In this document: positions 1 to 64,000 of the stretch, piece after piece
How positions within the stretch are numbered: the first letter of the stretch is position 1
How the letters are laid out: each line of letters begins with the position of its first letter
Assembly (NCBI GenBank): GCA_000383355.1
Contig: KB911091.1
Location: 111,024-175,023 of the forward strand
Direction of reading: 5' to 3'
From: Flavobacterium sp. SCGC AAA160-P02
GTDB taxonomy: Bacteria; Bacteroidota; Bacteroidia; Flavobacteriales; Flavobacteriaceae
Length of the DNA: 64,000 bases
The notes under the pieces: generated by a model
The model's database searches: none
Seen by the model: only the letters and a program-made list of their open reading frames with translations
Told to the model about the DNA's origin: nothing
Made by a program: the position numbers and the translations under genes

Positions 1-74
1 TTTTTTTGCGAAAATTGTTTTTCCAATTCGCAAAAATTATAATAGATAAAAAGGAGTATAAGCCAGTTACTTAG
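1..74 (+). CDS. C-terminal end of an unidentified protein (5' end outside window)
   Basis: The frame is open from the left edge to a TAG at 72-74 and encodes 23 residues ending in KKEYKPVT. I do not recognise the family. Coding is supported by the tandem copy 86 bp downstream (95-160): it translates to nearly the same residues ending in GKEYKPVT and a TAA stop, and four of the six differing codons, counting the stop, are synonymous. Only the last two dozen codons are visible, so no function can be given. Confidence 0.5.
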   Translation, partial: FLRKLFFQFAKIIIDKKEYKPVT

Positions 75-160
75 TTTTTAGAGTTTATTTTTTTCGAAAA
101 TTGTTTTTCCAATTCGCAAAAATTGTTATTGATGGAAAAGAGTATAAGCCGGTTACTTAA
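1..160 (+). repeat. 86-bp tandem duplication of a gene 3' end
   Basis: Positions 9-74 and 95-160 align without gaps at 58 of 66 bases, and the first 30 bases (9-38 and 95-124) are identical. The unit holds the last codons of the upstream protein plus a short AT-rich spacer. The frame of the second copy is closed upstream by a TAA at 59-61, so it is a detached tail fragment. The start of each unit can also fold as a weak hairpin (GCGAA with TTCGC). Confidence 0.85.
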
Positions 161-174
161 ATTTAAATAGATGA

Positions 175-255
175 TGGCATTCCCTTTCAGGTCACGCTTT
201 CGGTAGTCGCTCTCTTTGAGGAGCTTCAACAAAACCTCAATCGTTAATGCGCCAA
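175..255. other. higher-GC intergenic relic of unknown nature
   Basis: This stretch of about 80 bases is visibly richer in G and C than its AT-rich surroundings. It has no long open frame and no tRNA-like fold that I can find. Its texture recalls the degenerate stretch at 17835-17870 after tRNA-Ser. It may be a decayed dispersed repeat, but nothing in the window confirms that. Confidence 0.3.
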
Positions 256-299
256 ATAAAATAATTTATAATTGCGTATTAATAATTAAAAAATCATAC

Positions 300-307
300 T
301 ATCTTTG
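300..307 (+). promoter_or_regulatory. -7 box of the rpsU promoter
   Basis: TATCTTTG matches the Bacteroidota -7 consensus TAnnTTTG. Transcription would begin near 313-315, leaving a leader of about 38 bases that contains the Shine-Dalgarno sequence. I see no well-placed -33 TTG. Confidence 0.6.
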
Positions 308-335
308 CAGTCCAATTTTAAAAAGAGAACATTGA

Positions 336-344
336 AAGGAGGTG
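336..344 (+). promoter_or_regulatory. strong Shine-Dalgarno sequence of rpsU
   Basis: AAGGAGGTG is complementary to nine bases of the usual 16S 3' end and lies 7 bases before the rpsU ATG. No other gene here has a comparable site. In Bacteroidota the anti-SD is normally masked on the ribosome by bS21, bS18 and bS6. A strong SD on the gene for bS21 lets ribosomes that lack bS21 translate it preferentially. Confidence 0.85.
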
Positions 345-351
345 CCAACAC

Positions 352-549
352 ATGTTAATCATTCCAGTAAAAGAAGGAGAGAATATCGATAGAGCTTTAA
401 AACGTTTCAAAAGAAAATTTGATCGTACAAAGACTATGAGAAACTTGCGCGAAAGAAAGCATTTCACAAAGCCATCTGTAGCAAAAAGAGCTCAAAGAAT
501 CAAAGCATCTTATGTACAAGGACTAAGAACAAAAGAAGAAGTTGGTTAA
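352..549 (+). CDS. rpsU: 30S ribosomal protein bS21
   Basis: This is bS21, a small basic protein of the 30S subunit platform. The 65 residues have the family pattern: an N-terminal strand with VKEGENIDRALKRFKRK, then a long Arg/Lys-rich helix with RERKHFTKPS. The start is fixed by an ATG 7 bases after a perfect Shine-Dalgarno sequence, which is exceptional in this phylum and points to autoregulation through free anti-SD ribosomes. The gene has its own TAnnTTTG promoter at 300 and a terminator at 570-599, so it is transcribed apart from the recombinase gene that follows. Confidence 0.97.
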   Translation: MLIIPVKEGENIDRALKRFKRKFDRTKTMRNLRERKHFTKPSVAKRAQRIKASYVQGLRTKEEVG

Positions 550-569
550 ACTTTTTCTAAGAATATTAA

Positions 570-599
570 AAACCCATATCATTTGATATGGGTTTTTTA
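570..599 (+). terminator. rho-independent terminator after rpsU
   Basis: AACCCATATC and GATATGGGTT form a 10-bp stem with loop ATTT (571-594), followed by a T run. Confidence 0.9.
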
Positions 600-641
600 T
601 TGCTTCCTATTTAGTACATTTGAAAGACCTATTTAAATTAG

Positions 642-1541
642 ATGAATTTAATTGATTCCTTTCTAGAATATTTGTTATTAGAAAAAAAATATTCTATTCA
701 TACAATTACAGCCTATAGAAATGATTTAGTTTCCTTACAGAGCTTTTGTAAAGAAACCTACCAACAAGAAACCATCTCAGACATTCATTACACTCAAATA
801 AGATCTTGGATTGTAATGCTGGTAGAAGCAAAGGTATCTAACCGAAGTATCAACAGAAAAACAAGTTCCTTAAAATCTTTCTACAAATATTTGCAGAAAA
901 TTAAAGTTATTGAGAAAAATCCGCTTTCAAGTCATAGAGCTTTAAAAACGCCTAAAAAAATTCAAGTACCTTTTTCAGTTAAAGAAGTTACTGCTGTATT
1001 ATTAGATATTAGCACCAATAATTCTTTTGAAGCTATCAGAGATAAATTAATAGTAGAATTGTTTTATTCAACCGGTATGAGAAGAGCTGAGCTAATTCAT
1101 CTAAAAATGAGCTCTATTAATTTTTCAGAAAAACAGTTAAAAGTAGTAGGAAAGCGAAATAAAGAACGATTACTTCCCATGCTTCCAAGTATTGTTGAAA
1201 GTTTGGCCTCTTATATTAAATTAAGAGAAACAATAAAGAGTACAGAAGACTATTTGTTTCTAACTCAAAAAGGAAACAAAATTTATGAAACACTTGTATA
1301 TAGAGTTATAAATAATTACTTTAGTAAAGTCTCTTCCAAACTAAAGAAAAGCCCACACATATTAAGGCATTCTTTTGCTACGCACCTATTAAATGAAGGA
1401 GCAGATTTAAATTCGGTTAAAGAATTACTAGGACATTCAAGCTTAGCCTCTACCCAAGTCTATACACACAATAGCTTGGAGCAACTAAAAAAAGTATATA
1501 AACAAGCTCACCCTAGGAGCAACAAAAAACAAAATTTATGA
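642..1541 (+). CDS. xerC: tyrosine recombinase of the XerC/XerD family
   Basis: Tyrosine site-specific recombinase of 299 residues, the usual length of XerC/XerD, which resolve chromosome dimers at dif. The N-terminal SAM-like core-binding domain covers about 1-90 and the catalytic domain about 110-290. The catalytic set is complete: R147 (GMRRAE), K171, H239 and R242 (HILR), H265 (LGHSS) and the nucleophile Y274 (QVYTH). Its stop overlaps the hpf start by 4 bases (ATGA), so the two are translationally coupled. The placement between rpsU and hpf favours a housekeeping Xer protein over a mobile-element integrase. I cannot tell XerC from XerD by sequence alone. Confidence 0.88.
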   Translation: MNLIDSFLEYLLLEKKYSIHTITAYRNDLVSLQSFCKETYQQETISDIHYTQIRSWIVMLVEAKVSNRSINRKTSSLKSFYKYLQKIKVIEKNPLSSHRALKTPKKIQVPFSVKEVTAVLLDISTNNSFEAIRDKLIVELFYSTGMRRAELIHLKMSSINFSEKQLKVVGKRNKERLLPMLPSIVESLASYIKLRETIKSTEDYLFLTQKGNKIYETLVYRVINNYFSKVSSKLKKSPHILRHSFATHLLNEGADLNSVKELLGHSSLASTQVYTHNSLEQLKKVYKQAHPRSNKKQNL

Positions 1542-1846
1542 AAGTAACCACCCAGTCAGTAAATTTTAATGCCTCAGTAGACTTATTAGATTTCATAGAA
1601 AAGAAAGTCGCATCGTTGGCAAAGTTTCACGATAAGATTGTGAATGCAGAAGTTTTTCTTAAATTAGAAAACTCAAGCGACAAAGAGAATAAAATTACAG
1701 AGATAAAAATAAATATTCCAGGAAATGAATTGGTTGTAAAAAAACAATTCAAAAGCTTTGAAGAAGGCGTAAGCACAGGGGTTGAATCATTAAAGAGAAG
1801 GCTAAAGAAATCAAAAGAAAAATTAAGAGATTCAATAGCTATATAA
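1538..1846 (+). CDS. hpf: ribosome hibernation-promoting factor, short form
   Basis: Protein of 102 residues matching the short HPF/RaiA family, which binds the 30S decoding region and helps inactivate or dimerise ribosomes in stationary phase. The beta-alpha-beta-beta-beta-alpha pattern is visible: an N-terminal strand with VNFNASVDLLDFIEKKV, a middle with AEVFLKLENSS, and a basic C-terminal helix (about residues 85-98). It lacks the long C-terminal dimerisation domain of long HPF. The start overlaps the recombinase stop as ATGA, and the tRNA-tuf promoter lies about 50 bases downstream. Confidence 0.9.
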   Translation: MKVTTQSVNFNASVDLLDFIEKKVASLAKFHDKIVNAEVFLKLENSSDKENKITEIKINIPGNELVVKKQFKSFEEGVSTGVESLKRRLKKSKEKLRDSIAI

Positions 1847-1893
1847 AATGCATAAAAAAGCATAAAAAAGTTTTAGAAATTAAAAAAACTTAT

Positions 1894-1901
1894 TACATTT
1901 G
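1894..1901 (+). promoter_or_regulatory. -7 box of the tRNA-tuf operon
   Basis: TACATTTG matches TAnnTTTG. The start site would be near 1907-1909, about 35 bases before the first tRNA. Confidence 0.6.
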
Positions 1902-1942
1902 CAGTCCGTTAGAAATAACGGATTGTTTTTGTTTAAAAAACA

Positions 1943-2016
1943 GCCGATGTAGCTCAGCTGGCTAGAGCAGCTGATTTGTAATCAGCAGGTCGTGGGTTCG
2001 AGTCCCTCCATCGGCT
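1943..2016 (+). tRNA. tRNA-Thr (anticodon TGT)
   Basis: Full cloverleaf of 74 bases. The acceptor GCCGATG pairs with CATCGGC, and the anticodon stem GCTGA/TCAGC encloses loop TTTGTAA, giving anticodon TGT for ACA codons. The T loop TTCGAGT is present. CCA is not encoded. It is the first of four tRNA genes leading into tuf. Confidence 0.97.
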
Positions 2017-2054
2017 CAAAAACAACAGTACGTTCATTTAAATAGTGAAATTTT

Positions 2055-2136
2055 GGGGAGATACTCAAGCGGCCAACGAGGACGGACTGTAACTCCGTTG
2101 ACTACGTCTTCGCAGGTTCGAATCCTGCTCTCCCCA
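2055..2136 (+). tRNA. tRNA-Tyr (anticodon GTA)
   Basis: Class II tRNA of 82 bases with a long variable arm. The acceptor GGGGAGA pairs with TCTCCCC, and the anticodon loop CTGTAAC lies between ACGGA and TCCGT. The discriminator base is A and CCA is not encoded. Confidence 0.97.
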
Positions 2137-2155
2137 CAAAAATTTCAATTAAAAT

Positions 2156-2228
2156 GCGAGAGTAGCTCAGTTGGTAGAGCGTCAGCCTTCCAAGCTGAAT
2201 GTCGCCAGTTCGAACCTGGTCTCTCGCT
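2156..2228 (+). tRNA. tRNA-Gly (anticodon TCC)
   Basis: Cloverleaf of 73 bases with acceptor GCGAGAG/CTCTCGC and anticodon stem TCAGC/GCTGA around loop CTTCCAA. It reads GGA codons. Confidence 0.97.
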
Positions 2229-2321
2229 CAAAAGGATAAAGTATTGTTTTAGAAATAAGATAAGAAGTTTGTCCTGAGTGTTAGTCTGTGAAAAGTTAGT
2301 CTCACACTCAAATTTTTCCAA

Positions 2322-2394
2322 GCCGGTGTAGCTCAGATGGTAGAGCGCATCCTTGGTAGGGATGAGGTCACGGGTTCAACTCCCGTCGCTGGCT
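2322..2394 (+). tRNA. tRNA-Thr (anticodon GGT)
   Basis: Cloverleaf of 73 bases. The acceptor GCCGGTG pairs with CGCTGGC through two wobble pairs, and the anticodon stem CATCC/GGATG encloses loop TTGGTAG. It is the second threonine tRNA of the cluster and lies 59 bases before tuf. Confidence 0.97.
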
Positions 2395-2453
2395 CAAAAG
2401 AAGAATTTATTAGACACTAAATATATTTAACTTAGAATTAAAAATTAATAATC

Positions 2454-3641
2454 ATGGCAAAAGCAAATTTTGACCGTTCGAAACCACACTTAAACATTGG
2501 TACAATCGGACATGTAGATCACGGTAAGACTACACTAACTGCGGCTATTACTAAAGTATTAGCTGATGCAGGATTCTCTTCAGCACTATCTTTCGATCAG
2601 ATTGATAATGCACCAGAAGAAAAAGAAAGAGGTATTACAATTAATACATCTCACGTTGAGTATCAAACAGCAAATCGTCACTACGCACACGTAGATTGTC
2701 CAGGTCACGCGGATTACGTGAAGAACATGGTAACTGGTGCTGCTCAAATGGATGGTGCAATTTTAGTTGTTGCTGCTACAGACGGACCAATGCCACAAAC
2801 TCGTGAGCACATCCTTTTAGGACGTCAGGTAGGTATTCCTCGTATGGTTGTATTTATGAATAAAGTAGATATGGTTGATGATGAAGAACTAATTGAATTG
2901 GTAGATATGGAAGTAAGAGAATTACTTTCTTTCTATGAGTACGATGGAGATAATGGTCCTGTAATAGCAGGTTCTGCTCTAGGAGCATTAAATGGTGAGC
3001 AAAAATGGGTTGATACCGTTATGGAATTAATGGAAGCTGTTGATACATGGATTGAAGAGCCATTAAGAGAGGTTGATAAAGATTTCTTAATGCCTATTGA
3101 AGATGTATTCTCTATTACTGGTCGTGGTACTGTTGCTACTGGTAGAATTGAAACAGGTATTGCAAATACTGGAGATCCAGTAGAAATTATTGGTATGGGA
3201 GCTGAGAAATTAACTTCTACAATTACTGGTATTGAAATGTTCCGTCAAATCTTAGATAGAGGAGAAGCAGGAGATAATGCAGGTATCTTATTAAGAGGTA
3301 TAGAGAAGTCTGATATTAAAAGAGGTATGGTAATTACCAAGCCTGGATCAGTAACACCACATGCAAAGTTTAAAGCTGAGGTATACGTTCTTAAAAAAGA
3401 AGAAGGTGGTCGTCACACACCATTTCACAATAACTATCGTCCTCAGTTCTATGTAAGAACAACAGACGTAACAGGTACTATTAATTTACCAGATGGTATA
3501 GAAATGGTAATGCCAGGAGATAACTTAACTATAACAGTTGATTTACTTCAGCCAATTGCATTAAACTTAGGTTTACGTTTTGCAATCCGTGAAGGAGGAA
3601 GAACAGTTGGAGCTGGTCAAGTAACTGAAATTTTAGACTAA
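2454..3641 (+). CDS. tuf: translation elongation factor Tu
   Basis: EF-Tu delivers aminoacyl-tRNA to the ribosome. The 395-residue protein has the G domain with GHVDHGKT (19-26), the switch II motif DCPGH (81-85) and the specificity motif NKVD (136-139), followed by beta-barrel domains 2 and 3. The start [12 protein letters not shown] is typical. It follows tRNA-Thr(GGT) and precedes tRNA-Trp. The order Thr-Tyr-Gly-Thr-tuf is the same as in the E. coli tufB operon, so the tRNAs and tuf are probably one transcript. No other tuf copy lies in this window. Confidence 0.99.
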
Positions 3642-3676
3642 TTTTTAGTCAATAATTATAAGTTTTAATCGTTGAA

Positions 3677-3700
3677 GGTGTCCTGATTTATCAGGATGCC
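3677..3700 (+). terminator. stem-loop between tuf and tRNA-Trp
   Basis: GGTGTCCTGA and TCAGGATGCC form a 10-bp stem with a 4-base loop, followed by only three T. It may be a weak terminator or a processing site that separates tuf mRNA from the tRNA-Trp/secE transcript. Confidence 0.5.
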
Positions 3701-3717
3701 TTTACGAATGAATAGAG

Positions 3718-3790
3718 ACGGGTTTAGCTCAGCTGGTAGAGCACTGGTCTCCAAAACCAGGTGTCGGGGGTTCGAGTCCCTCAATCCGTG
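3718..3790 (+). tRNA. tRNA-Trp (anticodon CCA)
   Basis: Cloverleaf of 73 bases. The acceptor ACGGGTT pairs with AATCCGT, and the anticodon stem CTGGT/ACCAG encloses loop CTCCAAA. The discriminator is G. It lies 14 bases before secE, the arrangement commonly seen in bacteria. Confidence 0.97.
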
Positions 3791-3804
3791 CAAATAATGA
3801 ACAC

Positions 3805-4002
3805 ATGAAGTTTATACAATATATTAAAGACTCTTTTGAAGAATTAAATAATCACATGACTTGGTCGTCTAGTAAAGATGCTCAAAAAACAACGGTCACA
3901 GTTGCAATTTTTACAATTGTTTTTGCACTTGCTGTTGCTGGAGTTGATTATGTTTTTCAGACAGGGTTAGATAATTTTTTCGGAATGTTTAAATCCAACT
4001 AA
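3805..4002 (+). CDS. secE: preprotein translocase subunit SecE
   Basis: SecE clamps SecY in the inner-membrane translocon. The 65-residue protein is the short, single-pass form: an amphipathic N-terminal helix with SFEELNNHMTW, then one membrane segment at about 29-52. The conserved E-L-x-x-V/M-T-W motif before the membrane helix is present. It lies between tRNA-Trp and nusG, with its stop 2 bases before the nusG ATG, which supports the call despite its small size. Confidence 0.95.
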   Translation: MKFIQYIKDSFEELNNHMTWSSSKDAQKTTVTVAIFTIVFALAVAGVDYVFQTGLDNFFGMFKSN

Positions 4003-4004
4003 TA

Positions 4005-4553
4005 ATGACTGACTCAGTAATGAAATGGTATGTTGTGAGAGCAATCGGAGGTCAAGAAAACAAAGTGAAGTCTTATATAGAGACTGAAATTTCTCGTTTA
4101 GGACTTTCTGACTTTGTGAGTCAGGTATTGGTTCCTAAAGAAAAAGTAATTCAAATTCGTGATGGAAAGAAAGTACACAAAGAAAAAGTTTATTTTCCAG
4201 GGTATATTATGGTGGAGGCTAATCTAGCAGGAGAAGTACCTCACGTTATTAAATCAATTACAGGTGTTATTGGTTTTTTAGGAGAAAAAAAAGGAGGAGA
4301 GCCTGTTCCAATGCGTAGATCAGAAGTGAACAGAATGCTTGGTAAGGTTGATGAATTAGCCATCCAAGACGAAAATATTGCCATTCCTTTTACACCAGGA
4401 GAAACGGTGAAAGTTATAGATGGACCATTTAATGGTTTTGACGGAACTATAGAAAAAGTGAATGAAGAGAAGAGAAAATTAGAAGTCATGGTTAAGATTT
4501 TTGGACGTAAAACTCCATTAGAACTTAGTTACATGCAAGTAGAGAAAATATAA
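4005..4553 (+). CDS. nusG: transcription termination/antitermination factor NusG
   Basis: NusG binds the RNA polymerase clamp and links transcription to translation or Rho. The 182 residues contain the NGN domain (about 7-115, beginning KWYVVRAIGGQENKV) and a C-terminal KOW domain (about 125-182, with GPFNGFDGTIEKV). A second Met at codon 6 is a possible alternative start. It is 2 bases from secE and 71 bases from rplK, the standard secE-nusG-rplKAJL-rpoBC order. Confidence 0.98.
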   Translation: MTDSVMKWYVVRAIGGQENKVKSYIETEISRLGLSDFVSQVLVPKEKVIQIRDGKKVHKEKVYFPGYIMVEANLAGEVPHVIKSITGVIGFLGEKKGGEPVPMRRSEVNRMLGKVDELAIQDENIAIPFTPGETVKVIDGPFNGFDGTIEKVNEEKRKLEVMVKIFGRKTPLELSYMQVEKI

Positions 4554-4624
4554 TTGTTACACAAATATATACCGATGTGTTTTTTGCTTCCAATTAAAAA
4601 ACAGGTCACTAAATAGTTATTAAA

Positions 4625-5062
4625 ATGGCAAAAGAGTTAAGTAAAGTAGTTAAATTACAAGTTAGGGGAGGTGCCGCGAATCCATCGCCACCGGTTGGAC
4701 CCGCTCTAGGTGCTGCAGGTGTTAACATCATGGAGTTCTGTAAGCAATTCAATGCTAGAACTCAAGACAAACAAGGTAAAATTTTACCTGTTGTTATTAG
4801 TGTTTTTAAAGACAAATCATTTGATTTTGTAGTAAAAACTCCACCCGCTGCAGTACAATTAATGGAAGCGGCAAAAATCAAGAAAGGTTCAGGAGAACCT
4901 AACAGAAAAAAAGTAGCGTCTGTTTCTTGGGATCAAATTAAAGTGATTGCAGAAGACAAAATGGTAGATTTAAATGCATTTACAATTGAATCAGCAATGA
5001 AGATGATCGCTGGTACAGCCCGTTCTATGGGATTAACAGTTAAAGGTAATGCACCAGCATAA
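4625..5062 (+). CDS. rplK: 50S ribosomal protein uL11
   Basis: uL11 sits at the base of the GTPase-associated centre with 23S rRNA helices 43/44. The 145 residues show the signature [15 protein letters not shown] near the N terminus and the C-terminal rRNA-binding helices ending [11 protein letters not shown]. The length is normal. It is the first gene of rplK-rplA-rplJ-rplL. Confidence 0.98.
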
Positions 5063-5082
5063 ACTTTATAAAAACTAGTAAA

Positions 5083-5775
5083 ATGGCAAGATTAACAAAA
5101 AAGCAAAAAGAAGCGCACGCTAAATTAGATAATACGAAAGCATTAGATATAAATGCTGCTTCTGCTTTAATCAAAGAAATTACTAATGTAAAGTTTGATG
5201 CATCTGTAGATATCGCTGTTCGTTTAGGAGTAGATCCACGTAAAGCTAACCAAATGGTTAGAGGCGTAGTGACATTACCACACGGAACAGGGAAAGATGT
5301 AAAAGTGCTTGCATTAGTAACACCAGATAAAGAAGCCGAAGCTCTGGAAGCGGGTGCAGATTATGTTGGTTTAGATGAATACCTTCAAAAAATTAAAGGA
5401 GGATGGACAGACGTAGACGTGATTATCACAATGCCTAGTGTTATGGGTAAATTAGGTCCTTTAGGAAGAGTTTTAGGTCCTAGAGGTTTAATGCCTAACC
5501 CAAAGACAGGTACGGTAACTATGGATGTTGCAAAAGCAGTAAAAGAAGTAAAAGCAGGTAAGATAGATTTTAAAGTTGATAAAACAGGAATCATTCATGC
5601 TGCAGTTGCTAAAGCATCTTTTGATGCTGATAAAATTGCTGAAAATGCAAATGAATTATTACAAACAATTATTAAATTGAAACCAACAGCATCAAAAGGA
5701 GCTTACATTAAGAGCGTTTTTATGAGTTCTACTATGAGCCCTAGTGTTGAAGTTGATGTAAAATCTGTTTCGTAA
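5083..5775 (+). CDS. rplA: 50S ribosomal protein uL1
   Basis: uL1 forms the L1 stalk that helps release tRNA from the E site. The 230 residues have the family motif [22 protein letters not shown] in the central domain and the usual split alpha/beta fold. It follows rplK by 20 bases. In other bacteria L1 represses its own operon; I see no clear L1-binding mimic in the 4554-4624 leader. Confidence 0.98.
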
Positions 5776-5795
5776 GCAGTTAAAAATGTATCATT

Positions 5796-6311
5796 ATGAC
5801 TAGAGAAGAAAAATCACAAGTAATACAAGATTTAACAGTTACGTTAGCAAGAACTAATACCATCTATTTAGCAGATATATCTGGTTTAGATGCATTAGCT
5901 ACATCAAACTTACGTAGAGCTTGTTTTAAAGCTAACGTTCAACTAGCTGTTGTTAAAAACACATTGCTTTCAAAAGCAATGGAAGCTTCTGATAAGGAGT
6001 TTGGAGAATTACAAGATGTATTAAAAGGTAATACCTCTTTAATGATTTCTGAGGCAAGTAATGCACCTGCTAAAGTGATCAAAGAGTTCAGAAAAAAATC
6101 AGACAAGCCCTTGTTAAAAGGTGCTTACATTGAAGAAGCTATTTATGTTGGAGACGACCAATTAGAATCTCTTGTAAATGTGAAGTCTAAAGAAGAACTT
6201 ATTGGAGATATTATTACATTATTACAATCACCTGCTAAAAATGTTATTTCAGCATTGCAGTCAAGTGGAGGTAAATTATCTGGTATTTTACAAACATTAT
6301 CAGAAAAATAA
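5796..6311 (+). CDS. rplJ: 50S ribosomal protein uL10
   Basis: uL10 is the stalk base that anchors bL12 dimers. The 171 residues start MTREEKSQVIQDL and contain the rRNA-binding N-terminal domain (about 1-130). The C-terminal helix, about 140-171, binds bL12. It lies 20 bases after rplA and 48 bases before rplL. Confidence 0.97.
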   Translation: MTREEKSQVIQDLTVTLARTNTIYLADISGLDALATSNLRRACFKANVQLAVVKNTLLSKAMEASDKEFGELQDVLKGNTSLMISEASNAPAKVIKEFRKKSDKPLLKGAYIEEAIYVGDDQLESLVNVKSKEELIGDIITLLQSPAKNVISALQSSGGKLSGILQTLSEK

Positions 6312-6359
6312 ATTAGCGCATTAATAAACTAAATAATAAAAATTTTTAAAACAATTGAA

Positions 6360-6734
6360 ATGGCAGATTTAAAAGATTTCGCAGAACAATTAGTTAACTT
6401 AACTGTAAAAGAGGTTAACGAATTAGCTGGTATTTTAAAAGATGAGTACGGTATCGAACCTGCAGCAGCAGCTGTAGCAGTTGCTGGTCCAGCAGCAGGA
6501 GGTGATGATGCAGCTGAAGAGCAAACAGAATTTGATGTAATCTTAAAAGCAGCAGGTGCTTCTAAACTAGCAGTTGTAAAGTTAGTTAAGGAATTAACTG
6601 GTTTAGGATTAAAAGAAGCTAAAGGTATCGTTGATAGCGCGCCTGCACCAATTAAAGAAGGTGTTTCTAAAGATGAGGCAGAAGGTCTTCAAAAATCTTT
6701 GGAAGAAGCAGGAGCTGAGGTTGAGCTTAAATAA
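6360..6734 (+). CDS. rplL: 50S ribosomal protein bL12 (L7/L12)
   Basis: bL12 is the mobile stalk protein that recruits translation factors. The 124 residues contain the N-terminal dimerisation helices, an alanine-rich hinge (about 35-55) and the C-terminal factor-binding domain with [19 protein letters not shown]. It is followed by a long hairpin before rpoB that probably sets relative expression of stalk protein and polymerase. Confidence 0.99.
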
Positions 6735-6758
6735 GCTTTAACATATCTAACAAACTAA

Positions 6759-6797
6759 GGTTTAGGTACTAAGAATATAGATTCTTAGACCTAAACC
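6759..6797 (+). terminator. hairpin between rplL and rpoB, likely attenuator or processing site
   Basis: GGTTTAGGT-A-CTAAGAAT pairs with ATTCTTAG-ACCTAAACC: 17 bp with one bulged A and a 4-base loop. Only ATTTTGTG follows, so readthrough to rpoB is expected. E. coli has an attenuator and RNase III site at the same position, but I see no sequence homology to it. Confidence 0.7.
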
Positions 6798-6858
6798 ATT
6801 TTGTGTATATATTCGTTCTTTATTAAATACAGATTTTTAATCAAAAAAACATTCTCTT

Positions 6859-9800
6859 TTGGCAACGAAAAACACTACTGAAAGAATCAATTTCGCATCT
6901 TCAAAGCTTGGAACAGATTATCCTGATTTTTTGGATATTCAAGTAAAATCTTTTCAAGATTTTTTCCAATTACAAACAAAAGCTGAAGAGCGAGGTGAAG
7001 AAGGTTTATACAAAACCTTCATGGATAACTTTCCAATTACGGATACTCGTAACAACTTTGTATTAGAATTTTTAGACTACTTTGTAGATCCACCAAGATA
7101 CAGCATTCAAGAATGTATTGAAAGAGGTTTGACACACAGTGTGCCATTAAAAGCACGTCTAAAACTATATTGTACAGATCCTGAGCACGAAGATTTTGAA
7201 ACAATAGTACAAGATGTATATTTAGGGACTATTCCTTACATGACAAACTCTGGTACTTTTGTTATCAATGGTGCAGAAAGAGTTGTTGTATCTCAACTAC
7301 ATAGATCTCCGGGTGTATTCTTTGGACAATCTTACCATGCAAACGGTACAAAATTATATTCTGCAAGAGTAATTCCTTTTAAAGGTTCTTGGATAGAATT
7401 TGCGACCGATATCAATCAAGTGATGTATGCTTATATTGATAGAAAGAAAAAATTACCTGTTACTACTCTATTTAGAGCTATTGGTTTTGAAAGAGATAAG
7501 GACATTTTAGAAATTTTTGATTTAGCAGAAGAAGTGAAAGTTTCTAAAGCTGGATTGAAAAAAGTTCTAGGTAGAAAATTAGCTGCAAGAGTATTAAAAA
7601 CTTGGTTCGAAGATTTCGTAGATGAAGATACTGGAGAAGTTGTATCAATAGAACGTAATGAAATTATTTTTGATCGTGATACAATCATCGAAAAAGAACA
7701 TATAGACGAAATTATTGAAGCAGGAGCGAAAACTGTATTACTTCATAAAGAAGATAATCAACAAGCAGATTACGCAATTATTCATAATACGTTACAAAAA
7801 GATCCAACAAACTCAGAAAAAGAGGCTGTTGAACATATCTATAGACAATTAAGAAACGCTGAGCCGCCAGATGAGGAAACTGCAAGAGGAATTATTGATA
7901 AATTATTTTTCTCTGAGCAACGTTATAATCTAGGTGAGGTAGGACGTTTTAGAATGAATACAAAACTTGGTTTAGATATTGATATCAATCAAAAAGTATT
8001 AACAAAATTAGATATTATTACCATTATAAAGTATCTAATTGAATTAATCAATTCTAAAGCAGAAGTAGATGATATTGATCACCTATCTAACCGTCGTGTT
8101 AGAACAGTAGGAGAGCAATTAGCTAGCCAGTTTGGTGTAGGTTTAGCTCGTATGGCTCGTACCATTCGTGAGAGAATGAATGTACGTGATAACGAGGTAT
8201 TTACTCCAATCGATTTAATTAATGCGAAGACATTATCTTCTGTAATTAATTCATTCTTTGGTACCAATCAGTTATCTCAATTTATGGATCAAACAAATCC
8301 ATTAGCAGAGATTACTCACAAGCGTAGATTGTCTGCACTTGGGCCAGGAGGTTTGTCTAGAGAAAGAGCAGGATTTGAGGTTCGTGATGTACACTATACA
8401 CATTACGGTCGTTTATGTCCAATTGAAACACCAGAAGGACCAAACATTGGTTTAATTTCATCTTTATCTGTATTTGCGAAAGTAAATAACTTAGGGTTTA
8501 TAGAAACTCCTTATAGAGAAGTAATTAAAGGATCTGTTGATGTAAAAAAGGAACCAATTTATTTAAGTGCTGAAGAAGAAGAAGGGAAGAAAATTGCCCA
8601 ATCTAATTTAGAACTAGATAAAAATGGAGTTATTGCAGGAGAAAAAGTAATTGCACGTGCGGAAGGAGATTTCCCAGTAGTTACCCCAGATACAATTGAT
8701 TATATGGACGTTGCTCCAAATCAAATTGCATCAATTTCTGCCTCTTTAATTCCTTTCTTAGAGCATGATGATGCCAACCGTGCCTTGATGGGATCTAACA
8801 TGATGCGTCAAGCGGTACCATTATTACGTCCAGAATCTCCAATTGTTGGAACTGGGTTAGAAAGAAGAGTTGCAAAAGACTCTAGAATCTTAATTAATGC
8901 AGAAGGAGCAGGAGTTGTTGAATATGTAGATGCAAATAAGATTACCATTAAGTATGACAGAACAGACCAAGAGAAGCTGGTAAGTTTTGAATCTGATGAA
9001 AAATCTTATAACTTAATTAAGTTTAGAAAAACCAATCAAGGAACATGTATCAACCTAAAACCTATAGTAAGTTCAGGAGATAGAGTTGAAGAAGGTCAGG
9101 TTCTTTGTGAAGGATATGCAACACAAAAAGGTGAATTAGCACTAGGAAGAAATATGAAAGTAGCCTTTATGCCTTGGAAAGGGTATAACTTTGAGGATGC
9201 AATTGTAATTTCTGAAAAAGTTGTTCGTGAAGATATCTTTACTTCTATTCACATAGATGAATATTCTTTAGATGTACGTGATACAAAATTAGGTACAGAA
9301 GAATTAACCAATGACATTCCTAACGTTTCTGAAGAGGCTACAAAAGACCTAGATGAGAACGGAATGATTAGAATTGGAGCAGAAGTAAATCCAGGAGATA
9401 TTCTAATTGGTAAGATTACACCAAAAGGAGAATCTGATCCAACACCAGAAGAAAAACTATTAAGAGCCATTTTTGGAGACAAAGCTGGAGATGTAAAAGA
9501 TGCATCTTTAAAAGCGTCTCCATCTCTAAGAGGTGTAGTTATAGATAAAAAGTTATTCAGAAGAGCGGTAAAAGATAAGACCAAGAGAATTAAAGATAAA
9601 GAAGCAGTAGCCTCTTTAGAATCTTCTTTTGTATCTAAATTTGAAGTTTTAAAAGAAGACTTAGTAGATAAACTATTTCAATTAGTTAGTGGAAAAACAT
9701 CGCAAGGAGTATTTAATGATTTAGGTGAAGAAGTGTTACCAAAAGGTAAAAAATACACTCTTAAGATGTTAAATGCTGTAGATGATTATATTCACTTAAC

Positions 9801-10674
9801 TTCAGGAACTTGGACTACAGATGCAAAAATTAATTCTCATGTTAGTGAGTTAATTCACAACTACAAAATTAAGGTAAACGATCTACAAGGTGTATTGCGT
9901 CGTGAGAAGTTTACCATTTCTGTAGGAGATGAATTGCCAGCAGGAATTTTAAAACTTGCAAAGATTTATGTTGCTAAGAAACGTAAGTTAAAAGTAGGAG
10001 ATAAAATGGCTGGACGTCATGGAAACAAAGGTATTGTTGCCCGTATCGTTCGTCAAGAAGATATGCCATTTTTAGAAGACGGAACACCAGTAGATATTGT
10101 ATTAAATCCATTAGGTGTACCATCACGTATGAATATTGGTCAGATTTATGAAACAGTTCTTGGTTGGGCTGGTCAGAAATTAGACAGAAAATACGCTACT
10201 CCAATTTTTGATGGAGCTTCTTTAGATCAGATAAATGAATTTACAGATGAAGCAGCTGTGCCAAGATTTGGTCATACCTACTTATATGATGGAGGAACAG
10301 GAAAACGTTTCGATCAACCAGCAACTGTAGGTGTTATTTACATGATTAAACTAGGCCACATGATTGAAGACAAAATGCATGCTCGTTCTATTGGACCTTA
10401 CTCGTTGATTACTCAACAACCACTGGGTGGTAAGGCACAATTTGGAGGTCAGCGTTTTGGAGAGATGGAAGTTTGGGCATTAGAGGCTTATGGAGCTTCA
10501 AGTATTTTGAGAGAAATTCTAACAGTAAAATCTGATGATGTTATGGGTAGAGCTAAAACATACGAAAGTATTGTAAAAGGTGAAACCATGCCAGAACCAG
10601 GATTACCAGAATCTTTCAATGTATTAATGCATGAGTTGAAAGGTTTAGGTTTAGACCTAAAACTAGAAGAATAA
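6859..10674 (+). CDS. rpoB: DNA-directed RNA polymerase subunit beta
   Basis: The beta subunit of RNA polymerase, 1271 residues, of typical Bacteroidota length. The start codon is TTG: there is no in-frame ATG upstream near it, and the N terminus [13 protein letters not shown] aligns with the family beginning. The rifampicin pocket (about residues 468-494) carries the sensitive-type residues D477, H487 and S492, equivalent to E. coli D516, H526 and S531. Conserved C-terminal motifs [13 protein letters not shown] and [20 protein letters not shown] are intact. It lies downstream of the rplL hairpin and 95 bases before rpoC. Confidence 0.99.
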
Positions 10675-10689
10675 ATTTATAGCATATTT

Positions 10690-10714
10690 CTGGGTGTATG
10701 TTACATATACCCAG
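10690..10714 (+). other. hairpin between rpoB and rpoC
   Basis: CTGGGTGTATG and CATATACCCAG form an 11-bp stem with a 3-base loop. No T run follows, so it is more likely an mRNA stability or processing element than a terminator. A smaller stem GGGTC/GACCC follows at 10734-10746. Confidence 0.6.
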
Positions 10715-10769
10715 AGATATACTTATCTAATAAGGGTCTTAGACCCAATTTTAATTCGATACCATTACC

Positions 10770-13700
10770 ATGGCAAGAAAAAACGAGAAGTACACCGTAA
10801 AAAAGTTTAACAAAATCTCAATTGGTTTAGCATCACCAGAATCTATTTTAGGAACGTCTAAAGGAGAGGTGTTAAAGCCAGAAACTATTAACTATCGTAC
10901 ACACAAGCCCGAACGAGACGGTCTTTTCTGTGAGCGTATTTTTGGTCCTGTAAAAGACTTTGAATGTGCTTGTGGTAAATACAAGAGAATTCGATACAAA
11001 GGAATTGTTTGTGATCGATGTGGTGTAGAAGTAACTGAAAAGAAAGTACGTAGAGATAGAGTAGGACACATCAATTTGGTTGTGCCTGTAGCTCATATCT
11101 GGTATTTTAGATCGTTACCAAACAAAATGGGATACTTATTAGGATTACCATCTAAGAAGTTAGATATGATTATCTACTACGAAAGATATGTGGTAATTCA
11201 ACCAGGTATTGCAAAAAATATTGAAGGAGAACCATTGCATAAAATGGATTTCCTAACGGAAGAAGAGTATTTAGATATTCTAGAAACACTTCCGAAAGAA
11301 AACACGTATTTAGATGACACTGACCCAAGCAAGTTTATTGCTAAAATGGGGGCAGAATGTTTAATAGATTTATTAGCTCGTATAGATTTAGATGAATTAT
11401 CATATGAATTAAGACACAAAGCAAATACTGAAACATCTAAGCAACGTAAAGCTGAAGCTTTAAAAAGATTAAATGTTGTTGAAGCATTTAGAGATTCTCA
11501 AAAGAATAGAGAAAACAAACCAGAATGGATGATTATGAAAGTAGTTCCGGTAATACCACCAGAATTACGTCCATTAGTTCCATTAGATGGTGGTAGATTT
11601 GCTACTTCAGATTTAAATGATTTATATCGTAGAGTAATCATCAGAAACAATCGTTTAAAAAGACTGATGGAGATTAAAGCTCCAGAAGTAATTTTGCGTA
11701 ATGAAAAGCGTATGTTACAAGAATCTGTAGATTCATTGTTTGATAACACACGTAAATCTTCAGCAGTAAAAACAGAATCTAACAGACCATTAAAGTCATT
11801 ATCAGATTCCTTAAAAGGTAAGCAAGGACGTTTTCGTCAGAACTTATTAGGAAAACGTGTTGATTATTCTGCACGTTCTGTAATTGTTGTTGGACCAGAA
11901 TTAAAGTTGTCTGAATGTGGTATACCAAAAGAAATGGCAGCCGAACTTTACAAGCCTTTTGTAATTCGTAAATTAATTGAAAGAGGAATTGTAAAAACAG
12001 TAAAATCTGCAAAGAAAATTATAGATAGAAAAGAACCAGTTGTTTGGGATATTCTAGAAAATGTAATTAAAGGACACCCAGTTTTATTAAACCGTGCGCC
12101 TACATTACACCGTTTAGGTATTCAAGCATTTCAGCCAAAATTAATCGAAGGAAAAGCAATTCAGTTACATCCACTAGTATGTACTGCTTTTAATGCCGAT
12201 TTTGATGGAGATCAAATGGCTGTTCACTTACCATTAGGACCAGAAGCTATTTTAGAAGCGCAATTATTAATGTTAGCTTCTCATAATATCTTAAATCCTG
12301 CAAATGGTGCACCAGTTACTGTACCTTCTCAAGATATGGTATTGGGTCTGTACTATATGACCAAAGAAAGAAAATCAACCAAAGATGTACCTGTAAAAGG
12401 GGAAGGTTTAACTTTTTATTCTCCAGAAGAGGTAACTATTGCTTTTAACGAAGAAATGGTTGAATTAAATGCTGGAATTAAAGTAAGAACATACGATATA
12501 GACGAAGAAGGAAATTCAGTGAAGAAAATCATTGAAACTACTGTTGGTAGAGTCTTATTTAATGAAGTTGTACCGGAAGCTGCTGGATATATTAATGAAG
12601 TATTAACTAAGAAATCTCTTCGTGGAATTATTGGTGGTATTTTAAAAGTAACAGACATTCCAACAACAGGTGATTTCTTGGATGAAATTAAAAACATGGG
12701 ATATAAATTTGCCTTCCAAGGTGGTTTATCTTTCAGTTTAGGAGATATTATTATTCCAGAAGAAAAAGGAGCTATGATTGCAGAAGCCAATAAAGAGGTA
12801 GACGGAATTGTAATGAATTATAATATGGGTATGTTAACGCAAAAAGAGCGTTACAATCAGGTAATTGATATTTGGGGAAGAACCAATAATCAATTAACAG
12901 AATTGTCTATGAAGCGTTTACGTGAAGACCAACAAGGATTTAACTCAGTATATATGATGTTAGATTCTGGAGCTAGGGGATCTAAAGAACAGATTCGTCA
13001 GTTAACAGGTATGCGTGGATTAATGGCAAAACCTAAAAAATCTACTGCAGGAGGTGGAGAAATTATTGAGAATCCAATTCTTTCTAATTTTAAGGAAGGA
13101 TTATCTATTCTAGAATATTTTATCTCTACGCACGGTGCTCGTAAAGGTCTTGCCGATACAGCATTAAAAACTGCCGATGCAGGATACTTAACACGTCGTT
13201 TAGTAGATGTTTCACAAGATGTAATTATTAATGAGCATGATTGTGGTACCTTAAGAGGATTGGATGTAATTCCATTAAAGAAAAACGATGAGATTGTAGA
13301 ATCTTTAAGTGATAGAATTGAAGGAAGAGTTGCCTTACAAGATGTATATCATCCATTAAATGAAGAGTTATTAGTTGGAGCAGGTGAGGTGATTACCTCT
13401 AAATTTGCTACTGCTATAGAAGCTTCAGGATTAGATGTAGTTCAGGTTAGATCTGCATTAACATGTGAGTCTCAAAGAGGAATTTGTGCAAAATGTTATG
13501 GGCAGAGTTTATCTACTCTCAACAATGTTCAAATTGGTGAAGCTGTAGGAGTTATTGCAGCTCAATCTATTGGAGAACCAGGTACGCAGTTAACACTAAG
13601 AACTTTCCACGTTGGTGGAGTTGCCGGAAATATTTCAGAAGAAAATAAATTAACAGCGAAGTTTGATGGTAAGGTAGTCATAGAAGATCTTAGAACAGTT

Positions 13701-15047
13701 GAAGGAAAAGATGCAGACGGAAAAGTGATAGATATTGTAATATCTAGAACTGCTGAAATGAAAGTAATTGATAAAAAGACAGATATTACACTTAGTACAA
13801 ATATTATTCCTTACGGGTCTGTAATCTTTAATAAGAAGATTAAGTCTATTAAAAAAGGAGAAGCTATTTGTCAATGGGATCCATTTAACGGTGTTATTGT
13901 TTCTGAATTTGGAGGTACCGTGAAGTTTGACAACCTAGAACAAGGAATTAATTACCAAGTAGAGGTAGATGAACAAACAGGTTTCCAAGAAAAAGTAATT
14001 ACAGATTCTAAGAATAAGAAAATTATTGCTTCTTTAATTATAGAAGATAAAGATGGTAATGCACTACGTTCATACACGCTACCAGTTGGAGCTCATTTAA
14101 TGATAGACAACGGAGAAGCTGTAGAAAGTGGTAAAACATTGGTAAAGATTCCAAGAAAATCTGGAAAAGCTGGTGATATTACTGGAGGTCTTCCAAGAGT
14201 AACAGAATTATTTGAAGCACGTAACCCTTCTAACCCAGCAGTGGTGTCTGAAGTAGATGGTGTTGTTTCTTTTGGTAAAATTAAAAGAGGTAATAGAGAA
14301 ATTATTGTTGAATCTAAAATAGGAGATATTAGAAAGTATTTAATTAAACTTTCTAACCAAATCTTAGTTCAAGAGAATGACTTTATAAAAGCAGGAATGC
14401 CTTTATCAGACGGAGCAGTTACTCCTATAGATATTCTAAGAATACAAGGTCCTTCTGCTGTGCAACAGTACTTGGTGAATGAAATTCAAGATGTATATCG
14501 TTTACAAGGTGTAAAAATTAATGATAAACACTTTGAGGTAGTTGTTCGTCAGATGATGCGTAAAGTAAGAATCATAGATTCTGGAGACACTTTATTCTTA
14601 GAAAATCAATTGATTCATAAGAATGACTTTATTCTAGAAAATGATGCAATCTATGGTATGAAAGTAATTGAAGATGCTGGAGAATCTGAAAATGTAAAAG
14701 CAGGACAAATTATTACTGCTCGTCAATTAAGAGATGAAAATTCTTTATTGCGCAGAAATGATCAGGCGTTAGTTGTTGCACGTGATGCACAACCAGCAAC
14801 AGCAGAACAAGTATTACAAGGAATTACAAGAGCTTCTCTTCAAACAAAATCGTTTATTTCTGCGGCCTCGTTCCAGGAAACAACAAAAGTATTGAATGAA
14901 GCTGCTGTAAATGGTAAAGTAGATTATTTAGAAGGATTAAAAGAAAATGTTATTGTAGGTAAGAAAATTCCAGCAGGTACTGGTATGAGAACTTATGATC
15001 ATTTAATAGTTGGTCCTAAAGAAGAAATCGAAAAAAGCTTTAACTAA
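10770..15047 (+). CDS. rpoC: DNA-directed RNA polymerase subunit beta'
   Basis: The catalytic beta' subunit, 1425 residues. The first zinc site is C66, C68, C81 and C84. The active-site loop NADFDGDQM is at 475-483, with Mg-binding D477, D479 and D481. The second zinc cluster spans the CGTLRG region and [14 protein letters not shown]. The bridge and trigger-helix region ([19 protein letters not shown]) is intact. It is followed after 8 bases by the DUF3467 gene, which is probably co-transcribed. Confidence 0.99.
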
Positions 15048-15055
15048 TAATAGTC

Positions 15056-15367
15056 ATGGCCGAAGATCAACATAAAAAAGGGCAAATTAATATTGAGTTA
15101 GACGAATCTGTTGCGGAAGGAACCTATTCTAATCTAGCAATCATCAATCACTCAGTCTCTGAGTTTATTGTAGATTTTATTAGAATAATGCCAGGGGTGC
15201 CCAAAGCAAAAGTGAAGTCTAGAATTATCTTAACGCCACAACATGCTAAAAGGCTTACAAAAGCCCTCGCTGATAATATTTTGAAATTTGAGAAAGCCCA
15301 TGGTGAAATCAAAGATTACGAGCAACCACCAATTCCAATGAATTTTGGACCAACAGGCGAAGCATAA
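15056..15367 (+). CDS. DUF3467 family protein downstream of rpoC
   Basis: Protein of 103 residues matching DUF3467, a small family of unknown function. It contains SNLAIINHSVSEFIVDFIRIMPGVPKAKVKSRIILTPQHAKRL in spirit: a phrase of hydrophobic strands followed by a basic helix (split here only to describe it: strand about 25-45, basic helix about 55-75). The start is 8 bases after the rpoC stop, so it probably shares the rpo transcript. The last 14 codons, including the stop, are repeated twice downstream in a 101-bp array. No enzymatic motif is visible. Confidence 0.85.
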   Translation: MAEDQHKKGQINIELDESVAEGTYSNLAIINHSVSEFIVDFIRIMPGVPKAKVKSRIILTPQHAKRLTKALADNILKFEKAHGEIKDYEQPPIPMNFGPTGEA

Positions 15368-15568
15368 AGTGTAAATTTTACACGATATGATGAAACTTGG
15401 GTTGCTCGAAATGTTTCACATTTCAACCACCAATTCCAATGAATTTTGGACCTACAGGTGAAGCATAAAGTGTAAATTTTAAACGATATGATGAAACTTG
15501 GGTTGCTCGAAATGTTCCACATTTCAACCAACAATTCCAATGAATTTTGGACCTATAGGCGAAGTATA
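15323..15568 (+). repeat. 101-bp tandem array copying the 3' end of the DUF3467 gene
   Basis: Copies begin at 15323 (inside the gene), 15424 and 15525 (partial, ending near 15568). Each restates the codons for PPIPMNFGPTGEA and a stop. The second copy differs from the gene by two synonymous changes in this stretch; the third has three amino-acid changes (PTIPMNFGPIGEV). The spacer holds the inverted repeats GTGTAAA/TTTACAC and GAAATGT/ACATTTC. Confidence 0.92.
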
Positions 15569-15574
15569 ACTACT

Positions 15575-15607
15575 AAAAACCCAAAACATTTGTTTTGGGT
15601 TTTTTTA
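15575..15607. terminator. bidirectional terminator between the rpo operon and aroC
   Basis: ACCCAAAAC and GTTTTGGGT form a stem with a 4-base loop, with an A run before it and a T run after it. It can stop transcription from rpoC-DUF3467 on the plus strand and from aroC on the minus strand. Confidence 0.88.
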
Positions 15608-15634
15608 TGATGTAGTATTATATTTTTAGAAATA

Positions 15635-16699
15635 TTATATTTTTCTGGTTTTGTTAAGCAACCAAAAATCTGCCAATACCAAAGCAGTTAAAGCTTCAAT
15701 AATTGGAACTGCTCTTGGAACCACACAAGGATCATGACGTCCTTTACCCATAATGGCAGTTTCATCACCTTTAGAGTTAATGGTTTGTTGTTCTTGCATA
15801 ATAGTAGCAACTGGCTTAAAGGCTACTCTAAAATAAATATCCATACCGTTGCTAATCCCTCCTTGTATACCCCCAGAAAGATTACTTTTGGTAGACCCAT
15901 CTTCGTTAAAGATATCATTATGATGGCTACCTTTCATCTTGGTTCCTTCAAAGCCACTACCAAATTCGAAGCCTTTTACGGCATTTAAGGTAAGCATTGC
16001 ATTTCCTAGAGCTGCATGAAGTTTATTAAAAATAGGCTCGCCTAAGCCTACAGGAATGTTTTTGGCAACACAAGAAATTGTTCCACCAATGGTGTCTCCC
16101 TGTTTGCGTATTTCTTTTATTTTTTTAATCATTTTCGCAGCCATTATTTCATCTGGGCAACGAACAATATTAGCTTCTGTTTTTGTAAAATCTAATTGGT
16201 GGTATTCTTTACTCATTTCTAAATCACCAACAGAAGAGGTATATGCATTAATAGAAATGTTAGAAATTAACTGTTTGGCTAAAGCACCAGCTACTACCCA
16301 GTTGGCAGTTTCTCTGGCAGAAGATCTTCCTCCACCTCGGTAATCTCTAATACCAAATTTTTTATCGTAGGTAAAATCTGCATGAGAAGGTCTGTACACA
16401 TCTGTGTTATGAGAATAATCGTGAGATTTTTGATTGGTGTTTTTAATGATAAAACCAATAGAAGTACCAGTTGTTATCCCTTCAAAAATCCCTGAAAGAA
16501 ATTCTACAGTGTCTGGTTCTTTACGTTGGGTAACAATAGCAGATTGGCCAGGTTTTCTTCTGTTTAATTCTTCTTGAATGGCATCAAAATCTACCACAAG
16601 ACCCGCAGGAAAACCATCTATAACACCCCCTATAGCAGTGCCATGAGACTCTCCGTAGGTAGTTAGTTTTAATAAATTGCCAAATGAATTAAAAGCCAT
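15635..16699 (-). CDS. aroC: chorismate synthase
   Basis: Catalyses the last shikimate step, EPSP to chorismate, using reduced FMN. The 354 residues show the family signatures [14 protein letters not shown] at the N terminus, RPSHADFTY and [14 protein letters not shown] in the middle, and [16 protein letters not shown] near the C terminus. The length is typical. Its ATG overlaps the stop of the upstream TSUP permease gene by one base, so the two are an operon. No other aromatic amino acid genes are nearby. Confidence 0.98.
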
Positions 16700-17484
16700 T
16701 AAAAAAGATCTAAAATTTGAGAAGCTAAGATACTATAAAAATCAGGAAACCATAGTTTTATTGCCATTGCTAATACCATAATAATAAGCACTTTTTTTAC
16801 GAATTTATCACCCTTATCTACAGACCACCTACTCATAACCCAGCCTCCAGCCGCATTTCCTACAGAAAGGATTAAGCCATATTTCCAATTAATACTATCG
16901 TTATAAGCAAAAACAGCAACGGCCGCTAAAGAATAGATAAGGACTACAGTTACCTTAACAGCATTACTTTTTACCAAAGAAAATTGATTAATACTAGACA
17001 ATAATACCAAGATAACAAAGCCTACTCCGGCTTGTATAAAACCACCATACAAGCCCACAAAAAAAAAGGCCACCATACTTAACCAAAAATGTTTTCCTGT
17101 AATTCTTTCTAAGGTATCTTTTGTGCTAGCTTTAGGTTTAAAAACCATGTAAGCTACAATAACAAGCATAATAATACCCAGTATTTTATTAAATAGTTCT
17201 CCTTCTATTTTTACTCCTGCAAAAGCACCTATTATAGCACCAATAGTAGCCGGTATGGCTATGTAAACACTAAAAGGGTAGGTATTTATTCCTTTGCTTT
17301 GAAAGCCTTTTACGGCAAATATATTTTGAATTATAATTGCTATTCTATTGGTTCCGTTGGCTATGTTTGGTGGCAAGCCTAAGAAGATTAACATGGGTAG
17401 GGTAAGTAATGAACCACCACCTGCAACGACGTTAATCACTCCTGCAATAAACCCTACAAGTACCAACAATATATAGTCTACCAT
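16699..17484 (-). CDS. sulfite exporter TauE/SafE family (TSUP) membrane permease
   Basis: Polytopic membrane protein of 261 residues with about eight hydrophobic segments. The duplicated TSUP motifs are visible: [22 protein letters not shown] at the N terminus and [19 protein letters not shown] at mid-protein, followed by [12 protein letters not shown]. The family moves small sulfur or carbon anions such as sulfite or sulfoacetate; the substrate cannot be read from sequence. It is the first gene of the pair with aroC. A TACTTTTA sequence just upstream is a near-consensus -7 box. Confidence 0.88.
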
Positions 17485-17590
17485 TTTGTCATATTTATTT
17501 TATAAAAGTATTATAAATAAAGAAGAAATACCCCCTAAAAATAATCCATTAAAAAAAGCATAAATGCTTTTACAAAATGAAAAGCTTTTC

Positions 17591-17598
17591 TATATTTG
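17591..17598 (+). promoter_or_regulatory. -7 box of tRNA-Ser
   Basis: TATATTTG matches TAnnTTTG, 31 bases before the tRNA. The leader at 17604-17623 can form a stem (GCTATCA/TGATAGC), perhaps trimmed during tRNA 5' processing. Confidence 0.6.
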
Positions 17599-17629
17599 CA
17601 CCCGCTATCAGTTATTTGATAGCAAGACC

Positions 17630-17714
17630 GGAGAAATGGCAGAGTGGTCGAATGCGGCAGTCTTGAAAACTGTTGACTGTTACAGGTCCGGGGGTTCGAA
17701 TCCCTCTTTCTCCG
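17630..17714 (+). tRNA. tRNA-Ser (anticodon TGA)
   Basis: Class II tRNA of 85 bases. The acceptor GGAGAAA pairs with TTTCTCC, the anticodon loop CTTGAAA gives TGA, and the variable arm is long. The discriminator is G and CCA is not encoded. Its last 17 bases are repeated exactly 171 bases downstream and again, degenerate, at 18041. Confidence 0.97.
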
Positions 17715-17721
17715 CAAAAGG

Positions 17722-17752
17722 AAACTCACAACTAAGGTTGTGAGTTTTTTTG
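17722..17752 (+). terminator. terminator of tRNA-Ser
   Basis: AACTCACAAC and GTTGTGAGTT form a 10-bp stem with loop TAAG, followed by seven or more T. Confidence 0.9.
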
Positions 17753-17892
17753 TTTTCAGAAATGTCGAAAATTTATTTTCGTAATTCACTGAAAACAAAA
17801 AACTAAACACACAAAGTGTGTTTGAGTTTCTATGCTTGCTCGGGATTTCCTGTTGGGACGCACGTAGTGAATCCCTCTTTCTCCGCAAAAAG

Positions 17893-17921
17893 AAACTCAC
17901 AACGAAGGTTGTGAGTTTTTT
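17893..17921 (+). terminator. duplicated copy of the tRNA-Ser terminator
   Basis: Same stem arms as the first terminator, with loop GAAG and a T run. It is part of repeat copy 2 and has no gene of its own upstream. Confidence 0.8.
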
Positions 17922-18120
17922 GTTTTCAGAAATGTCGAAAATTTATTTTCGTAAATAACTTAAAACAAAAAAAACTAAACACACAAAGTGTGTTTGAGTT
18001 TTTATACTTGCTCAGGATTTACTGTTGGGATGCACGAAGCGAACCCCTCTTTATCCGAAATAACCTTTGTAAATCAGTGATTTGTAGTTTTTTAGTTTCA
18101 TTACCCAATTACAAAAGCTA

Positions 18121-18840
18121 TTAATTTTTTTTAACAAAAACCATACAATGTTGCCAAGGAAGATTATTTATATTTTTTTTGAGTTTAAAGCCAGCTGCTT
18201 CCATTTCTTTGACAGCTTGTTTTTCAGACATCTTGTGTATTTCTTTAATAGGAACACTAGAGTCCTCACTTCTGTATTCGATTAAGAATAACTCTCCATT
18301 TGGTTTTAAGGCTTTTTTTATTGAAATAATTATTTCTGCTGGAAAATTGAATTCATGATATACATCCACCATTAAAATTTTATCAATAGAATTAGATGGT
18401 AAATGAATACTTTTTTCACTTCCAAGAATAGTTTCAATATTTTTAATTTTACCAGACTCTTTTGTTTTTTCTATCACCATTAACATTTCTGGTTGAATGT
18501 CTATGGCATACACAAGGCCATTCTTAGTTAAAGAAGCTATTTTAAATGTATGATATCCAGATCCAGCACCTATATCTGCAATAACATCATTGGATTTAAT
18601 TCTCATGTTTTTAATTAATTTAGAAACATTTTCCTCTTCCTCTCGTTCGGATCTTTCTAACCAATCAATTCCTTCGAAACCCATTACATAAGCAATTTCT
18701 CTACCCATATACCATTTTCCAATTCCGTTATAATCTCCTCTTTTAAATGTGTAGTTATTGTCTTTATTGGTGTTTTGACCCAAAAATTCATTGGAAAATA
18801 AAAACATTACGGATATCAAGATTAAAGTAGTTTTTTTCAC
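18121..18840 (-). CDS. exported class I SAM-dependent methyltransferase-like protein
   Basis: Protein of 239 residues that begins with a signal peptide (about 1-21, ending FLGQ) and then a Rossmann methyltransferase domain. SAM motif I, DIGAGSGYHT, is at 89-98, and an acidic residue (AIDIQPEM) ends the second strand as expected. The segment YMGREIAYVMG before the domain marks a known family of secreted methyltransferase-like proteins. The substrate is unknown, and SAM is not normally available outside the cytoplasm. It lies 9 bases downstream of the 404-residue secreted unknown protein, so the pair is probably an operon. Confidence 0.8.
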   Translation of the reverse strand: MKKTTLILISVMFLFSNEFLGQNTNKDNNYTFKRGDYNGIGKWYMGREIAYVMGFEGIDWLERSEREEEENVSKLIKNMRIKSNDVIADIGAGSGYHTFKIASLTKNGLVYAIDIQPEMLMVIEKTKESGKIKNIETILGSEKSIHLPSNSIDKILMVDVYHEFNFPAEIIISIKKALKPNGELFLIEYRSEDSSVPIKEIHKMSEKQAVKEMEAAGFKLKKNINNLPWQHCMVFVKKN

Positions 18841-18849
18841 TTTTAAAAT

Positions 18850-20064
18850 TTATTTATATCTTTTAAAAACATCGCTCATATAAGAGTTAAATATATTTCT
18901 TAAAGCATTGGGCATATTAAATTCTTGAGGCATGCTTGTTCTGTATTTTTTTAGAAGAGGATAAGCTCTTCTGTCAGAATCTTTTGTTGCTAAAAAAAAA
19001 CTATCATTATGTTCTTTAGAAATATTTATTTTTTTGGTATCTAATATATCTCCATTATTATCTATAATTTCAACTATAAGTTCTACATAGCCAGAAGCGG
19101 TTAATTCATATTTATACCCTTCACAATACCATTTTTTAACGGTACCATCTTTTTTCTTTTTTTCTTTCGTATTTGAGTAAAACTCCTTGCTTTTAATAAC
19201 GGTTGGCCCAGCATAATATCTAGAAAACTTAAACTTTACTAATTCATCAATATTTTTAAGTTGAGCTTTTCCTTTATCATTAAGCATCCCTAAATTTCTT
19301 AATTGAATTTTGTTACTAATTTCTGAATAATTAGCAAAAGTGTAATTATTAAAAAACCCAGTTGTATTGCTAACCAAGTCCTCCATCGCTTTTTTATTAC
19401 TTCTATTGTTACTTAAGTTTCTTACAGGGAAATAACCAATATTTAAGATGGATAAATTCAGAGATTTATCTAAATATGCATTAATGTCTTTGTATTCTTC
19501 AACATAGTTTTTAGAATTTTTAAATATTTTGTAGGCCTCTCTATACTCGTATTTGTTTTTGGCATTGTTAAATACTTTAATTCCTTCAGTGTAAAATTCA
19601 TCAGCTGCATTATTGTTGTAAGCATTCAGCAAATTCTCGGCTTCATTTCTATTTTTTTCATAATCAACAGTATGAAGTAAAATGAACTTTTGTTGTTTTG
19701 AAGACAAGCTATTAGATACTTCTAGTAATTTTTTTTGAACATTGTCTAAATTAGCATAGGTGATGAAAATTTCTTTCATTGAAGCTACAGATTGGTAGTC
19801 TTTATAAGGAATTGCATTGGCTTCTAACTCTTTGATATAGCTGGCTGCCCAAGTGTTTATTTGAGATAGCGCTTTTTCAAAAATATCATTAGATTTTTTA
19901 AAATTCTTTTTCGCTTTTAGAGATTCTATAGATTTTAGTGTTGCTGTCACATAATCTTTTTTATTTAAAGCTCTTTTTGCTTCTCTATAAGGTTTTCTGA
20001 AGTTTTGAGCACTAATGAGTTGAATACCAAAACATAAAAGGATAACTAGGCTTAATTTTTTCAT
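18850..20064 (-). CDS. secreted protein of unknown function with helical repeats
   Basis: I do not recognise this 404-residue protein. It has a clear signal peptide (1-20, ending LISAQ). The first 220 residues are Lys-rich and helical with a TPR-like spacing of aromatic and small residues. The C-terminal part has strand-rich stretches (YELTASGYVELIVEII) and ends in a basic segment. No enzyme motif is seen. It is the first gene of a likely operon with the exported methyltransferase. A periplasmic or outer-membrane-associated location is inferred from the signal peptide only. Confidence 0.7.
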   Translation of the reverse strand: MKKLSLVILLCFGIQLISAQNFRKPYREAKRALNKKDYVTATLKSIESLKAKKNFKKSNDIFEKALSQINTWAASYIKELEANAIPYKDYQSVASMKEIFITYANLDNVQKKLLEVSNSLSSKQQKFILLHTVDYEKNRNEAENLLNAYNNNAADEFYTEGIKVFNNAKNKYEYREAYKIFKNSKNYVEEYKDINAYLDKSLNLSILNIGYFPVRNLSNNRSNKKAMEDLVSNTTGFFNNYTFANYSEISNKIQLRNLGMLNDKGKAQLKNIDELVKFKFSRYYAGPTVIKSKEFYSNTKEKKKKDGTVKKWYCEGYKYELTASGYVELIVEIIDNNGDILDTKKINISKEHNDSFFLATKDSDRRAYPLLKKYRTSMPQEFNMPNALRNIFNSYMSDVFKRYK

Positions 20065-20242
20065 CTTTTTTAAAAATAGAATTTGTAAGTTTATAAGAAT
20101 ACTTGCAATACATATTTTGGGGATGAAAAAGCATTAAACTTTTTACTATACATATGTAAAAGTATTACTTTACTTTTTAATAGCATAAAAAAGTACTGTA
20201 TTTAGTGACTATGTTCATTTTTATTTTTTACTTATTATAAAG

Positions 20243-20250
20243 TAACTTTG
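20243..20250 (+). promoter_or_regulatory. possible -7 box upstream of the amidase gene
   Basis: TAACTTTG matches TAnnTTTG, 98 bases before the start codon. The rest of the 283-base gap (20065-20347) is AT-rich and shows nothing else. Confidence 0.45.
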
Positions 20251-20347
20251 AATTATCTAAAAAAATAGTTTCGTTATTTCTTTGTTGATAAACTTTCAGG
20301 TGATTAACAAGATCTTATTTTTTAATTTTTTTTAAAAAAACACATAC

Positions 20348-21994
20348 ATGAAAAAAATAATGATTCTTTTCGCTTTCTTAGTTCTAATTTCTTGTGAAGA
20401 CAAAAAAGAACTAGAATTTTTCAAGACCTATGATGAGTCTGAGCTCTTACAAAAACAACAAGAGCATCTAATTCCTAGAATGAAATTTAAGCTGCTTCAA
20501 TCTAAGGTATTAAACATGAATACCATTTTTAAACCATTTAATGATGAGTTAGCGACTAATTTTTCTGAAGAAGAATATAACAATTTAAAACCATTAATCT
20601 TAGAACAAAATATTCCATCCATACAAGAAAGTATCTCAAAGGGTATTCTTTCTTATGAAAAACTAACCTTATTTTATTTGTACAGAATTAGAAAGCTTGA
20701 AAGTGATAGCAGTACATCATTACATGCTATAATTGCGTTAAATTCTACTGTTCTAGAAGAGGCTAGAGCCAGAGATAATAACAGAGATACTACTAATTTT
20801 TTGATAAATGTGTCTATGTATGGAATGCCAGTTTTAATAAAAGACAATATAAACACATCTGGAATGCCAACAACTGCTGGTGCTATAGCTTTGCTAGAAA
20901 ATGAGAATACAGAAGATGCGTTTATTGTAAAGAAATTAAAAGAAGCTGGAGCACTTATTTTAGGGAAATCAAATTTAAGTGAATGGGCTTATTATTTTTG
21001 TGGTACCTGCCCAGTTGGTTATAGTGCAACAGGTGGGCAAACTCTAAATCCATACGGAAGAGCCATATTTGAATCTGGAGGATCTAGTTCTGGAAGTGGG
21101 GCAAGTGTGGCGGCAAATTATGCAGTAGCTGCAGTAGGTACAGAAACATCTGGTTCTATTACATCTCCATCTAGTCAGAATTCTGTTGTAGGTTTAAAAC
21201 CTACTATAGGTTTGTTAAGTAGAACAGGGATTGTTCCTATTTCAACTACTTTAGATACTCCAGGCCCCATGACTAAAAATGTTATAGATAATTATATTCT
21301 ATTAACAGCAATGCAAGGTTACGATGCTGCAGATTCAAAATCATTTGAAGTTGTTGAGAAAGATTTTGGTGATTTAGAAGATTCTTTCAAGGGAAAACGA
21401 TTTGGAGTATTCAAAGATATTTTTAGAGATTCTATTTTTAAGTTTACTATGGATAAAATAAAAGAAGCTGGAGGAGAAATAGTTCTAATTGCTCCAAGAA
21501 AAGTTGGTCTTCCAGGCTTCTTATCTATCTTAAATATTGAAATGAAACATGAGTTACCAAAATATTTAAAAAATCATGCAGATAAAAAGGTGGAGATTAC
21601 AAGTGTAGATGATGTCATTGCATTTAACCGATTAGACCCAACTTTAAGAGCTCCCTATGGCCAGCTTAGATTTATAAACATTGGTAAAGACACCATAACA
21701 CTAAACGAATTAGAAGTTATTAAAAAAAACCTTAAGACTATTGCAAGAACTTTTTTTAAAGCTTTAGAAACTCAGAATTTAGACGCTATTTTATCTATAA
21801 ATAACTCTCATTCTGCCTATTCTGCAGTGGCTGAATACCCCAATTTAACAATACCAATGGGCTATAAGAAATCTGGAGAACCTATAAGTTTAACCTTCAT
21901 TGGCAAACCAAATGAAGAAGGTAAATTATTACTTTTAGGCCATACTTTTGAACAATTAACTAGCCATAGAAAAATGCCAAAAAATTTCAAGTAA
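20348..21994 (+). CDS. lipoprotein amidase of the amidase signature family
   Basis: Amidase of 548 residues that hydrolyses an amide bond with a Ser-cisSer-Lys triad. A lipoprotein signal ends at the lipobox LISC (Cys16). The catalytic lysine is K165 (PVLIKDN), the glycine-serine signature GGSSSGSGAS is at 244-253, and the nucleophile is S270 in ETSGSITS. The extra N-terminal segment (about 20-150) and the lipid anchor separate it from GatA, which is cytoplasmic and part of GatCAB. The natural substrate, perhaps a peptide or acyl amide, cannot be told. It stands alone, 44 bases before rimO. Confidence 0.88.
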   Translation: MKKIMILFAFLVLISCEDKKELEFFKTYDESELLQKQQEHLIPRMKFKLLQSKVLNMNTIFKPFNDELATNFSEEEYNNLKPLILEQNIPSIQESISKGILSYEKLTLFYLYRIRKLESDSSTSLHAIIALNSTVLEEARARDNNRDTTNFLINVSMYGMPVLIKDNINTSGMPTTAGAIALLENENTEDAFIVKKLKEAGALILGKSNLSEWAYYFCGTCPVGYSATGGQTLNPYGRAIFESGGSSSGSGASVAANYAVAAVGTETSGSITSPSSQNSVVGLKPTIGLLSRTGIVPISTTLDTPGPMTKNVIDNYILLTAMQGYDAADSKSFEVVEKDFGDLEDSFKGKRFGVFKDIFRDSIFKFTMDKIKEAGGEIVLIAPRKVGLPGFLSILNIEMKHELPKYLKNHADKKVEITSVDDVIAFNRLDPTLRAPYGQLRFINIGKDTITLNELEVIKKNLKTIARTFFKALETQNLDAILSINNSHSAYSAVAEYPNLTIPMGYKKSGEPISLTFIGKPNEEGKLLLLGHTFEQLTSHRKMPKNFK

Positions 21995-22012
21995 ATTTCA
22001 CCTTAGAAAACG

Positions 22013-22020
22013 TATTTTTG
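22013..22020 (+). promoter_or_regulatory. -7 box of rimO
   Basis: TATTTTTG matches TAnnTTTG and lies 18 bases before the rimO ATG, giving a very short leader. Confidence 0.6.
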
Positions 22021-22038
22021 TCGTCCTAAAAATAGAGA

Positions 22039-23352
22039 ATGAGAACGAAGTCGGTAAAGAAAAATAAGATCAATGTTGTTACATTAGGATGTTCTAAAAA
22101 CATTTACGATTCTGAAGTTTTAATGGGGCAGTTGAAAGCCAACGGAAAAGATGTTGTACATGAAGATAAAAACGATGAAGGTAATATTGTAGTAATCAAC
22201 ACTTGTGGTTTTATAGGGAAAGCAAAAGAAGAGTCTATAGATACTATTTTACATTACGTAGAGAAAAAAGAAGCTGGAGATGTAGATAAGGTTTTTGTAA
22301 CGGGTTGCTTAAGCGAACGCTATAAGCCAGATTTAGAAAAAGAAATTACCAATGTAGATCAGTATTTTGGAACACACGATTTGCCAAATCTTTTAAAAGT
22401 TTTAGGAGCAGATTACAAACATGAGCTTATAGGTGAACGCTTAACCACTACTCCAAAACATTATGCATATTTAAAAATTGCCGAAGGTTGTGACAGACCT
22501 TGTTCTTTTTGTGCCATTCCATTAATGCGTGGTAAACACAAATCTACTCCAATAGAAGAAATTGTAATTGAAGCAGAAAAATTGGCTCAAAAAGGGATCA
22601 AAGAAATCATGCTAATAGCACAAGATTTAACCTATTATGGTTTAGATATTTATAAAAAAAGAGCTCTGGCTTCACTTTTAGAAGCTCTGGCTAAAGTAGA
22701 CGGTATAGAATGGATTCGTATGCATTATGCTTTTCCAACAGGTTTTCCGATGGATGTATTGGAGGTCATGAAAAATGAACCAAAAGTGTGTAACTATCTA
22801 GACATTCCTTTGCAACATATTAATACAGAGATTTTAAAATCTATGAAACGTGGTACTACCCACGAAAAAACAACCGCCTTAATTCATAAATTTCGTGAAG
22901 CAGTTCCTACTATGGGAATTAGAACAACTTTAATTGTTGGCTATCCAGGAGAAACAGAAGCACAATTTCAAGAATTAAAAGATTGGGTAGAGGAGATGCG
23001 TTTTGAGCGCTTGGGTGCTTTTGAATATTCGCATGAAGAAAATACAGGTGCTTTTGTTTTAGAAGATGATGTTCCAGCAGATGTAAAGTTTAGACGCGTA
23101 AATGAAATTATGGAAATTCAATCACAAATTTCTTGGGAAATTAATCAAGAAAAAATAGGAAAAACTTTCACCTGTTTGTTTGATAGAAAAGAAGGAAATT
23201 ATTTTTATGGTAGAACAGAGTTTGATTCTCCAGATGTAGACAACGATGTTCTGGTAGATGCCAGAGAACACTATCTAAAAATAGGAGAGTTTGTGGCGAT
23301 TAAAATTCATGAAGCCGGTGACTTTGATTTGTATGGTACACCAGTAAAATAA
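22039..23352 (+). CDS. rimO: ribosomal protein uS12 methylthiotransferase
   Basis: Radical SAM enzyme that adds a methylthio group to an Asp of ribosomal protein uS12. The 437 residues have an N-terminal domain with conserved Cys (NVVTLGCSKN, NTCGFIG, TGCLSERY) for the auxiliary 4Fe-4S cluster, the radical SAM cluster motif CDRPCSFC (about 151-158), and a C-terminal TRAM domain. The YLDIPLQH motif and the short IDTI-type spacing favour RimO over MiaB. The length is usual. It has its own promoter box. Confidence 0.95.
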   Translation: MRTKSVKKNKINVVTLGCSKNIYDSEVLMGQLKANGKDVVHEDKNDEGNIVVINTCGFIGKAKEESIDTILHYVEKKEAGDVDKVFVTGCLSERYKPDLEKEITNVDQYFGTHDLPNLLKVLGADYKHELIGERLTTTPKHYAYLKIAEGCDRPCSFCAIPLMRGKHKSTPIEEIVIEAEKLAQKGIKEIMLIAQDLTYYGLDIYKKRALASLLEALAKVDGIEWIRMHYAFPTGFPMDVLEVMKNEPKVCNYLDIPLQHINTEILKSMKRGTTHEKTTALIHKFREAVPTMGIRTTLIVGYPGETEAQFQELKDWVEEMRFERLGAFEYSHEENTGAFVLEDDVPADVKFRRVNEIMEIQSQISWEINQEKIGKTFTCLFDRKEGNYFYGRTEFDSPDVDNDVLVDAREHYLKIGEFVAIKIHEAGDFDLYGTPVK

Positions 23353-23455
23353 ACTCTACAGCTTAGCTTTTCTTACTTTCATTTTTCAACATACTTGATA
23401 ATCAGGTTTTTGTCTGTTTTAGTTATTTCTGTATCTTTAAGGAAAACTTAGCAGA

Positions 23456-24718
23456 ATGAATAAAAGAGAATTTTTAAAAAATGTATCTCTTGCAGCTGTT
23501 GGACTACCTTTTATAAGGACCTCCTTTTCAACAAGTTTAAATACATTAAAACATCTTTCGCCTAACCAAATTGCCACTGAAGAAAATTTTTGGTTACAGG
23601 TACGTAAAGATTATTCGTTAAAGCCAGACTATATAAACTTAGAAAGTGGCTATTATAATATCATACCAAATCCTACATTAAACCATATGATAGACCATGC
23701 TAGAATGGTGAACTATGAAGGTTCTTATTATATGAGAACTGTACAATGGGATCAAAAGAATGCAATGGCAGCTAAATTAGCTAAGGTGGTAGGTACTAGT
23801 GCTAAGAACTTAATCATTACTAGAAATACCACAGAATCATTAGACATGGTAATTAAGGGAATGAAATGGAAAAAAGGAGATGAAGCTGTGTATGCCAAAC
23901 AAGATTATGGGGCCATGAAAATGATGTTTGAGCAGGTGTCTAGACGTTATGGAACAAAAAATATAATTGTTTCTGTTCCTAATCATCCCACTTCTGATGA
24001 AGAAATTGTAAGGATTTACCAGAATGCTATTACTTCTAGAACCAAGTTATTGATGGTGTGTCATATGGTGAATATTACTGGTCAAATCTTACCTATTAAA
24101 AAGATTTGCCAGATGGCACATAAAAAAGGGGTTCAAGTAATGGTAGATGGCGCTCATTGTGTTGGCCATTTTCAATTTAAAATAGACGATCTAGAATGTG
24201 ATTATTACGGTTCTAGCTTACATAAATGGTTGGCAGTTCCTCTAGGAACAGGGATGTTGTATGTGCGTGATAAGCACATAGATAATCTTTGGCCTGTATT
24301 TGCAGAACATCACAGAGAGCCAGGAGATATTGCTAGATTAAATCATGTAGGTACACATCCTGTTTATCATGATTTAAGTATTGAGAATGCCATAGAGTAC
24401 TACACAATGTTAGGAGCAGAAAGAAAAGAAGCTCGTTTACGATATTTACAAGAGTATTGGTCATCTAGGGTGAGAACGCATCCAAACATCATTGTAAATA
24501 CACCAAAAGAATCGTTTAGAGCTTGTGGAATTGCCAATGTTGGTCTTAAAAATTTAAAACCTCAAGAATTAGCAAAGCAATTGATGGACCGTTATCAAAT
24601 TTTTACAGTTGCTATAGATTATGCCAATGTGCAAGGTTGTAGAATTAGTCCAAATGTTTTTACTACTACTCAAGAATTAGATGTATTTGTGAAAGCATTG
24701 CAAGAATTGGCTTCATAG
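23456..24718 (+). CDS. exported class V aminotransferase, isopenicillin-N-epimerase-like
   Basis: PLP enzyme of 420 residues in the class V (cysteine desulfurase/CefD) group. The PLP residues are D231 and H234 (VDGAHCVGH) and the Schiff-base lysine K257 (SLHKWL). The N terminus (KREFLKNVSLAAVG) resembles a Tat-type signal with K-R in place of the twin arginine, so export of the folded PLP enzyme is plausible. The family includes epimerases and lyases, and the reaction here is unknown. TATCTTTA just upstream (about 23429-23436) is a near-consensus promoter box. Confidence 0.85.
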   Translation: MNKREFLKNVSLAAVGLPFIRTSFSTSLNTLKHLSPNQIATEENFWLQVRKDYSLKPDYINLESGYYNIIPNPTLNHMIDHARMVNYEGSYYMRTVQWDQKNAMAAKLAKVVGTSAKNLIITRNTTESLDMVIKGMKWKKGDEAVYAKQDYGAMKMMFEQVSRRYGTKNIIVSVPNHPTSDEEIVRIYQNAITSRTKLLMVCHMVNITGQILPIKKICQMAHKKGVQVMVDGAHCVGHFQFKIDDLECDYYGSSLHKWLAVPLGTGMLYVRDKHIDNLWPVFAEHHREPGDIARLNHVGTHPVYHDLSIENAIEYYTMLGAERKEARLRYLQEYWSSRVRTHPNIIVNTPKESFRACGIANVGLKNLKPQELAKQLMDRYQIFTVAIDYANVQGCRISPNVFTTTQELDVFVKALQELAS

Positions 24719-24744
24719 TGTTTGAGTTTTATTAGTAATTTTAA

Positions 24745-25014
24745 ATGAAGCAACTTAAAAAAAATATAGTAGTAGTACTGTTTGTTCTTTTTTCACTGCT
24801 GATACCGTTCACAATGATGTTGTTAACAGATCGTATAAGATGGTCTCTATTAGACTTTACAATAGCGGGAATTTTGCTAGTTATAACAATTTTTACAATT
24901 CACTTTATCTTCAGAAAAATAAAAAATACCAAGTATTTTATCGTTACCTCTATAGCTTTTCTAATACTGATGCTACTTATTTGGATAGAAATTGCGGTAG
25001 GAGTATTTACTTAA
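24745..25014 (+). CDS. small three-helix membrane protein, unknown
   Basis: Protein of 89 residues made of three hydrophobic segments (about 8-27, 36-55 and 65-86) with short basic linkers. I do not recognise it and no functional motif is visible. It starts 26 bases after the class V aminotransferase and may be co-transcribed with it. Confidence 0.6.
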   Translation: MKQLKKNIVVVLFVLFSLLIPFTMMLLTDRIRWSLLDFTIAGILLVITIFTIHFIFRKIKNTKYFIVTSIAFLILMLLIWIEIAVGVFT

Positions 25015-25297
25015 AAATTTTAATAGAACTATATTAAGTACTACTTCTTTACTAGCTATGATGAATTTTTATATAGTCAAAAAACACTAAATATAATTAA
25101 TATTTAGATATTCAAAATACTGATAAGTATTCTACCTCCCTATAAATGGGGAGTTAAAAATTTCATCATTTATGGGGATTGACAAGAGTACTTTCTATTC
25201 ATACTTTTACAATTGTAATAATAATATCTACCCTCTAAAAATCTACCCCTAAAATTAGTTGAGATACATCATTAAAACACCATTTAAAACAGGTATT

Positions 25298-25819
25298 ATG
25301 ATAGAAGATAATTTCATAAAAAGCATTCCTAATGAGTTAGACAGTGGAGCTAATTTTATTTTAGACAAGATATCTAAATTTCATCAAGACAATCAAAACA
25401 ATACTGTAGAATTTTATCAAACATATATAGAATTCTCAGCTTTATTAGAAGCTTTCTTATTAAGTTATAAATGTCCCTTTAAGAAAATAGATCTAGATTT
25501 AAACAAAGAAGATAATATTCTTAAGATTATGAATTTTTCTCATCAAATTAAACTGGACCTCAGAACTATGTCTAAGAAAAGGTTAGTTCAGGATTCTTCA
25601 AATATCTACAAAGCACCTTTTCAATATCCTTTTTCGCAGGCCATTATTTCAAACGAACTAGACAAGACACAATTATTGATTAATGAATTAAGAGAAATTC
25701 TTTCCATGAGTTCTGTTTTTGGGATGGAACACAAATCTAGATTGTTAAGACAATTAGGGAACTTAAACAGAAACTATATTCGGAATTTTCTAAAGTATTC
25801 AAGTTTAGGAGTTTTATAG
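25298..25819 (+). CDS. hypothetical helical cytoplasmic protein
   Basis: I do not recognise this protein. The frame opens just after a TAG at 25256-25258, so a TTG start at 25259 is possible. I prefer the ATG at 25298 (MIEDNFIKS), giving 173 residues. It is mostly helical and charged, with no signal peptide, membrane segment or catalytic motif. The C-terminal half (FGMEHKSRLLRQLGNLNRN) looks like a coiled interaction helix. It stands alone between two unrelated genes, with no promoter box of the usual form upstream. Confidence 0.55.
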   Translation: MIEDNFIKSIPNELDSGANFILDKISKFHQDNQNNTVEFYQTYIEFSALLEAFLLSYKCPFKKIDLDLNKEDNILKIMNFSHQIKLDLRTMSKKRLVQDSSNIYKAPFQYPFSQAIISNELDKTQLLINELREILSMSSVFGMEHKSRLLRQLGNLNRNYIRNFLKYSSLGVL

Positions 25820-25929
25820 ACTTAAAAACTGTTTTAATTACTTTCTGTTGGTATCGCTTTTTATAATCAATACAAATATGAATTACTTATCAATTTTCTA
25901 CCCTATTATCTTGGTAGCAAAGCTCTATA

Positions 25930-28410
25930 TTATTTAATGATGCTAGAATTTCTAAAGAAAATAGCATTCACAAAAAATAGTTTTCCGTTGTCCCAAAAAG
26001 AACGAAATAATGGATTATCTACCATGTAAATAATACTACCACTTCCTTTTCTCTCTTCTCCAAATAATAATGATTCTGGAATATTTTTTAATGCTTTTTT
26101 TCCTGCAAAACCAGCTAAATTAGTAGCGCTTTTATTAAAGTAAGCTACGTTACTGCCATTTTGCAGATAGGCATAGCTAGCGTTATTTAATTTTAGGGAA
26201 AAGTACACATCATCGTATCCAAAGGCCAAAGGATGGCTATTGTCTACCTTACTTTTAAAAATAGCTCCTGTAATTAAAGTATTGGCTCTGTTTCTTCTAG
26301 TATCTTCATAAGTAGTTAGATTTGGTGTTTTATTTTCTTTGCCCTCAGTTGGTTTTTTGCTTTTTAACGCAAAACCTTCTTTGTTGACAAAACTTCGTAA
26401 AGCTGTACCAATAGCAATAACAGTTCCGCCAGCTTGTGCAAAGTTGTTTATTTTCTCTAAACCACTTTTATTTAAGATAGAACTATAATACCCATTGGGT
26501 ATGATTAACACATCATATTCATCTAAATCTACCCTGTTGATGTAGTCTGTATCAAGTGCAGTTAAAGGATAATGTAACTGAGTCTCAAAGAAATGCCAAA
26601 TCTCACCAAAACTTAAAGAAGAAGTTCCTTTACCAGAAATAACGGCTACTTTTTGTTTGTTAATAGGGTTTACACTAGATGATCCAAAGTCTTTTCCAGA
26701 ACTTACAAAGCCTGTTTGCACTGGAGTTAATTTTCTATTTTTATTCTGAGCGATAGAAGTTATGTGTTTGTCAAACTCCTTATTTGTTTTGTTGTCGCCA
26801 CGTAAAATAATTAAGGTCCCTTTAGCATATGAATTTCCTTCTATGGTAAAATCTTTTTCAGAAAAACGAACACGAACATCTGCCTGAAGTAAGGCTGCTA
26901 AGAAAGAAGCATCTTCTAAACTGTTCCATTTTGATACATATGCATAGGCATTTTGATCTATTTCATTATTTGCAGTATCTACCATGACATCTTTTCTAGA
27001 AGAAACCTTGGTAGTTGAAGCTATTGCTTTAAAACCATGCGCATAGGGTAGAGACCAAGCAGTAATATCATAGGTTAAAGAATCGGTTAGTTTTGCATTG
27101 GGTTCAAACAAAACTTTTACCATTTTCCCTTTTGGTTGTTGGGTATGAATAACCAAATCTTTTGTATTTACAGACATGCGAGATTCTTGCTGAGTGAGAT
27201 AATTATATCCTTTTACAAGTCCTTTATTAGTGAATTCATAATCAATTTGATGCTTGTCTAGTAAGGCAAGTAAACGAGTAGTTTTATCTTTGTTTTCATT
27301 TTTTAAAACATAACTTTTATACTTGAAGCTTTCTGTATCAAAGAATTTTTTAAATTCAGTATTTAATGTAACAGCGTTTTTGGAGGCTATTTCTACAGTA
27401 GACAGGCCAGTAGTTTTATGATGCGCTACTCTGTCTACCAACGTAAGTTCATACCCATGATCTGTATCTACTCCTAAACCACCCATGCCACCACCAGCTT
27501 GTTCATAGGTCATTCCTATAGCACCCATATACGTTGGATATGTATCTCCATAACTAGGGTAGAGTAAATCAAAACTTTCTTTGGTAAAATACAACCATCC
27601 ATTTTTATCAAAATATCGTGCGTGATTTTTTCCTATCTGAGTTTGGAAATTACGTTGCCAATCTGTAATAATTTCATGAAAAGGCTCAGCAGCAGGAGCA
27701 AAGTAATACGGGTTGTTCATAGATTGTTCGTGAAAATCTACATGAACATGTGGCATCCATTTGTTGTAAATCTTTAAGCGTTGCGTAGACTCTATTTGTG
27801 TAGCCCATGCCCAGTCTCTATTTAAATCAAATAAATAATGATTTGCTCTTCCACCTGGCCATGGTTCTCTGTGTTCTTTTGCATTTTGATCTGTATTATA
27901 GGGTTCGCTTTTTACCTGATTGTACCAATTGGCATATCTATCTCGTCCATCTGGATTAATACACGGATCTATAATTACCAAGGTGTTTTCTAACTGATCT
28001 TTTTTTGTTGTCACCAATTCATACAAGGTTTGCATGGAAGCCTCTGTGCTAGATGCTTCATTACCGTGTACATTATAACTCAACCATACAATAGCAATAT
28101 CATTAATACTAGCTGGTTTTAAGCCTGTTTGACCTAGATTGTTATGTCTTATTTGTTCTATGTTTTCTATATTCTTTTTAGAAGAAATATAACTTACATA
28201 CAAAGGTCTACGCTCATTAGTTTCACCGTATTTTTCTAATAAAACGTTGTCTAGTTGAGTACTTACATAGGTAAAATAATCTACAACTCTGTGATGGCGT
28301 GTAAACTGCTTTCCTAGTTCGTAGCCTAAAAATTCTTTAGGAGATTGAATATTTTGAGAAAAAAGAGAAGATGAACATATAATTGCCAATAGTAAAACTC
28401 TAAACTTCAT
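25930..28410 (-). CDS. secreted M14 family zinc carboxypeptidase-like protein
   Basis: Large secreted metallopeptidase of 826 residues with a signal peptide (1-19, ending SLFSQ). The M14 catalytic domain covers about 25-340. Zinc ligands H115 and E118 are in the motif VHGNEAS, the third is probably H227 (HVDFHEQ), and the substrate-binding segment NPDGRDRY begins at 152. The C-terminal part (about 560-720) looks like a GATase-like sensor domain (KVAVISGKGTSSLSFGEIW). It resembles the second M14 protein at 58255-60762 in architecture. It probably cleaves peptides in the periplasm or outside the cell. Confidence 0.88.
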   Translation of the reverse strand: MKFRVLLLAIICSSSLFSQNIQSPKEFLGYELGKQFTRHHRVVDYFTYVSTQLDNVLLEKYGETNERRPLYVSYISSKKNIENIEQIRHNNLGQTGLKPASINDIAIVWLSYNVHGNEASSTEASMQTLYELVTTKKDQLENTLVIIDPCINPDGRDRYANWYNQVKSEPYNTDQNAKEHREPWPGGRANHYLFDLNRDWAWATQIESTQRLKIYNKWMPHVHVDFHEQSMNNPYYFAPAAEPFHEIITDWQRNFQTQIGKNHARYFDKNGWLYFTKESFDLLYPSYGDTYPTYMGAIGMTYEQAGGGMGGLGVDTDHGYELTLVDRVAHHKTTGLSTVEIASKNAVTLNTEFKKFFDTESFKYKSYVLKNENKDKTTRLLALLDKHQIDYEFTNKGLVKGYNYLTQQESRMSVNTKDLVIHTQQPKGKMVKVLFEPNAKLTDSLTYDITAWSLPYAHGFKAIASTTKVSSRKDVMVDTANNEIDQNAYAYVSKWNSLEDASFLAALLQADVRVRFSEKDFTIEGNSYAKGTLIILRGDNKTNKEFDKHITSIAQNKNRKLTPVQTGFVSSGKDFGSSSVNPINKQKVAVISGKGTSSLSFGEIWHFFETQLHYPLTALDTDYINRVDLDEYDVLIIPNGYYSSILNKSGLEKINNFAQAGGTVIAIGTALRSFVNKEGFALKSKKPTEGKENKTPNLTTYEDTRRNRANTLITGAIFKSKVDNSHPLAFGYDDVYFSLKLNNASYAYLQNGSNVAYFNKSATNLAGFAGKKALKNIPESLLFGEERKGSGSIIYMVDNPLFRSFWDNGKLFFVNAIFFRNSSIIK

Positions 28411-28432
28411 AAGGTATCTAATTGATGAAAAT

Positions 28433-28440
28433 CAAAAGTA
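28433..28440 (-). promoter_or_regulatory. -7 box of the M14 peptidase gene
   Basis: On the minus strand TACTTTTG matches TAnnTTTG, 22 bases before the ATG at 28410. Confidence 0.6.
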
Positions 28441-28516
28441 AGGATTTATTTAGAGAAAAAGAGGCTTTAAAAAGCTGTTAGTCCGTACATTTATTAAAAG
28501 CTGACCACAAATTTAG

Positions 28517-28524
28517 TATTTTTG
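28517..28524 (+). promoter_or_regulatory. -7 box of the bshC operon
   Basis: TATTTTTG matches TAnnTTTG, 72 bases before the bshC ATG. Confidence 0.55.
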
Positions 28525-28596
28525 ATAAATTTTTAATTTTATTGCTTTCAACCATTGCAATAAAGTGTTTTTTTAATAGCGTTATGGTATAATTTT

Positions 28597-30189
28597 ATGA
28601 AGTTTACGCAGATTCCATTTCAGAAAACAGGATTCTTTTCTAAGACAATGACTGATTATTTAGATCAGAAAGAATCGATCCAGCCGTTCTATAATAATTT
28701 TCCAGATATGGAGGGGTTTGCCGCACAAATTCAGGAGAAAGCAACATCTTTTCCACTAGCAACTAGAAAAGAATTGGTAACTGTTTTACAAGACCAATAC
28801 AGTAATGTGTCTATCTCAGATGCCACATTAGAAAATATAAAATTATTAGAAAATAAAGATACTTTTACTATTACAACAGGCCACCAATTAAACCTATTTA
28901 CAGGACCGTTGTATTTTTTGTATAAGATACTCTCTACCATTAATTTGTCAGAAACTTTGGCAGAGCAATTTCCTTTGCAACGGTTTGTTCCTGTGTATTG
29001 GATGGCTACAGAAGATCATGATTTTGAAGAAATTAATTATTTTAATTTTAAAGGTAAAAAAGTAACCTGGGATAGACCAGACGGTGGTGCCGTTGGAAGA
29101 TTTTCGCTAGAAGGCATACAGGAAGTTTTTACTAGTTTTTCAAAACAATTAGGAGATTCTAAAAATGCAGTATTTCTATCAGAACTTTTTGAAAGAGCAT
29201 ATGTGTCTCATGCCTCTCTTGCTGAGGCTACTAGATATATTGCCAATGAGTTATTTAAAATGTATGGCTTGGTTATTTTAGATGCCGATGACCAACGACT
29301 GAAAAATATATTTGCTCCTATTATGAAGGATGAATTGCTTCATAAAACTTCTTGGAAAGCAGTTTCTAATACCATAACAAACTTAGAGAAGGAATATAAA
29401 ATACAGGTAAACCCAAGAGAAATTAATTTATTTTATTTAACTGAAGACTCTCGAGAACGAATTATAGAAAACGAAGGACAGTATACAATTCACAACACAG
29501 ACCTTGTTTTTTCGGAAGCTGAAATACTTAACGAGCTAGAGAACCACAGTGATAGATTTAGTCCAAATGTAATTATGAGGCCTCTATATCAAGAAGTAAT
29601 TTTGCCTAATCTTTGTTATATTGGAGGAGGTGGTGAACTAGCTTACTGGTTGCAATTGAAAGCCTACTTTGAAGCCGTAGAGATTCCTTTTCCAATATTA
29701 TTGTTGAGAAATTCAGTACAGATTGTTTCTAAAAAACAGGTTAAAAAATTACATAATTTAGATATTTCTTTTGAAGAAATGTTTATGAAACAGCATCTTT
29801 TAATTGCTAAAAAAGTTCAAGAGAACTCAGATATTCAATTTAGTTTTGCAGATGCTACAGAATTGTTAACCCAACAATTTTTAGCCCTAAGAAGAATTGC
29901 CAATGACACAGATGTTTCTTTTATTGGAGCAGTAGATGCACAGCAAAGAAAACAACTAAAAGGCTTAGAGAATTTAGAAAAACGATTGTTGCGAGCAGAG
30001 AAAAGAAAACAAGTTGATAGAACCAATAGAATTATTGTATTACAAGATCAATTATTACCCAATAAAAGCTTAGAAGAGCGTCAGCGAAATTTTTCTGAGT
30101 ATTATTTAGCACACGGACACGACTTAATTATCGCATTAAAAGAATCATTAAAACCACTAGAACAAGCATTTACTATCTTAGAACTCTAA
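28597..30189 (+). CDS. bshC: putative cysteine ligase BshC of bacillithiol synthesis
   Basis: BshC adds cysteine to GlcN-malate in the last step of bacillithiol synthesis. The 530 residues are close to the family length and begin with the typical IPFQKTGFFSKTMTDYL. The central nucleotide-binding-like core contains TTGHQLNLFTGPLYFLYKI and VYWMATEDHDFEEIN. A C-terminal coiled-coil segment (about 400-480) is characteristic. It is the first gene of a pair with rlmF. bshA and bshB are not in this window. Confidence 0.93.
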   Translation: MKFTQIPFQKTGFFSKTMTDYLDQKESIQPFYNNFPDMEGFAAQIQEKATSFPLATRKELVTVLQDQYSNVSISDATLENIKLLENKDTFTITTGHQLNLFTGPLYFLYKILSTINLSETLAEQFPLQRFVPVYWMATEDHDFEEINYFNFKGKKVTWDRPDGGAVGRFSLEGIQEVFTSFSKQLGDSKNAVFLSELFERAYVSHASLAEATRYIANELFKMYGLVILDADDQRLKNIFAPIMKDELLHKTSWKAVSNTITNLEKEYKIQVNPREINLFYLTEDSRERIIENEGQYTIHNTDLVFSEAEILNELENHSDRFSPNVIMRPLYQEVILPNLCYIGGGGELAYWLQLKAYFEAVEIPFPILLLRNSVQIVSKKQVKKLHNLDISFEEMFMKQHLLIAKKVQENSDIQFSFADATELLTQQFLALRRIANDTDVSFIGAVDAQQRKQLKGLENLEKRLLRAEKRKQVDRTNRIIVLQDQLLPNKSLEERQRNFSEYYLAHGHDLIIALKESLKPLEQAFTILEL

Positions 30190-31056
30190 ATGAACTTAAA
30201 GCCGGGATTGCATCCTAGAAATAAGCATAAAAATGGTTATAACTTTGAAGTTTTAACCAAACACAATAAAAACTTAGCTTCGTTTGTTACAAAAAACAGC
30301 CATGGAACTCTTACCATAGATTTTTCTGATCCAAAAGCGGTGAAAGAATTAAATAGTACTTTATTAGAAGTTCATTACGGAATCAAAAAATGGGTTTTCC
30401 CAGATGAGAATTTATGTCCACCAATTCCTGGACGAGTAGATTATATGCATTATATATCAGATTTATTATCAGATTCTAATTGTGCAGAAAAGATTACTAT
30501 TTTAGATATAGGTACTGGTGCAACTTGCATTTATCCATTACTAGGTGTTAAGGAGTATGACTGGAATTTTGTAGCAACAGACATAGAATTAGATTCATTA
30601 GACACAGCACATGATATCATATCCGATAATAATCTTAATTCTAAAATTACACTTAGGCAACAGTTTAATGAGGCTAATATCTTAAAAGGAATTATTGAAA
30701 AAGGAGATTCTTTTTCAGCGGTTATTTGTAATCCACCTTTTTATAAATCAGAACTGGAAGCAAAAGGAGCCAATGCAAGAAAATCTAGAAACTTAGGAAA
30801 TAATGCGGTTCGTAATTTTGCAGGAAATAACAATGAATTGTGGTACCCTGGAGGTGAAAAAGCTTTTTTACATAATTATTTATATCAGAGTTCTCTTTAT
30901 AAAGATACTAGTGTTTGGTTTACCAGTTTAGTATCTAAAAAAGAAACCATAGAAAGTCTGCAAAAATCTGGAGAGAAATTGAAGGTAAAAACTATGAAAA
31001 TAATACCCATGCATCAGGGAAATAAGATTACTAGAATTGTTGCTTGGCAGTTTTAG
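30190..31056 (+). CDS. rlmF: 23S rRNA (adenine-1618-N6)-methyltransferase
   Basis: Methylates A1618 (E. coli numbering) of 23S rRNA using SAM. The 288 residues start with GLHPRNKHKNGYNFEVL, which is characteristic of RlmF. The SAM-binding region ILDIGTGATCIYPLLG is near 100 and the N6-adenine methyltransferase motif NPPF is at 181-184. The ATG follows the bshC stop with no gap, so translation is likely coupled although the functions are unrelated. Confidence 0.93.
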   Translation: MNLKPGLHPRNKHKNGYNFEVLTKHNKNLASFVTKNSHGTLTIDFSDPKAVKELNSTLLEVHYGIKKWVFPDENLCPPIPGRVDYMHYISDLLSDSNCAEKITILDIGTGATCIYPLLGVKEYDWNFVATDIELDSLDTAHDIISDNNLNSKITLRQQFNEANILKGIIEKGDSFSAVICNPPFYKSELEAKGANARKSRNLGNNAVRNFAGNNNELWYPGGEKAFLHNYLYQSSLYKDTSVWFTSLVSKKETIESLQKSGEKLKVKTMKIIPMHQGNKITRIVAWQF

Positions 31057-31084
31057 ATTCAATTATTGTTATTAGATACTAACT

Positions 31085-31122
31085 AGAGCCTCAGTCAACT
31101 TCTATTGGTTCATTGAGGCTCT
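31085..31122. terminator. hairpin between convergent rlmF and the 31153 membrane protein
   Basis: AGAGCCTCA and TGAGGCTCT form a 9-bp stem with a 20-base loop. There is no T run immediately after it, so termination would be weak or not intrinsic. Confidence 0.45.
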
Positions 31123-31152
31123 CTAAGTGAACAGCTGCTGATTTTTTTTGAT

Positions 31153-31758
31153 CTACGTAAAAACAATGTCTTTAATCTTCCATTTTTTACAAATAAAAGA
31201 TAAGATTCCGTATACTAACATGTGCACAAAAACTAAGCAGATAAATGCATAAAGAGGAACACCAAATATTTGATAGGGCCAATAGTAAGTCCAAACCCCC
31301 AGATTTATGGTAATTACTTCACCAAAAGCAGGAACAAGTAATGACAGCCAAAATGCTATAATAAGTTTGTTACTGATGGTTTTGTTTGTTAAAAAAGCAA
31401 TCAATCTAGATTCTATACTATACAGGAAATAAAAAGCCAGCATCCACGCAAAAGGAAGCCATAACGGAAGTTCTTTTGAAACTTCATGATATTCCCAATA
31501 ATTATTGCCAACACCCCAGTTTTCACCAACCATTCCGCCAAAACCAGTTACTATCATTCCAATGAGTAATATCCAGTTTTTAGTTTCAGCGATGATAATA
31601 TTTTTGTAAATAACATGAAGAATTTTTAAAAACAAAATAATTGCTATGATTGCATCATAAGATTTTAAGAATCCAATGAGGAACCCAGCAATACAAAGTT
31701 TGATAATGGCTTTTAGAATTTCTAAAAGAAATCCTCTATAGTTAGTTATTTGAATCAT
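31153..31758 (-). CDS. polytopic membrane protein, unknown
   Basis: Protein of 201 residues with about six membrane segments. I do not recognise the family. Conserved-looking stretches lie in loops between helices (GENWGVGNNYWEY and GVWTYYWPYQIFGVP), rich in Trp and Tyr and reminiscent of membrane proteins that act on lipids or carotenoids, but that is only a resemblance. It has its own promoter box and no operon partner. Confidence 0.6.
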   Translation of the reverse strand: MIQITNYRGFLLEILKAIIKLCIAGFLIGFLKSYDAIIAIILFLKILHVIYKNIIIAETKNWILLIGMIVTGFGGMVGENWGVGNNYWEYHEVSKELPLWLPFAWMLAFYFLYSIESRLIAFLTNKTISNKLIIAFWLSLLVPAFGEVITINLGVWTYYWPYQIFGVPLYAFICLVFVHMLVYGILSFICKKWKIKDIVFT

Positions 31759-31775
31759 ATGTAAATATTAGCAAA

Positions 31776-31783
31776 CAAAAATA
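31776..31783 (-). promoter_or_regulatory. -7 box of the 31153-31758 gene
   Basis: On the minus strand TATTTTTG matches TAnnTTTG, 17 bases before the start codon at 31758. Confidence 0.6.
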
Positions 31784-31855
31784 CCATTCTAATTGAAGTT
31801 GAAGACAAATTTAGGATTTTAATAGATACTTTAAGTAGTAAGGTTTGTAAATTAC

Positions 31856-31882
31856 AAAAACCAAAGCTAGCAACTTTGGTTT
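31856..31882 (-). terminator. second minus-strand terminator downstream of lpdA
   Basis: AAACCAAAG and CTTTGGTTT form a 9-bp stem with a 7-base loop. The A run at its left becomes a T tail on the minus strand. It would back up the lpdA terminator. Confidence 0.5.
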
Positions 31883-31986
31883 AGGGGTTATTCTCTTTTT
31901 CTTTACAACAGTTCCCACAAAATACAGTTTAAATAAAAGTATTTTGAATTTACATTTGTTAATATTTTAACTGCAAAAACTATGCC

Positions 31987-32022
31987 ACAAAAAAACCGAA
32001 GAAATCTCTTCGGTTTTTTTTA
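31987..32022. terminator. terminator of lpdA
   Basis: AACCGAAGA and TCTTCGGTT form a 9-bp stem with a 4-base loop, flanked by an A run on the left and a T run on the right. It works in both directions, and lpdA ends 14 bases to the right. Confidence 0.9.
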
Positions 32023-32035
32023 ATTTAATTTTTTT

Positions 32036-33424
32036 TTATAAATGGATTACTTCATCATAGGCATCAGCAACAGCTTCCATTACTGCCTCACTCATAGTAG
32101 GGTGAGGGTGAATAGTTTTTAAAACTTCATGCCCAGTAGTTTCTAGTTTTCTTCCTAATACTGCTTCTGCAATCATATCTGTTACTCCAGCACCAATCAT
32201 ATGGCAACCCAACCATTCTCCATATTTTGCATCAAAAATCACTTTTACAAAACCATCTGGTGTTCCAGCGGCTGTTGCTTTTCCTGAGGCAGAGAAAGGA
32301 AATTTTCCAACTTTTAACTCATAGCCTTTTTCTTTTGCTTGGTCTTCTGTAAGTCCAACAGAGGCAATTTCTGGACTAGCATAGGTACAACCCGGTATGT
32401 TTCCATAGTCTATTGCTTCAGAATGTAAGCCTGCTATTTTTTCAACACAGGTAATTCCTTCAGCTGAGGCAACATGCGCTAATGCAGGCCCCGGTACTAC
32501 ATCACCAATAGCATAATACCCAGGAATATTGGTTTGATACCAATCATTTACTAATATTTTGTCTCTGTCTGTAATAATTCCAACATCTTCCAATCCAATG
32601 TTTTCAATATTTGTTTTAATACCAACCGCAGAAAGCACAATATCTGCTTCTAATATTTCTTCTCCTTTTTTAGTTTTTACAGTTGCTTTTACACCCTTTC
32701 CTGAAGTATCTACAGATTCTACAGAAGCATTTGTCATTACTTTAATTCCTGCCTTTTTGAAAGAACGCTCAAATTGTTTTGAAACATCTTTATCTTCTAA
32801 AGGAACTAAATTTGGTAAATATTCTACGATGGTAACCTTCGTTCCCATGGCGTTATAAAAGTGGGCAAATTCTACACCAATAGCACCAGAACCTACAACA
32901 ATCATAGAGGAGGGTTGTGAAGCTAGCGTCATCGCTTTTCTGTATCCAATTACTTTTTCTCCGTCTTGTGGTAAATTTGGCAACTCTCTAGATCTAGCAC
33001 CAGTGGCTATAATAATATGATCAGCACTATAGTCTGTTATAGTTCCATCATTACTAGTAACTGCAACTTTTTTTCCAGTGTTAACTTTTCCAAAACCATC
33101 AATAATATCTATCTTGTTTTTTTTCATTAAGAACTGAACACCTTTGCTCATTCCATTGGCTATATTTCTACTTCTAGTAACTACAGCGGTAAAATCTTTA
33201 TCTATAGATTCAGCTTTTAAACCATATTGATCTACATGTTTTAAATAGTCATATACTTGTGCACTTTTTAACAAGGCTTTTGTTGGAATACATCCCCAGT
33301 TTAAACAAACACCTCCTAGACTTTCTTTTTCTACTATAGCAGTTTTAAAACCTAATTGAGAAGCTCTAATGGCAGTAACATATCCTCCAGGACCACTACC
33401 AACAATGATAATATCGTATTTCAT
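32036..33424 (-). CDS. lpdA: dihydrolipoyl dehydrogenase (E3)
   Basis: Flavoprotein that reoxidises lipoyl groups of the 2-oxoacid dehydrogenase complexes with NAD. The 462 residues contain the FAD motif GSGPGG (9-14), the redox disulfide C40/C45 in GGVCLNWGCIPTK, an NAD-binding motif VVGSGAIGVEF, and the C-terminal active-site segment HPHPTMSEAV. The length is usual. It is a single gene with strong downstream terminators; the E1 and E2 genes are elsewhere. Confidence 0.97.
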   Translation of the reverse strand: MKYDIIIVGSGPGGYVTAIRASQLGFKTAIVEKESLGGVCLNWGCIPTKALLKSAQVYDYLKHVDQYGLKAESIDKDFTAVVTRSRNIANGMSKGVQFLMKKNKIDIIDGFGKVNTGKKVAVTSNDGTITDYSADHIIIATGARSRELPNLPQDGEKVIGYRKAMTLASQPSSMIVVGSGAIGVEFAHFYNAMGTKVTIVEYLPNLVPLEDKDVSKQFERSFKKAGIKVMTNASVESVDTSGKGVKATVKTKKGEEILEADIVLSAVGIKTNIENIGLEDVGIITDRDKILVNDWYQTNIPGYYAIGDVVPGPALAHVASAEGITCVEKIAGLHSEAIDYGNIPGCTYASPEIASVGLTEDQAKEKGYELKVGKFPFSASGKATAAGTPDGFVKVIFDAKYGEWLGCHMIGAGVTDMIAEAVLGRKLETTGHEVLKTIHPHPTMSEAVMEAVADAYDEVIHL

Positions 33425-33515
33425 AATCTTTTGTTTATTTGGTGATTGAGCAGAGCCTAAATCACTTTTTTGTAATTTTCACTTGGTGTTATTGACTCCG
33501 CTCAAGCACCATTAT

Positions 33516-35294
33516 TTACATTCTATTAGGAACCTGAATTCCTAACAAACTGAATGCAGATTTTATAACATTGGCCACTTTATCTGCCAATTGAACTCGT
33601 AATCTTTTTTTAATTTCATTAGACTCACCTAAAATAGAAACATTTTGATAGAATGAATTAAATTCCTTCACCAAATCATAGGTGTAATTTGCAATAAGCG
33701 CAGGAGAGTAATTATCTGCAGCTTGTTGAATTATATCTGGATACAATTCTAACTGTTTAATCAATTCTTTTTCTTTGATATGTAAAGACACACTAGAGGT
33801 ACTTACTTGCTGACTGTAATCAAAGGTAGCTTTTCGTAAGATTGATTGTATTCTAGCGTAGGTATATTGTATAAAAGGTCCTGTATTTCCTTGAAAATCT
33901 ACGGAGGCTTTTGGATCAAATAAAATTCGCTTTTTAGGGTCTACTTTTAAAATAAAATATTTTAATGCACCTAAACCAATGATACGGTATAAGTCAGATT
34001 TCTCTTCTTCAGAATACCCTTCTAGTTTTCCTAATTCTTGAGAAATATTCTTGGCAGTATCTGTCATTTCAACCATTAACTCATCTGCATCTACTACAGT
34101 ACCTTCTCTAGACTTCATTTTTCCGGAAGGTAAATCCACCATTCCATAACTTAAATGATACAATTGTGCTGCCCATGAAAAGCCTAATTTTTTTAAAATT
34201 AAAAATAAGACTTTAAAATGATAATCTTGTTCATTTCCAACTGTATACACCATTCCATTAATGTCTGAATGGTCTTTTACGCGCTGAATAGCTGTTCCAA
34301 TATCTTGGGTCATATACACGGCAGTTCCGTCTGAACGTAATACTAGTTTTTCATCTAGCCCCTCATCTGTTAAATCACACCATACAGATCCATCTTCTTT
34401 TTTAAAGAATACTCCGCGGGTAATTCCGTCTTCAATAACATCTTTACCCAACAAATAAGTATTGCTTTCGTAATACAACGTATCAAAATCTACTCCTAAA
34501 TTTTTATAGGTAATTTTAAAACCTTCATACACCCAGTCATTCATCATTTTCCAAAGAGCAACAGTTTCAGACTCTCCAGCTTCCCACCTTAACAACATTT
34601 GCTGAGCTTCAATTAGAATAGGTGCCTGTTTTTTTGCATCTTCTTCAGACTTTCCATCAGCAATTAAAGTGCTAATTTCTTTCTTATACTCATCATTAAA
34701 TTTTACATAATATTTTCCAACAAAGCTATCACCTTTCATACCTGTTAAGACAGGAGTTTCTGAGTTACCAAATTTTTTCCAAGCCAACATAGACTTACAA
34801 ATATGAATTCCACGATCATTAATGATTTGTGTTTTATATACTTTATTTCCAGAAGCTTTTAAGATTTCTGCTACAGAATATCCTAGTAAGTTGTTTCTAA
34901 CATGCCCCAGATGTAGTGGCTTGTTGGTGTTTGGAGAAGAATATTCTACCATCACAACATCTTTTGAGTTTGATGAAAAACCAAAATGATCTTGTGCATG
35001 TATAGCATTAAAAGATTGAAGATACACTTCATCGGCTATCACCAAGTTTAAAAAACCTTTTACAACATTATATGCAATAACTTCTTGAATGTTTTCAACC
35101 AAATACCCCCCTAAACTTTCTCCAATTTGAGCGGGATTTCCTTTCTTATATCGCAACATAGGAAAAACAACAATGGTAATATCACCTTCAAAATCTTTGC
35201 GAGTTGCTTGAAATTCAACCGTAGGCAATATGGTTTCAAAAAGTGTTAAAAAACCTTCTTTTACTTTAGCTTCTAAAAGGGTTTGAATATTCAT
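33516..35294 (-). CDS. argS: arginyl-tRNA synthetase
   Basis: Class I synthetase charging tRNA-Arg. I start it at the ATG at 35294 (MNIQTLLEAKVKE), giving 592 residues. The longer frame from a TTG at 35318 would begin inside the promoter box at 35316-35323. HIGH is present as HLGH (128-131), and the segment around GKMKSREG takes the KMSKS position. The C-terminal DALR anticodon-binding domain ends in LGIQVPNRM. It is transcribed alone and divergently from the YkgJ-like gene. Confidence 0.97.
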   Translation of the reverse strand: MNIQTLLEAKVKEGFLTLFETILPTVEFQATRKDFEGDITIVVFPMLRYKKGNPAQIGESLGGYLVENIQEVIAYNVVKGFLNLVIADEVYLQSFNAIHAQDHFGFSSNSKDVVMVEYSSPNTNKPLHLGHVRNNLLGYSVAEILKASGNKVYKTQIINDRGIHICKSMLAWKKFGNSETPVLTGMKGDSFVGKYYVKFNDEYKKEISTLIADGKSEEDAKKQAPILIEAQQMLLRWEAGESETVALWKMMNDWVYEGFKITYKNLGVDFDTLYYESNTYLLGKDVIEDGITRGVFFKKEDGSVWCDLTDEGLDEKLVLRSDGTAVYMTQDIGTAIQRVKDHSDINGMVYTVGNEQDYHFKVLFLILKKLGFSWAAQLYHLSYGMVDLPSGKMKSREGTVVDADELMVEMTDTAKNISQELGKLEGYSEEEKSDLYRIIGLGALKYFILKVDPKKRILFDPKASVDFQGNTGPFIQYTYARIQSILRKATFDYSQQVSTSSVSLHIKEKELIKQLELYPDIIQQAADNYSPALIANYTYDLVKEFNSFYQNVSILGESNEIKKRLRVQLADKVANVIKSAFSLLGIQVPNRM

Positions 35295-35315
35295 TGAGTA
35301 TCTTAAATTGAAGTG

Positions 35316-35323
35316 CAAAATTA
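35316..35323 (-). promoter_or_regulatory. -7 box of argS
   Basis: On the minus strand TAATTTTG matches TAnnTTTG and puts the start site near 35309, which rules out an argS start upstream of it. Confidence 0.65.
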
Positions 35324-35370
35324 CATATTTTATTTGTTTTTTTGATAGATGTTTACGCAGATTTTATTGG

Positions 35371-35378
35371 TACTTTTG
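35371..35378 (+). promoter_or_regulatory. -7 box of the YkgJ-like gene
   Basis: TACTTTTG matches TAnnTTTG, 84 bases before the chosen ATG at 35463. Confidence 0.55.
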
Positions 35379-35462
35379 CAATGCTTTAGCTTTAACACTA
35401 GATACTAATTCTAGTAGACAATTGTGTTTGCTATAGCTAGGTCAAAAACTCACTTTATTAGC

Positions 35463-35987
35463 ATGGAAAAACGTTTAGAACAATTACCGAAATTATCTAA
35501 GGAAACCTTGCCTGAGACTAGAAAGTACTTTAAAATGTTAAAGAAGAGAACGCCTAAGAATTTAGATGTTGTGATGAAAGAGCTGCATGAAGATGAGTTT
35601 AAAAAAACAGATTGCTTGTCTTGTGGAAATTGTTGCAAAACAACCAGTCCTATATTTATAGAAAAAGATATTCAGCGTATTTCTAAGCATTTAAAGATGA
35701 AAGAACACAATTTTATAGATCAGTATTTAGAAAGAGATCAAGATGATTTTATGGTTTTACGCACAGCACCATGTTCTTTCTTTGATGCTACTGATAATTC
35801 TTGTTTTATCTATGATGTTAGACCAAAGGCTTGTTCAGAATACCCTCATACTAATAGAAAGAAGTTTATTCAGATTACAGATTTAACACTTACCAATACA
35901 GAAGTTTGCCCAGCAGCTCATACTATTATAGAAAACTTAAAAAAACGAATTCCGTTGCACTATAATAAAAAAGTAAAACGAAGTTAA
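35463..35987 (+). CDS. YkgJ family zinc/iron cluster-binding protein
   Basis: Cysteine-rich protein of the YkgJ/CxxCxxCC family. I start it at the ATG at 35463 (MEKRLEQLPKLSK), giving 174 residues; a GTG-initiated frame from 35424 adds 13 residues that look unlike a protein N terminus. Cysteines sit in CLSCGNCCK, APCSFF, NSCFIYDVRPKACSEYP and VCPAA, the expected pattern for a bound metal or Fe-S cluster. The family's role is not well defined. It stands alone between argS and the hydroxylase gene. Confidence 0.85.
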   Translation: MEKRLEQLPKLSKETLPETRKYFKMLKKRTPKNLDVVMKELHEDEFKKTDCLSCGNCCKTTSPIFIEKDIQRISKHLKMKEHNFIDQYLERDQDDFMVLRTAPCSFFDATDNSCFIYDVRPKACSEYPHTNRKKFIQITDLTLTNTEVCPAAHTIIENLKKRIPLHYNKKVKRS

Positions 35988-36068
35988 GTTATTAGTTTTA
36001 TTGGCTTTAAAGACACTCTCTGTATAAGTTAAAAACTTTCTGTATTTTAGTGCAAACTTTTAGCTACT

Positions 36069-36905
36069 TTGGAAACTTTATTCAATTATTTTGAAACCAT
36101 ACCTTCTTCACATAGAAGTTTGATACTGGTTGGCGGTATTACTTTTTTTTGGCTTTTAGAAGGTGCATTGCCTTTGTTTCTTTTTAACTACAAAAAATGG
36201 AAGCATGCCATTCCTAATTTATTTTTTACAGCAACCACAGTGATCATTAATTTTTCATTAGCTTTTTTGCTGTTATTTACAGCAGATTGGGTACAGGTCA
36301 ATAATTTTGGAATTATTAATTGGATGCCAGAAATGCCACTATGGTTGTATATTTTATTGGGGGTAGTTTTATTAGATTTTTTTGGAGCTTATTTAGCTCA
36401 TTATACAGAACATAAGATTAAACCTTTGTGGATGATTCATTTGGTCCATCATTCAGATCATAAAGTAGATACTACAACCGCTAATAGACATCATCCTCTA
36501 GAGAGTGTGATTCGTTTTGGGTTTACATTGTTTGGTGTATTGGTAGTTGGTGCTCCTATTGCTATTGTTATGATATATCAATCAATGTCTTTGGTTTTTA
36601 CACAATTTAATCATGCCAATATTAAGATTCCAAGATCTGTAGATAAACTATTAAGCTATGTCATCGTATCTCCCGATATGCACAAAGTACACCATCATAA
36701 TTTATTACCTTATACAGATGCCAATTATGGCAATATATTTTCTATTTGGGATCGTTTGTTGGGAACTTATATGCATTTAGACAGAGAAAAAATTGTGTAT
36801 GGTGTAGATACTTTTCCAGATGAAAAAACAAATTCTTCTTTGAAAGAATTGTTAAAACAACCTTTTCAGAGGTATCAAAAACCTACAAATTTGAACGAAT
36901 TGTAA
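36069..36905 (+). CDS. sterol desaturase / fatty acid hydroxylase family membrane protein
   Basis: Di-iron membrane oxygenase-like protein of 278 residues with about four to five hydrophobic segments. The histidine boxes are complete: HYTEH, HLVHHSDH, NRHHPLE and HKVHHH, as in the fatty acid hydroxylase superfamily. The start is TTG (METLFNYF), since no in-frame ATG lies nearby. The substrate is probably a lipid but is not readable from sequence. Its stop is 5 bases from the stop of the convergent NamZ-like gene. Confidence 0.85.
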   Translation: METLFNYFETIPSSHRSLILVGGITFFWLLEGALPLFLFNYKKWKHAIPNLFFTATTVIINFSLAFLLLFTADWVQVNNFGIINWMPEMPLWLYILLGVVLLDFFGAYLAHYTEHKIKPLWMIHLVHHSDHKVDTTTANRHHPLESVIRFGFTLFGVLVVGAPIAIVMIYQSMSLVFTQFNHANIKIPRSVDKLLSYVIVSPDMHKVHHHNLLPYTDANYGNIFSIWDRLLGTYMHLDREKIVYGVDTFPDEKTNSSLKELLKQPFQRYQKPTNLNEL

Positions 36906-36910
36906 AAAGC

Positions 36911-38101
36911 CTATTGGTAGATTATATATTTTTTTCTAACAATCTTAAATTTTTCTAAGCCCTCTTGCCATGAAGCTTTAATATCTGCTTCAGAAACCTT
37001 TTCTTCTAGCTGTGCTTGAAGTTTTGTAGTTCCTGCTAATTTGGTAAAAAAAGTATTAAAAAAATTCTTAGTTCTATTTTGTTTTGTTGCCTTAATTAGC
37101 CAAGAAAGGTTTAAGGAAGTTAATTTTTCAGCGTCTCTTAAATCTTCTCCATAAGAAATCATATGAGCATGTTTTGGGTATTTTGCTCCTTCATTAGGAG
37201 TTGGTGTAAACGAGAATTTACTTTTAGTATTTAAAAAAGGAGAGCCATAAATTTGAAATTGCATGTTGGTTCCACGTCCAGCATTTACATTTGTGCCCTC
37301 AAAAAAGCACAAACTAGGGTAGAGGTTGATGGCCTTTTTATTAGGTAAGTTTGGTGAAGGTTTTATGGGTAAGTTATAGGTAGAACTATGCGTATAATTT
37401 TTTAGTTTAATAACAGTTAAAGAAGCTTTTAGCCCATTATCCAACCATTTCTCTCCATTAATCATGAGTCCGTATTCACCTATGGTCATTCCATAAACAA
37501 CAGGAACAGGATGCATTCCTACAAAACTTTTATGTGCTGGTTCTAAAATTGGCCCATCTATATAATGTCCGTTTGGGTTTGGTCTGTCTAGTAATAATAA
37601 AGGAATTTTAAGTTCTGCACAAGCCTCCATGACGTAGTGTAAAGTAGAAATATAGGTGTAAAATCTAGCACCAACATCTTGAATATCAAAAACCACCAGA
37701 TCAATATCTTTTAATTGAGCTTTTGTAGGTTTTTTGTTTTTTCCATAAAGCGATATCAGAGGAAGTCCTGTTTTTGCGTCCATTCCGTCAGTTATAGATT
37801 CTCCAGCATCTGCTTTTCCTCTAAAACCATGCTCTGGAGCAAAGACCTTTTGAATATTTAATTTTAAAGAAACCAAGCTATCTACTAAGTGAGTATAGTT
37901 GGATCCGTTAGAAATAATAGATGTTTGGTTTGCGACAATAGCAATTCTTTTCCCTTTTAATTTTGAGACGTATAAGTTTGTTTGGTCTGCACCAGTAAGG
38001 ATTTTATAGGAAGATTTAGTTTCTTGAGCACAGGAAACGATTGCGGTACAAATCACAAAAAGAATAAATAAATATGTACTTTTACGTGCAGTTAAAATCA
38101 T
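36911..38101 (-). CDS. exo-beta-N-acetylmuramidase NamZ-like lipoprotein (DUF1343)
   Basis: Protein of 396 residues of the DUF1343 family, whose characterised member NamZ removes terminal MurNAc from peptidoglycan fragments. A lipoprotein signal with lipobox IVSC ends at Cys24. Family motifs are seen: VANQTSI, APEHGFRGKADAGE, DIQDVGARFYTYI, LDRPNPNG and EGTNVNAGRGT. It would act on cell-wall turnover products in the periplasm or outside. Its start codon lies 4 bases from that of the divergent permease gene, so the promoters must lie inside the opposite coding regions. Confidence 0.9.
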   Translation of the reverse strand: MILTARKSTYLFILFVICTAIVSCAQETKSSYKILTGADQTNLYVSKLKGKRIAIVANQTSIISNGSNYTHLVDSLVSLKLNIQKVFAPEHGFRGKADAGESITDGMDAKTGLPLISLYGKNKKPTKAQLKDIDLVVFDIQDVGARFYTYISTLHYVMEACAELKIPLLLLDRPNPNGHYIDGPILEPAHKSFVGMHPVPVVYGMTIGEYGLMINGEKWLDNGLKASLTVIKLKNYTHSSTYNLPIKPSPNLPNKKAINLYPSLCFFEGTNVNAGRGTNMQFQIYGSPFLNTKSKFSFTPTPNEGAKYPKHAHMISYGEDLRDAEKLTSLNLSWLIKATKQNRTKNFFNTFFTKLAGTTKLQAQLEEKVSEADIKASWQEGLEKFKIVRKKYIIYQ

Positions 38102-38105
38102 AGCA

Positions 38106-39341
38106 TTGAATTACGAATTATTTGTAGCGAAACGTATTATCTCTGGTAAAGAGCATAAAAGTAGTATATCGTCTCCAATAATAAAAATTGCAATTGCAGC
38201 AATTTCATTAGGAGTCATTATTATGTTAATTGCTATTGCTACTGGAGAGGGTTTGCGCGAAAAAATTAGGAGTAAAATGTCTGGTTTTAAAGGACATATA
38301 CAAATCACAAAATACGACGCTAACAATTCTGATGTTTCTGTGATGCCTATTAGCAAAAACCAGAAATTTTACCCTACATTTTCTAACATCAAAGGAATTA
38401 AAAACGTTCAAGTTTATGCCAATCAGGTTGGTTTGATTAGAACAAAAACCGATTTTGAGGGCATTGTTTTTAAAGGGGTTTCTACAGATTATGACTGGAC
38501 ATTTTTTAAAGAGTATTTAATTGCAGGAAGAATTCCAGATTTTAATCAAAAACGAACTAGAGATGTTTTGTTATCTAAAACAATTGTCAATAGACTGCAA
38601 TTGCAATTAAATGACACCATAAATGTAACCTTCTTTAAAAGCAAGGCTTCTAAATTACCATCAAATAGAAAATTAGTGATTACTGGCATTTACAATACTG
38701 GTTTTTTAGAGTTTGATAAAAATATAATGATTGGTGATATTAGGCAGGTTCAACGATTGAATCGTTGGAGTGAAAATGAGGTTGGTGGTTTTGAAGTTAT
38801 TTTAGAAAATTTTGATGAACTGCAACAGAAAGGCACTGAAATTTATAAAGAAATTGACGCAACTTTAGATGCTACGACAATTGCTTCTAATTACCCTGGA
38901 TTATTTGAATGGATAGAGCTTTTTGACAACAATACCTGGTTTATCATTATTATCATGATTTTAGTCGCTGGAATTAATATGATCACAGCCTTGTTAGTTC
39001 TTATTTTAGAACGTATTCCTATGGTAGGTATTTTGAAGGCCATGGGAAGTTCTAACTGGAGCATACGAAAGATCTTTTTATACAACGCTTCCTACTTAAT
39101 TTTTGTTGGGTTGTTTTGGGGAAATTTAATTGGCTTACTACTGCTTTTTTTACAGAAATATGGAGGATTTATTACCTTAGATCCTGCCACATATTATGTT
39201 TCTGAAGTTCCTATAAGTATTGATTTTTTAACCATAGTATTCGTAAACATAGGTACTTTGGTTTTGTGTTTTTTAATGCTCATTATCCCTTCTGTTATTA
39301 TCACAAAAATTCAACCTTCCAAATCTATTCGATTTGCTTAA
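38106..39341 (+). CDS. LolC/LolE-like ABC transporter permease (FtsX/MacB fold)
   Basis: Permease of 411 residues. The pattern is one N-terminal membrane segment (about 24-46), a large periplasmic domain (about 50-275) and three C-terminal segments (about 278-405). The opening NYELFVAKRIISGKEHKSSISSPIIKIAI is typical of LolE-type subunits, which extract lipoproteins for transport to the outer membrane. The start is TTG at 38106. No ATPase gene is adjacent; it probably partners with a LolD elsewhere. A role in lipoprotein release is an inference from family only. Confidence 0.85.
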   Translation: MNYELFVAKRIISGKEHKSSISSPIIKIAIAAISLGVIIMLIAIATGEGLREKIRSKMSGFKGHIQITKYDANNSDVSVMPISKNQKFYPTFSNIKGIKNVQVYANQVGLIRTKTDFEGIVFKGVSTDYDWTFFKEYLIAGRIPDFNQKRTRDVLLSKTIVNRLQLQLNDTINVTFFKSKASKLPSNRKLVITGIYNTGFLEFDKNIMIGDIRQVQRLNRWSENEVGGFEVILENFDELQQKGTEIYKEIDATLDATTIASNYPGLFEWIELFDNNTWFIIIIMILVAGINMITALLVLILERIPMVGILKAMGSSNWSIRKIFLYNASYLIFVGLFWGNLIGLLLLFLQKYGGFITLDPATYYVSEVPISIDFLTIVFVNIGTLVLCFLMLIIPSVIITKIQPSKSIRFA

Positions 39342-39421
39342 TGATGTTCTTGTGAAAACACCAGTCTCTTGAAGGTTATCTCTTAAATATTTTGTTCCTT
39401 TACAGCATAATTTAGAACAGA

Positions 39422-40399
39422 ATGCAATACGCTAATAATATTTTAGAAACCATAGGGAATACTCCTTTAATAAAGATAAATCAGTTAACAAAAGAGTTGC
39501 CGTGTTTGGTGTTATCCAAATATGAAACGTTTAATCCTGGAAATTCTGTAAAAGATAGAATGGCTTTGCAAATGATTGAAGATGCAGAGGCAGACGGCCG
39601 TTTAAAACCCGGTGGAACTATTATTGAGGGAACCTCTGGAAATACAGGAATGGGACTAGCATTGGCAGCCATAGTAAAAGGCTATAAATGTATTTTTGTG
39701 ATGGCAGACAAGCAGTCTAAAGAAAAAGTAGATATTTTAAGAGCTGTAGGAGCAGAGGTGGTAGTTTGTCCAACAGATGTAGAGCCAGACGATCCTTCAT
39801 CTTATTATTCGGTATCTAAAAGATTAGGAAAAGAGACGCCTAATTCTTGGTATGTAAACCAGTATGACAATCCAAGTAATTGTAAAGCACATTTTAAAAG
39901 TACAGGTCCAGAAATATGGGAACAAACAGCAGGTAAAATAACCCATTTTGTTGTTGGAGTAGGAACAGGAGGTACCATTTCAGGAGTTGGAAGCTATTTA
40001 AAAATGATGAATCCTGCTATTAAAATATGGGGAATAGATACCTACGGATCTGTATTTAAAAAATACCATGAAACAGGAATTTTTGATGAAAAAGAGATTT
40101 ATCCATACATTACCGAAGGAATTGGAGAAGATATTTTACCACTTAATGTAAACTTTTCTTTAATAGACGGTTTTACCAAAGTAACCGATAAAGATGCGGC
40201 CATATACACTCAAAGGCTCGCCAAAGAAGAGGGAATGTTTTTAGGGAATTCTGCAGGTGCTGCTATTAAAGGGCTCTTGCAATTAAAAGAACATTTCACA
40301 AAAGATGATGTAGTGGTGGTGTTATTTCATGATCATGGAAGCAGGTATGTTGGTAAAATGTTTAATGATGATTGGATGCGAGAACAAGGGTTTATCTAA
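39422..40399 (+). CDS. PLP-dependent cysteine synthase / cystathionine beta-synthase family enzyme
   Basis: Fold-type II PLP enzyme of 325 residues. The Schiff-base lysine is K44 in NSVKDRM, and the PLP phosphate loops are GTSGNTG and GVGTGGTIS. The region PTDVEPDDPSSYYSVSKRL and the end KMFNDDWMREQGF resemble cystathionine beta-synthase more than CysK or CysM, but the regulatory CBS domain is absent. Serine or O-acetylserine plus a thiol are the likely substrates. No methionine-cycle genes lie beside it. Confidence 0.85.
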   Translation: MQYANNILETIGNTPLIKINQLTKELPCLVLSKYETFNPGNSVKDRMALQMIEDAEADGRLKPGGTIIEGTSGNTGMGLALAAIVKGYKCIFVMADKQSKEKVDILRAVGAEVVVCPTDVEPDDPSSYYSVSKRLGKETPNSWYVNQYDNPSNCKAHFKSTGPEIWEQTAGKITHFVVGVGTGGTISGVGSYLKMMNPAIKIWGIDTYGSVFKKYHETGIFDEKEIYPYITEGIGEDILPLNVNFSLIDGFTKVTDKDAAIYTQRLAKEEGMFLGNSAGAAIKGLLQLKEHFTKDDVVVVLFHDHGSRYVGKMFNDDWMREQGFI

Positions 40400-40491
40400 C
40401 TTACATTAACAGTCGAAGATCAAAAAAATAAAGAAATAACAAAGAATCAAGTAAGATTACTATCTTTATAATCATAATCAAATCACAAAAT

Positions 40492-41802
40492 ATGAAAATT
40501 TTTAAAGTCATCGTTTTTGCATTGTTGATTGCATCTTGCAATAACAAACAAGAACCAACAAACAATCTTATGAATTATTCAGATGAAATTTTGGAAAAAG
40601 CTCAGGCAATTCACGATCGAGTATTGGTCTTAGATACTCATGTAGATATTAGCGTAACTAATTTTACTGCCGATAAAAATTATACAGAAGACCTAGGAAA
40701 TCAAGTAAACCTGCCTACAATGGAAGCTGGTGGTTTAGATGTTGCTTGGTTTATTGTGTATACAGGACAAGGAGCATTAACACCAGAAGGATACGACAAA
40801 GCCTATGAAAATGCCGTTAGTAAATTTGATGCAATTCATAGGTTAACCAAAGAAATTGCACCAGAAAGAATAGGTTTAGCAGTGAGTTCTGCAGAGGCAA
40901 AAGAATTACACGCTTCTGGAAAGAAGATTGCCATGATTGGAGTAGAAAACGCCTATCCTTTAGGAACAGATATCTCTAGAGTAAAAGAATTTTATGATAG
41001 AGGTGCTAGATACATGTCTTTATCTCACAATGGCCACAGTCAGTTTTGCGATTCTAATACGGGAGAGAAAGATAGTTTGTGGGTAGATAAAGGAGTAAGT
41101 GATCTAGGTAAGCTAGTGATTAAAGAAATGAACAAATGGGGTATTATGATAGATGTTTCTCATCCGTCTAAACAATCTATAAAAGACATGATTAACTTGT
41201 CTAAGGCTCCTATCATAGCTTCACATTCATCTGCAAGAGCTCTGTGTAACCATAGTAGAAATTTAGATGACGAGCAGTTAGAATGGATGAAATCTAACGG
41301 AGGTGTTGTGCAAACAGTTGCATTTAGTTCGTATGTGAGTACAGAAAAGCATTCAGCACATGCAGCTGCACTTAGTGAAAAAGTTACAGCCTTAGCTAAA
41401 GAAAGAGGTCTTGAAATGAAATCTTGGGATGAAATTAGAAAACTAGAAGCCACAGAAAGAGATCGTTATATGAAAACATACAGAGCTATGTCTGAAGAAG
41501 CAGCTTCTATGATGTCTGATGAAGATCCTAAACCAGTAGATGTTGCAGATTATGTAGATCATATAGATTATTTAGTAAAAAAAATGGGCTTAGACCATGT
41601 AGGAATAAGTTCAGATTTTGATGGAGGAGGAGGAATCTACGGATGGAACGATGCTTCTGAAACTTTAAATGTTACTGCAGAATTAGTAAAAAGAGGCTAT
41701 ACAGAAGCTCAAATTGCTCAATTATGGAGTGGTAATTTACTTAGAGTGTTAGACGATGTTGCAGCTATAGCAAAAGAATTACAAGCAGCAGACAAGGTGT
41801 AA
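40492..41802 (+). CDS. membrane dipeptidase-like M19 lipoprotein
   Basis: Zinc dipeptidase (renal dipeptidase, M19 family) of 436 residues. It has a lipoprotein signal with lipobox ASC ending at Cys16. The motif LDTHVDI holds the first zinc ligands, GVENAYPLG the bridging Glu, and VSHPSKQ and HSSARAL the following histidines. GISSDFDGGGG near the C terminus completes the site. It hydrolyses dipeptides, probably in the periplasm. It ends in a strong terminator. Confidence 0.92.
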   Translation: MKIFKVIVFALLIASCNNKQEPTNNLMNYSDEILEKAQAIHDRVLVLDTHVDISVTNFTADKNYTEDLGNQVNLPTMEAGGLDVAWFIVYTGQGALTPEGYDKAYENAVSKFDAIHRLTKEIAPERIGLAVSSAEAKELHASGKKIAMIGVENAYPLGTDISRVKEFYDRGARYMSLSHNGHSQFCDSNTGEKDSLWVDKGVSDLGKLVIKEMNKWGIMIDVSHPSKQSIKDMINLSKAPIIASHSSARALCNHSRNLDDEQLEWMKSNGGVVQTVAFSSYVSTEKHSAHAAALSEKVTALAKERGLEMKSWDEIRKLEATERDRYMKTYRAMSEEAASMMSDEDPKPVDVADYVDHIDYLVKKMGLDHVGISSDFDGGGGIYGWNDASETLNVTAELVKRGYTEAQIAQLWSGNLLRVLDDVAAIAKELQAADKV

Positions 41803-41831
41803 AAAAATAATAGAATACAGTTTAAAATTCA

Positions 41832-41861
41832 AAAACCATCTCCAAAGGAGATGGTTTTTTT
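41832..41861 (+). terminator. terminator of the M19 dipeptidase gene
   Basis: AACCATCTCC and GGAGATGGTT form a 10-bp stem with loop AAA, followed by a T run. The remaining sequence to 42072 is AT-rich with no further feature. Confidence 0.92.
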
Positions 41862-42072
41862 AAACTAAAACTAATCAAATTATTTTTTAAAAAATCAAAT
41901 AATAATGCTTGGTTAATTACTTTTCAAGTATTGTGCCAAAAAATAGTAAATGGTATTATTACACTTAAAAAAATATCATTTTCACATTTTTTTAACGTAA
42001 TTCTAGAAATTTTAAAAAATTTCAATTTATTGTTCTCAGAAAAAAAGAAATTTCTGAAAGTGTTTTACTCAC

Positions 42073-42942
42073 TTATTTAGCGTGCTTATGCGCTTTATAA
42101 GAAGAACGAACCAAGGCACCACTTTCTACATACATAAAGCCCATTTCTAGGCCTAAGGTTTCGTATTTTTTAAACTGATCTGGCGTAATAAACTCTTTTA
42201 CAGGTAAGTGTTTTTTTGTTGGTTGTAAATATTGTCCAATTGTTAAAACATCCAAGCCTACTCCTTGAAGATCTTTCATAGTTTGAATCACTTCTTCTTC
42301 TGTTTCACCAAGACCTAACATTAAGCCAGTTTTAGTTCTCATTCCTTTTTCTTTAAGGTATTGTAAAACCCCTAAACTTCTGTCATATTTTGCTTGAATA
42401 CGAACTTCTCGGGTAAGTCTACGAACTGTTTCCATATTGTGAGAAACTACCTCAGGGTGTACTGCTATAATTCTATCTATTTGTGAAGTTTTTCCTTGAA
42501 AATCAGGAATCAATGTTTCTAGAGTTGTATTAGGGTTTGCTCTTCTAATGGCATCTACAGTTTCTGCCCAGATAATAGACCCTCCATCTTTTAAATCATC
42601 TCTATCTACGGAAGTAACTACGGCATGTTTAATGCCCATAATTTTTATTGATCTTGCTACTTTTTCTGGCTCATCCCATTCTACTGTTTCGGGTCTTCCG
42701 GTTTTTACACCACAAAAACCACAGGATCTGGTACAGATGTTTCCTAAAATCATAAAGGTAGCAGTTCCTTCACCCCAGCACTCTCCCATGTTAGGGCAGC
42801 TACCGCTAGTGCAAATAGTATTTAATTTATACTTATCTACCAAGCCTCTTAGTTCTGTGTATTTTTTACCCACAGGTAATTTTACACGCAACCAGTCTGG
42901 TTTTTTTACTCGCTTAGGAAGTACAGCAGTATCGTTTGCCAT
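42073..42942 (-). CDS. lipA: lipoyl synthase
   Basis: Radical SAM enzyme that inserts two sulfurs into octanoyl groups to make lipoyl cofactors. I start it at the ATG at 42942 ([11 protein letters not shown]), 290 residues. A longer frame from 43005 would overlap the Nramp-like gene and begin upstream of the promoter box. The auxiliary cluster is C44, C49 and C55 ([12 protein letters not shown]), and the radical SAM cluster is C70, C74 and C77 (CTRSCGFC). It serves the complexes that lpdA works with, but is not next to lipB. Confidence 0.97.
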
Positions 42943-42963
42943 TTTTTGTGATAATTTATAATG

Positions 42964-42971
42964 CAAAGTTA
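42964..42971 (-). promoter_or_regulatory. -7 box of lipA
   Basis: On the minus strand TAACTTTG matches TAnnTTTG and gives a start site near 42957, 15 bases before the chosen ATG. Confidence 0.65.
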
Positions 42972-42983
42972 CGAAGAAAACTA

Positions 42984-44201
42984 TTATAAATTCAATAAGA
43001 ACCAAGCACTAAATCCTACTAAAAAAATAATTCCACAGATACTTAAGATTTTCAAATATATAGAAGGCCTATGTTCTTTAGGTGTGTGTTTTCCAGTAAT
43101 TAAAATGTAGTTTAAAATAGCATAGAATGGTGCTGTTAAAAAAGAAAGTATGGTTCCTATTTTAACCATCAAGCCCATATTATCACTAAAGTATTTTAGA
43201 ATTATAAAGGTTCCTAAACTCAGTACTACTATCCAAAACCAGTAGTTCAATTTTATTTTTGTAGGAAACAACAATTCATTGGCTTTAGACATAGCTCTTG
43301 GTGATGCATCTAAAGCAGTAATAGTGGTGCTAAACATGGTGGTTAAAGCTGCAATTGCAATAAATACATAAGCAAAATTTCCTAAATTCTTGGTATATAG
43401 CTCTATCAATTGTCCAGCAAAAATACCTCCTTTATTAGAAAAACTTTGTTCAGAATTGTGCATAACCAAAGCTCCTAATATTAAAAAACAGGCTGCTAAG
43501 AATATGGTGCCAATATAGCCAACGTTAAAATCGAATATAGCTTGTTTAGGCGTTATTTTTTGATGTGATATTTTCTCTTTTTCTACAGACCAAATAGATT
43601 GCCAAATAGAAATATCTAAAGATGTTGGCATCCAACCTAAAAAGGCAATTAAAAAGGTAATTTCAATAGTTCCTTTTGGAATCACTTGCTCAAAACTAAA
43701 AGCTTGATTGTTTTTTAATAGCGCAGCAGTTACGGCAAATAATGTGCATATGGTTAGTAATAAAATTACATATTTCATTAAACCATCTAGCAATTTGTAT
43801 TTTCCTACTAGCAAGATAATCATACTGCTAATTGTAATAAGTACAGACCAAGTAAATAAATCAAAAGTTCCAAAAATATTGATAGCCAAACCAGCTGTGA
43901 CTATTGTCACTGCAGCTTGAATGATAAACATGGTTAAAAAGCTAATAGCATAACTAATAGCTAAAACTACTTTTCCTAATTTTTTATATCCATCTAATAA
44001 TGTTTCTCCTGTAGCAGCTGCATATCTGGGGCCAAATTGAAAAAAAGGATATTTAAAAATAGTAGCTAAAAGTAATACCCATAGTAATCCAAAGCCAAAA
44101 TCTGCACCAGCTCTCGTAGATTGTACCAAATGAGAAACACCAACCGCTGCACCTGCAAAAAGTAATCCAGGACCTAAAGATTTAAAGATGTTTTTTTTCA
44201 T
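42984..44201 (-). CDS. Nramp-related membrane transporter lacking the canonical metal-binding motif
   Basis: Transporter of 405 residues with about eleven membrane segments. It aligns with the Nramp divalent-metal family by its start [13 protein letters not shown] and its helix pattern. In canonical Nramp, TM1 carries DPGN and TM6 carries MPH, which bind manganese or iron. Here the TM1 region reads [14 protein letters not shown] and the TM6 region [10 protein letters not shown], so the usual metal ligands are replaced. The substrate may therefore differ. Its start overlaps the stop of the sigma factor gene by four bases (ATGA). Confidence 0.75.
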
Positions 44202-44764
44202 TCAGATTTCTTTATAATCTCTGCCAATAGCTTTTTAGCACGTAATAATTTTACTTTTACATTGTTCATCGGTTCATTAATTTCTTGAGAAATTTCTTTA
44301 TAACTCAATTCTTTAAAAAAACGCAAATGAATCACCTCTTGGTATTTTGGTTTCAGTTGTTTAATATCTAGCAACAGTTTGGCTAAGTTTTGTTCGGTAA
44401 TAATTTTGTCTTCAGGTGTAGGATTGTCGTCAACAATCTTGTACGCTTCAGCTTCTTGTTCTTCACTAGTAGCTGTATTGATAGATTTTTTATTTCTTCT
44501 AATAAGATCTATGTGTATGTTTTTTGAAATGGTAATTAACCAGGTCTTAAACAGGTATTTTTCATCAAAAGTGTTAATCTTGTCAAAGGCTTTCGAAAAG
44601 GTTTGAATGGTAATATCTTCAGCGTCATTTTCATTGTGAGTTCTCTTTAGCTGATAGTTGTAGACATTAGACCAAAAGTGATGCAATAGAAAGTTAAAAG
44701 AACCTTGGTTTCCCTCTTTTGCTTTCTGAATGTAAGTAGCCAATATTTCTTTTGTTATTTCCAA
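44198..44764 (-). CDS. ECF-type RNA polymerase sigma factor
   Basis: Sigma-70 family factor of 188 residues with only regions 2 and 4, as in ECF sigma factors. Region 2 is visible in ENDAEDITIQTFSKAFDKINTF and TWLITISKNIHIDLIRR, and region 4 in LKPKYQEVIHLRFFKELSYKEIS followed by a helix-turn-helix. It lies between a glycosyltransferase (overlap of 10 bases) and the Nramp-like transporter (overlap of 4 bases). No anti-sigma gene is next to it. A second ECF factor lies on the opposite strand 1.4 kb away. Confidence 0.9.
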   Translation of the reverse strand: MEITKEILATYIQKAKEGNQGSFNFLLHHFWSNVYNYQLKRTHNENDAEDITIQTFSKAFDKINTFDEKYLFKTWLITISKNIHIDLIRRNKKSINTATSEEQEAEAYKIVDDNPTPEDKIITEQNLAKLLLDIKQLKPKYQEVIHLRFFKELSYKEISQEINEPMNNVKVKLLRAKKLLAEIIKKSE

Positions 44765-45861
44765 TGCGTAGGTTTTGAAATAGAGTTGGTTATAAATATA
44801 ACAAATTGAAATAGAACTAAAAATAGTTCTAAAAATGGCAAAAAATAAAGAAGGCTAGTTTCTTTTAATTTTTTAGCAGAAAAACCAACAATTAAATAGG
44901 TGAAAACCACATAACTTACTGCAGTACTAATTGTTATAACATCTGGCTTACATACCAATACAAAGGGAGCTAATAGAAAAAAAAGAAGTTTAGAACTATA
45001 AAATAAGCCCAAGAAAAATTGATGTTTATATGTATAATGAGAAGCCGTAGTTACATGTCTTCTTTTTTGACGAAACCATTTTTTTAGACTAGTTGGAGCT
45101 TCAGAAAACGTAAAGCTATTAGGAGCTAAAGCAATTATTGTATTTGATGAAGTTGCTGCGTCTCTAATAAATAAATCATCATCTCCAGACCTAATTTGCA
45201 TGTGATTTATAAAACCATTAACTCTAAAAAACTCACTTTTTGTATAGGCTAAATTTCTTCCAACAGCCATATATGGTCTATTTAATTTGGCATATGAAAA
45301 ATACTGAATAGCAGAAAGCAATGTTTCAAACCGTACTAATAGATTTACAAAAGAATGTTTTTTAGATAAATAGGCTCCATAGCCTATTACAATAGATTTA
45401 GATTCAGAAAAAAGAACACTCATCTCTTGAATCCAATTTTTTGAAGCAGGAATACAATCAGCATCTGTAAAAAGCAACTGCTCGTGACTGGCAGCCTTAA
45501 TTCCAAGCGTTAATGCATATTTTTTATTTCCCCAAAAAGCTTCGTTATTTTGCACATTTACAACTGTAATTCTAGAATCATTTTCTTTAAATTTTTTCAT
45601 TACCTCTAATGTTTCATCATTTGAAGCATCATTAATTAAGACCAATTCATAGCGGCTATAATCTTGCTCCAGAAGTAATGGGACGAGTTTATTTAAATTA
45701 ATAACTTCATTTTTTGCACAAACAATAACAGATATTGGAAGACACTCATTAAGAGGTTTTTTAGTAGTTTTATGAAGTAGAAATGGAATAAAAGAGATGT
45801 AATAACAAAGTTGAATAACTGTAACAGCTACAAAAATGTAGAATAAAACAGTAATGATCAT
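44755..45861 (-). CDS. family 2 glycosyltransferase, membrane-bound
   Basis: GT2-type glycosyltransferase of 368 residues. An N-terminal membrane segment (about 4-28) precedes the GT-A domain with VIVCAKNEVINL, ELVLINDASNDET and the metal-binding LFTDADCIPAS. RQKRRHVTTASHY stands in the QxxRW position. Two to three membrane segments follow (about 275-368). It probably adds a sugar to a lipid or exported polymer, with the catalytic domain in the cytoplasm. Its 3' end overlaps the sigma factor start by 10 bases, so the cluster is one transcript. Confidence 0.88.
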   Translation of the reverse strand: MIITVLFYIFVAVTVIQLCYYISFIPFLLHKTTKKPLNECLPISVIVCAKNEVINLNKLVPLLLEQDYSRYELVLINDASNDETLEVMKKFKENDSRITVVNVQNNEAFWGNKKYALTLGIKAASHEQLLFTDADCIPASKNWIQEMSVLFSESKSIVIGYGAYLSKKHSFVNLLVRFETLLSAIQYFSYAKLNRPYMAVGRNLAYTKSEFFRVNGFINHMQIRSGDDDLFIRDAATSSNTIIALAPNSFTFSEAPTSLKKWFRQKRRHVTTASHYTYKHQFFLGLFYSSKLLFFLLAPFVLVCKPDVITISTAVSYVVFTYLIVGFSAKKLKETSLLYFLPFLELFLVLFQFVIFITNSISKPTHWK

Positions 45862-45867
45862 TAGGAG

Positions 45868-46071
45868 TTAATTATGAGTTGGTTCTGCACAATCCTCAAA
45901 CTGATCTGCTGTCTTGCCACAAAAACCACAGGCTTCACCATTTTTATTTAATAGTGGGTTTTGACTAGCGCAAGTTCCAGCAAATTCACCATCTTTTTTT
46001 GCCCAAATTTTTATAGCGATTCCTGCTACACCTAATGCTAACAGTCCTATGGTTAATAAAATAAGTTTCAT
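45868..46071 (-). CDS. small Cys-rich membrane protein
   Basis: Protein of 67 residues. An N-terminal membrane segment or signal anchor (about 3-22) is followed by a short soluble tail with four cysteines: GTCASQN, EACGFCG and EDCAEP. The C-x2-C plus outlying cysteines suggests a metal site or Fe-S cluster; similar proteins are common in Bacteroidota and often left unnamed. It is the first gene of the operon with the glycosyltransferase, ECF sigma factor and Nramp-like transporter, 6 bases before the glycosyltransferase. Confidence 0.75.
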   Translation of the reverse strand: MKLILLTIGLLALGVAGIAIKIWAKKDGEFAGTCASQNPLLNKNGEACGFCGKTADQFEDCAEPTHN

Positions 46072-46093
46072 TTGATTCTTTTATTATAGGTTA

Positions 46094-46101
46094 CAAAGAT
46101 A
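46094..46101 (-). promoter_or_regulatory. -7 box of the 46071-42984 operon
   Basis: On the minus strand TATCTTTG matches TAnnTTTG, 22 bases before the ATG at 46071. It probably drives the Cys-rich protein, glycosyltransferase, sigma factor and Nramp-like genes. Confidence 0.6.
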
Positions 46102-46186
46102 CTCATTCTTCTAGAAAAACAGCCGAATTAGCTTGTGTTATTGCAAGTTTTTCATACTTTAACCGAATGCGAATCACATTATTTTT

Positions 46187-46768
46187 TTGATCAATCAAGA
46201 AGAATTTATAGAAAATTTAAGATCAGGCAACCAAGCAGCTTTTAGTCTACTTATAGATGATTATCAGCAAAAGGTTTTTCATACCTGTATTTCATTTGTG
46301 CCTAATAAAGAAGATGCTGAAGATATTGCTCAAGAAGTTTTTTTAGAAGTATATAAATCTATTGGAAAGTTTAAAGGAAATTCAAAACTTTCTACTTGGA
46401 TCTATAAAATTTGCACAAATAAATGCTTGGAATTTATTCGAAAAAAAAATGCAAAAAAAAGACTTGTTTTTATACAGCGTATTTTAGGAAATGAAATTCC
46501 ATTAGACAAGACTAATTTCTTTACAGAATTTAATCATCCAGGAATTTTACTGGAGCATAAAGAGCGATCTGAAACTATTTATTTGGCAATAAATACATTA
46601 CCAGAAAGTCAGAAGATTGTTTTTACTCTGGCAAAGCTAGACGGCAAGACGTATCAAGAAATTGTTGAAATTACTGGTAAAAGTATGTCTTCTGTAGAGT
46701 CTATTATGTTTAGAGCCAAGAAAAATTTACAAAAAAAATTAGCTAATTTTTATAAAAATAAAGAATAA
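46187..46768 (+). CDS. ECF-type RNA polymerase sigma factor
   Basis: ECF sigma factor of 193 residues with a TTG start (MINQEEFIENL); no in-frame ATG lies nearby. Region 2 is EDAEDIAQEVFLEVYKSIGKF with STWIYKICTNKCLEFIRKK, and region 4 is LPESQKIVFTLAKLDGKTYQEIVEIT. It heads an operon with a one-TM protein and a Spy/CpxP-like protein, the layout of envelope or metal-stress sigma systems such as cnrYXH. No standard TAnnTTTG box is evident upstream, so it may be autoregulated by its own promoter type. Confidence 0.88.
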   Translation: MINQEEFIENLRSGNQAAFSLLIDDYQQKVFHTCISFVPNKEDAEDIAQEVFLEVYKSIGKFKGNSKLSTWIYKICTNKCLEFIRKKNAKKRLVFIQRILGNEIPLDKTNFFTEFNHPGILLEHKERSETIYLAINTLPESQKIVFTLAKLDGKTYQEIVEITGKSMSSVESIMFRAKKNLQKKLANFYKNKE

Positions 46769-46808
46769 GCGCAAGTTTTTAACAAATACAGCATCTAATG
46801 TTATAGAT

Positions 46809-47135
46809 ATGAAAACAAGAAATAATTTTAATAACACACAAGAAAGTATCTTAGATACCCTAGATTTAATTAAAGAAACACCTGTAAATTCTTTTTTTAA
46901 GCAGCGAGTTTTGAAACAACTTCTACAAGAAAAAGACTTGAAAGAATCTTCTTTTGTTTGGGTGAATCCAAAATTTCAATTGGCAACATTTGTTGTTCTA
47001 CTATGCTTGAATATAGGAGCCATCTCTTTAACTATTTCTTCAACAGAAACTTCGGCTAAAGAGAAGTTCTCTGAGTTTGATTCTTTTGTAGAAGAATATA
47101 ACTTGGAAACAATAAATTATATTTCAATTCAATAG
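46809..47135 (+). CDS. single-pass membrane protein, possible anti-sigma factor
   Basis: Protein of 108 residues with a soluble N-terminal part (about 1-55) and one membrane segment (about 56-75), then a short periplasmic tail. No named domain is recognised and the zinc-binding ZAS motif is absent. Its place between an ECF sigma factor and a Spy/CpxP-like protein suggests that it holds the sigma factor at the membrane, like CnrY. That is inferred only from gene order and topology. Confidence 0.6.
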   Translation: MKTRNNFNNTQESILDTLDLIKETPVNSFFKQRVLKQLLQEKDLKESSFVWVNPKFQLATFVVLLCLNIGAISLTISSTETSAKEKFSEFDSFVEEYNLETINYISIQ

Positions 47136-47137
47136 AG

Positions 47138-47614
47138 ATGAAAAAAACCATCATTTATACATTTTTAATTTTTTTAGTAGTAGTAAACCTTGTATTGCTT
47201 TTTCTTACCTTTAGTAAAGGCCCCAGAAATTTTAGTCCACCTAAAGAAAAGTTTATTGCAAAAGAATTAAAATTTTCAGCGCAACAAAAAAAGCACTTTT
47301 TTTCTTTAGATAAAACTCATAGATTTCAAATGCATGATTTTGATCACAAATTACACGAATTGAGAAATAAATTATACACCTCTTTTAGTTTAGATCATTT
47401 TTCGTCAGATTCTATTACCCAGCAGATAGGTAAGTTAGAAGCACTTAAACAACAAGAGTTGTTTGCTTTTTTTGGTGAAGTTAGAAAGTTATGCGATGAA
47501 GAGCAGCTTGTTAAATTTGAAACAATTATTAAAAGAGCTGTTCAGAAAAGAGGACAAAGGCCACCAAGAAGAGGCGTTGGTTTAGAAAGACCACCTTTGC
47601 ATAAAAAACAGTAA
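47138..47614 (+). CDS. Spy/CpxP-like periplasmic protein
   Basis: Protein of 158 residues with an N-terminal signal or anchor (about 4-25) and a helical periplasmic domain. The helical hairpin with LKFSAQQKKHFFSLDKTHR resembles the LTxxQ motif of the Spy/CpxP/ZraP family, which senses metals or unfolded proteins. The tail is rich in Arg, Gly and Pro (RGQRPPRRGVG). It is the third gene of the ECF operon, 2 bases after the second, and is probably its periplasmic sensor. Confidence 0.75.
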   Translation: MKKTIIYTFLIFLVVVNLVLLFLTFSKGPRNFSPPKEKFIAKELKFSAQQKKHFFSLDKTHRFQMHDFDHKLHELRNKLYTSFSLDHFSSDSITQQIGKLEALKQQELFAFFGEVRKLCDEEQLVKFETIIKRAVQKRGQRPPRRGVGLERPPLHKKQ

Positions 47615-47647
47615 CTTATTAATCCATTCATTCATTCATTACTTAAC

Positions 47648-48679
47648 TCATTCAATGACATTTACTTCAATGTCTAAAGTAATCTCAAAAGTAGCTAAAA
47701 TAGTTTCTTGAATTTTTTTAGCAAGTTTATAAACATCTGCACCACTAGCATTATTATAATTAACTAAGACCAGCGCTTGTTTTTCGTGGACTCCACAGTC
47801 TCCAAAACGTTTTCCTTTAAAACCAGCCGTTTCTATTAACCATCCTGCAGGTATTTTATAAGAAAAAGGAGTATCTTTTTTATTTGCTGCTGCTATTTTA
47901 TAAAACGGAATATTGGGATATTTATCTTGTAGTTTTTTAAATTGCTTTGATGAAATGACTGGATTTTTAAAAAAACTACCACTATTTCCAATCTTTTTTG
48001 GATCAGGCAACTTAGATTGTCTAATAAAAATTACTGCATCAGATACTTCTTTGATTGTTGGATTGATAATATTTTTAGCAGCCAGTTCTTGCTCAATAGC
48101 ACCATAACTGGTGTTTAACTGATGTTGTTTTTTGCTAAGTTTAAAGCTAACAGAAGTAATAACAACCTTTCCTTTTAATTCATTTTTAAAAATAGAATTT
48201 CTATATCCAAACGCACAGTCTGCATTGGAGAACTCAACTCTTTTTGTTGTGCTTATATCTATTCCCTCAACCTTGGTAATCACATCTTTTATTTCTACAC
48301 CATAAGCACCAATATTTTGAATTGGTGAGGTTCCTACATGGCCAGGAATTAAAGAAAGATTTTCCAGACCACCATAATTTTGAGAAATACACCACAACAC
48401 AAAATCATGCCAATCTTCACCAGCATTTACTGTAATATGAACATCATTTTCATTTTCACGATCTATAGAAATTCCTTTACTGTTGATGTGTACAACGAGC
48501 TTGTTAATATTCTTAGTAAGCAACATATTGCTACCCCCACTCAATAAAAAAACATCTTTTTCTTGCGTTAAAATTTCTTGTAAGCTGTAAAAACTATCAA
48601 CAGAAACAAATCTACTAGCTGTTACATCTATTCCAAAGGTATTATAAGGTTTAAGAGATATGTTTTGTTGTATATTCAA
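47648..48679 (-). CDS. murB: UDP-N-acetylenolpyruvoylglucosamine reductase
   Basis: FAD enzyme that reduces enolpyruvyl-UDP-GlcNAc to UDP-MurNAc in peptidoglycan synthesis. The 343 residues correspond to the long (type I) form. FAD-binding motifs LSGGSNMLL and GLENLSLIPGHVGTSPIQNIGAYGVE are present, as is YRNSIFK. The catalytic serine is in NSGSFFKNP and the glutamate is near the C terminus. It converges with the Spy-like gene, and a (CATT)4 tract lies between the stops. Confidence 0.97.
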   Translation of the reverse strand: MNIQQNISLKPYNTFGIDVTASRFVSVDSFYSLQEILTQEKDVFLLSGGSNMLLTKNINKLVVHINSKGISIDRENENDVHITVNAGEDWHDFVLWCISQNYGGLENLSLIPGHVGTSPIQNIGAYGVEIKDVITKVEGIDISTTKRVEFSNADCAFGYRNSIFKNELKGKVVITSVSFKLSKKQHQLNTSYGAIEQELAAKNIINPTIKEVSDAVIFIRQSKLPDPKKIGNSGSFFKNPVISSKQFKKLQDKYPNIPFYKIAAANKKDTPFSYKIPAGWLIETAGFKGKRFGDCGVHEKQALVLVNYNNASGADVYKLAKKIQETILATFEITLDIEVNVIE

Positions 48680-48754
48680 ATCTTTATTTTTTATGAGTAC
48701 ACTTGTTTTGAATTGTAATATTATTGTCTTCGATTCAGATCAAACTTACATTTT

Positions 48755-49945
48755 TTATTTGTGATAGGTATCCAGTGCTATTTTTAAAATTTCTACACAC
48801 CTGATTAAATCTTCTTTGTTTAAAACATAGGCCAACCTAACTTGATTTTTTCCTTCACCTTCAGTAGAATAAAAACCACTAGCTGGAGCCACCATTAACG
48901 TTTCATTATTGTGGTGAAATTCTTCTAACATCCAACGAGCAAAATGATCAGTATCCTCAACGGGTAATTCTGCAACACAATAAAAAGCACCCTTTGGATT
49001 GGCAACTTTTACACCACTTATTTTTTCTAATTCAGTAATTAGTGTATTTCTTCTAGCAACATATTCTTCTATCACCTCATCAAAATAACTTTGTGGAGTG
49101 TCTAAAGCGGCCTCACTAGCTAAAAGAGCATAGGTTGGTGGACTCAGTCTTGCCTGTGCAAATTTAATAGCTGTGTTCATAAAATTCTTATTTTTAGAAA
49201 CAATACAACCAATTCTTGCTCCACACATACTATAGCGTTTAGAGACAGAATCTATCATAATAGCATGTTCTTCTAAACCAACCTCAGACATTACAGAAAG
49301 ATGTGTTTGGCCATCATAGGCAAACTCTCTATATACCTCATCTGCAATTAAAAATAAATCGTGTTTTAATACAAGTTGTTTTAATTTTCCAATCTCTTCT
49401 TTGCTGTAAAGATATCCGGTTGGGTTTCCTGGGTTACAAATTAAAATTGCTTTTGTTCTTGGCGTTATTAATTTTTCAAAATCATCAATATTTGGCAATG
49501 CAAAATTATCTTCAATTTTTGAAATTACAGGAACTACGGTGACTCCAGATGCAGTTGAAAATCCATTATAATTTGCATAGAATGGTTCTGGAATAATAAT
49601 TTCATCACCTGGATCTGTAATACTACCCATGGTAAACAACAGTGCTTCAGAACCACCTGTGGTAGCAATAATATCTTGTGCTTGTATATGTATGTTGTTT
49701 TTTTTGTAATAGTTAGCTAGCTTTTCTCTGTATTGTTCAGATCCCTCAGATCTAGCATAAGAAAGTACTTCTATGGTGTTGTTTTTTACAGCGTCTAAGG
49801 CAACTTTAGGTGTTTTAATATCTGGTTGACCAATATTTAAATGGTACACCTTTGTTCCCTTTTTTTTAGCAGCTTCAGCATAAGGAACTAATTTTCTAAT
49901 AGGAGATTGAGGCATTAGTCCTCCTTTTTTTGATATTGATGGCAT
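48755..49945 (-). CDS. class I/II pyridoxal-phosphate aminotransferase
   Basis: Fold-type I aminotransferase of 396 residues, aspartate-aminotransferase-like. Motifs: substrate-binding NIGQPDIKTP, cofactor-binding ATTGGSEALLF, CNPGNPTG, ADEVYREF, and the Schiff-base lysine in DSVSKRYSMCGARIG (about residue 235). The amino donor and acceptor cannot be told from sequence. It stands alone. The 287-base region upstream (49946-50232) is AT-rich with no feature I can support. Confidence 0.9.
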   Translation of the reverse strand: MPSISKKGGLMPQSPIRKLVPYAEAAKKKGTKVYHLNIGQPDIKTPKVALDAVKNNTIEVLSYARSEGSEQYREKLANYYKKNNIHIQAQDIIATTGGSEALLFTMGSITDPGDEIIIPEPFYANYNGFSTASGVTVVPVISKIEDNFALPNIDDFEKLITPRTKAILICNPGNPTGYLYSKEEIGKLKQLVLKHDLFLIADEVYREFAYDGQTHLSVMSEVGLEEHAIMIDSVSKRYSMCGARIGCIVSKNKNFMNTAIKFAQARLSPPTYALLASEAALDTPQSYFDEVIEEYVARRNTLITELEKISGVKVANPKGAFYCVAELPVEDTDHFARWMLEEFHHNNETLMVAPASGFYSTEGEGKNQVRLAYVLNKEDLIRCVEILKIALDTYHK

Positions 49946-50232
49946 TTTTAGTTAAATTGAATTTCTTGTGCAAATTTGCAAAATATATTTTATAAACGAC
50001 TAGTTTTATTATGTCATAAAAAAAGTTGATTTATATAAAAAAAACATATTAATACTTTATGTAATCAATTAGCATAAAAGTATGTGGATTATTGAAAACA
50101 AAAACACATGAATTATCTGAAAACGAAAATCATTTCTGAAAATTTTAAGAAGAAGATCGTAAAATAATCCACCTAATAGTTTTACGCGGTATGATTATAC
50201 TCACTATTAATTTAAAGCTTAAAAAAAATTAT

Positions 50233-50661
50233 TTAATGATCTTCTGACAGGATACTTTTTTTCTTTTCAAAAGATGTTTCTTTTTCAATATAGCCTTTAA
50301 TTTTGACCATCTTACGTTCGTTCTTTGCATTGGAAAAAATAGTGATGGCTTTAGAAAACCCACCAGGTCTTTTTGTATCGTAAGCAACTTCAATCTCACC
50401 TTTTTCACCTGGCATTATAGGTTGGTCAGGTTTTTTGGGAACAGTACAACCGCAAGAGGCTTGAACTCTGGTAATAATTAAAGGAGACTTTCCTATATTG
50501 ATAAATTCAAATACTCTAACACCATTTGCTCCTAAAGTAATTTTACCGTAATTAATTGTTTCGGTAATAAATTTAAATGCTGGTTTTAAATCATCAACTT
50601 CTTGTGCAAAAGAAACGCTACTGAAGAATAAAACAATGATAAATGTGTGTAGGTTTTTCAT
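50233..50661 (-). CDS. DUF1573 secreted protein
   Basis: Protein of 142 residues with a signal peptide (about 1-19, ending SFAQ) and one DUF1573 domain, an Ig-like or ASPM-like fold common in Bacteroidota. The family signature is seen in FEFINIGKSPLIITRVQASCGCT and the following KPDQPIMPGEKGEIEVAYDT. It is probably periplasmic. It is the only gene of its transcript. Confidence 0.88.
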   Translation of the reverse strand: MKNLHTFIIVLFFSSVSFAQEVDDLKPAFKFITETINYGKITLGANGVRVFEFINIGKSPLIITRVQASCGCTVPKKPDQPIMPGEKGEIEVAYDTKRPGGFSKAITIFSNAKNERKMVKIKGYIEKETSFEKKKSILSEDH

Positions 50662-50691
50662 AAGATTTACTGTTAATGTAAAATATTAAAA

Positions 50692-50699
50692 CAAATTTA
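50692..50699 (-). promoter_or_regulatory. -7 box of the DUF1573 gene
   Basis: On the minus strand TAAATTTG matches TAnnTTTG, 30 bases before the start at 50661. Confidence 0.6.
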
Positions 50700-50742
50700 A
50701 TCAAAAAAAGTTCAACAGACTTTCAAATACTATAGATAATTG

Positions 50743-50750
50743 TACTTTTG
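50743..50750 (+). promoter_or_regulatory. -7 box of valS
   Basis: TACTTTTG matches TAnnTTTG. It overlaps the alternative TTG start at 50748 and so supports the ATG at 50778 as the real valS start. Confidence 0.65.
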
Positions 50751-50777
50751 TTTGCTATAGGCAAAAGCAAAAGAGGT

Positions 50778-53435
50778 ATGAGTATTCCATCAAAATATGA
50801 TGCAAGTTTAGTAGAAAGTAAGTGGTATGACTACTGGATGAAACACAATTATTTTCATTCAGAAGTAGATGACAGAGAGCCTTATACCATTGTAATTCCT
50901 CCACCAAACGTAACCGGAGTATTGCATATGGGACATATGCTAAACAATACTATACAGGATGTACTAATAAGGCATGCTCGGTTATTGGGTAAAAATGCTT
51001 GCTGGGTTCCTGGTACAGATCATGCTTCTATAGCTACTGAAGCCAAAGTGGTTGCGAAATTAAAAGAACAAGGAATCGATAAAAATGACCTTACACGTGA
51101 AGAGTTTTTAGCACATGCTTGGGAATGGAAACATGAATATGGGGGTATTATTTTAGATCAACTTAAGAAGCTAGGAGCTTCATGTGATTGGGAAAGAACT
51201 ACTTTTACTATGGATCCAGAAATGTCAGAATCTGTTATAAAAGTTTTTGTTGATCTGTTTAATAAAGGATTAATTTACAGAGGTTTTAGAATGGTGAATT
51301 GGGATCCAGAAGCCAAAACAACCTTGTCTGATGAGGAGGTAATTCACGAAGAAAGACAGGGAAATTTATATTACTTAAATTATAAAATTGAAGGAAGTGA
51401 AGATGTATTAACTATTGCAACAACACGTCCAGAAACTATTTTTGGTGATACAGCTATATGTATAAACCCAACAGATGAGCGTTTCACACATTTAAAAGGT
51501 AAAAAAGCAATTGTTCCTTTGTGTAATCGTGTCATTCCAATTATTGAAGATGAATATGTAGATATCGAATTTGGAACAGGTTGCTTAAAAGTTACACCAG
51601 CACACGATGAAAATGACAAAGTTTTAGGAGACAAACACGCACTAGAAGTAATTGACATCTTTAATGATGATGCCTCCTTAAATTCATTTGGTTTGCATTA
51701 TGAAGGAAAAGACAGATTTGTTGTTCGTAAAGAAGTTACAAAAGAATTAGAAGAAAAAGGATTTTTGTTAAAAACAGAAATTCATACCAATAAAGTTGGA
51801 ACCTCAGAAAGAACCAAAGCAGTTATAGAGCCAAGATTGTCTGATCAATGGTTTTTAAAGATGGAAGATTTGGTAAAACCAGCAATTAATGCGGTTTTAG
51901 GAGATGATACTGCCATTAATTTGTATCCTAAAAAATTTGAAAACACCTATAGACATTGGATGGAAAATATTCGCGATTGGAATATTTCTCGACAGTTATG
52001 GTGGGGTCAACAAATTCCTGCCTATTTCTATGGAGACGGCAAAAATGATTTTGTAGTTGCAGAAAGCAAAGAAGAAGCCTTTGAATTGGCTAAAAAGAAA
52101 CTAGCGGTTTCTTCAAACGAGGCAGAGAAGTCATTTTCAATTGATGACTTACGTCAAGATGAAGATGCTTTAGACACATGGTTTTCTTCTTGGTTGTGGC
52201 CAATGTCGGTTTTTGATGGCATCAGAAATCCAGAAAATAAAGAAATTAATTACTATTATCCAACAAACGATTTAGTAACCGGGCCAGATATTTTATTTTT
52301 CTGGGTAGCTAGAATGATTATTGCTGGGTATGAATACAAAGATAAAAAACCATTTCAGAATGTTTATTTAACAGGATTGGTTCGTGATAAACAACGTCGT
52401 AAAATGTCTAAATCTTTAGGGAATTCTCCAGATGCGTTAAAATTGATTGACACCTATGGTGCAGATGGGGTTAGAGTAGGTTTGTTGTTAAGTTCTGCTG
52501 CAGGAAACGATTTAATGTTTGATGAAGATTTATGTCAGCAAGGAAAACAGTTTGCCAATAAAATTTGGAATGCATTCCGTCTAATTAAAGGTTGGGAGAT
52601 AGACAAAAGTTTACCGCAACCAGCAACAGCTAGTATTGGTTTGGCTTGGTATGAAGCTAAATTTCAAAAAACTTTGGTAGAAATAGAAGATCATTTCTCT
52701 AAGTATCGTTTATCTGATGCCTTAATGACAATTTATAAATTAATTACCGATGATTTTTCTTCTTGGCTATTAGAGATCGTAAAACCAGCATATCAGCAAC
52801 CAATTGATGCAACTACCTTTTATGAGGTTCTTAGAATTTTAGAAAATAATTTAAAAGTATTGCATCCATTTATGCCTTTCTTAACCGAAGAAATATGGCA
52901 ATACATAGCAAATAGAACCCCAGAAGATGCATTAATTATTGGAAAATATCCAGTTCAAAGTGAGTTTGATGCAGAAATTATTTCAAAATTTGATATAGCC
53001 ACAGCAATTATTTCTGGAATTAGAACCATTAGAAAAGATAAAAACATTTCATTTAGAGATTCTATTGAGTTGTTTGTTATAAACAGAGAAAAAACCAACC
53101 ATCAATTTAATACGCTAATTCAGAAACTAACCAACACATCTAAAATAACAGAGGTGTCAGAAAAAGTTGAAGGTGCTTCGTTTAGAGTAAAGTCTAATGA
53201 ATACTTTGTTCCTATTTCCATAGAAAATATTGATGTACAAGCAGAAATTACGAAGTTAGAGGCTGAATTAAAGAGAGCAAAGGCTTTTCTTTTTGGAATT
53301 CAAAAGAAATTATCTAACGAGCGTTTTGTAAAAAACGCACCCGAGCAAGTAATTATATTAGAACGAAAAAAGGAATCTGATACTGTAGCCAAAATACAGA
53401 CAATACTATCTAGTCTAGATAGTTTAAAGTTATAG
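50778..53435 (+). CDS. valS: valyl-tRNA synthetase
   Basis: Class I synthetase that charges tRNA-Val and edits threonine. I start at the ATG at 50778 (MSIPSKYDASL), giving 885 residues, because the earlier TTG lies inside the promoter box. Motifs: PPPNVTGVLHMGHML with HIGH as HMGH, the editing domain with TTRPETIFGDTA, and RRKMSKSLGNSPD carrying KMSKS. A C-terminal coiled-coil arm (about 815-880) is typical of ValRS. It is transcribed alone. Confidence 0.98.
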   Translation: MSIPSKYDASLVESKWYDYWMKHNYFHSEVDDREPYTIVIPPPNVTGVLHMGHMLNNTIQDVLIRHARLLGKNACWVPGTDHASIATEAKVVAKLKEQGIDKNDLTREEFLAHAWEWKHEYGGIILDQLKKLGASCDWERTTFTMDPEMSESVIKVFVDLFNKGLIYRGFRMVNWDPEAKTTLSDEEVIHEERQGNLYYLNYKIEGSEDVLTIATTRPETIFGDTAICINPTDERFTHLKGKKAIVPLCNRVIPIIEDEYVDIEFGTGCLKVTPAHDENDKVLGDKHALEVIDIFNDDASLNSFGLHYEGKDRFVVRKEVTKELEEKGFLLKTEIHTNKVGTSERTKAVIEPRLSDQWFLKMEDLVKPAINAVLGDDTAINLYPKKFENTYRHWMENIRDWNISRQLWWGQQIPAYFYGDGKNDFVVAESKEEAFELAKKKLAVSSNEAEKSFSIDDLRQDEDALDTWFSSWLWPMSVFDGIRNPENKEINYYYPTNDLVTGPDILFFWVARMIIAGYEYKDKKPFQNVYLTGLVRDKQRRKMSKSLGNSPDALKLIDTYGADGVRVGLLLSSAAGNDLMFDEDLCQQGKQFANKIWNAFRLIKGWEIDKSLPQPATASIGLAWYEAKFQKTLVEIEDHFSKYRLSDALMTIYKLITDDFSSWLLEIVKPAYQQPIDATTFYEVLRILENNLKVLHPFMPFLTEEIWQYIANRTPEDALIIGKYPVQSEFDAEIISKFDIATAIISGIRTIRKDKNISFRDSIELFVINREKTNHQFNTLIQKLTNTSKITEVSEKVEGASFRVKSNEYFVPISIENIDVQAEITKLEAELKRAKAFLFGIQKKLSNERFVKNAPEQVIILERKKESDTVAKIQTILSSLDSLKL

Positions 53436-53611
53436 GGTAATAAAACATTCTAAAAATTTATTATTGAGCTGCTTTTTTTAGACTTTTTTAGTTTACCGTA
53501 TACTAGTACTATGTTTATAGATTTTTTTTATTAAGTATTCTGAAATAGTTTTGTTGATTGTATCTAATTTTTTTGTAATTTTATTTAAAATTTAATTTAA
53601 AACAGACAAAC

Positions 53612-54082
53612 GTGAAAACCTCCCAAAAACACACTTGCGCTATTGCTCTTTCTGTTCAACATTTAGGTGACAAATGGTCACTTTTATTGTTGAGAGATAT
53701 GATCGTGCACAAAAAAACAAGATTTAAAGAATTTAGAAGCTCAAAAGAAAAAATTGCTACCAATGTTCTTACCAACCGATTAAAACATTTACAAGCAGAA
53801 GGCTTTATAAAAAAATTAGATCCTTTAGGAACTAAAAAGAGTACTCGTTATATAGCTACAGACAAAGGAATTTCTTCATTACCTATCATTATTGAATTAT
53901 ATTTATTTTCTATTCAATCTATAGATGAGTCTGTTTTAGATGAATCTCAGTTGAGAATTAAAGATGAAATATGTAATGATCGTGCTTTTTTTGAAGCAAA
54001 AAGAAAAGAAGCGTATCTAGATTTTATTACTGATTTAAAGCAGTCATTAGAAGTATCTAACCTGTTAGTTGAAGCAAGTTAA
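53612..54082 (+). CDS. HxlR family transcriptional regulator
   Basis: Winged-helix regulator of 156 residues. The N-terminal two-thirds hold the HxlR domain with DKWSLLLLRDM, FKEFRSSKEKIATNVLTNRLKHLQ and GTKKSTRYIATDKG, typical of members that respond to aldehydes, quinones or redox state. The start is GTG at 53612. The C-terminal helical extension (about 105-156) is longer than in the shortest members. The expected Cys near the N terminus is C9 (KHTCAIALS). It has no co-transcribed target gene. Confidence 0.88.
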   Translation: MKTSQKHTCAIALSVQHLGDKWSLLLLRDMIVHKKTRFKEFRSSKEKIATNVLTNRLKHLQAEGFIKKLDPLGTKKSTRYIATDKGISSLPIIIELYLFSIQSIDESVLDESQLRIKDEICNDRAFFEAKRKEAYLDFITDLKQSLEVSNLLVEAS

Positions 54083-54150
54083 TAAATTTGCTAAAGTCAT
54101 TTCAGTAGAAGCATATTCAGAATTTTTAATGTTTCTTAAACACACAATAT

Positions 54151-54178
54151 ATACTCATATTTTTTTAAATGTGAGTAT
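54151..54178. terminator. hairpin between convergent HxlR and YdiJ-like genes
   Basis: ATACTCATATTT and AAATGTGAGTAT form a 12-bp stem with loop TTTT. It probably terminates transcripts from both sides. Confidence 0.7.
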
Positions 54179-54198
54179 TCTTTCTAAATGTTTAAGAA

Positions 54199-57096
54199 TT
54201 AAACGAGTGCTTCGCGTAAAACGGTAATAGGGTGCTTAGCAATTCGTTTAGTTCCATCATAAATCTGATGACGGCAACTTGTTCCAGCAGCTACAATTTC
54301 TATTTCTTTTGAGGTATTTCTTATCTTAGGAAATAGCGTGTCTTCACCTACCTGCATACTTACTTTGTAGTGTTCTTTTTCATAACCAAAAGAACCTGCC
54401 ATTCCACAGCAGCCAGTATTCATAATAGTAGGTTTGTAGTTTTTAGGAATATTTAAAATTGAAAAAGTAGCATGGGTGCTAGACAAGGCTTTTTGATGGC
54501 AATGCCCATGTATTTTAATAAGCTTTTTTTCGGTAGAAAATTGATTGGTTCTAATAGTTCCACTTTCGAATTCTTTTAGTATAAATTCTTCTATTGTAAA
54601 GGTGTTTTTAGAAATAACAGTAGCTGAGTTCACATCATCAGCCAGTCGAATATACTCATCTCTAAAAGTTAAAATAGCAGAGGGTTCTATGCCAACAAGA
54701 GGTGTTTCTTCTGTTATTAATTCTTTAAAAATAGACACATTTTCATTTGCTAAAGCTTTTGCTTCTTTTAAAAACCCTTTAGAGATAAAACTTCGTCCAC
54801 TTTCTGGATGGTTTATAAAGGTTGGGTTGTAGCCCAATCTTTTTAGTACGCTAATGGTATCTTTTCCAATCTCTGTATCATAGAAATTGGTAAATTCATC
54901 ACAGAAAATATATACAATTTTTTGACTGCTAGAATGGGTTTGTTTTTTATACCAAGCCTTTAAGGTTTTTGGTGTTAATTTTGGAATGCTGCGTTTTAAT
55001 GAAATCCCCATAATAGACTTTGTTAAATAAGTATTTAACACTAAGTTGGTAAGACCAGGAACCAAACTTCCAATTTTATTGTATTTAACATTATTTGCAA
55101 ACATTGTATTTCTAAAAGAATAGCCATTTTCTTCTTGATATTGATATAGGAACTCACTCTTTAGTGCAGCAACATCTACATTACTTGGGCATTCTGATGC
55201 ACAGGCCTTACAACTTAGGCAGAGATCAAAAACCTCTTTTAGTTCTTGATGGTTAAATTTATTTGCTTGTTCAGAATTGGTTAAAAATTCACGTAGCGTA
55301 TTGGCTCTGGCTCTAGTAGTGTCTTTTTCATCTTTTGTAGCTCTGTAACTTGGGCACATAGCCCCACCTGCAGAAGCAGGTTTTCTGCAATCTCCAGAAC
55401 CATTGCATTTTTCTGCTAATTTTAGAATTCCTTGATTGTCTGAAAAATCTTGAATTGTTTTTATTTCAGGCTCATTTCTATCAATGTCATATCGCAAACT
55501 TTTATCCATTGGAAAAGCATCTGTGATTTTTCCTTGGTTAAAAATATTGTTTGGATCAAATGTTTTTTTGATACGCCTCAATAATTGATAGTTAGTTTCT
55601 CCAATCATTAATGGAATAAATTCTGCCCGTACAATTCCATCTCCATGTTCACCACTAAAAGATCCTCCATATTTTTTAACCAATTGCGCAGTTTCAGTAG
55701 TTATTTTTCTAAATAAAGAAACATCCTCAGATTTTTTTAAATTTAAAATTGGACGTAAATGTAATTCACCAGCCCCTGCGTGTGCGTAATACACGGCTTT
55801 TTGCTGATACTTGTCCATAATTTTAGTAAACTCTTCTATATAGTTTGGAAGATCGTTTAAATCTACTGCTGTATCTTCTATACAAGCTACTGCTTTTTTA
55901 TCACCTATAATATTTCCTAACAATCCTAGTCCAGCTTTTCGTAAATCAAACATACGTTTGATATCTTCTCCTATTATTTTAGGGTGGTGATATCCAAAGT
56001 TATTATTGTCTAAATCAGCAATTAATTTATCTGCTTTGTTCTGAGCTTCTTCTATAGAGTTCGCAGAAACTTCAAACATTAAAATAGCCTCAGGATCTCC
56101 TTGAATAAAGAAACGATTCTTTGAATGCTCACGATTATTTTTAGTACAATCTAAGATAACTTTGTCCATTAATTCACAAGCAAATAACTCATGATTCATT
56201 GCTAAAACCGTTGCTTTTAAACTTTCCTTGATGCTTTTAAAATGAGACGCAACAATTACACTTTCTTTAGGTTGAACAATATCTAATTGCAAAGTAATGG
56301 CTGTTGAAAACACCAAGGTGCCTTCACTACCTGATAATAGTTTAGCAATGTTTATAGTAGCCTCTAGACCGCCAAATAAATCTGAAGCAAGTAATTCGTC
56401 TACTGCATATCCAGTATTTCTTCTGTGGATACTAGGTTTTGGAAATTGGCTTTTTATTTCTTGTTGAACTTGTTCTTGTGAAAGTTCATTGTAAATAGAA
56501 GCATAAATTTTTCCCTCTAAAGACTGCTCATGAGTTTTTAATTTAAATTCTTTAGAAGTTAGTTCCTTAAAACAAACCAAGGACCCATCACTTAATACTC
56601 CATCAATTTGTAAAACTTTATCTCTAGTTACTCCGTATCTAATAGAGGTGCTTCCAGAAGAATTATTACCTACCATCCCTCCAATCATACATCGATTTGA
56701 TGTAGAGGTGTTTGGACCAAAAAAGAGTTCGAAAGGTTTTAAAAATAAATTCAATTCATCTCTAACAACTCCGGGTTCTACAGTAATGGTTTTATTGAGT
56801 TCATCAAAAGCGATGATGTTTGTGAAATGTTTAGAGACATCAACAACAATTCCATCCCCAACACACTGCCCTGCTAATGAGGTTCCTGCTGTTCTAGGAA
56901 TTAATGTAACTTTATTTTGTGTTGCAAATTCAATTAAAAGCTGAAGATCCTTTTCATCTTTAGGAAAGGCAACAGCTAAGGGTATTTTTCTGTATACAGA
57001 TGCATCAGTAGCATATAGAGCTTTGTGTAAATCGTCATAAACAAGAGATCCATTTAATCTGCCTTGAAGTTCTTGCAATTTTTTATCATTAATCAT
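54199..57096 (-). CDS. FAD and Fe-S D-2-hydroxyacid dehydrogenase, YdiJ-like
   Basis: Fusion enzyme of 965 residues. The N-terminal FAD-binding PCMH domain (about 35-270) has PRTAGTSLAGQCVG. A GlcD-type C-terminal FAD-oxidase domain (to about 545) ends in GGSFSGEHGDG. The ferredoxin-like region (about 570-640) has CNGSGDCRKP and CLSCKACASECP. The last part is a CCG domain with GHCHQKAL and GCCGMAGS (895 onward). This order matches YdiJ, reported to oxidise D-2-hydroxyglutarate; D-lactate dehydrogenase of the Dld-II type is the alternative. It is the second gene after bestrophin, 3 bases apart. Confidence 0.85.
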   Translation of the reverse strand: MINDKKLQELQGRLNGSLVYDDLHKALYATDASVYRKIPLAVAFPKDEKDLQLLIEFATQNKVTLIPRTAGTSLAGQCVGDGIVVDVSKHFTNIIAFDELNKTITVEPGVVRDELNLFLKPFELFFGPNTSTSNRCMIGGMVGNNSSGSTSIRYGVTRDKVLQIDGVLSDGSLVCFKELTSKEFKLKTHEQSLEGKIYASIYNELSQEQVQQEIKSQFPKPSIHRRNTGYAVDELLASDLFGGLEATINIAKLLSGSEGTLVFSTAITLQLDIVQPKESVIVASHFKSIKESLKATVLAMNHELFACELMDKVILDCTKNNREHSKNRFFIQGDPEAILMFEVSANSIEEAQNKADKLIADLDNNNFGYHHPKIIGEDIKRMFDLRKAGLGLLGNIIGDKKAVACIEDTAVDLNDLPNYIEEFTKIMDKYQQKAVYYAHAGAGELHLRPILNLKKSEDVSLFRKITTETAQLVKKYGGSFSGEHGDGIVRAEFIPLMIGETNYQLLRRIKKTFDPNNIFNQGKITDAFPMDKSLRYDIDRNEPEIKTIQDFSDNQGILKLAEKCNGSGDCRKPASAGGAMCPSYRATKDEKDTTRARANTLREFLTNSEQANKFNHQELKEVFDLCLSCKACASECPSNVDVAALKSEFLYQYQEENGYSFRNTMFANNVKYNKIGSLVPGLTNLVLNTYLTKSIMGISLKRSIPKLTPKTLKAWYKKQTHSSSQKIVYIFCDEFTNFYDTEIGKDTISVLKRLGYNPTFINHPESGRSFISKGFLKEAKALANENVSIFKELITEETPLVGIEPSAILTFRDEYIRLADDVNSATVISKNTFTIEEFILKEFESGTIRTNQFSTEKKLIKIHGHCHQKALSSTHATFSILNIPKNYKPTIMNTGCCGMAGSFGYEKEHYKVSMQVGEDTLFPKIRNTSKEIEIVAAGTSCRHQIYDGTKRIAKHPITVLREALV

Positions 57097-57099
57097 ATT

Positions 57100-58161
57100 C
57101 TACATTTGAACATTTTGATCTTCCGGAAATTGACCTGGAATATCGTTCTTATTTTCGTCTAGCATTTCACGTAAATCTATTTCAATACCTCTTGAAATGG
57201 TGGAGATAGGAACATCATTTGGACCACCTTCAAAAGGATTTTCTCCAATTCTTGCCATGCGCTCCATAATATGAAATGCCCAAGAAACACAAGCACAAAA
57301 AGGAACAGACAGCCATATAAAATAACTTCCTACTGCACTATGGTCTATACTGATGTATTTAGCAATGTCTGCAAATTCAGAAACAATACCAAAAGGGAGT
57401 AATACAACAAATAATTTCACAAGATAGTAGGCTAAACTTGCATATTGTCTTGGATAAGGGAAGTTTTTAATTCTTTCAGATTTTCCTTGATGAATAAATA
57501 ATTCTCCTAAAACATTTTCTAATTCTAAAAAAGAAAATTCCCAAATAATTCCTTTCTCTTTTAATTTACCAATGTGCTTTGATTGTAGATATAGAATTGC
57601 GGTTTGCTTGTTGCTTTTACTCAGTACATATTGTTCTTCTTCCGCTGATAAATATAACATTAGATTGTCTTCTAAACTAGATATTTTTTCCGGGATATGT
57701 AATAGGTCTGCCCATTTTCTATTACTTCTAGACAAATGAGAGGTTTCCCAAGATTTACGTTGTCTCATAGCATAACGCAATGCTGTCATCCAGGCAATAT
57801 GTCTATATATTAATACTTTTTTTTCTTCTTTAATATCTTCTAATTCTAGAGGAGAGCTAGCGTATTGATTATTTACCATTTCTTGAACTTTCATTCCCCA
57901 AGTTCTAGACGTATTTACAATACCACCCCATATCTTTCTAGCTTCCCAGATTCTATCATAGGCAGCATTATTTTGAAAACCAACCATAAAAGCTACAGCG
58001 GTACCAATTAAAGCTACCGGTGTCCATGGTACATCTAAAAAAGTAAAGTCAAGAATCTCATATAGATATGTTATAAGACTGGCATAAGTTAAAAAAACAA
58101 GAGTTTCTCCAATAGACCAGAGGAACATGTCTTTTACTGAATATCTTTTTTTGGTAAGCAT
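57100..58161 (-). CDS. bestrophin family ion channel protein
   Basis: Membrane protein of 353 residues of the bestrophin/UPF0187 family (anion or cation channels). Features: YSVKDMFLWSIGETLVFLTYASL at the N terminus, VALIGTAVAFMVGFQNNAAYDRIWEARKIWGGIVN with the conserved RxWEaRk, and RQYASLAYYLVKLFVVLLPFG near the third helix. The C-terminal ENPFEGGPNDVPI motif is conserved. It is the first gene of a pair with the YdiJ-like dehydrogenase. The ion is not readable from sequence. Confidence 0.9.
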   Translation of the reverse strand: MLTKKRYSVKDMFLWSIGETLVFLTYASLITYLYEILDFTFLDVPWTPVALIGTAVAFMVGFQNNAAYDRIWEARKIWGGIVNTSRTWGMKVQEMVNNQYASSPLELEDIKEEKKVLIYRHIAWMTALRYAMRQRKSWETSHLSRSNRKWADLLHIPEKISSLEDNLMLYLSAEEEQYVLSKSNKQTAILYLQSKHIGKLKEKGIIWEFSFLELENVLGELFIHQGKSERIKNFPYPRQYASLAYYLVKLFVVLLPFGIVSEFADIAKYISIDHSAVGSYFIWLSVPFCACVSWAFHIMERMARIGENPFEGGPNDVPISTISRGIEIDLREMLDENKNDIPGQFPEDQNVQM

Positions 58162-58178
58162 GGTAGATTATTAGAAAT

Positions 58179-58186
58179 CAAAAATA
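58179..58186 (-). promoter_or_regulatory. -7 box of the bestrophin-YdiJ operon
   Basis: On the minus strand TATTTTTG matches TAnnTTTG, 17 bases before the bestrophin ATG at 58161. Confidence 0.62.
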
Positions 58187-58224
58187 AGAGTTTTGTACCA
58201 AAGAAATGTAAGATTTGTTTTTAA

Positions 58225-58232
58225 TATCTTTG
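58225..58232 (+). promoter_or_regulatory. -7 box of the second M14 peptidase gene
   Basis: TATCTTTG matches TAnnTTTG, 22 bases before the ATG at 58255. It is divergent from the bestrophin promoter 39 bases away. Confidence 0.62.
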
Positions 58233-58254
58233 TTAAAATCAAATCTAAATACCG

Positions 58255-60762
58255 ATGAAAAAAATAATTCTAAGCTTTTTGTTTTTATCACTTTCTTTTT
58301 CAATCACTGCACAGAAGGTAGACCTAAACTATTATGTTCCATCTGATGAAAAATACGACAGTCAAATTCCAACACCAAAGGAGGTTATAGGTCATGAAGT
58401 AGGAGAGTGGCATGTAACTCATGACAAACTAGTAGAATATATGAAAGCCTTAGCTAAAGCCTCAGATAGAATTACACTAGAAGATAGAGGTAAAACATTT
58501 GAAGGAAGACCTCTTTTGTTATTAACCATTACTTCACCAAATAATCATCTTCGAATAGATGACATTAGAGAACGACATATAGATGGAACTAACAACCCAT
58601 CTCTTGATGTCTCTGAGGATCCTATTATTGTATATCAAGGTTTTTCAATTCATGGAAACGAACCAAGTGGTTCTAATGCTTCTTTAGCTGTTGCCTATTA
58701 TTTAGCTGCTTCAGTTAGTTCTGCTACAGAAAATTTATTAGAAAATACTGTGATTTTATTTGACCCATCTTTTAACCCAGATGGTTTACAACGTTTTGCT
58801 TATTGGGCAAATACTAATAAAAGTAAAAATATTAATCCAGATCCAAATGATCGTGAGTATTTTGAGGTTTGGCCAAGAGGACGAACCAATCATTATTGGT
58901 TTGATATGAATAGAGATTGGTTACCAGTACAATTACCAGAATCTAGAGCAAGAATTGCATCATTTCATAAATGGTTACCGAATGTCTTAACAGATCATCA
59001 TGAAATGGGTTCTAATTCTACTTTCTTTTTTCAACCAGGTATTCCTAGTAGAACTCATCCTTTAACACCGCAACTCAATCAAGATTTAACTAGAGAAATT
59101 GGTGCATATCATGCAAAAGCGATGGATAAAATTGGGTCACAATACTACTCTGAAGAAAGTTATGATGATTTTTATTACGGAAAAGGATCTACATTTCCAG
59201 ATATTAATGGTGGTATTGGAATTTTGTTTGAACAAGGTAGTTCTAGAGGGCACGCACAAGAGACGTCTAACGGTATTTTAACCTTTCCTTTTACTATTAG
59301 AAATCAATACACTGCAGCAATGTCTACTTTAGAAGCTGCAAAAAATATGCGTGTAAAAATCTTAAAATATCAACAAGATTTTTACAAAAAAGCAAGAAAT
59401 GAATCATCTAAAGCCAAGGCGATTGTTTTTGGTGACCATAAAGACGCCGCAAAAAGTTTTCATCTAGCAGAGGTTTTAAAAAGACATCAAGTAGCTATTC
59501 ATGAAGTAAAGTCAGATTTTAGAGCAAATGGAAAACAATTTAAAAAGGGATATAGTTATATAGTTCCTATGAATCAAAAAAATCAACGATTGGTAAAAGC
59601 AATGTTTGATGTTAGAAAAAGCTTTAAAGACAGTTTGTTTTATGATGTATCTGCATGGACCTTTAATCATTCATTTGGTGTAGATTACGCAGAAAATGTT
59701 TCTTTGAGCAACGCTGGGCCTAAAATTGAAACCTTACGTATCCAAGAGGGAAGTGTAAGCAAAAGTAGTACTGTTGGATATTTGATGCCTTGGAATGAAT
59801 ACTATACACCTAAAGCTTTAAATGCAATACTACAAAAAGGCTTGCGTGCAAAAGTATCTATGAAAAACTTTAAAAATGGTGGAGTTTCTTATGATTATGG
59901 AGCCATTCATATTCCTGTTCAAAACCAAAAGTTAAACAGTATAGAATTGTACAACTTTTTAAGCGAAGTAGCTAAAGAGAGTCATTTACAAATACATGGA
60001 GTTACCACTGGTTTAAATGATGGGATAGATTTAGGAAGTAATAATTTTAGAAATGTATCATTACCAAAAGTAGCAATGTTGGTTGGAAATGGAGTAAATA
60101 GTAGTGATTCTGGTGAGATTTGGCATTTATTTGATCAACGTTATGATATGCACGTGACCAAGTTAGATCTGATTTATTTCAATAGAATAGATATAAGTAA
60201 ATACACTGTCTTAATTGCACCTAATAGCAGAGGCCTAGATAAAAAAGCTATTGAAAAGTTACAAAAATGGGTTCGTGATGGTGGAACTTTAATTGGTTAC
60301 AGAAGTGCTGCCAAATGGTTAAGTGATCATAAATTTATAAACATAGAATTTGAAAGTGCTAAGTTAGATACCGTAAAAGAAGTTTCTTTTGAAGCAAAAT
60401 CTTTAAAAAATGGAGCACAAGTTATTGGTGGTGCTATTTTTGAAGCAACGATAGACCGTTCTCACCCTATTAATTTTGGATACAAGAATAATAAAATAGC
60501 TTTATTTAGAAATACAACTCTTTTTATGAAAGCAGATAAGAAAAGCTATAACAATCCAATACAGTATTCGAATAACCCATTGTTAAGTGGTTATATTTCA
60601 AAAGAAAACGCAAAGGTGATTAAAAACACAGTTCCCTTTAAAGTTCAAAGAATGGGACGCGGAAGAGTACTAGTTTTTACAGATAATACGAACTTTAGAG
60701 CTTTTTGGTACGGAACCAATAAGTTGTTGATGAATGCTGTATTTTTTGGAGATAAAATGTAA
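58255..60762 (+). CDS. secreted M14 family zinc carboxypeptidase-like protein
   Basis: Secreted metallopeptidase of 835 residues with a signal peptide (1-20, ending SITAQ). The M14 domain covers about 45-350. Zinc ligands H133 and E136 are in SIHGNEPSG, and the third zinc region is LTDHHEMG. NPDGLQRF and NRDWLP match the other family motifs. A C-terminal domain (about 610-720, VAMLVGNGVNSSDSGEIWH) resembles a GATase-like fold. The architecture is the same as the peptidase at 25930-28410, so they are paralogues. A role in extracellular peptide degradation is inferred from the family. Confidence 0.88.
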   Translation: MKKIILSFLFLSLSFSITAQKVDLNYYVPSDEKYDSQIPTPKEVIGHEVGEWHVTHDKLVEYMKALAKASDRITLEDRGKTFEGRPLLLLTITSPNNHLRIDDIRERHIDGTNNPSLDVSEDPIIVYQGFSIHGNEPSGSNASLAVAYYLAASVSSATENLLENTVILFDPSFNPDGLQRFAYWANTNKSKNINPDPNDREYFEVWPRGRTNHYWFDMNRDWLPVQLPESRARIASFHKWLPNVLTDHHEMGSNSTFFFQPGIPSRTHPLTPQLNQDLTREIGAYHAKAMDKIGSQYYSEESYDDFYYGKGSTFPDINGGIGILFEQGSSRGHAQETSNGILTFPFTIRNQYTAAMSTLEAAKNMRVKILKYQQDFYKKARNESSKAKAIVFGDHKDAAKSFHLAEVLKRHQVAIHEVKSDFRANGKQFKKGYSYIVPMNQKNQRLVKAMFDVRKSFKDSLFYDVSAWTFNHSFGVDYAENVSLSNAGPKIETLRIQEGSVSKSSTVGYLMPWNEYYTPKALNAILQKGLRAKVSMKNFKNGGVSYDYGAIHIPVQNQKLNSIELYNFLSEVAKESHLQIHGVTTGLNDGIDLGSNNFRNVSLPKVAMLVGNGVNSSDSGEIWHLFDQRYDMHVTKLDLIYFNRIDISKYTVLIAPNSRGLDKKAIEKLQKWVRDGGTLIGYRSAAKWLSDHKFINIEFESAKLDTVKEVSFEAKSLKNGAQVIGGAIFEATIDRSHPINFGYKNNKIALFRNTTLFMKADKKSYNNPIQYSNNPLLSGYISKENAKVIKNTVPFKVQRMGRGRVLVFTDNTNFRAFWYGTNKLLMNAVFFGDKM

Positions 60763-60785
60763 TAATTAAAAACAAAAGATATAAA

Positions 60786-60827
60786 AAGTTGTGAGTTTTA
60801 ATTTCTAATTCTCACGACTTTTTTTTC
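60786..60827 (+). terminator. terminator after the second M14 gene
   Basis: AAGTTGTGAG and CTCACGACTT form a 10-bp stem with one wobble pair and a 15-base loop, followed by an extended T run. Confidence 0.8.
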
Positions 60828-60896
60828 TTATTCTAAAATATTGTAACAAAAAGTAAAGATATACGTCATATAAAGGATACTAATTATACTATACTT

Positions 60897-61058
60897 ATGA
60901 GTTTTTTACGTGTTTTATTCGCAATTCTTTTCCCACCTCTGTCAGTCATAGACAAAGGATGTGGTTCATTCTTCATCATTTTTTTGTTAACACTTTGTGG
61001 ATGGATACCAGGAGTTATAGGAGCGTTGGTTATTTTAAATAACCCTAAAAATAAATAA
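60897..61058 (+). CDS. YqaE/Pmp3 family small membrane protein
   Basis: A 53-residue protein with two hydrophobic segments separated by a Gly/Cys turn. It has the family motifs FPPLSV, GCGSFFI and GWIPGVIGAL, and ends in a short Asn/Lys tail (NNPKNK). Pmp3/YqaE proteins sit in the cytoplasmic membrane and are linked to stress and ion balance. It starts at an ATG at 60897 after the M14 terminator and stops 5 bases before the stop of the convergent CsaA-like gene. It is easily missed because of its length. Confidence 0.9.
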   Translation: MSFLRVLFAILFPPLSVIDKGCGSFFIIFLLTLCGWIPGVIGALVILNNPKNK

Positions 61059-61063
61059 GATTT

Positions 61064-61402
61064 TTATCGAATCTGTTCTCCGTTTTTAATTGAATTGGAA
61101 GCTTGTAAAAGAACAACATTACCATGGTTGTTGTATACACCTAAGATTAAACATTCACTCATGAAATTTGCAATCTGCCTAGGTTTAAAATTAACAACAG
61201 CACTTACTTGTTTATGTAATAATTCTTCTTTGGTGTATAGGTCTGTAATTTGTGCACTCGATTTTTTAATGCCAATAGCACCAAAGTCAATAACTAATTG
61301 ATAAGCAGGTTTACGTGCTTTTGGGAACTCATGTACTTCAATAATAGTTCCTATTCTAAGATCAACTTTTAGAAAGTCTTCAAATGATGTTTCTTCTGAC
61401 AC
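61064..61402 (-). CDS. csaA: CsaA-type tRNA-binding domain protein
   Basis: Single EMAP/OB-fold tRNA-binding domain of 112 residues, with FLKVDLRIGTIIEVHEFPKARKPAYQL and VNFKPRQIANFMSECLILGV, as in CsaA, which acts as a tRNA-binding or secretion-related chaperone. The start is GTG at 61402, directly after the stop of the upstream Mpo1-like gene at 61403, so translation is probably coupled. The role in this organism is inferred from the family. Confidence 0.88.
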   Translation of the reverse strand: MSEETSFEDFLKVDLRIGTIIEVHEFPKARKPAYQLVIDFGAIGIKKSSAQITDLYTKEELLHKQVSAVVNFKPRQIANFMSECLILGVYNNHGNVVLLQASNSIKNGEQIR

Positions 61403-61870
61403 TTATTTATTTTTTAAAGAGATTTTTTTTACTACCCAAAGAGGCCCAATTAACAAAAATTGTAAGTCTTTTGCAAACGACGGTTTTTTGCCTTCAATAT
61501 GGTGGCCATAAAATTGCCCAATCCAAGCTACAACAAATATGATTAATGATCCATATAATAAGTTTACAACAGAACCCAACCAAAAGTTTCCAATAATTGC
61601 CAAGCAAATAAAGAACAACATTTGAACAAAATACCAAAAGCCAAGGCGTACATAAAATAATAAAATAAAAATTGAAACAACTGCAGCCCAATTTTCTAAT
61701 AACGGGTTATACAACCCAAAGGTGTTCTCTAGAAATGAAGTTGGAATACTCATTAAAAGACCTATAACGCTAAAAAAAATAGCAGGAACACATAGGTAAT
61801 GAATAAATTGATTTGTTGAATTCTGATGACTTATAGCGTATTCATCAAACCATTGTTGTGCAGTTTTCAT
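61403..61870 (-). CDS. Mpo1-like (DUF962) membrane protein
   Basis: Protein of 155 residues with about four membrane segments. The N-terminal MKTAQQWFDEYAISHQNSTNQFIHYLCVP and FYGHHIEGKKPSF with paired histidines match the DUF962/Mpo1 family. The yeast member Mpo1 is an iron-dependent dioxygenase in fatty acid alpha-oxidation, and the histidines that bind its iron are present here (H15, H24 and the HH near 122). The lipid substrate is unknown. It is followed without a gap by the csaA-like gene. Confidence 0.85.
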   Translation of the reverse strand: MKTAQQWFDEYAISHQNSTNQFIHYLCVPAIFFSVIGLLMSIPTSFLENTFGLYNPLLENWAAVVSIFILLFYVRLGFWYFVQMLFFICLAIIGNFWLGSVVNLLYGSLIIFVVAWIGQFYGHHIEGKKPSFAKDLQFLLIGPLWVVKKISLKNK

Positions 61871-61957
61871 CGTGTAAATTATATGAAATAAATATAGTGA
61901 TTTTTTTTAGCTATTTTCACTTTGCAAAATTTGATCTATCTAGATTCAGTGGAGTAT

Positions 61958-62641
61958 TTATTTTTCAATACCCTTTTTCAGTTTTTTTAAATTTTTCACC
62001 GAATTTCTATTTTCTGGATTAATAGCAATTGATTTCTCATAATACTCAATAGCTTTAAGGGTGTCATTTTCTTTTTTAAAAGCATCACCCATACTATCGT
62101 AAACATTTGACTTTTCTGGATATAAAGCAATATTTATTTTAAAGATTGCTTTAGCTTTCTCAAATTCATTAGCTTTCAGGTATTTATATCCTGTTCTATT
62201 TAAACCCCATTCTTGAATTGTTGGATCTAAAGAATCTTTTTTCTGTAAAGCTTTATATGCATTTAGTGACTTGGTATATTCTTTATTTTTAAAATACTCT
62301 AAGGCTGTTTTTTCTCCTGCTGTTAGTTTTGTGAAATAAAATTTTTCTCCCTCGTGCTCTCTTTTTTCTGCTAGTTCTATGTGTGCTTCTGGAGTTGAAA
62401 TAAAAATTAATTTCTCATTCATTTCTTTTAAATAAAATGAGCTATCATTAGCCTTTACTGGAGTCATGTTTTTATCTCTCCAGTTTATTTTTAAAACATC
62501 TTCAAAAAAGTATACTTCTAGAGTTTCATTAGAATTGAATAGATACCTTCCTTCAACAGTTTTTATAAATTCAGACGTGTTTTTAGAATTACTACATGAT
62601 ATTAAAATACAGATACATATCAGATAAAAAATTGATTTCAT
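61958..62641 (-). CDS. TPR-containing lipoprotein
   Basis: Protein of 227 residues with a lipoprotein signal (lipobox LISC, Cys16). A beta-rich N-terminal part (about 20-100) leads into tetratricopeptide repeats at about 115-220, the clearest being KALQKKDSLDPTIQEWGLNRTGYKYLKANEFEKAKAIF and YDSMGDAFKKENDTLKAIEYYEKSIAINPEN. TPR repeats mediate protein contacts. No enzymatic domain is seen. It is transcribed alone. Confidence 0.8.
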   Translation of the reverse strand: MKSIFYLICICILISCSNSKNTSEFIKTVEGRYLFNSNETLEVYFFEDVLKINWRDKNMTPVKANDSSFYLKEMNEKLIFISTPEAHIELAEKREHEGEKFYFTKLTAGEKTALEYFKNKEYTKSLNAYKALQKKDSLDPTIQEWGLNRTGYKYLKANEFEKAKAIFKINIALYPEKSNVYDSMGDAFKKENDTLKAIEYYEKSIAINPENRNSVKNLKKLKKGIEK

Positions 62642-62842
62642 GTACGCTTTTTTTATGTTTTAAATTAAGTTTTTGTTGTGAGAATTTTTTTTAACTATAA
62701 TAAAAAGATTTTAGTTTTTTTTCCACAAAACTTTATTCAAAACAGATGATATTTTAAAATATATATCAAAACCTATTTTCATAGTGGTCTAAAGTAGTAA
62801 ACATCAGTTAGACTCTGTCTAATTAAGAAATATATCAACTGA

Positions 62843-64000
62843 TTAGTTTAGAATATCTAGTGTCTCTTGAGGTTTTCTTAGATAACTTTTTGATTTTCTT
62901 TTCTCCATACTAGCTAGTTCTTTCTCACTAAATTTTAATTTATCTCCTTGAAATAGAATTCTCCATATTTTTCCTTTTTTAGATTCTGAAATATATAAAG
63001 AACCGTCTGGGCCTTCTGCCAAGCCCATTGGTCTGTATTGAGCATCACTCATTATTTTGACTGTATCTGTACCAGTAAAACCATCTGCAAAAACCTCCCA
63101 TGTATTTAATGGTTTTCCGTTTTTGAAAGGAATAAAAGCTACAATATATCCTGCCTGTGGATAAGGACTTCTATTAGTTGAGCCATGAAATGCAATAAAA
63201 GCACCATCTTTATATCGTTCTGGAAATTGATTTCCTTTATAGAATAATAAATCATTTGGTGCCCAATGAGCAGGTAAGCCCATGATAGGATCTGTATACC
63301 CACTAGCTTCTAATTTTCCATTACCTCCATATTCTGGAGCAAGCATTCTTTTATTTTTAAAATGATCAAAGTAGGTGTAAGGCCAGCCAAAATCATCATC
63401 TTGTTTAATGATCATAAATTCTTCTGCGGGTAAGACAGAATTTTCCCATTTACTGAAATAGTTTGGAGCATGGTTATGAAGATAATCTCTTCCATGATTC
63501 ATTGCATATAAATTATCATCTTTATCATTCCAACTAAGTCCCACAACACTTCTTAAACCAGTAGCAAATAGTTCACCATCTTTTTGTGTTTGGTTCAATT
63601 TATTTTCATCAAACTTCCAAATTCCACCTAAAATAGTTAATTGAGAACACGGGTATTCTCCTCTTACAATTGAGTTTGAGTTATTCGTTTTTGAATTCTG
63701 GTCTTCACAAGCATTTGTTGGCGCACTAAAAGTCACATACATACTTCCTTTTTTATCAAAAGCTAATGATTTTGCATTGTGCCATCTTATTGGGTAGCGA
63801 TCAACAAGAATAACTTCAGGATTACCTTCTGGAATTAATTTATTAGGGCTTAATTTTTGTCTATAAACTACAAGTTCAGAACTAAAATATAAATATCCGT
63901 TATGGATTCTCATTTCAGTAGCAAAACTCCCATCGTTTGGATAGTTTCCAAAACGTTTGAAGACATCAATTTTTCCATCATTATTAGAGTCTCTTAATGC
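62843..64000 (-). CDS. PQQ-dependent sugar dehydrogenase / L-sorbosone dehydrogenase-like protein (partial)
   Basis: The frame continues past 63913 to the right edge, so the 5' end lies outside the window; an ATG at 63913 is an internal Met. The visible part is at least 385 residues of a six-bladed beta-propeller of the glucose/sorbosone dehydrogenase group, with SLAFDKKGSMYVTFSAP, TGLRSVVGLSWN and MGLAEGPDGSLYISE. The segment DSNNDGKIDVF near 63960 is an EF-hand-like calcium-binding motif. The enzyme probably oxidises a sugar in the periplasm, but the substrate and signal peptide cannot be seen. Confidence 0.82.
   Translation of the reverse strand, partial: ALRDSNNDGKIDVFKRFGNYPNDGSFATEMRIHNGYLYFSSELVVYRQKLSPNKLIPEGNPEVILVDRYPIRWHNAKSLAFDKKGSMYVTFSAPTNACEDQNSKTNNSNSIVRGEYPCSQLTILGGIWKFDENKLNQTQKDGELFATGLRSVVGLSWNDKDDNLYAMNHGRDYLHNHAPNYFSKWENSVLPAEEFMIIKQDDDFGWPYTYFDHFKNKRMLAPEYGGNGKLEASGYTDPIMGLPAHWAPNDLLFYKGNQFPERYKDGAFIAFHGSTNRSPYPQAGYIVAFIPFKNGKPLNTWEVFADGFTGTDTVKIMSDAQYRPMGLAEGPDGSLYISESKKGKIWRILFQGDKLKFSEKELASMEKRKSKSYLRKPQETLDILN

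Follow-up and report, generated by a model that had tools for sequence, protein, structure and literature searches.

A tandem array behind tRNA-Ser(tga)

The 64,000-nucleotide stretch analysed here (the window), from the 88.8% complete genome of Flavobacterium sp. SCGC AAA160-P02 (G000), carries a tRNA-Ser(tga) gene with a genuine tandem array directly behind it, made of two units of 171 and 172 bp (Table 1). Each unit ends in a copy of the tRNA tail, and the copies follow the tRNA's own tail at spacings of 171 and 172 bp. The first copy is exact; the second, at 18041-18058, is decayed, with three mismatches to GAATCCCTCTTTCTCCGC. A first-pass annotation of the sequence had noted both copies, their state and their spacing, all of which held; the repeat that it gave as 17 bases long does exist and measures 18. 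Tandem Repeats Finder reports positions 17697-18057 as 2.1 copies of a 172-bp period (90% matches, score 599), the top score among its five rows in the window. Another candidate, a direct repeat at 6274/6421, lies between two coding stretches and was taken as chance.

Table 1. Features of the tRNA-Ser(tga) locus, in window coordinates
Feature	Position	Strand	Evidence
tRNA-Ser(tga) gene	17630..17715	+	ARAGORN; Rfam RF00005, 59.8 bits; T-loop GTTCGAATC intact
Repeated tail, the last 18 tRNA bases, GAATCCCTCTTTCTCCGC	17698-17715		
Unit 1, 171 bp, with four hairpins and an exact tail copy (17869-17886) at its end	17716..17886	+	sequence; fold z -6.2
H1, terminator-like hairpin followed by a T-run	17723..17755	+	sequence, MFE fold, compensatory changes
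H2, long hairpin; the T-run of H1 forms its 5' arm	17747..17801	+	MFE fold, compensatory changes
H3, AAACACACAAAGTGTGTTT hairpin	17805..17823	+	MFE fold of unit 1; absent from consensus fold
H4, GGGACGCACGTAGTGAATCCC, in the place of the T-loop	17855..17875	+	MFE fold, compensatory changes
Unit 2, 172 bp; blastn identity to unit 1 about 91%	17887..18058	+	fold z -4.8
Distal flank with remnant terminator	18059..18100	+	by eye; resembles the flank past the distal tail in G014

Both units are strongly folded. Unit 1 reaches -57.1 kcal/mol (z -6.2 against 200 dinucleotide shuffles), with H1, H2, H3, two small hairpins and H4 in that order. H2 is also marked by an inverted repeat (I9, 14 nt, 100%), and the 3' arm of H4 is the start of the tail copy. 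The two-tier hairpin that had been called intact only in the first copy is present there; in the second it is weakened rather than lost, because unit 2 still folds at -46.7 kcal/mol (z -4.8, likewise against 200 dinucleotide shuffles). A consensus fold of six related units behind serine tRNAs, including the two from the window and two from a locus in another genus (L359), has at least one two-sided change at 17 of its 41 pairs. For the H3-H4 part of units behind arginine tRNAs (from G000, G010 and G007), 96.7% of cells pair and five cells hold a two-sided change, a number that none of 500 shuffles reached; these fall on just two pairs, a count that 264 of 500 shuffles reached.

No GIY-YIG nuclease gene or ORF remnant was found in the window units, nor any GIY-YIG match elsewhere in the window, and no integrase gene lies between the tail repeats within the 171-bp units. 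The only ORFs of at least 50 aa that reach into the units are a 121-aa frame on the minus strand (17535-17900) and a 59-aa frame on the plus strand (17564-17743); both cross the tRNA itself and were taken as spurious. When 17400-18400 was searched against Rfam at a permissive E-value, the tRNA alone passed its gathering score and the other matches stayed below threshold. By eye, the unit 1 hairpins are not flanked by the CGTC tag of a known family of REP palindromes, judged by the family features given in PMC3733652. Tail copies (18 nt, up to three mismatches) were absent from the 2 kb upstream of 107 tRNA genes, tRNA-Ser(tga) included.

Orthologous loci and integrase islands

No two-unit array is present at the nearest orthologous loci. 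A pair of tail matches 171 bp apart (at most one mismatch) occurs in G000 only of 97 genomes; 78 of the 97 have a tail match, and a pair 297 bp apart in G008 consists of two full tRNA genes. We followed the locus through its flanking genes, a TauE-type protein upstream and a methyltransferase downstream. At one orthologous locus (L031) the tRNA is followed by a match of about 71 bp (87%) to the left part of the unit, with no array; that left part may thus simply be the old terminator. A second (L032) has the tRNA, a different terminator and 2.6 kb with an M48-type peptidase ORF, again with no array.

tRNA-Ser(tga) is also a site of integrase islands. The first-pass annotation had suspected an integration hotspot and proposed looking in sister strains for an integrase-bearing element whose ends match the repeat, and such an element exists: the island at this tRNA in sister genome G055 measures about 15.4 kb, carries a tyrosine integrase (PF00589, L276:701-1927) and is bounded by copies of AATCCCTCTTTCTCCGC plus terminator. 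Its repeat starts at the same base as that of the window, AATCCC. In G014 the locus is split over two contigs, with the tRNA side on L154 and the methyltransferase side on L113 and L153. There an integrase ORF (L113:950-2185) adjoins a shorter tail copy, an arrangement from which we conclude that integrase islands use this tRNA; an H1-like terminator and a 499-aa ORF with a secretion-tail domain follow. The right ends of both islands, G055 and G014, lack a T-loop hairpin before the tail (2/2 read). Further along, G014 has a distal H3-H4-tail end, and the flank beyond it is, by eye, that of the window, so that this unit end probably predates the split between G000 and G014. Two further genomes carry extra copies, a tail copy about 92 kb away in G029 (L277/L278) and, in G018 (L286), another full tRNA-Ser(tga) gene at a distance of 9.5 kb, which are perhaps other islands at this tRNA.

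Units behind other tRNAs

Units of the same layout recur across the tRNA genes of G000. Reading downstream by eye, we found them at 8 of 34 distinct tRNA genes (one gene accounts for two of the 35 matches): Ser-tga, Ser-gga, Val-tac, Arg-tct, Arg-acg, Arg-tcg, one Pro-tgg and one Met-cat. Each ends in the tail of its own tRNA. A strict test (last 17 bases, at most two mismatches) recovers four of the eight, the others having shortened or decayed tails. A C-GNA-G hairpin with a stem of at least 3 lies within 200 bp downstream of all eight unit-bearing tRNAs and of 1 of the 26 others. At tRNA-Pro, however, the hairpin sits in the native flank and is also present at the empty tRNA-Pro site of G010, so that the fair count is 7/8; the single exception among the others, Ser-gct, reads into that same tRNA-Pro flank. 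Around 176 distinct tRNAs, a set biased in that some loci were chosen for their tail copies, 23 tail copies lie downstream and one upstream, and the lone upstream copy is the unit of a preceding tRNA.

Some of the unit bodies are homologous. Window unit 1 aligns with the Ser-gga unit of G000 at z 8.7, a score that 0 of 500 shuffles matched, and homologous unit bodies stand behind three Arg tRNAs of the same genome. The pattern GGATCARNGNNNNTAATCC proved too narrow, with 11 matches over 97 genomes, three of which (G067, G039, G085) have no tRNA in the locus and lie in what by eye seems to be one conserved gene. The idea that GNA-loop hairpins are a genome-wide dispersed repeat was rejected: with a stem of at least 4 they occur in G000 at a background of 13 per 928 kb of strand sequence, and in G020 at 32 per 800 kb.

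Tail duplication is not confined to tRNAs. In 464 kb of G000 (the window and 20 further stretches) we recognised five tail arrays by eye, at tRNA-Ser, at tRNA-Val and at three protein-gene 3' ends; the remaining direct repeats lie inside genes or look coding (e.g. L179, L183). In G020 (400 kb read) the clear cases are those linked to tRNAs. One protein-gene array, at window 15323-15569, places the 3' end of a DUF3467 gene in 2.4 copies of a 101-bp repeat (score 445); the old terminator is displaced to its far side, and relatives L154 and L031 have an empty site. Another, an 86-bp array broken by a run of N in the contig, covers window 1-159 and L175:740-1200, at the 3' end of an acyl-CoA-dehydrogenase-like gene (named by eye). 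The third (L195:11923-12400) repeats 264 bp in tandem at the 3' end of an ORF of 801 aa.

Long units with nuclease genes

In relatives, long units share the layout and add a GIY-YIG nuclease gene of about 80-95 codons, confirmed by Pfam. In G016, G019, G020 and G033 the 330-407 bp from tRNA-Pro to the tail copy hold such an ORF, and the same is seen behind tRNA-Val in G020 and G059. These tRNA-Pro and tRNA-Val units have a longer distal tRNA fragment, where an unrelated hairpin takes the place of the anticodon arm; in the distal copy at G020 tRNA-Val the T-loop is altered as well. A single-contig genome, G180, has five 365-bp GIY-YIG units behind tRNA-Met, and G093 has three behind tRNA-Arg. 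The only PDB match (E of at most 0.001) to a tRNA-linked protein was 1zg2, UPF0213 protein BH0048 (E 8.8e-05).

The association with tRNAs was counted in one branch of the nuclease family. With the tRNA-linked protein of G059 as query, 50 of 196 genomes of the order proved to have homologues. Because this query was chosen for its tRNA, the following counts describe that branch: a tRNA lies no more than about 1.5 kb away at 25 of 30 loci examined, the remaining five being pieces shorter than 2 kb, and a downstream tail copy is present at 18 of those 25. When the best Pfam GIY-YIG match of each of 29 relatives was taken instead, a tRNA was called at three loci only (L317, L319, L320). In G000 the G059 protein had no match at E 1e-8. 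That genome has four GIY-YIG matches, none in the window units, and its one small free-standing GIY-YIG ORF stands before tRNA-Leu rather than behind a tRNA. The latter is a mirror case: at L293:1424-1830 the ORF directly precedes tRNA-Leu(caa), with an upstream copy of the tRNA 5' end into which a hairpin is inserted.

Short and long units occur together. Behind tRNA-Ser(tga) of G099, of another genus in the same family, locus L359 has successive units of 177, 177, 373 (with GIY-YIG gene), 178 and 177 bp, and its short unit aligns to window unit 1 at z 9.2 (0/500 shuffles as high). At a tRNA-Ala locus (L340), 148-bp units correspond by eye to a 385-bp GIY-YIG unit minus most of its ORF and retain the DNA of the ORF's last codons; the short form thus relates to the long one as a miniature does to its parent element. 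Since the window units hold no GIY-YIG gene, calling them miniature rests on comparison with these two loci.

We therefore read the window array as two miniature, non-autonomous, ORF-less members of a GIY-YIG-linked family of tRNA-3'-end units, with a probability of roughly 0.7. The observations behind this reading are the anatomy of the units, the empty sites, the many tRNA types, the mixed arrays, one short unit that looks like an internal deletion of a long one, and the conserved fold. The window units themselves lie directly behind a tRNA, end in its tail and have one tRNA arm replaced by a hairpin. Counting against the reading are the absence of the nuclease gene from these units and of a tRNA-linked homologue from the 88.8% complete G000, the distal copies that keep their T-loop, the match to the left part of the unit at L031, where there is no array, the tail arrays at protein-gene ends, and GIY-YIG arrays with no recognised tRNA gene (L369, L370); tRNA-like fragments are present in L370, and we saw none in L369.

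Copy boundary and proposed mechanism

The boundary of the copied tail points to where a nuclease might cut. By a text rule, 53 distinct tail copies (four from E. coli) divide into 24 with an altered T-loop, one of which (L280) has a mere point change, and 29 with the T-loop kept. The latter, of the anticodon type, have another arm replaced wherever they were read; loss of the T-loop motif is thus not general. In most T-loop-altered copies, including the first in the window, the copied part begins at or beside A58, inside GTTCGAATC.

These features suggest a homing route. A full-length unit carries a terminator, then the gene of a free-standing GIY-YIG nuclease (about 80-95 aa), and at its right end an unrelated hairpin stands in for one arm of the tRNA (T or anticodon), ahead of the native tail; miniatures have kept these ends and lost the gene. 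The nuclease would cut the tRNA gene in or near the T-loop, or in the anticodon arm, and repair of the break from a unit-bearing copy would let the unit enter, its own tail keeping the tRNA whole. Arrays could then grow by repeated homing or by recombination between tails, and miniatures may be mobilised in trans or may now be relics. According to PMC13096335, SegB of phage T6, a GIY-YIG enzyme, cuts in tRNA genes; 23 of 83 sites show the motif RAWTSGAAC, and tandem amplification of a unit of tRNA-Tyr and truncated segB requires the enzyme's nuclease activity. We read the reverse complement of that motif, GTTCSAWTY, as the T-loop. By analogy with SegB, and with the copied part starting at about A58, we regard T-loop cutting followed by recombination as the likeliest route.

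Competing explanations

Three other accounts of the array fare less well. A replication accident, in which template switching or slippage at the tRNA and terminator hairpins yields partly inverted tandem duplications with no enzyme involved, would fit the way in which parts of unit 1 mirror one another (TTTTTTGTTTTCAG/CTGAAAACAAAAAA) and the similar arrays at protein-gene ends (DUF3467, window 1-159, L195). It sits poorly with homologous bodies behind Ser-tga in two genera (z 9.2), behind Ser-gga (z 8.7) and behind three Arg tRNAs, and with the GIY-YIG genes in long units and the compensatory changes; we hold it to be unlikely. The first-pass alternative of pure slippage is disfavoured by the homologous unit behind tRNA-Ser(tga) in another genus. 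Casposon-type duplication of the tail was considered too, and set aside.

The annotation's other proposal was that the tail copies are scars, that is, right attachment sites left by tyrosine-integrase islands after deletion or collapse to 171 bp. The hotspot in sisters (the G055 island and the G014 integrase ORF by its tail copy) and the shared first base of the G055 repeat, AATCCC, speak for it, yet neither island right end has the T-loop hairpin, units of one layout stand at 8 of 34 tRNA genes, each with its own tRNA's tail, and the units of relatives hold GIY-YIG genes rather than integrases. Place, layout and fold are common to units behind many tRNA types, and the chance that the copies are integrase scars is small. 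"Collapsed element" may be near the truth, for a different element. Tail copies behind tRNAs need not be integrase scars, and island finders that rely on direct repeats at tRNAs can therefore err.

That the units are instead kept for a function, as a processed RNA or as extra terminators like the small RNA RttR of E. coli tyrT, is very improbable: the strong fold with compensatory changes, the terminator-like hairpin that comes first and the annotation of RttR within such a unit in E. coli K-12 agree with it, but the two-unit array is patchy (absent at orthologous L031, L032 and G014), 26 of 34 tRNA genes in G000 have no unit, the second copy has decayed and the nuclease genes in long units are left unexplained. 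A functional-RNA or terminator role can coexist with the miniature-element reading.

Comparison with known systems

The closest likeness in layout is to the 178-bp repeats of E. coli K-12 tyrT/tyrV (rttR/tpr region, L338). There, too, tRNA tail copies are spaced 175-178 bp apart, the tail copy begins TAATCC with the T-loop replaced, and GGGGAAGGAT pairs with ATCCTTCCCC with GNA-loop hairpins between. The window units share the tandem arrangement, the tail copy from A58 and the altered T-loop. They differ in their relatives' nuclease, since no GIY-YIG gene was seen in the 1.8 kb of E. coli sequence examined, and in their fold, that of one E. coli unit being no better than shuffles (z -0.9). To our knowledge, the repeats behind the E. 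coli tyrosine tRNA are an old and still unexplained observation. According to PMC12306157, rttR bears a REP.

Homing endonucleases of the SegB type in T-even phages offer a parallel on the enzyme side. According to PMC13096335, the GIY-YIG gene adjoins a tRNA, its product cuts tRNA genes, and it drives tandem repeats of a tRNA-segB unit, which by analogy could resemble the arrays described here. That system differs in being of phage, in carrying a full tRNA-Tyr in a 718-bp repeat and, in the sections consulted, in making no mention of an arm-replacing hairpin. Tyrosine-integrase islands at tRNA 3' ends likewise rebuild the tail of the tRNA gene that they enter, and its 3' end then stands as a direct repeat, as it does in the window units; tRNA-Ser(tga) is their site in G055 and G014. 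Unlike the units, they are kilobases long, carry an integrase gene and have no hairpin before the distal tail (2/2).

REP/REPIN-RAYT systems and CGTC-tagged REPs are also short, non-autonomous palindromes paired with a nuclease-type enzyme, whereas the window units are tied to tRNA tails and RAYTs are tyrosine transposases. Small GIY-YIG loci often have direct repeats of at least 30 nt on both sides (14 of 29, two of the 14 being tRNA cases). Of 187 small ORFs taken as controls, two have them, and both of these lie at the GIY-YIG unit of G020 tRNA-Val. Twelve such repeat-flanked genes lie in relatives (L305, L306, L308, L310, L311, L312, L313, L316, L318, L321, L322, L325), and at several the flanking repeats are, by eye, palindromes resembling CGTC REPs. 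A core resembling H4 of the Arg-type units (WTCAGCNNAGCTAAWY) was counted 59 times, in 19 of 97 genomes, and the backward pattern nine times; three such cores, in G022, lie within 250 bp of a GIY-YIG gene. The enzyme that moves CGTC REPs is an open question, no dedicated transposase being known in 2013 according to PMC3733652, and the repeat-flanked GIY-YIG genes are a possible lead to it.

Our literature search, which left subscription journals mostly outside, recognised no account of bacterial tRNA-tail units with GIY-YIG genes. Tentatively, the tail-copy arrays behind bacterial tRNAs, E. coli tyrT included, might form one broad class of selfish DNA built on small GIY-YIG nucleases that cut tRNA arms: genes would home in along with a hairpin marking the arm that they displace, ORF-less miniatures would persist, and the same enzyme family could drive CGTC-tagged REPs. 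Such a class would suggest that tRNA-tail repeats like those of E. coli tyrT share an origin and would attach a concrete enzyme family to them, and the natural pairs of full and miniature units are material for tests of cutting and copying.
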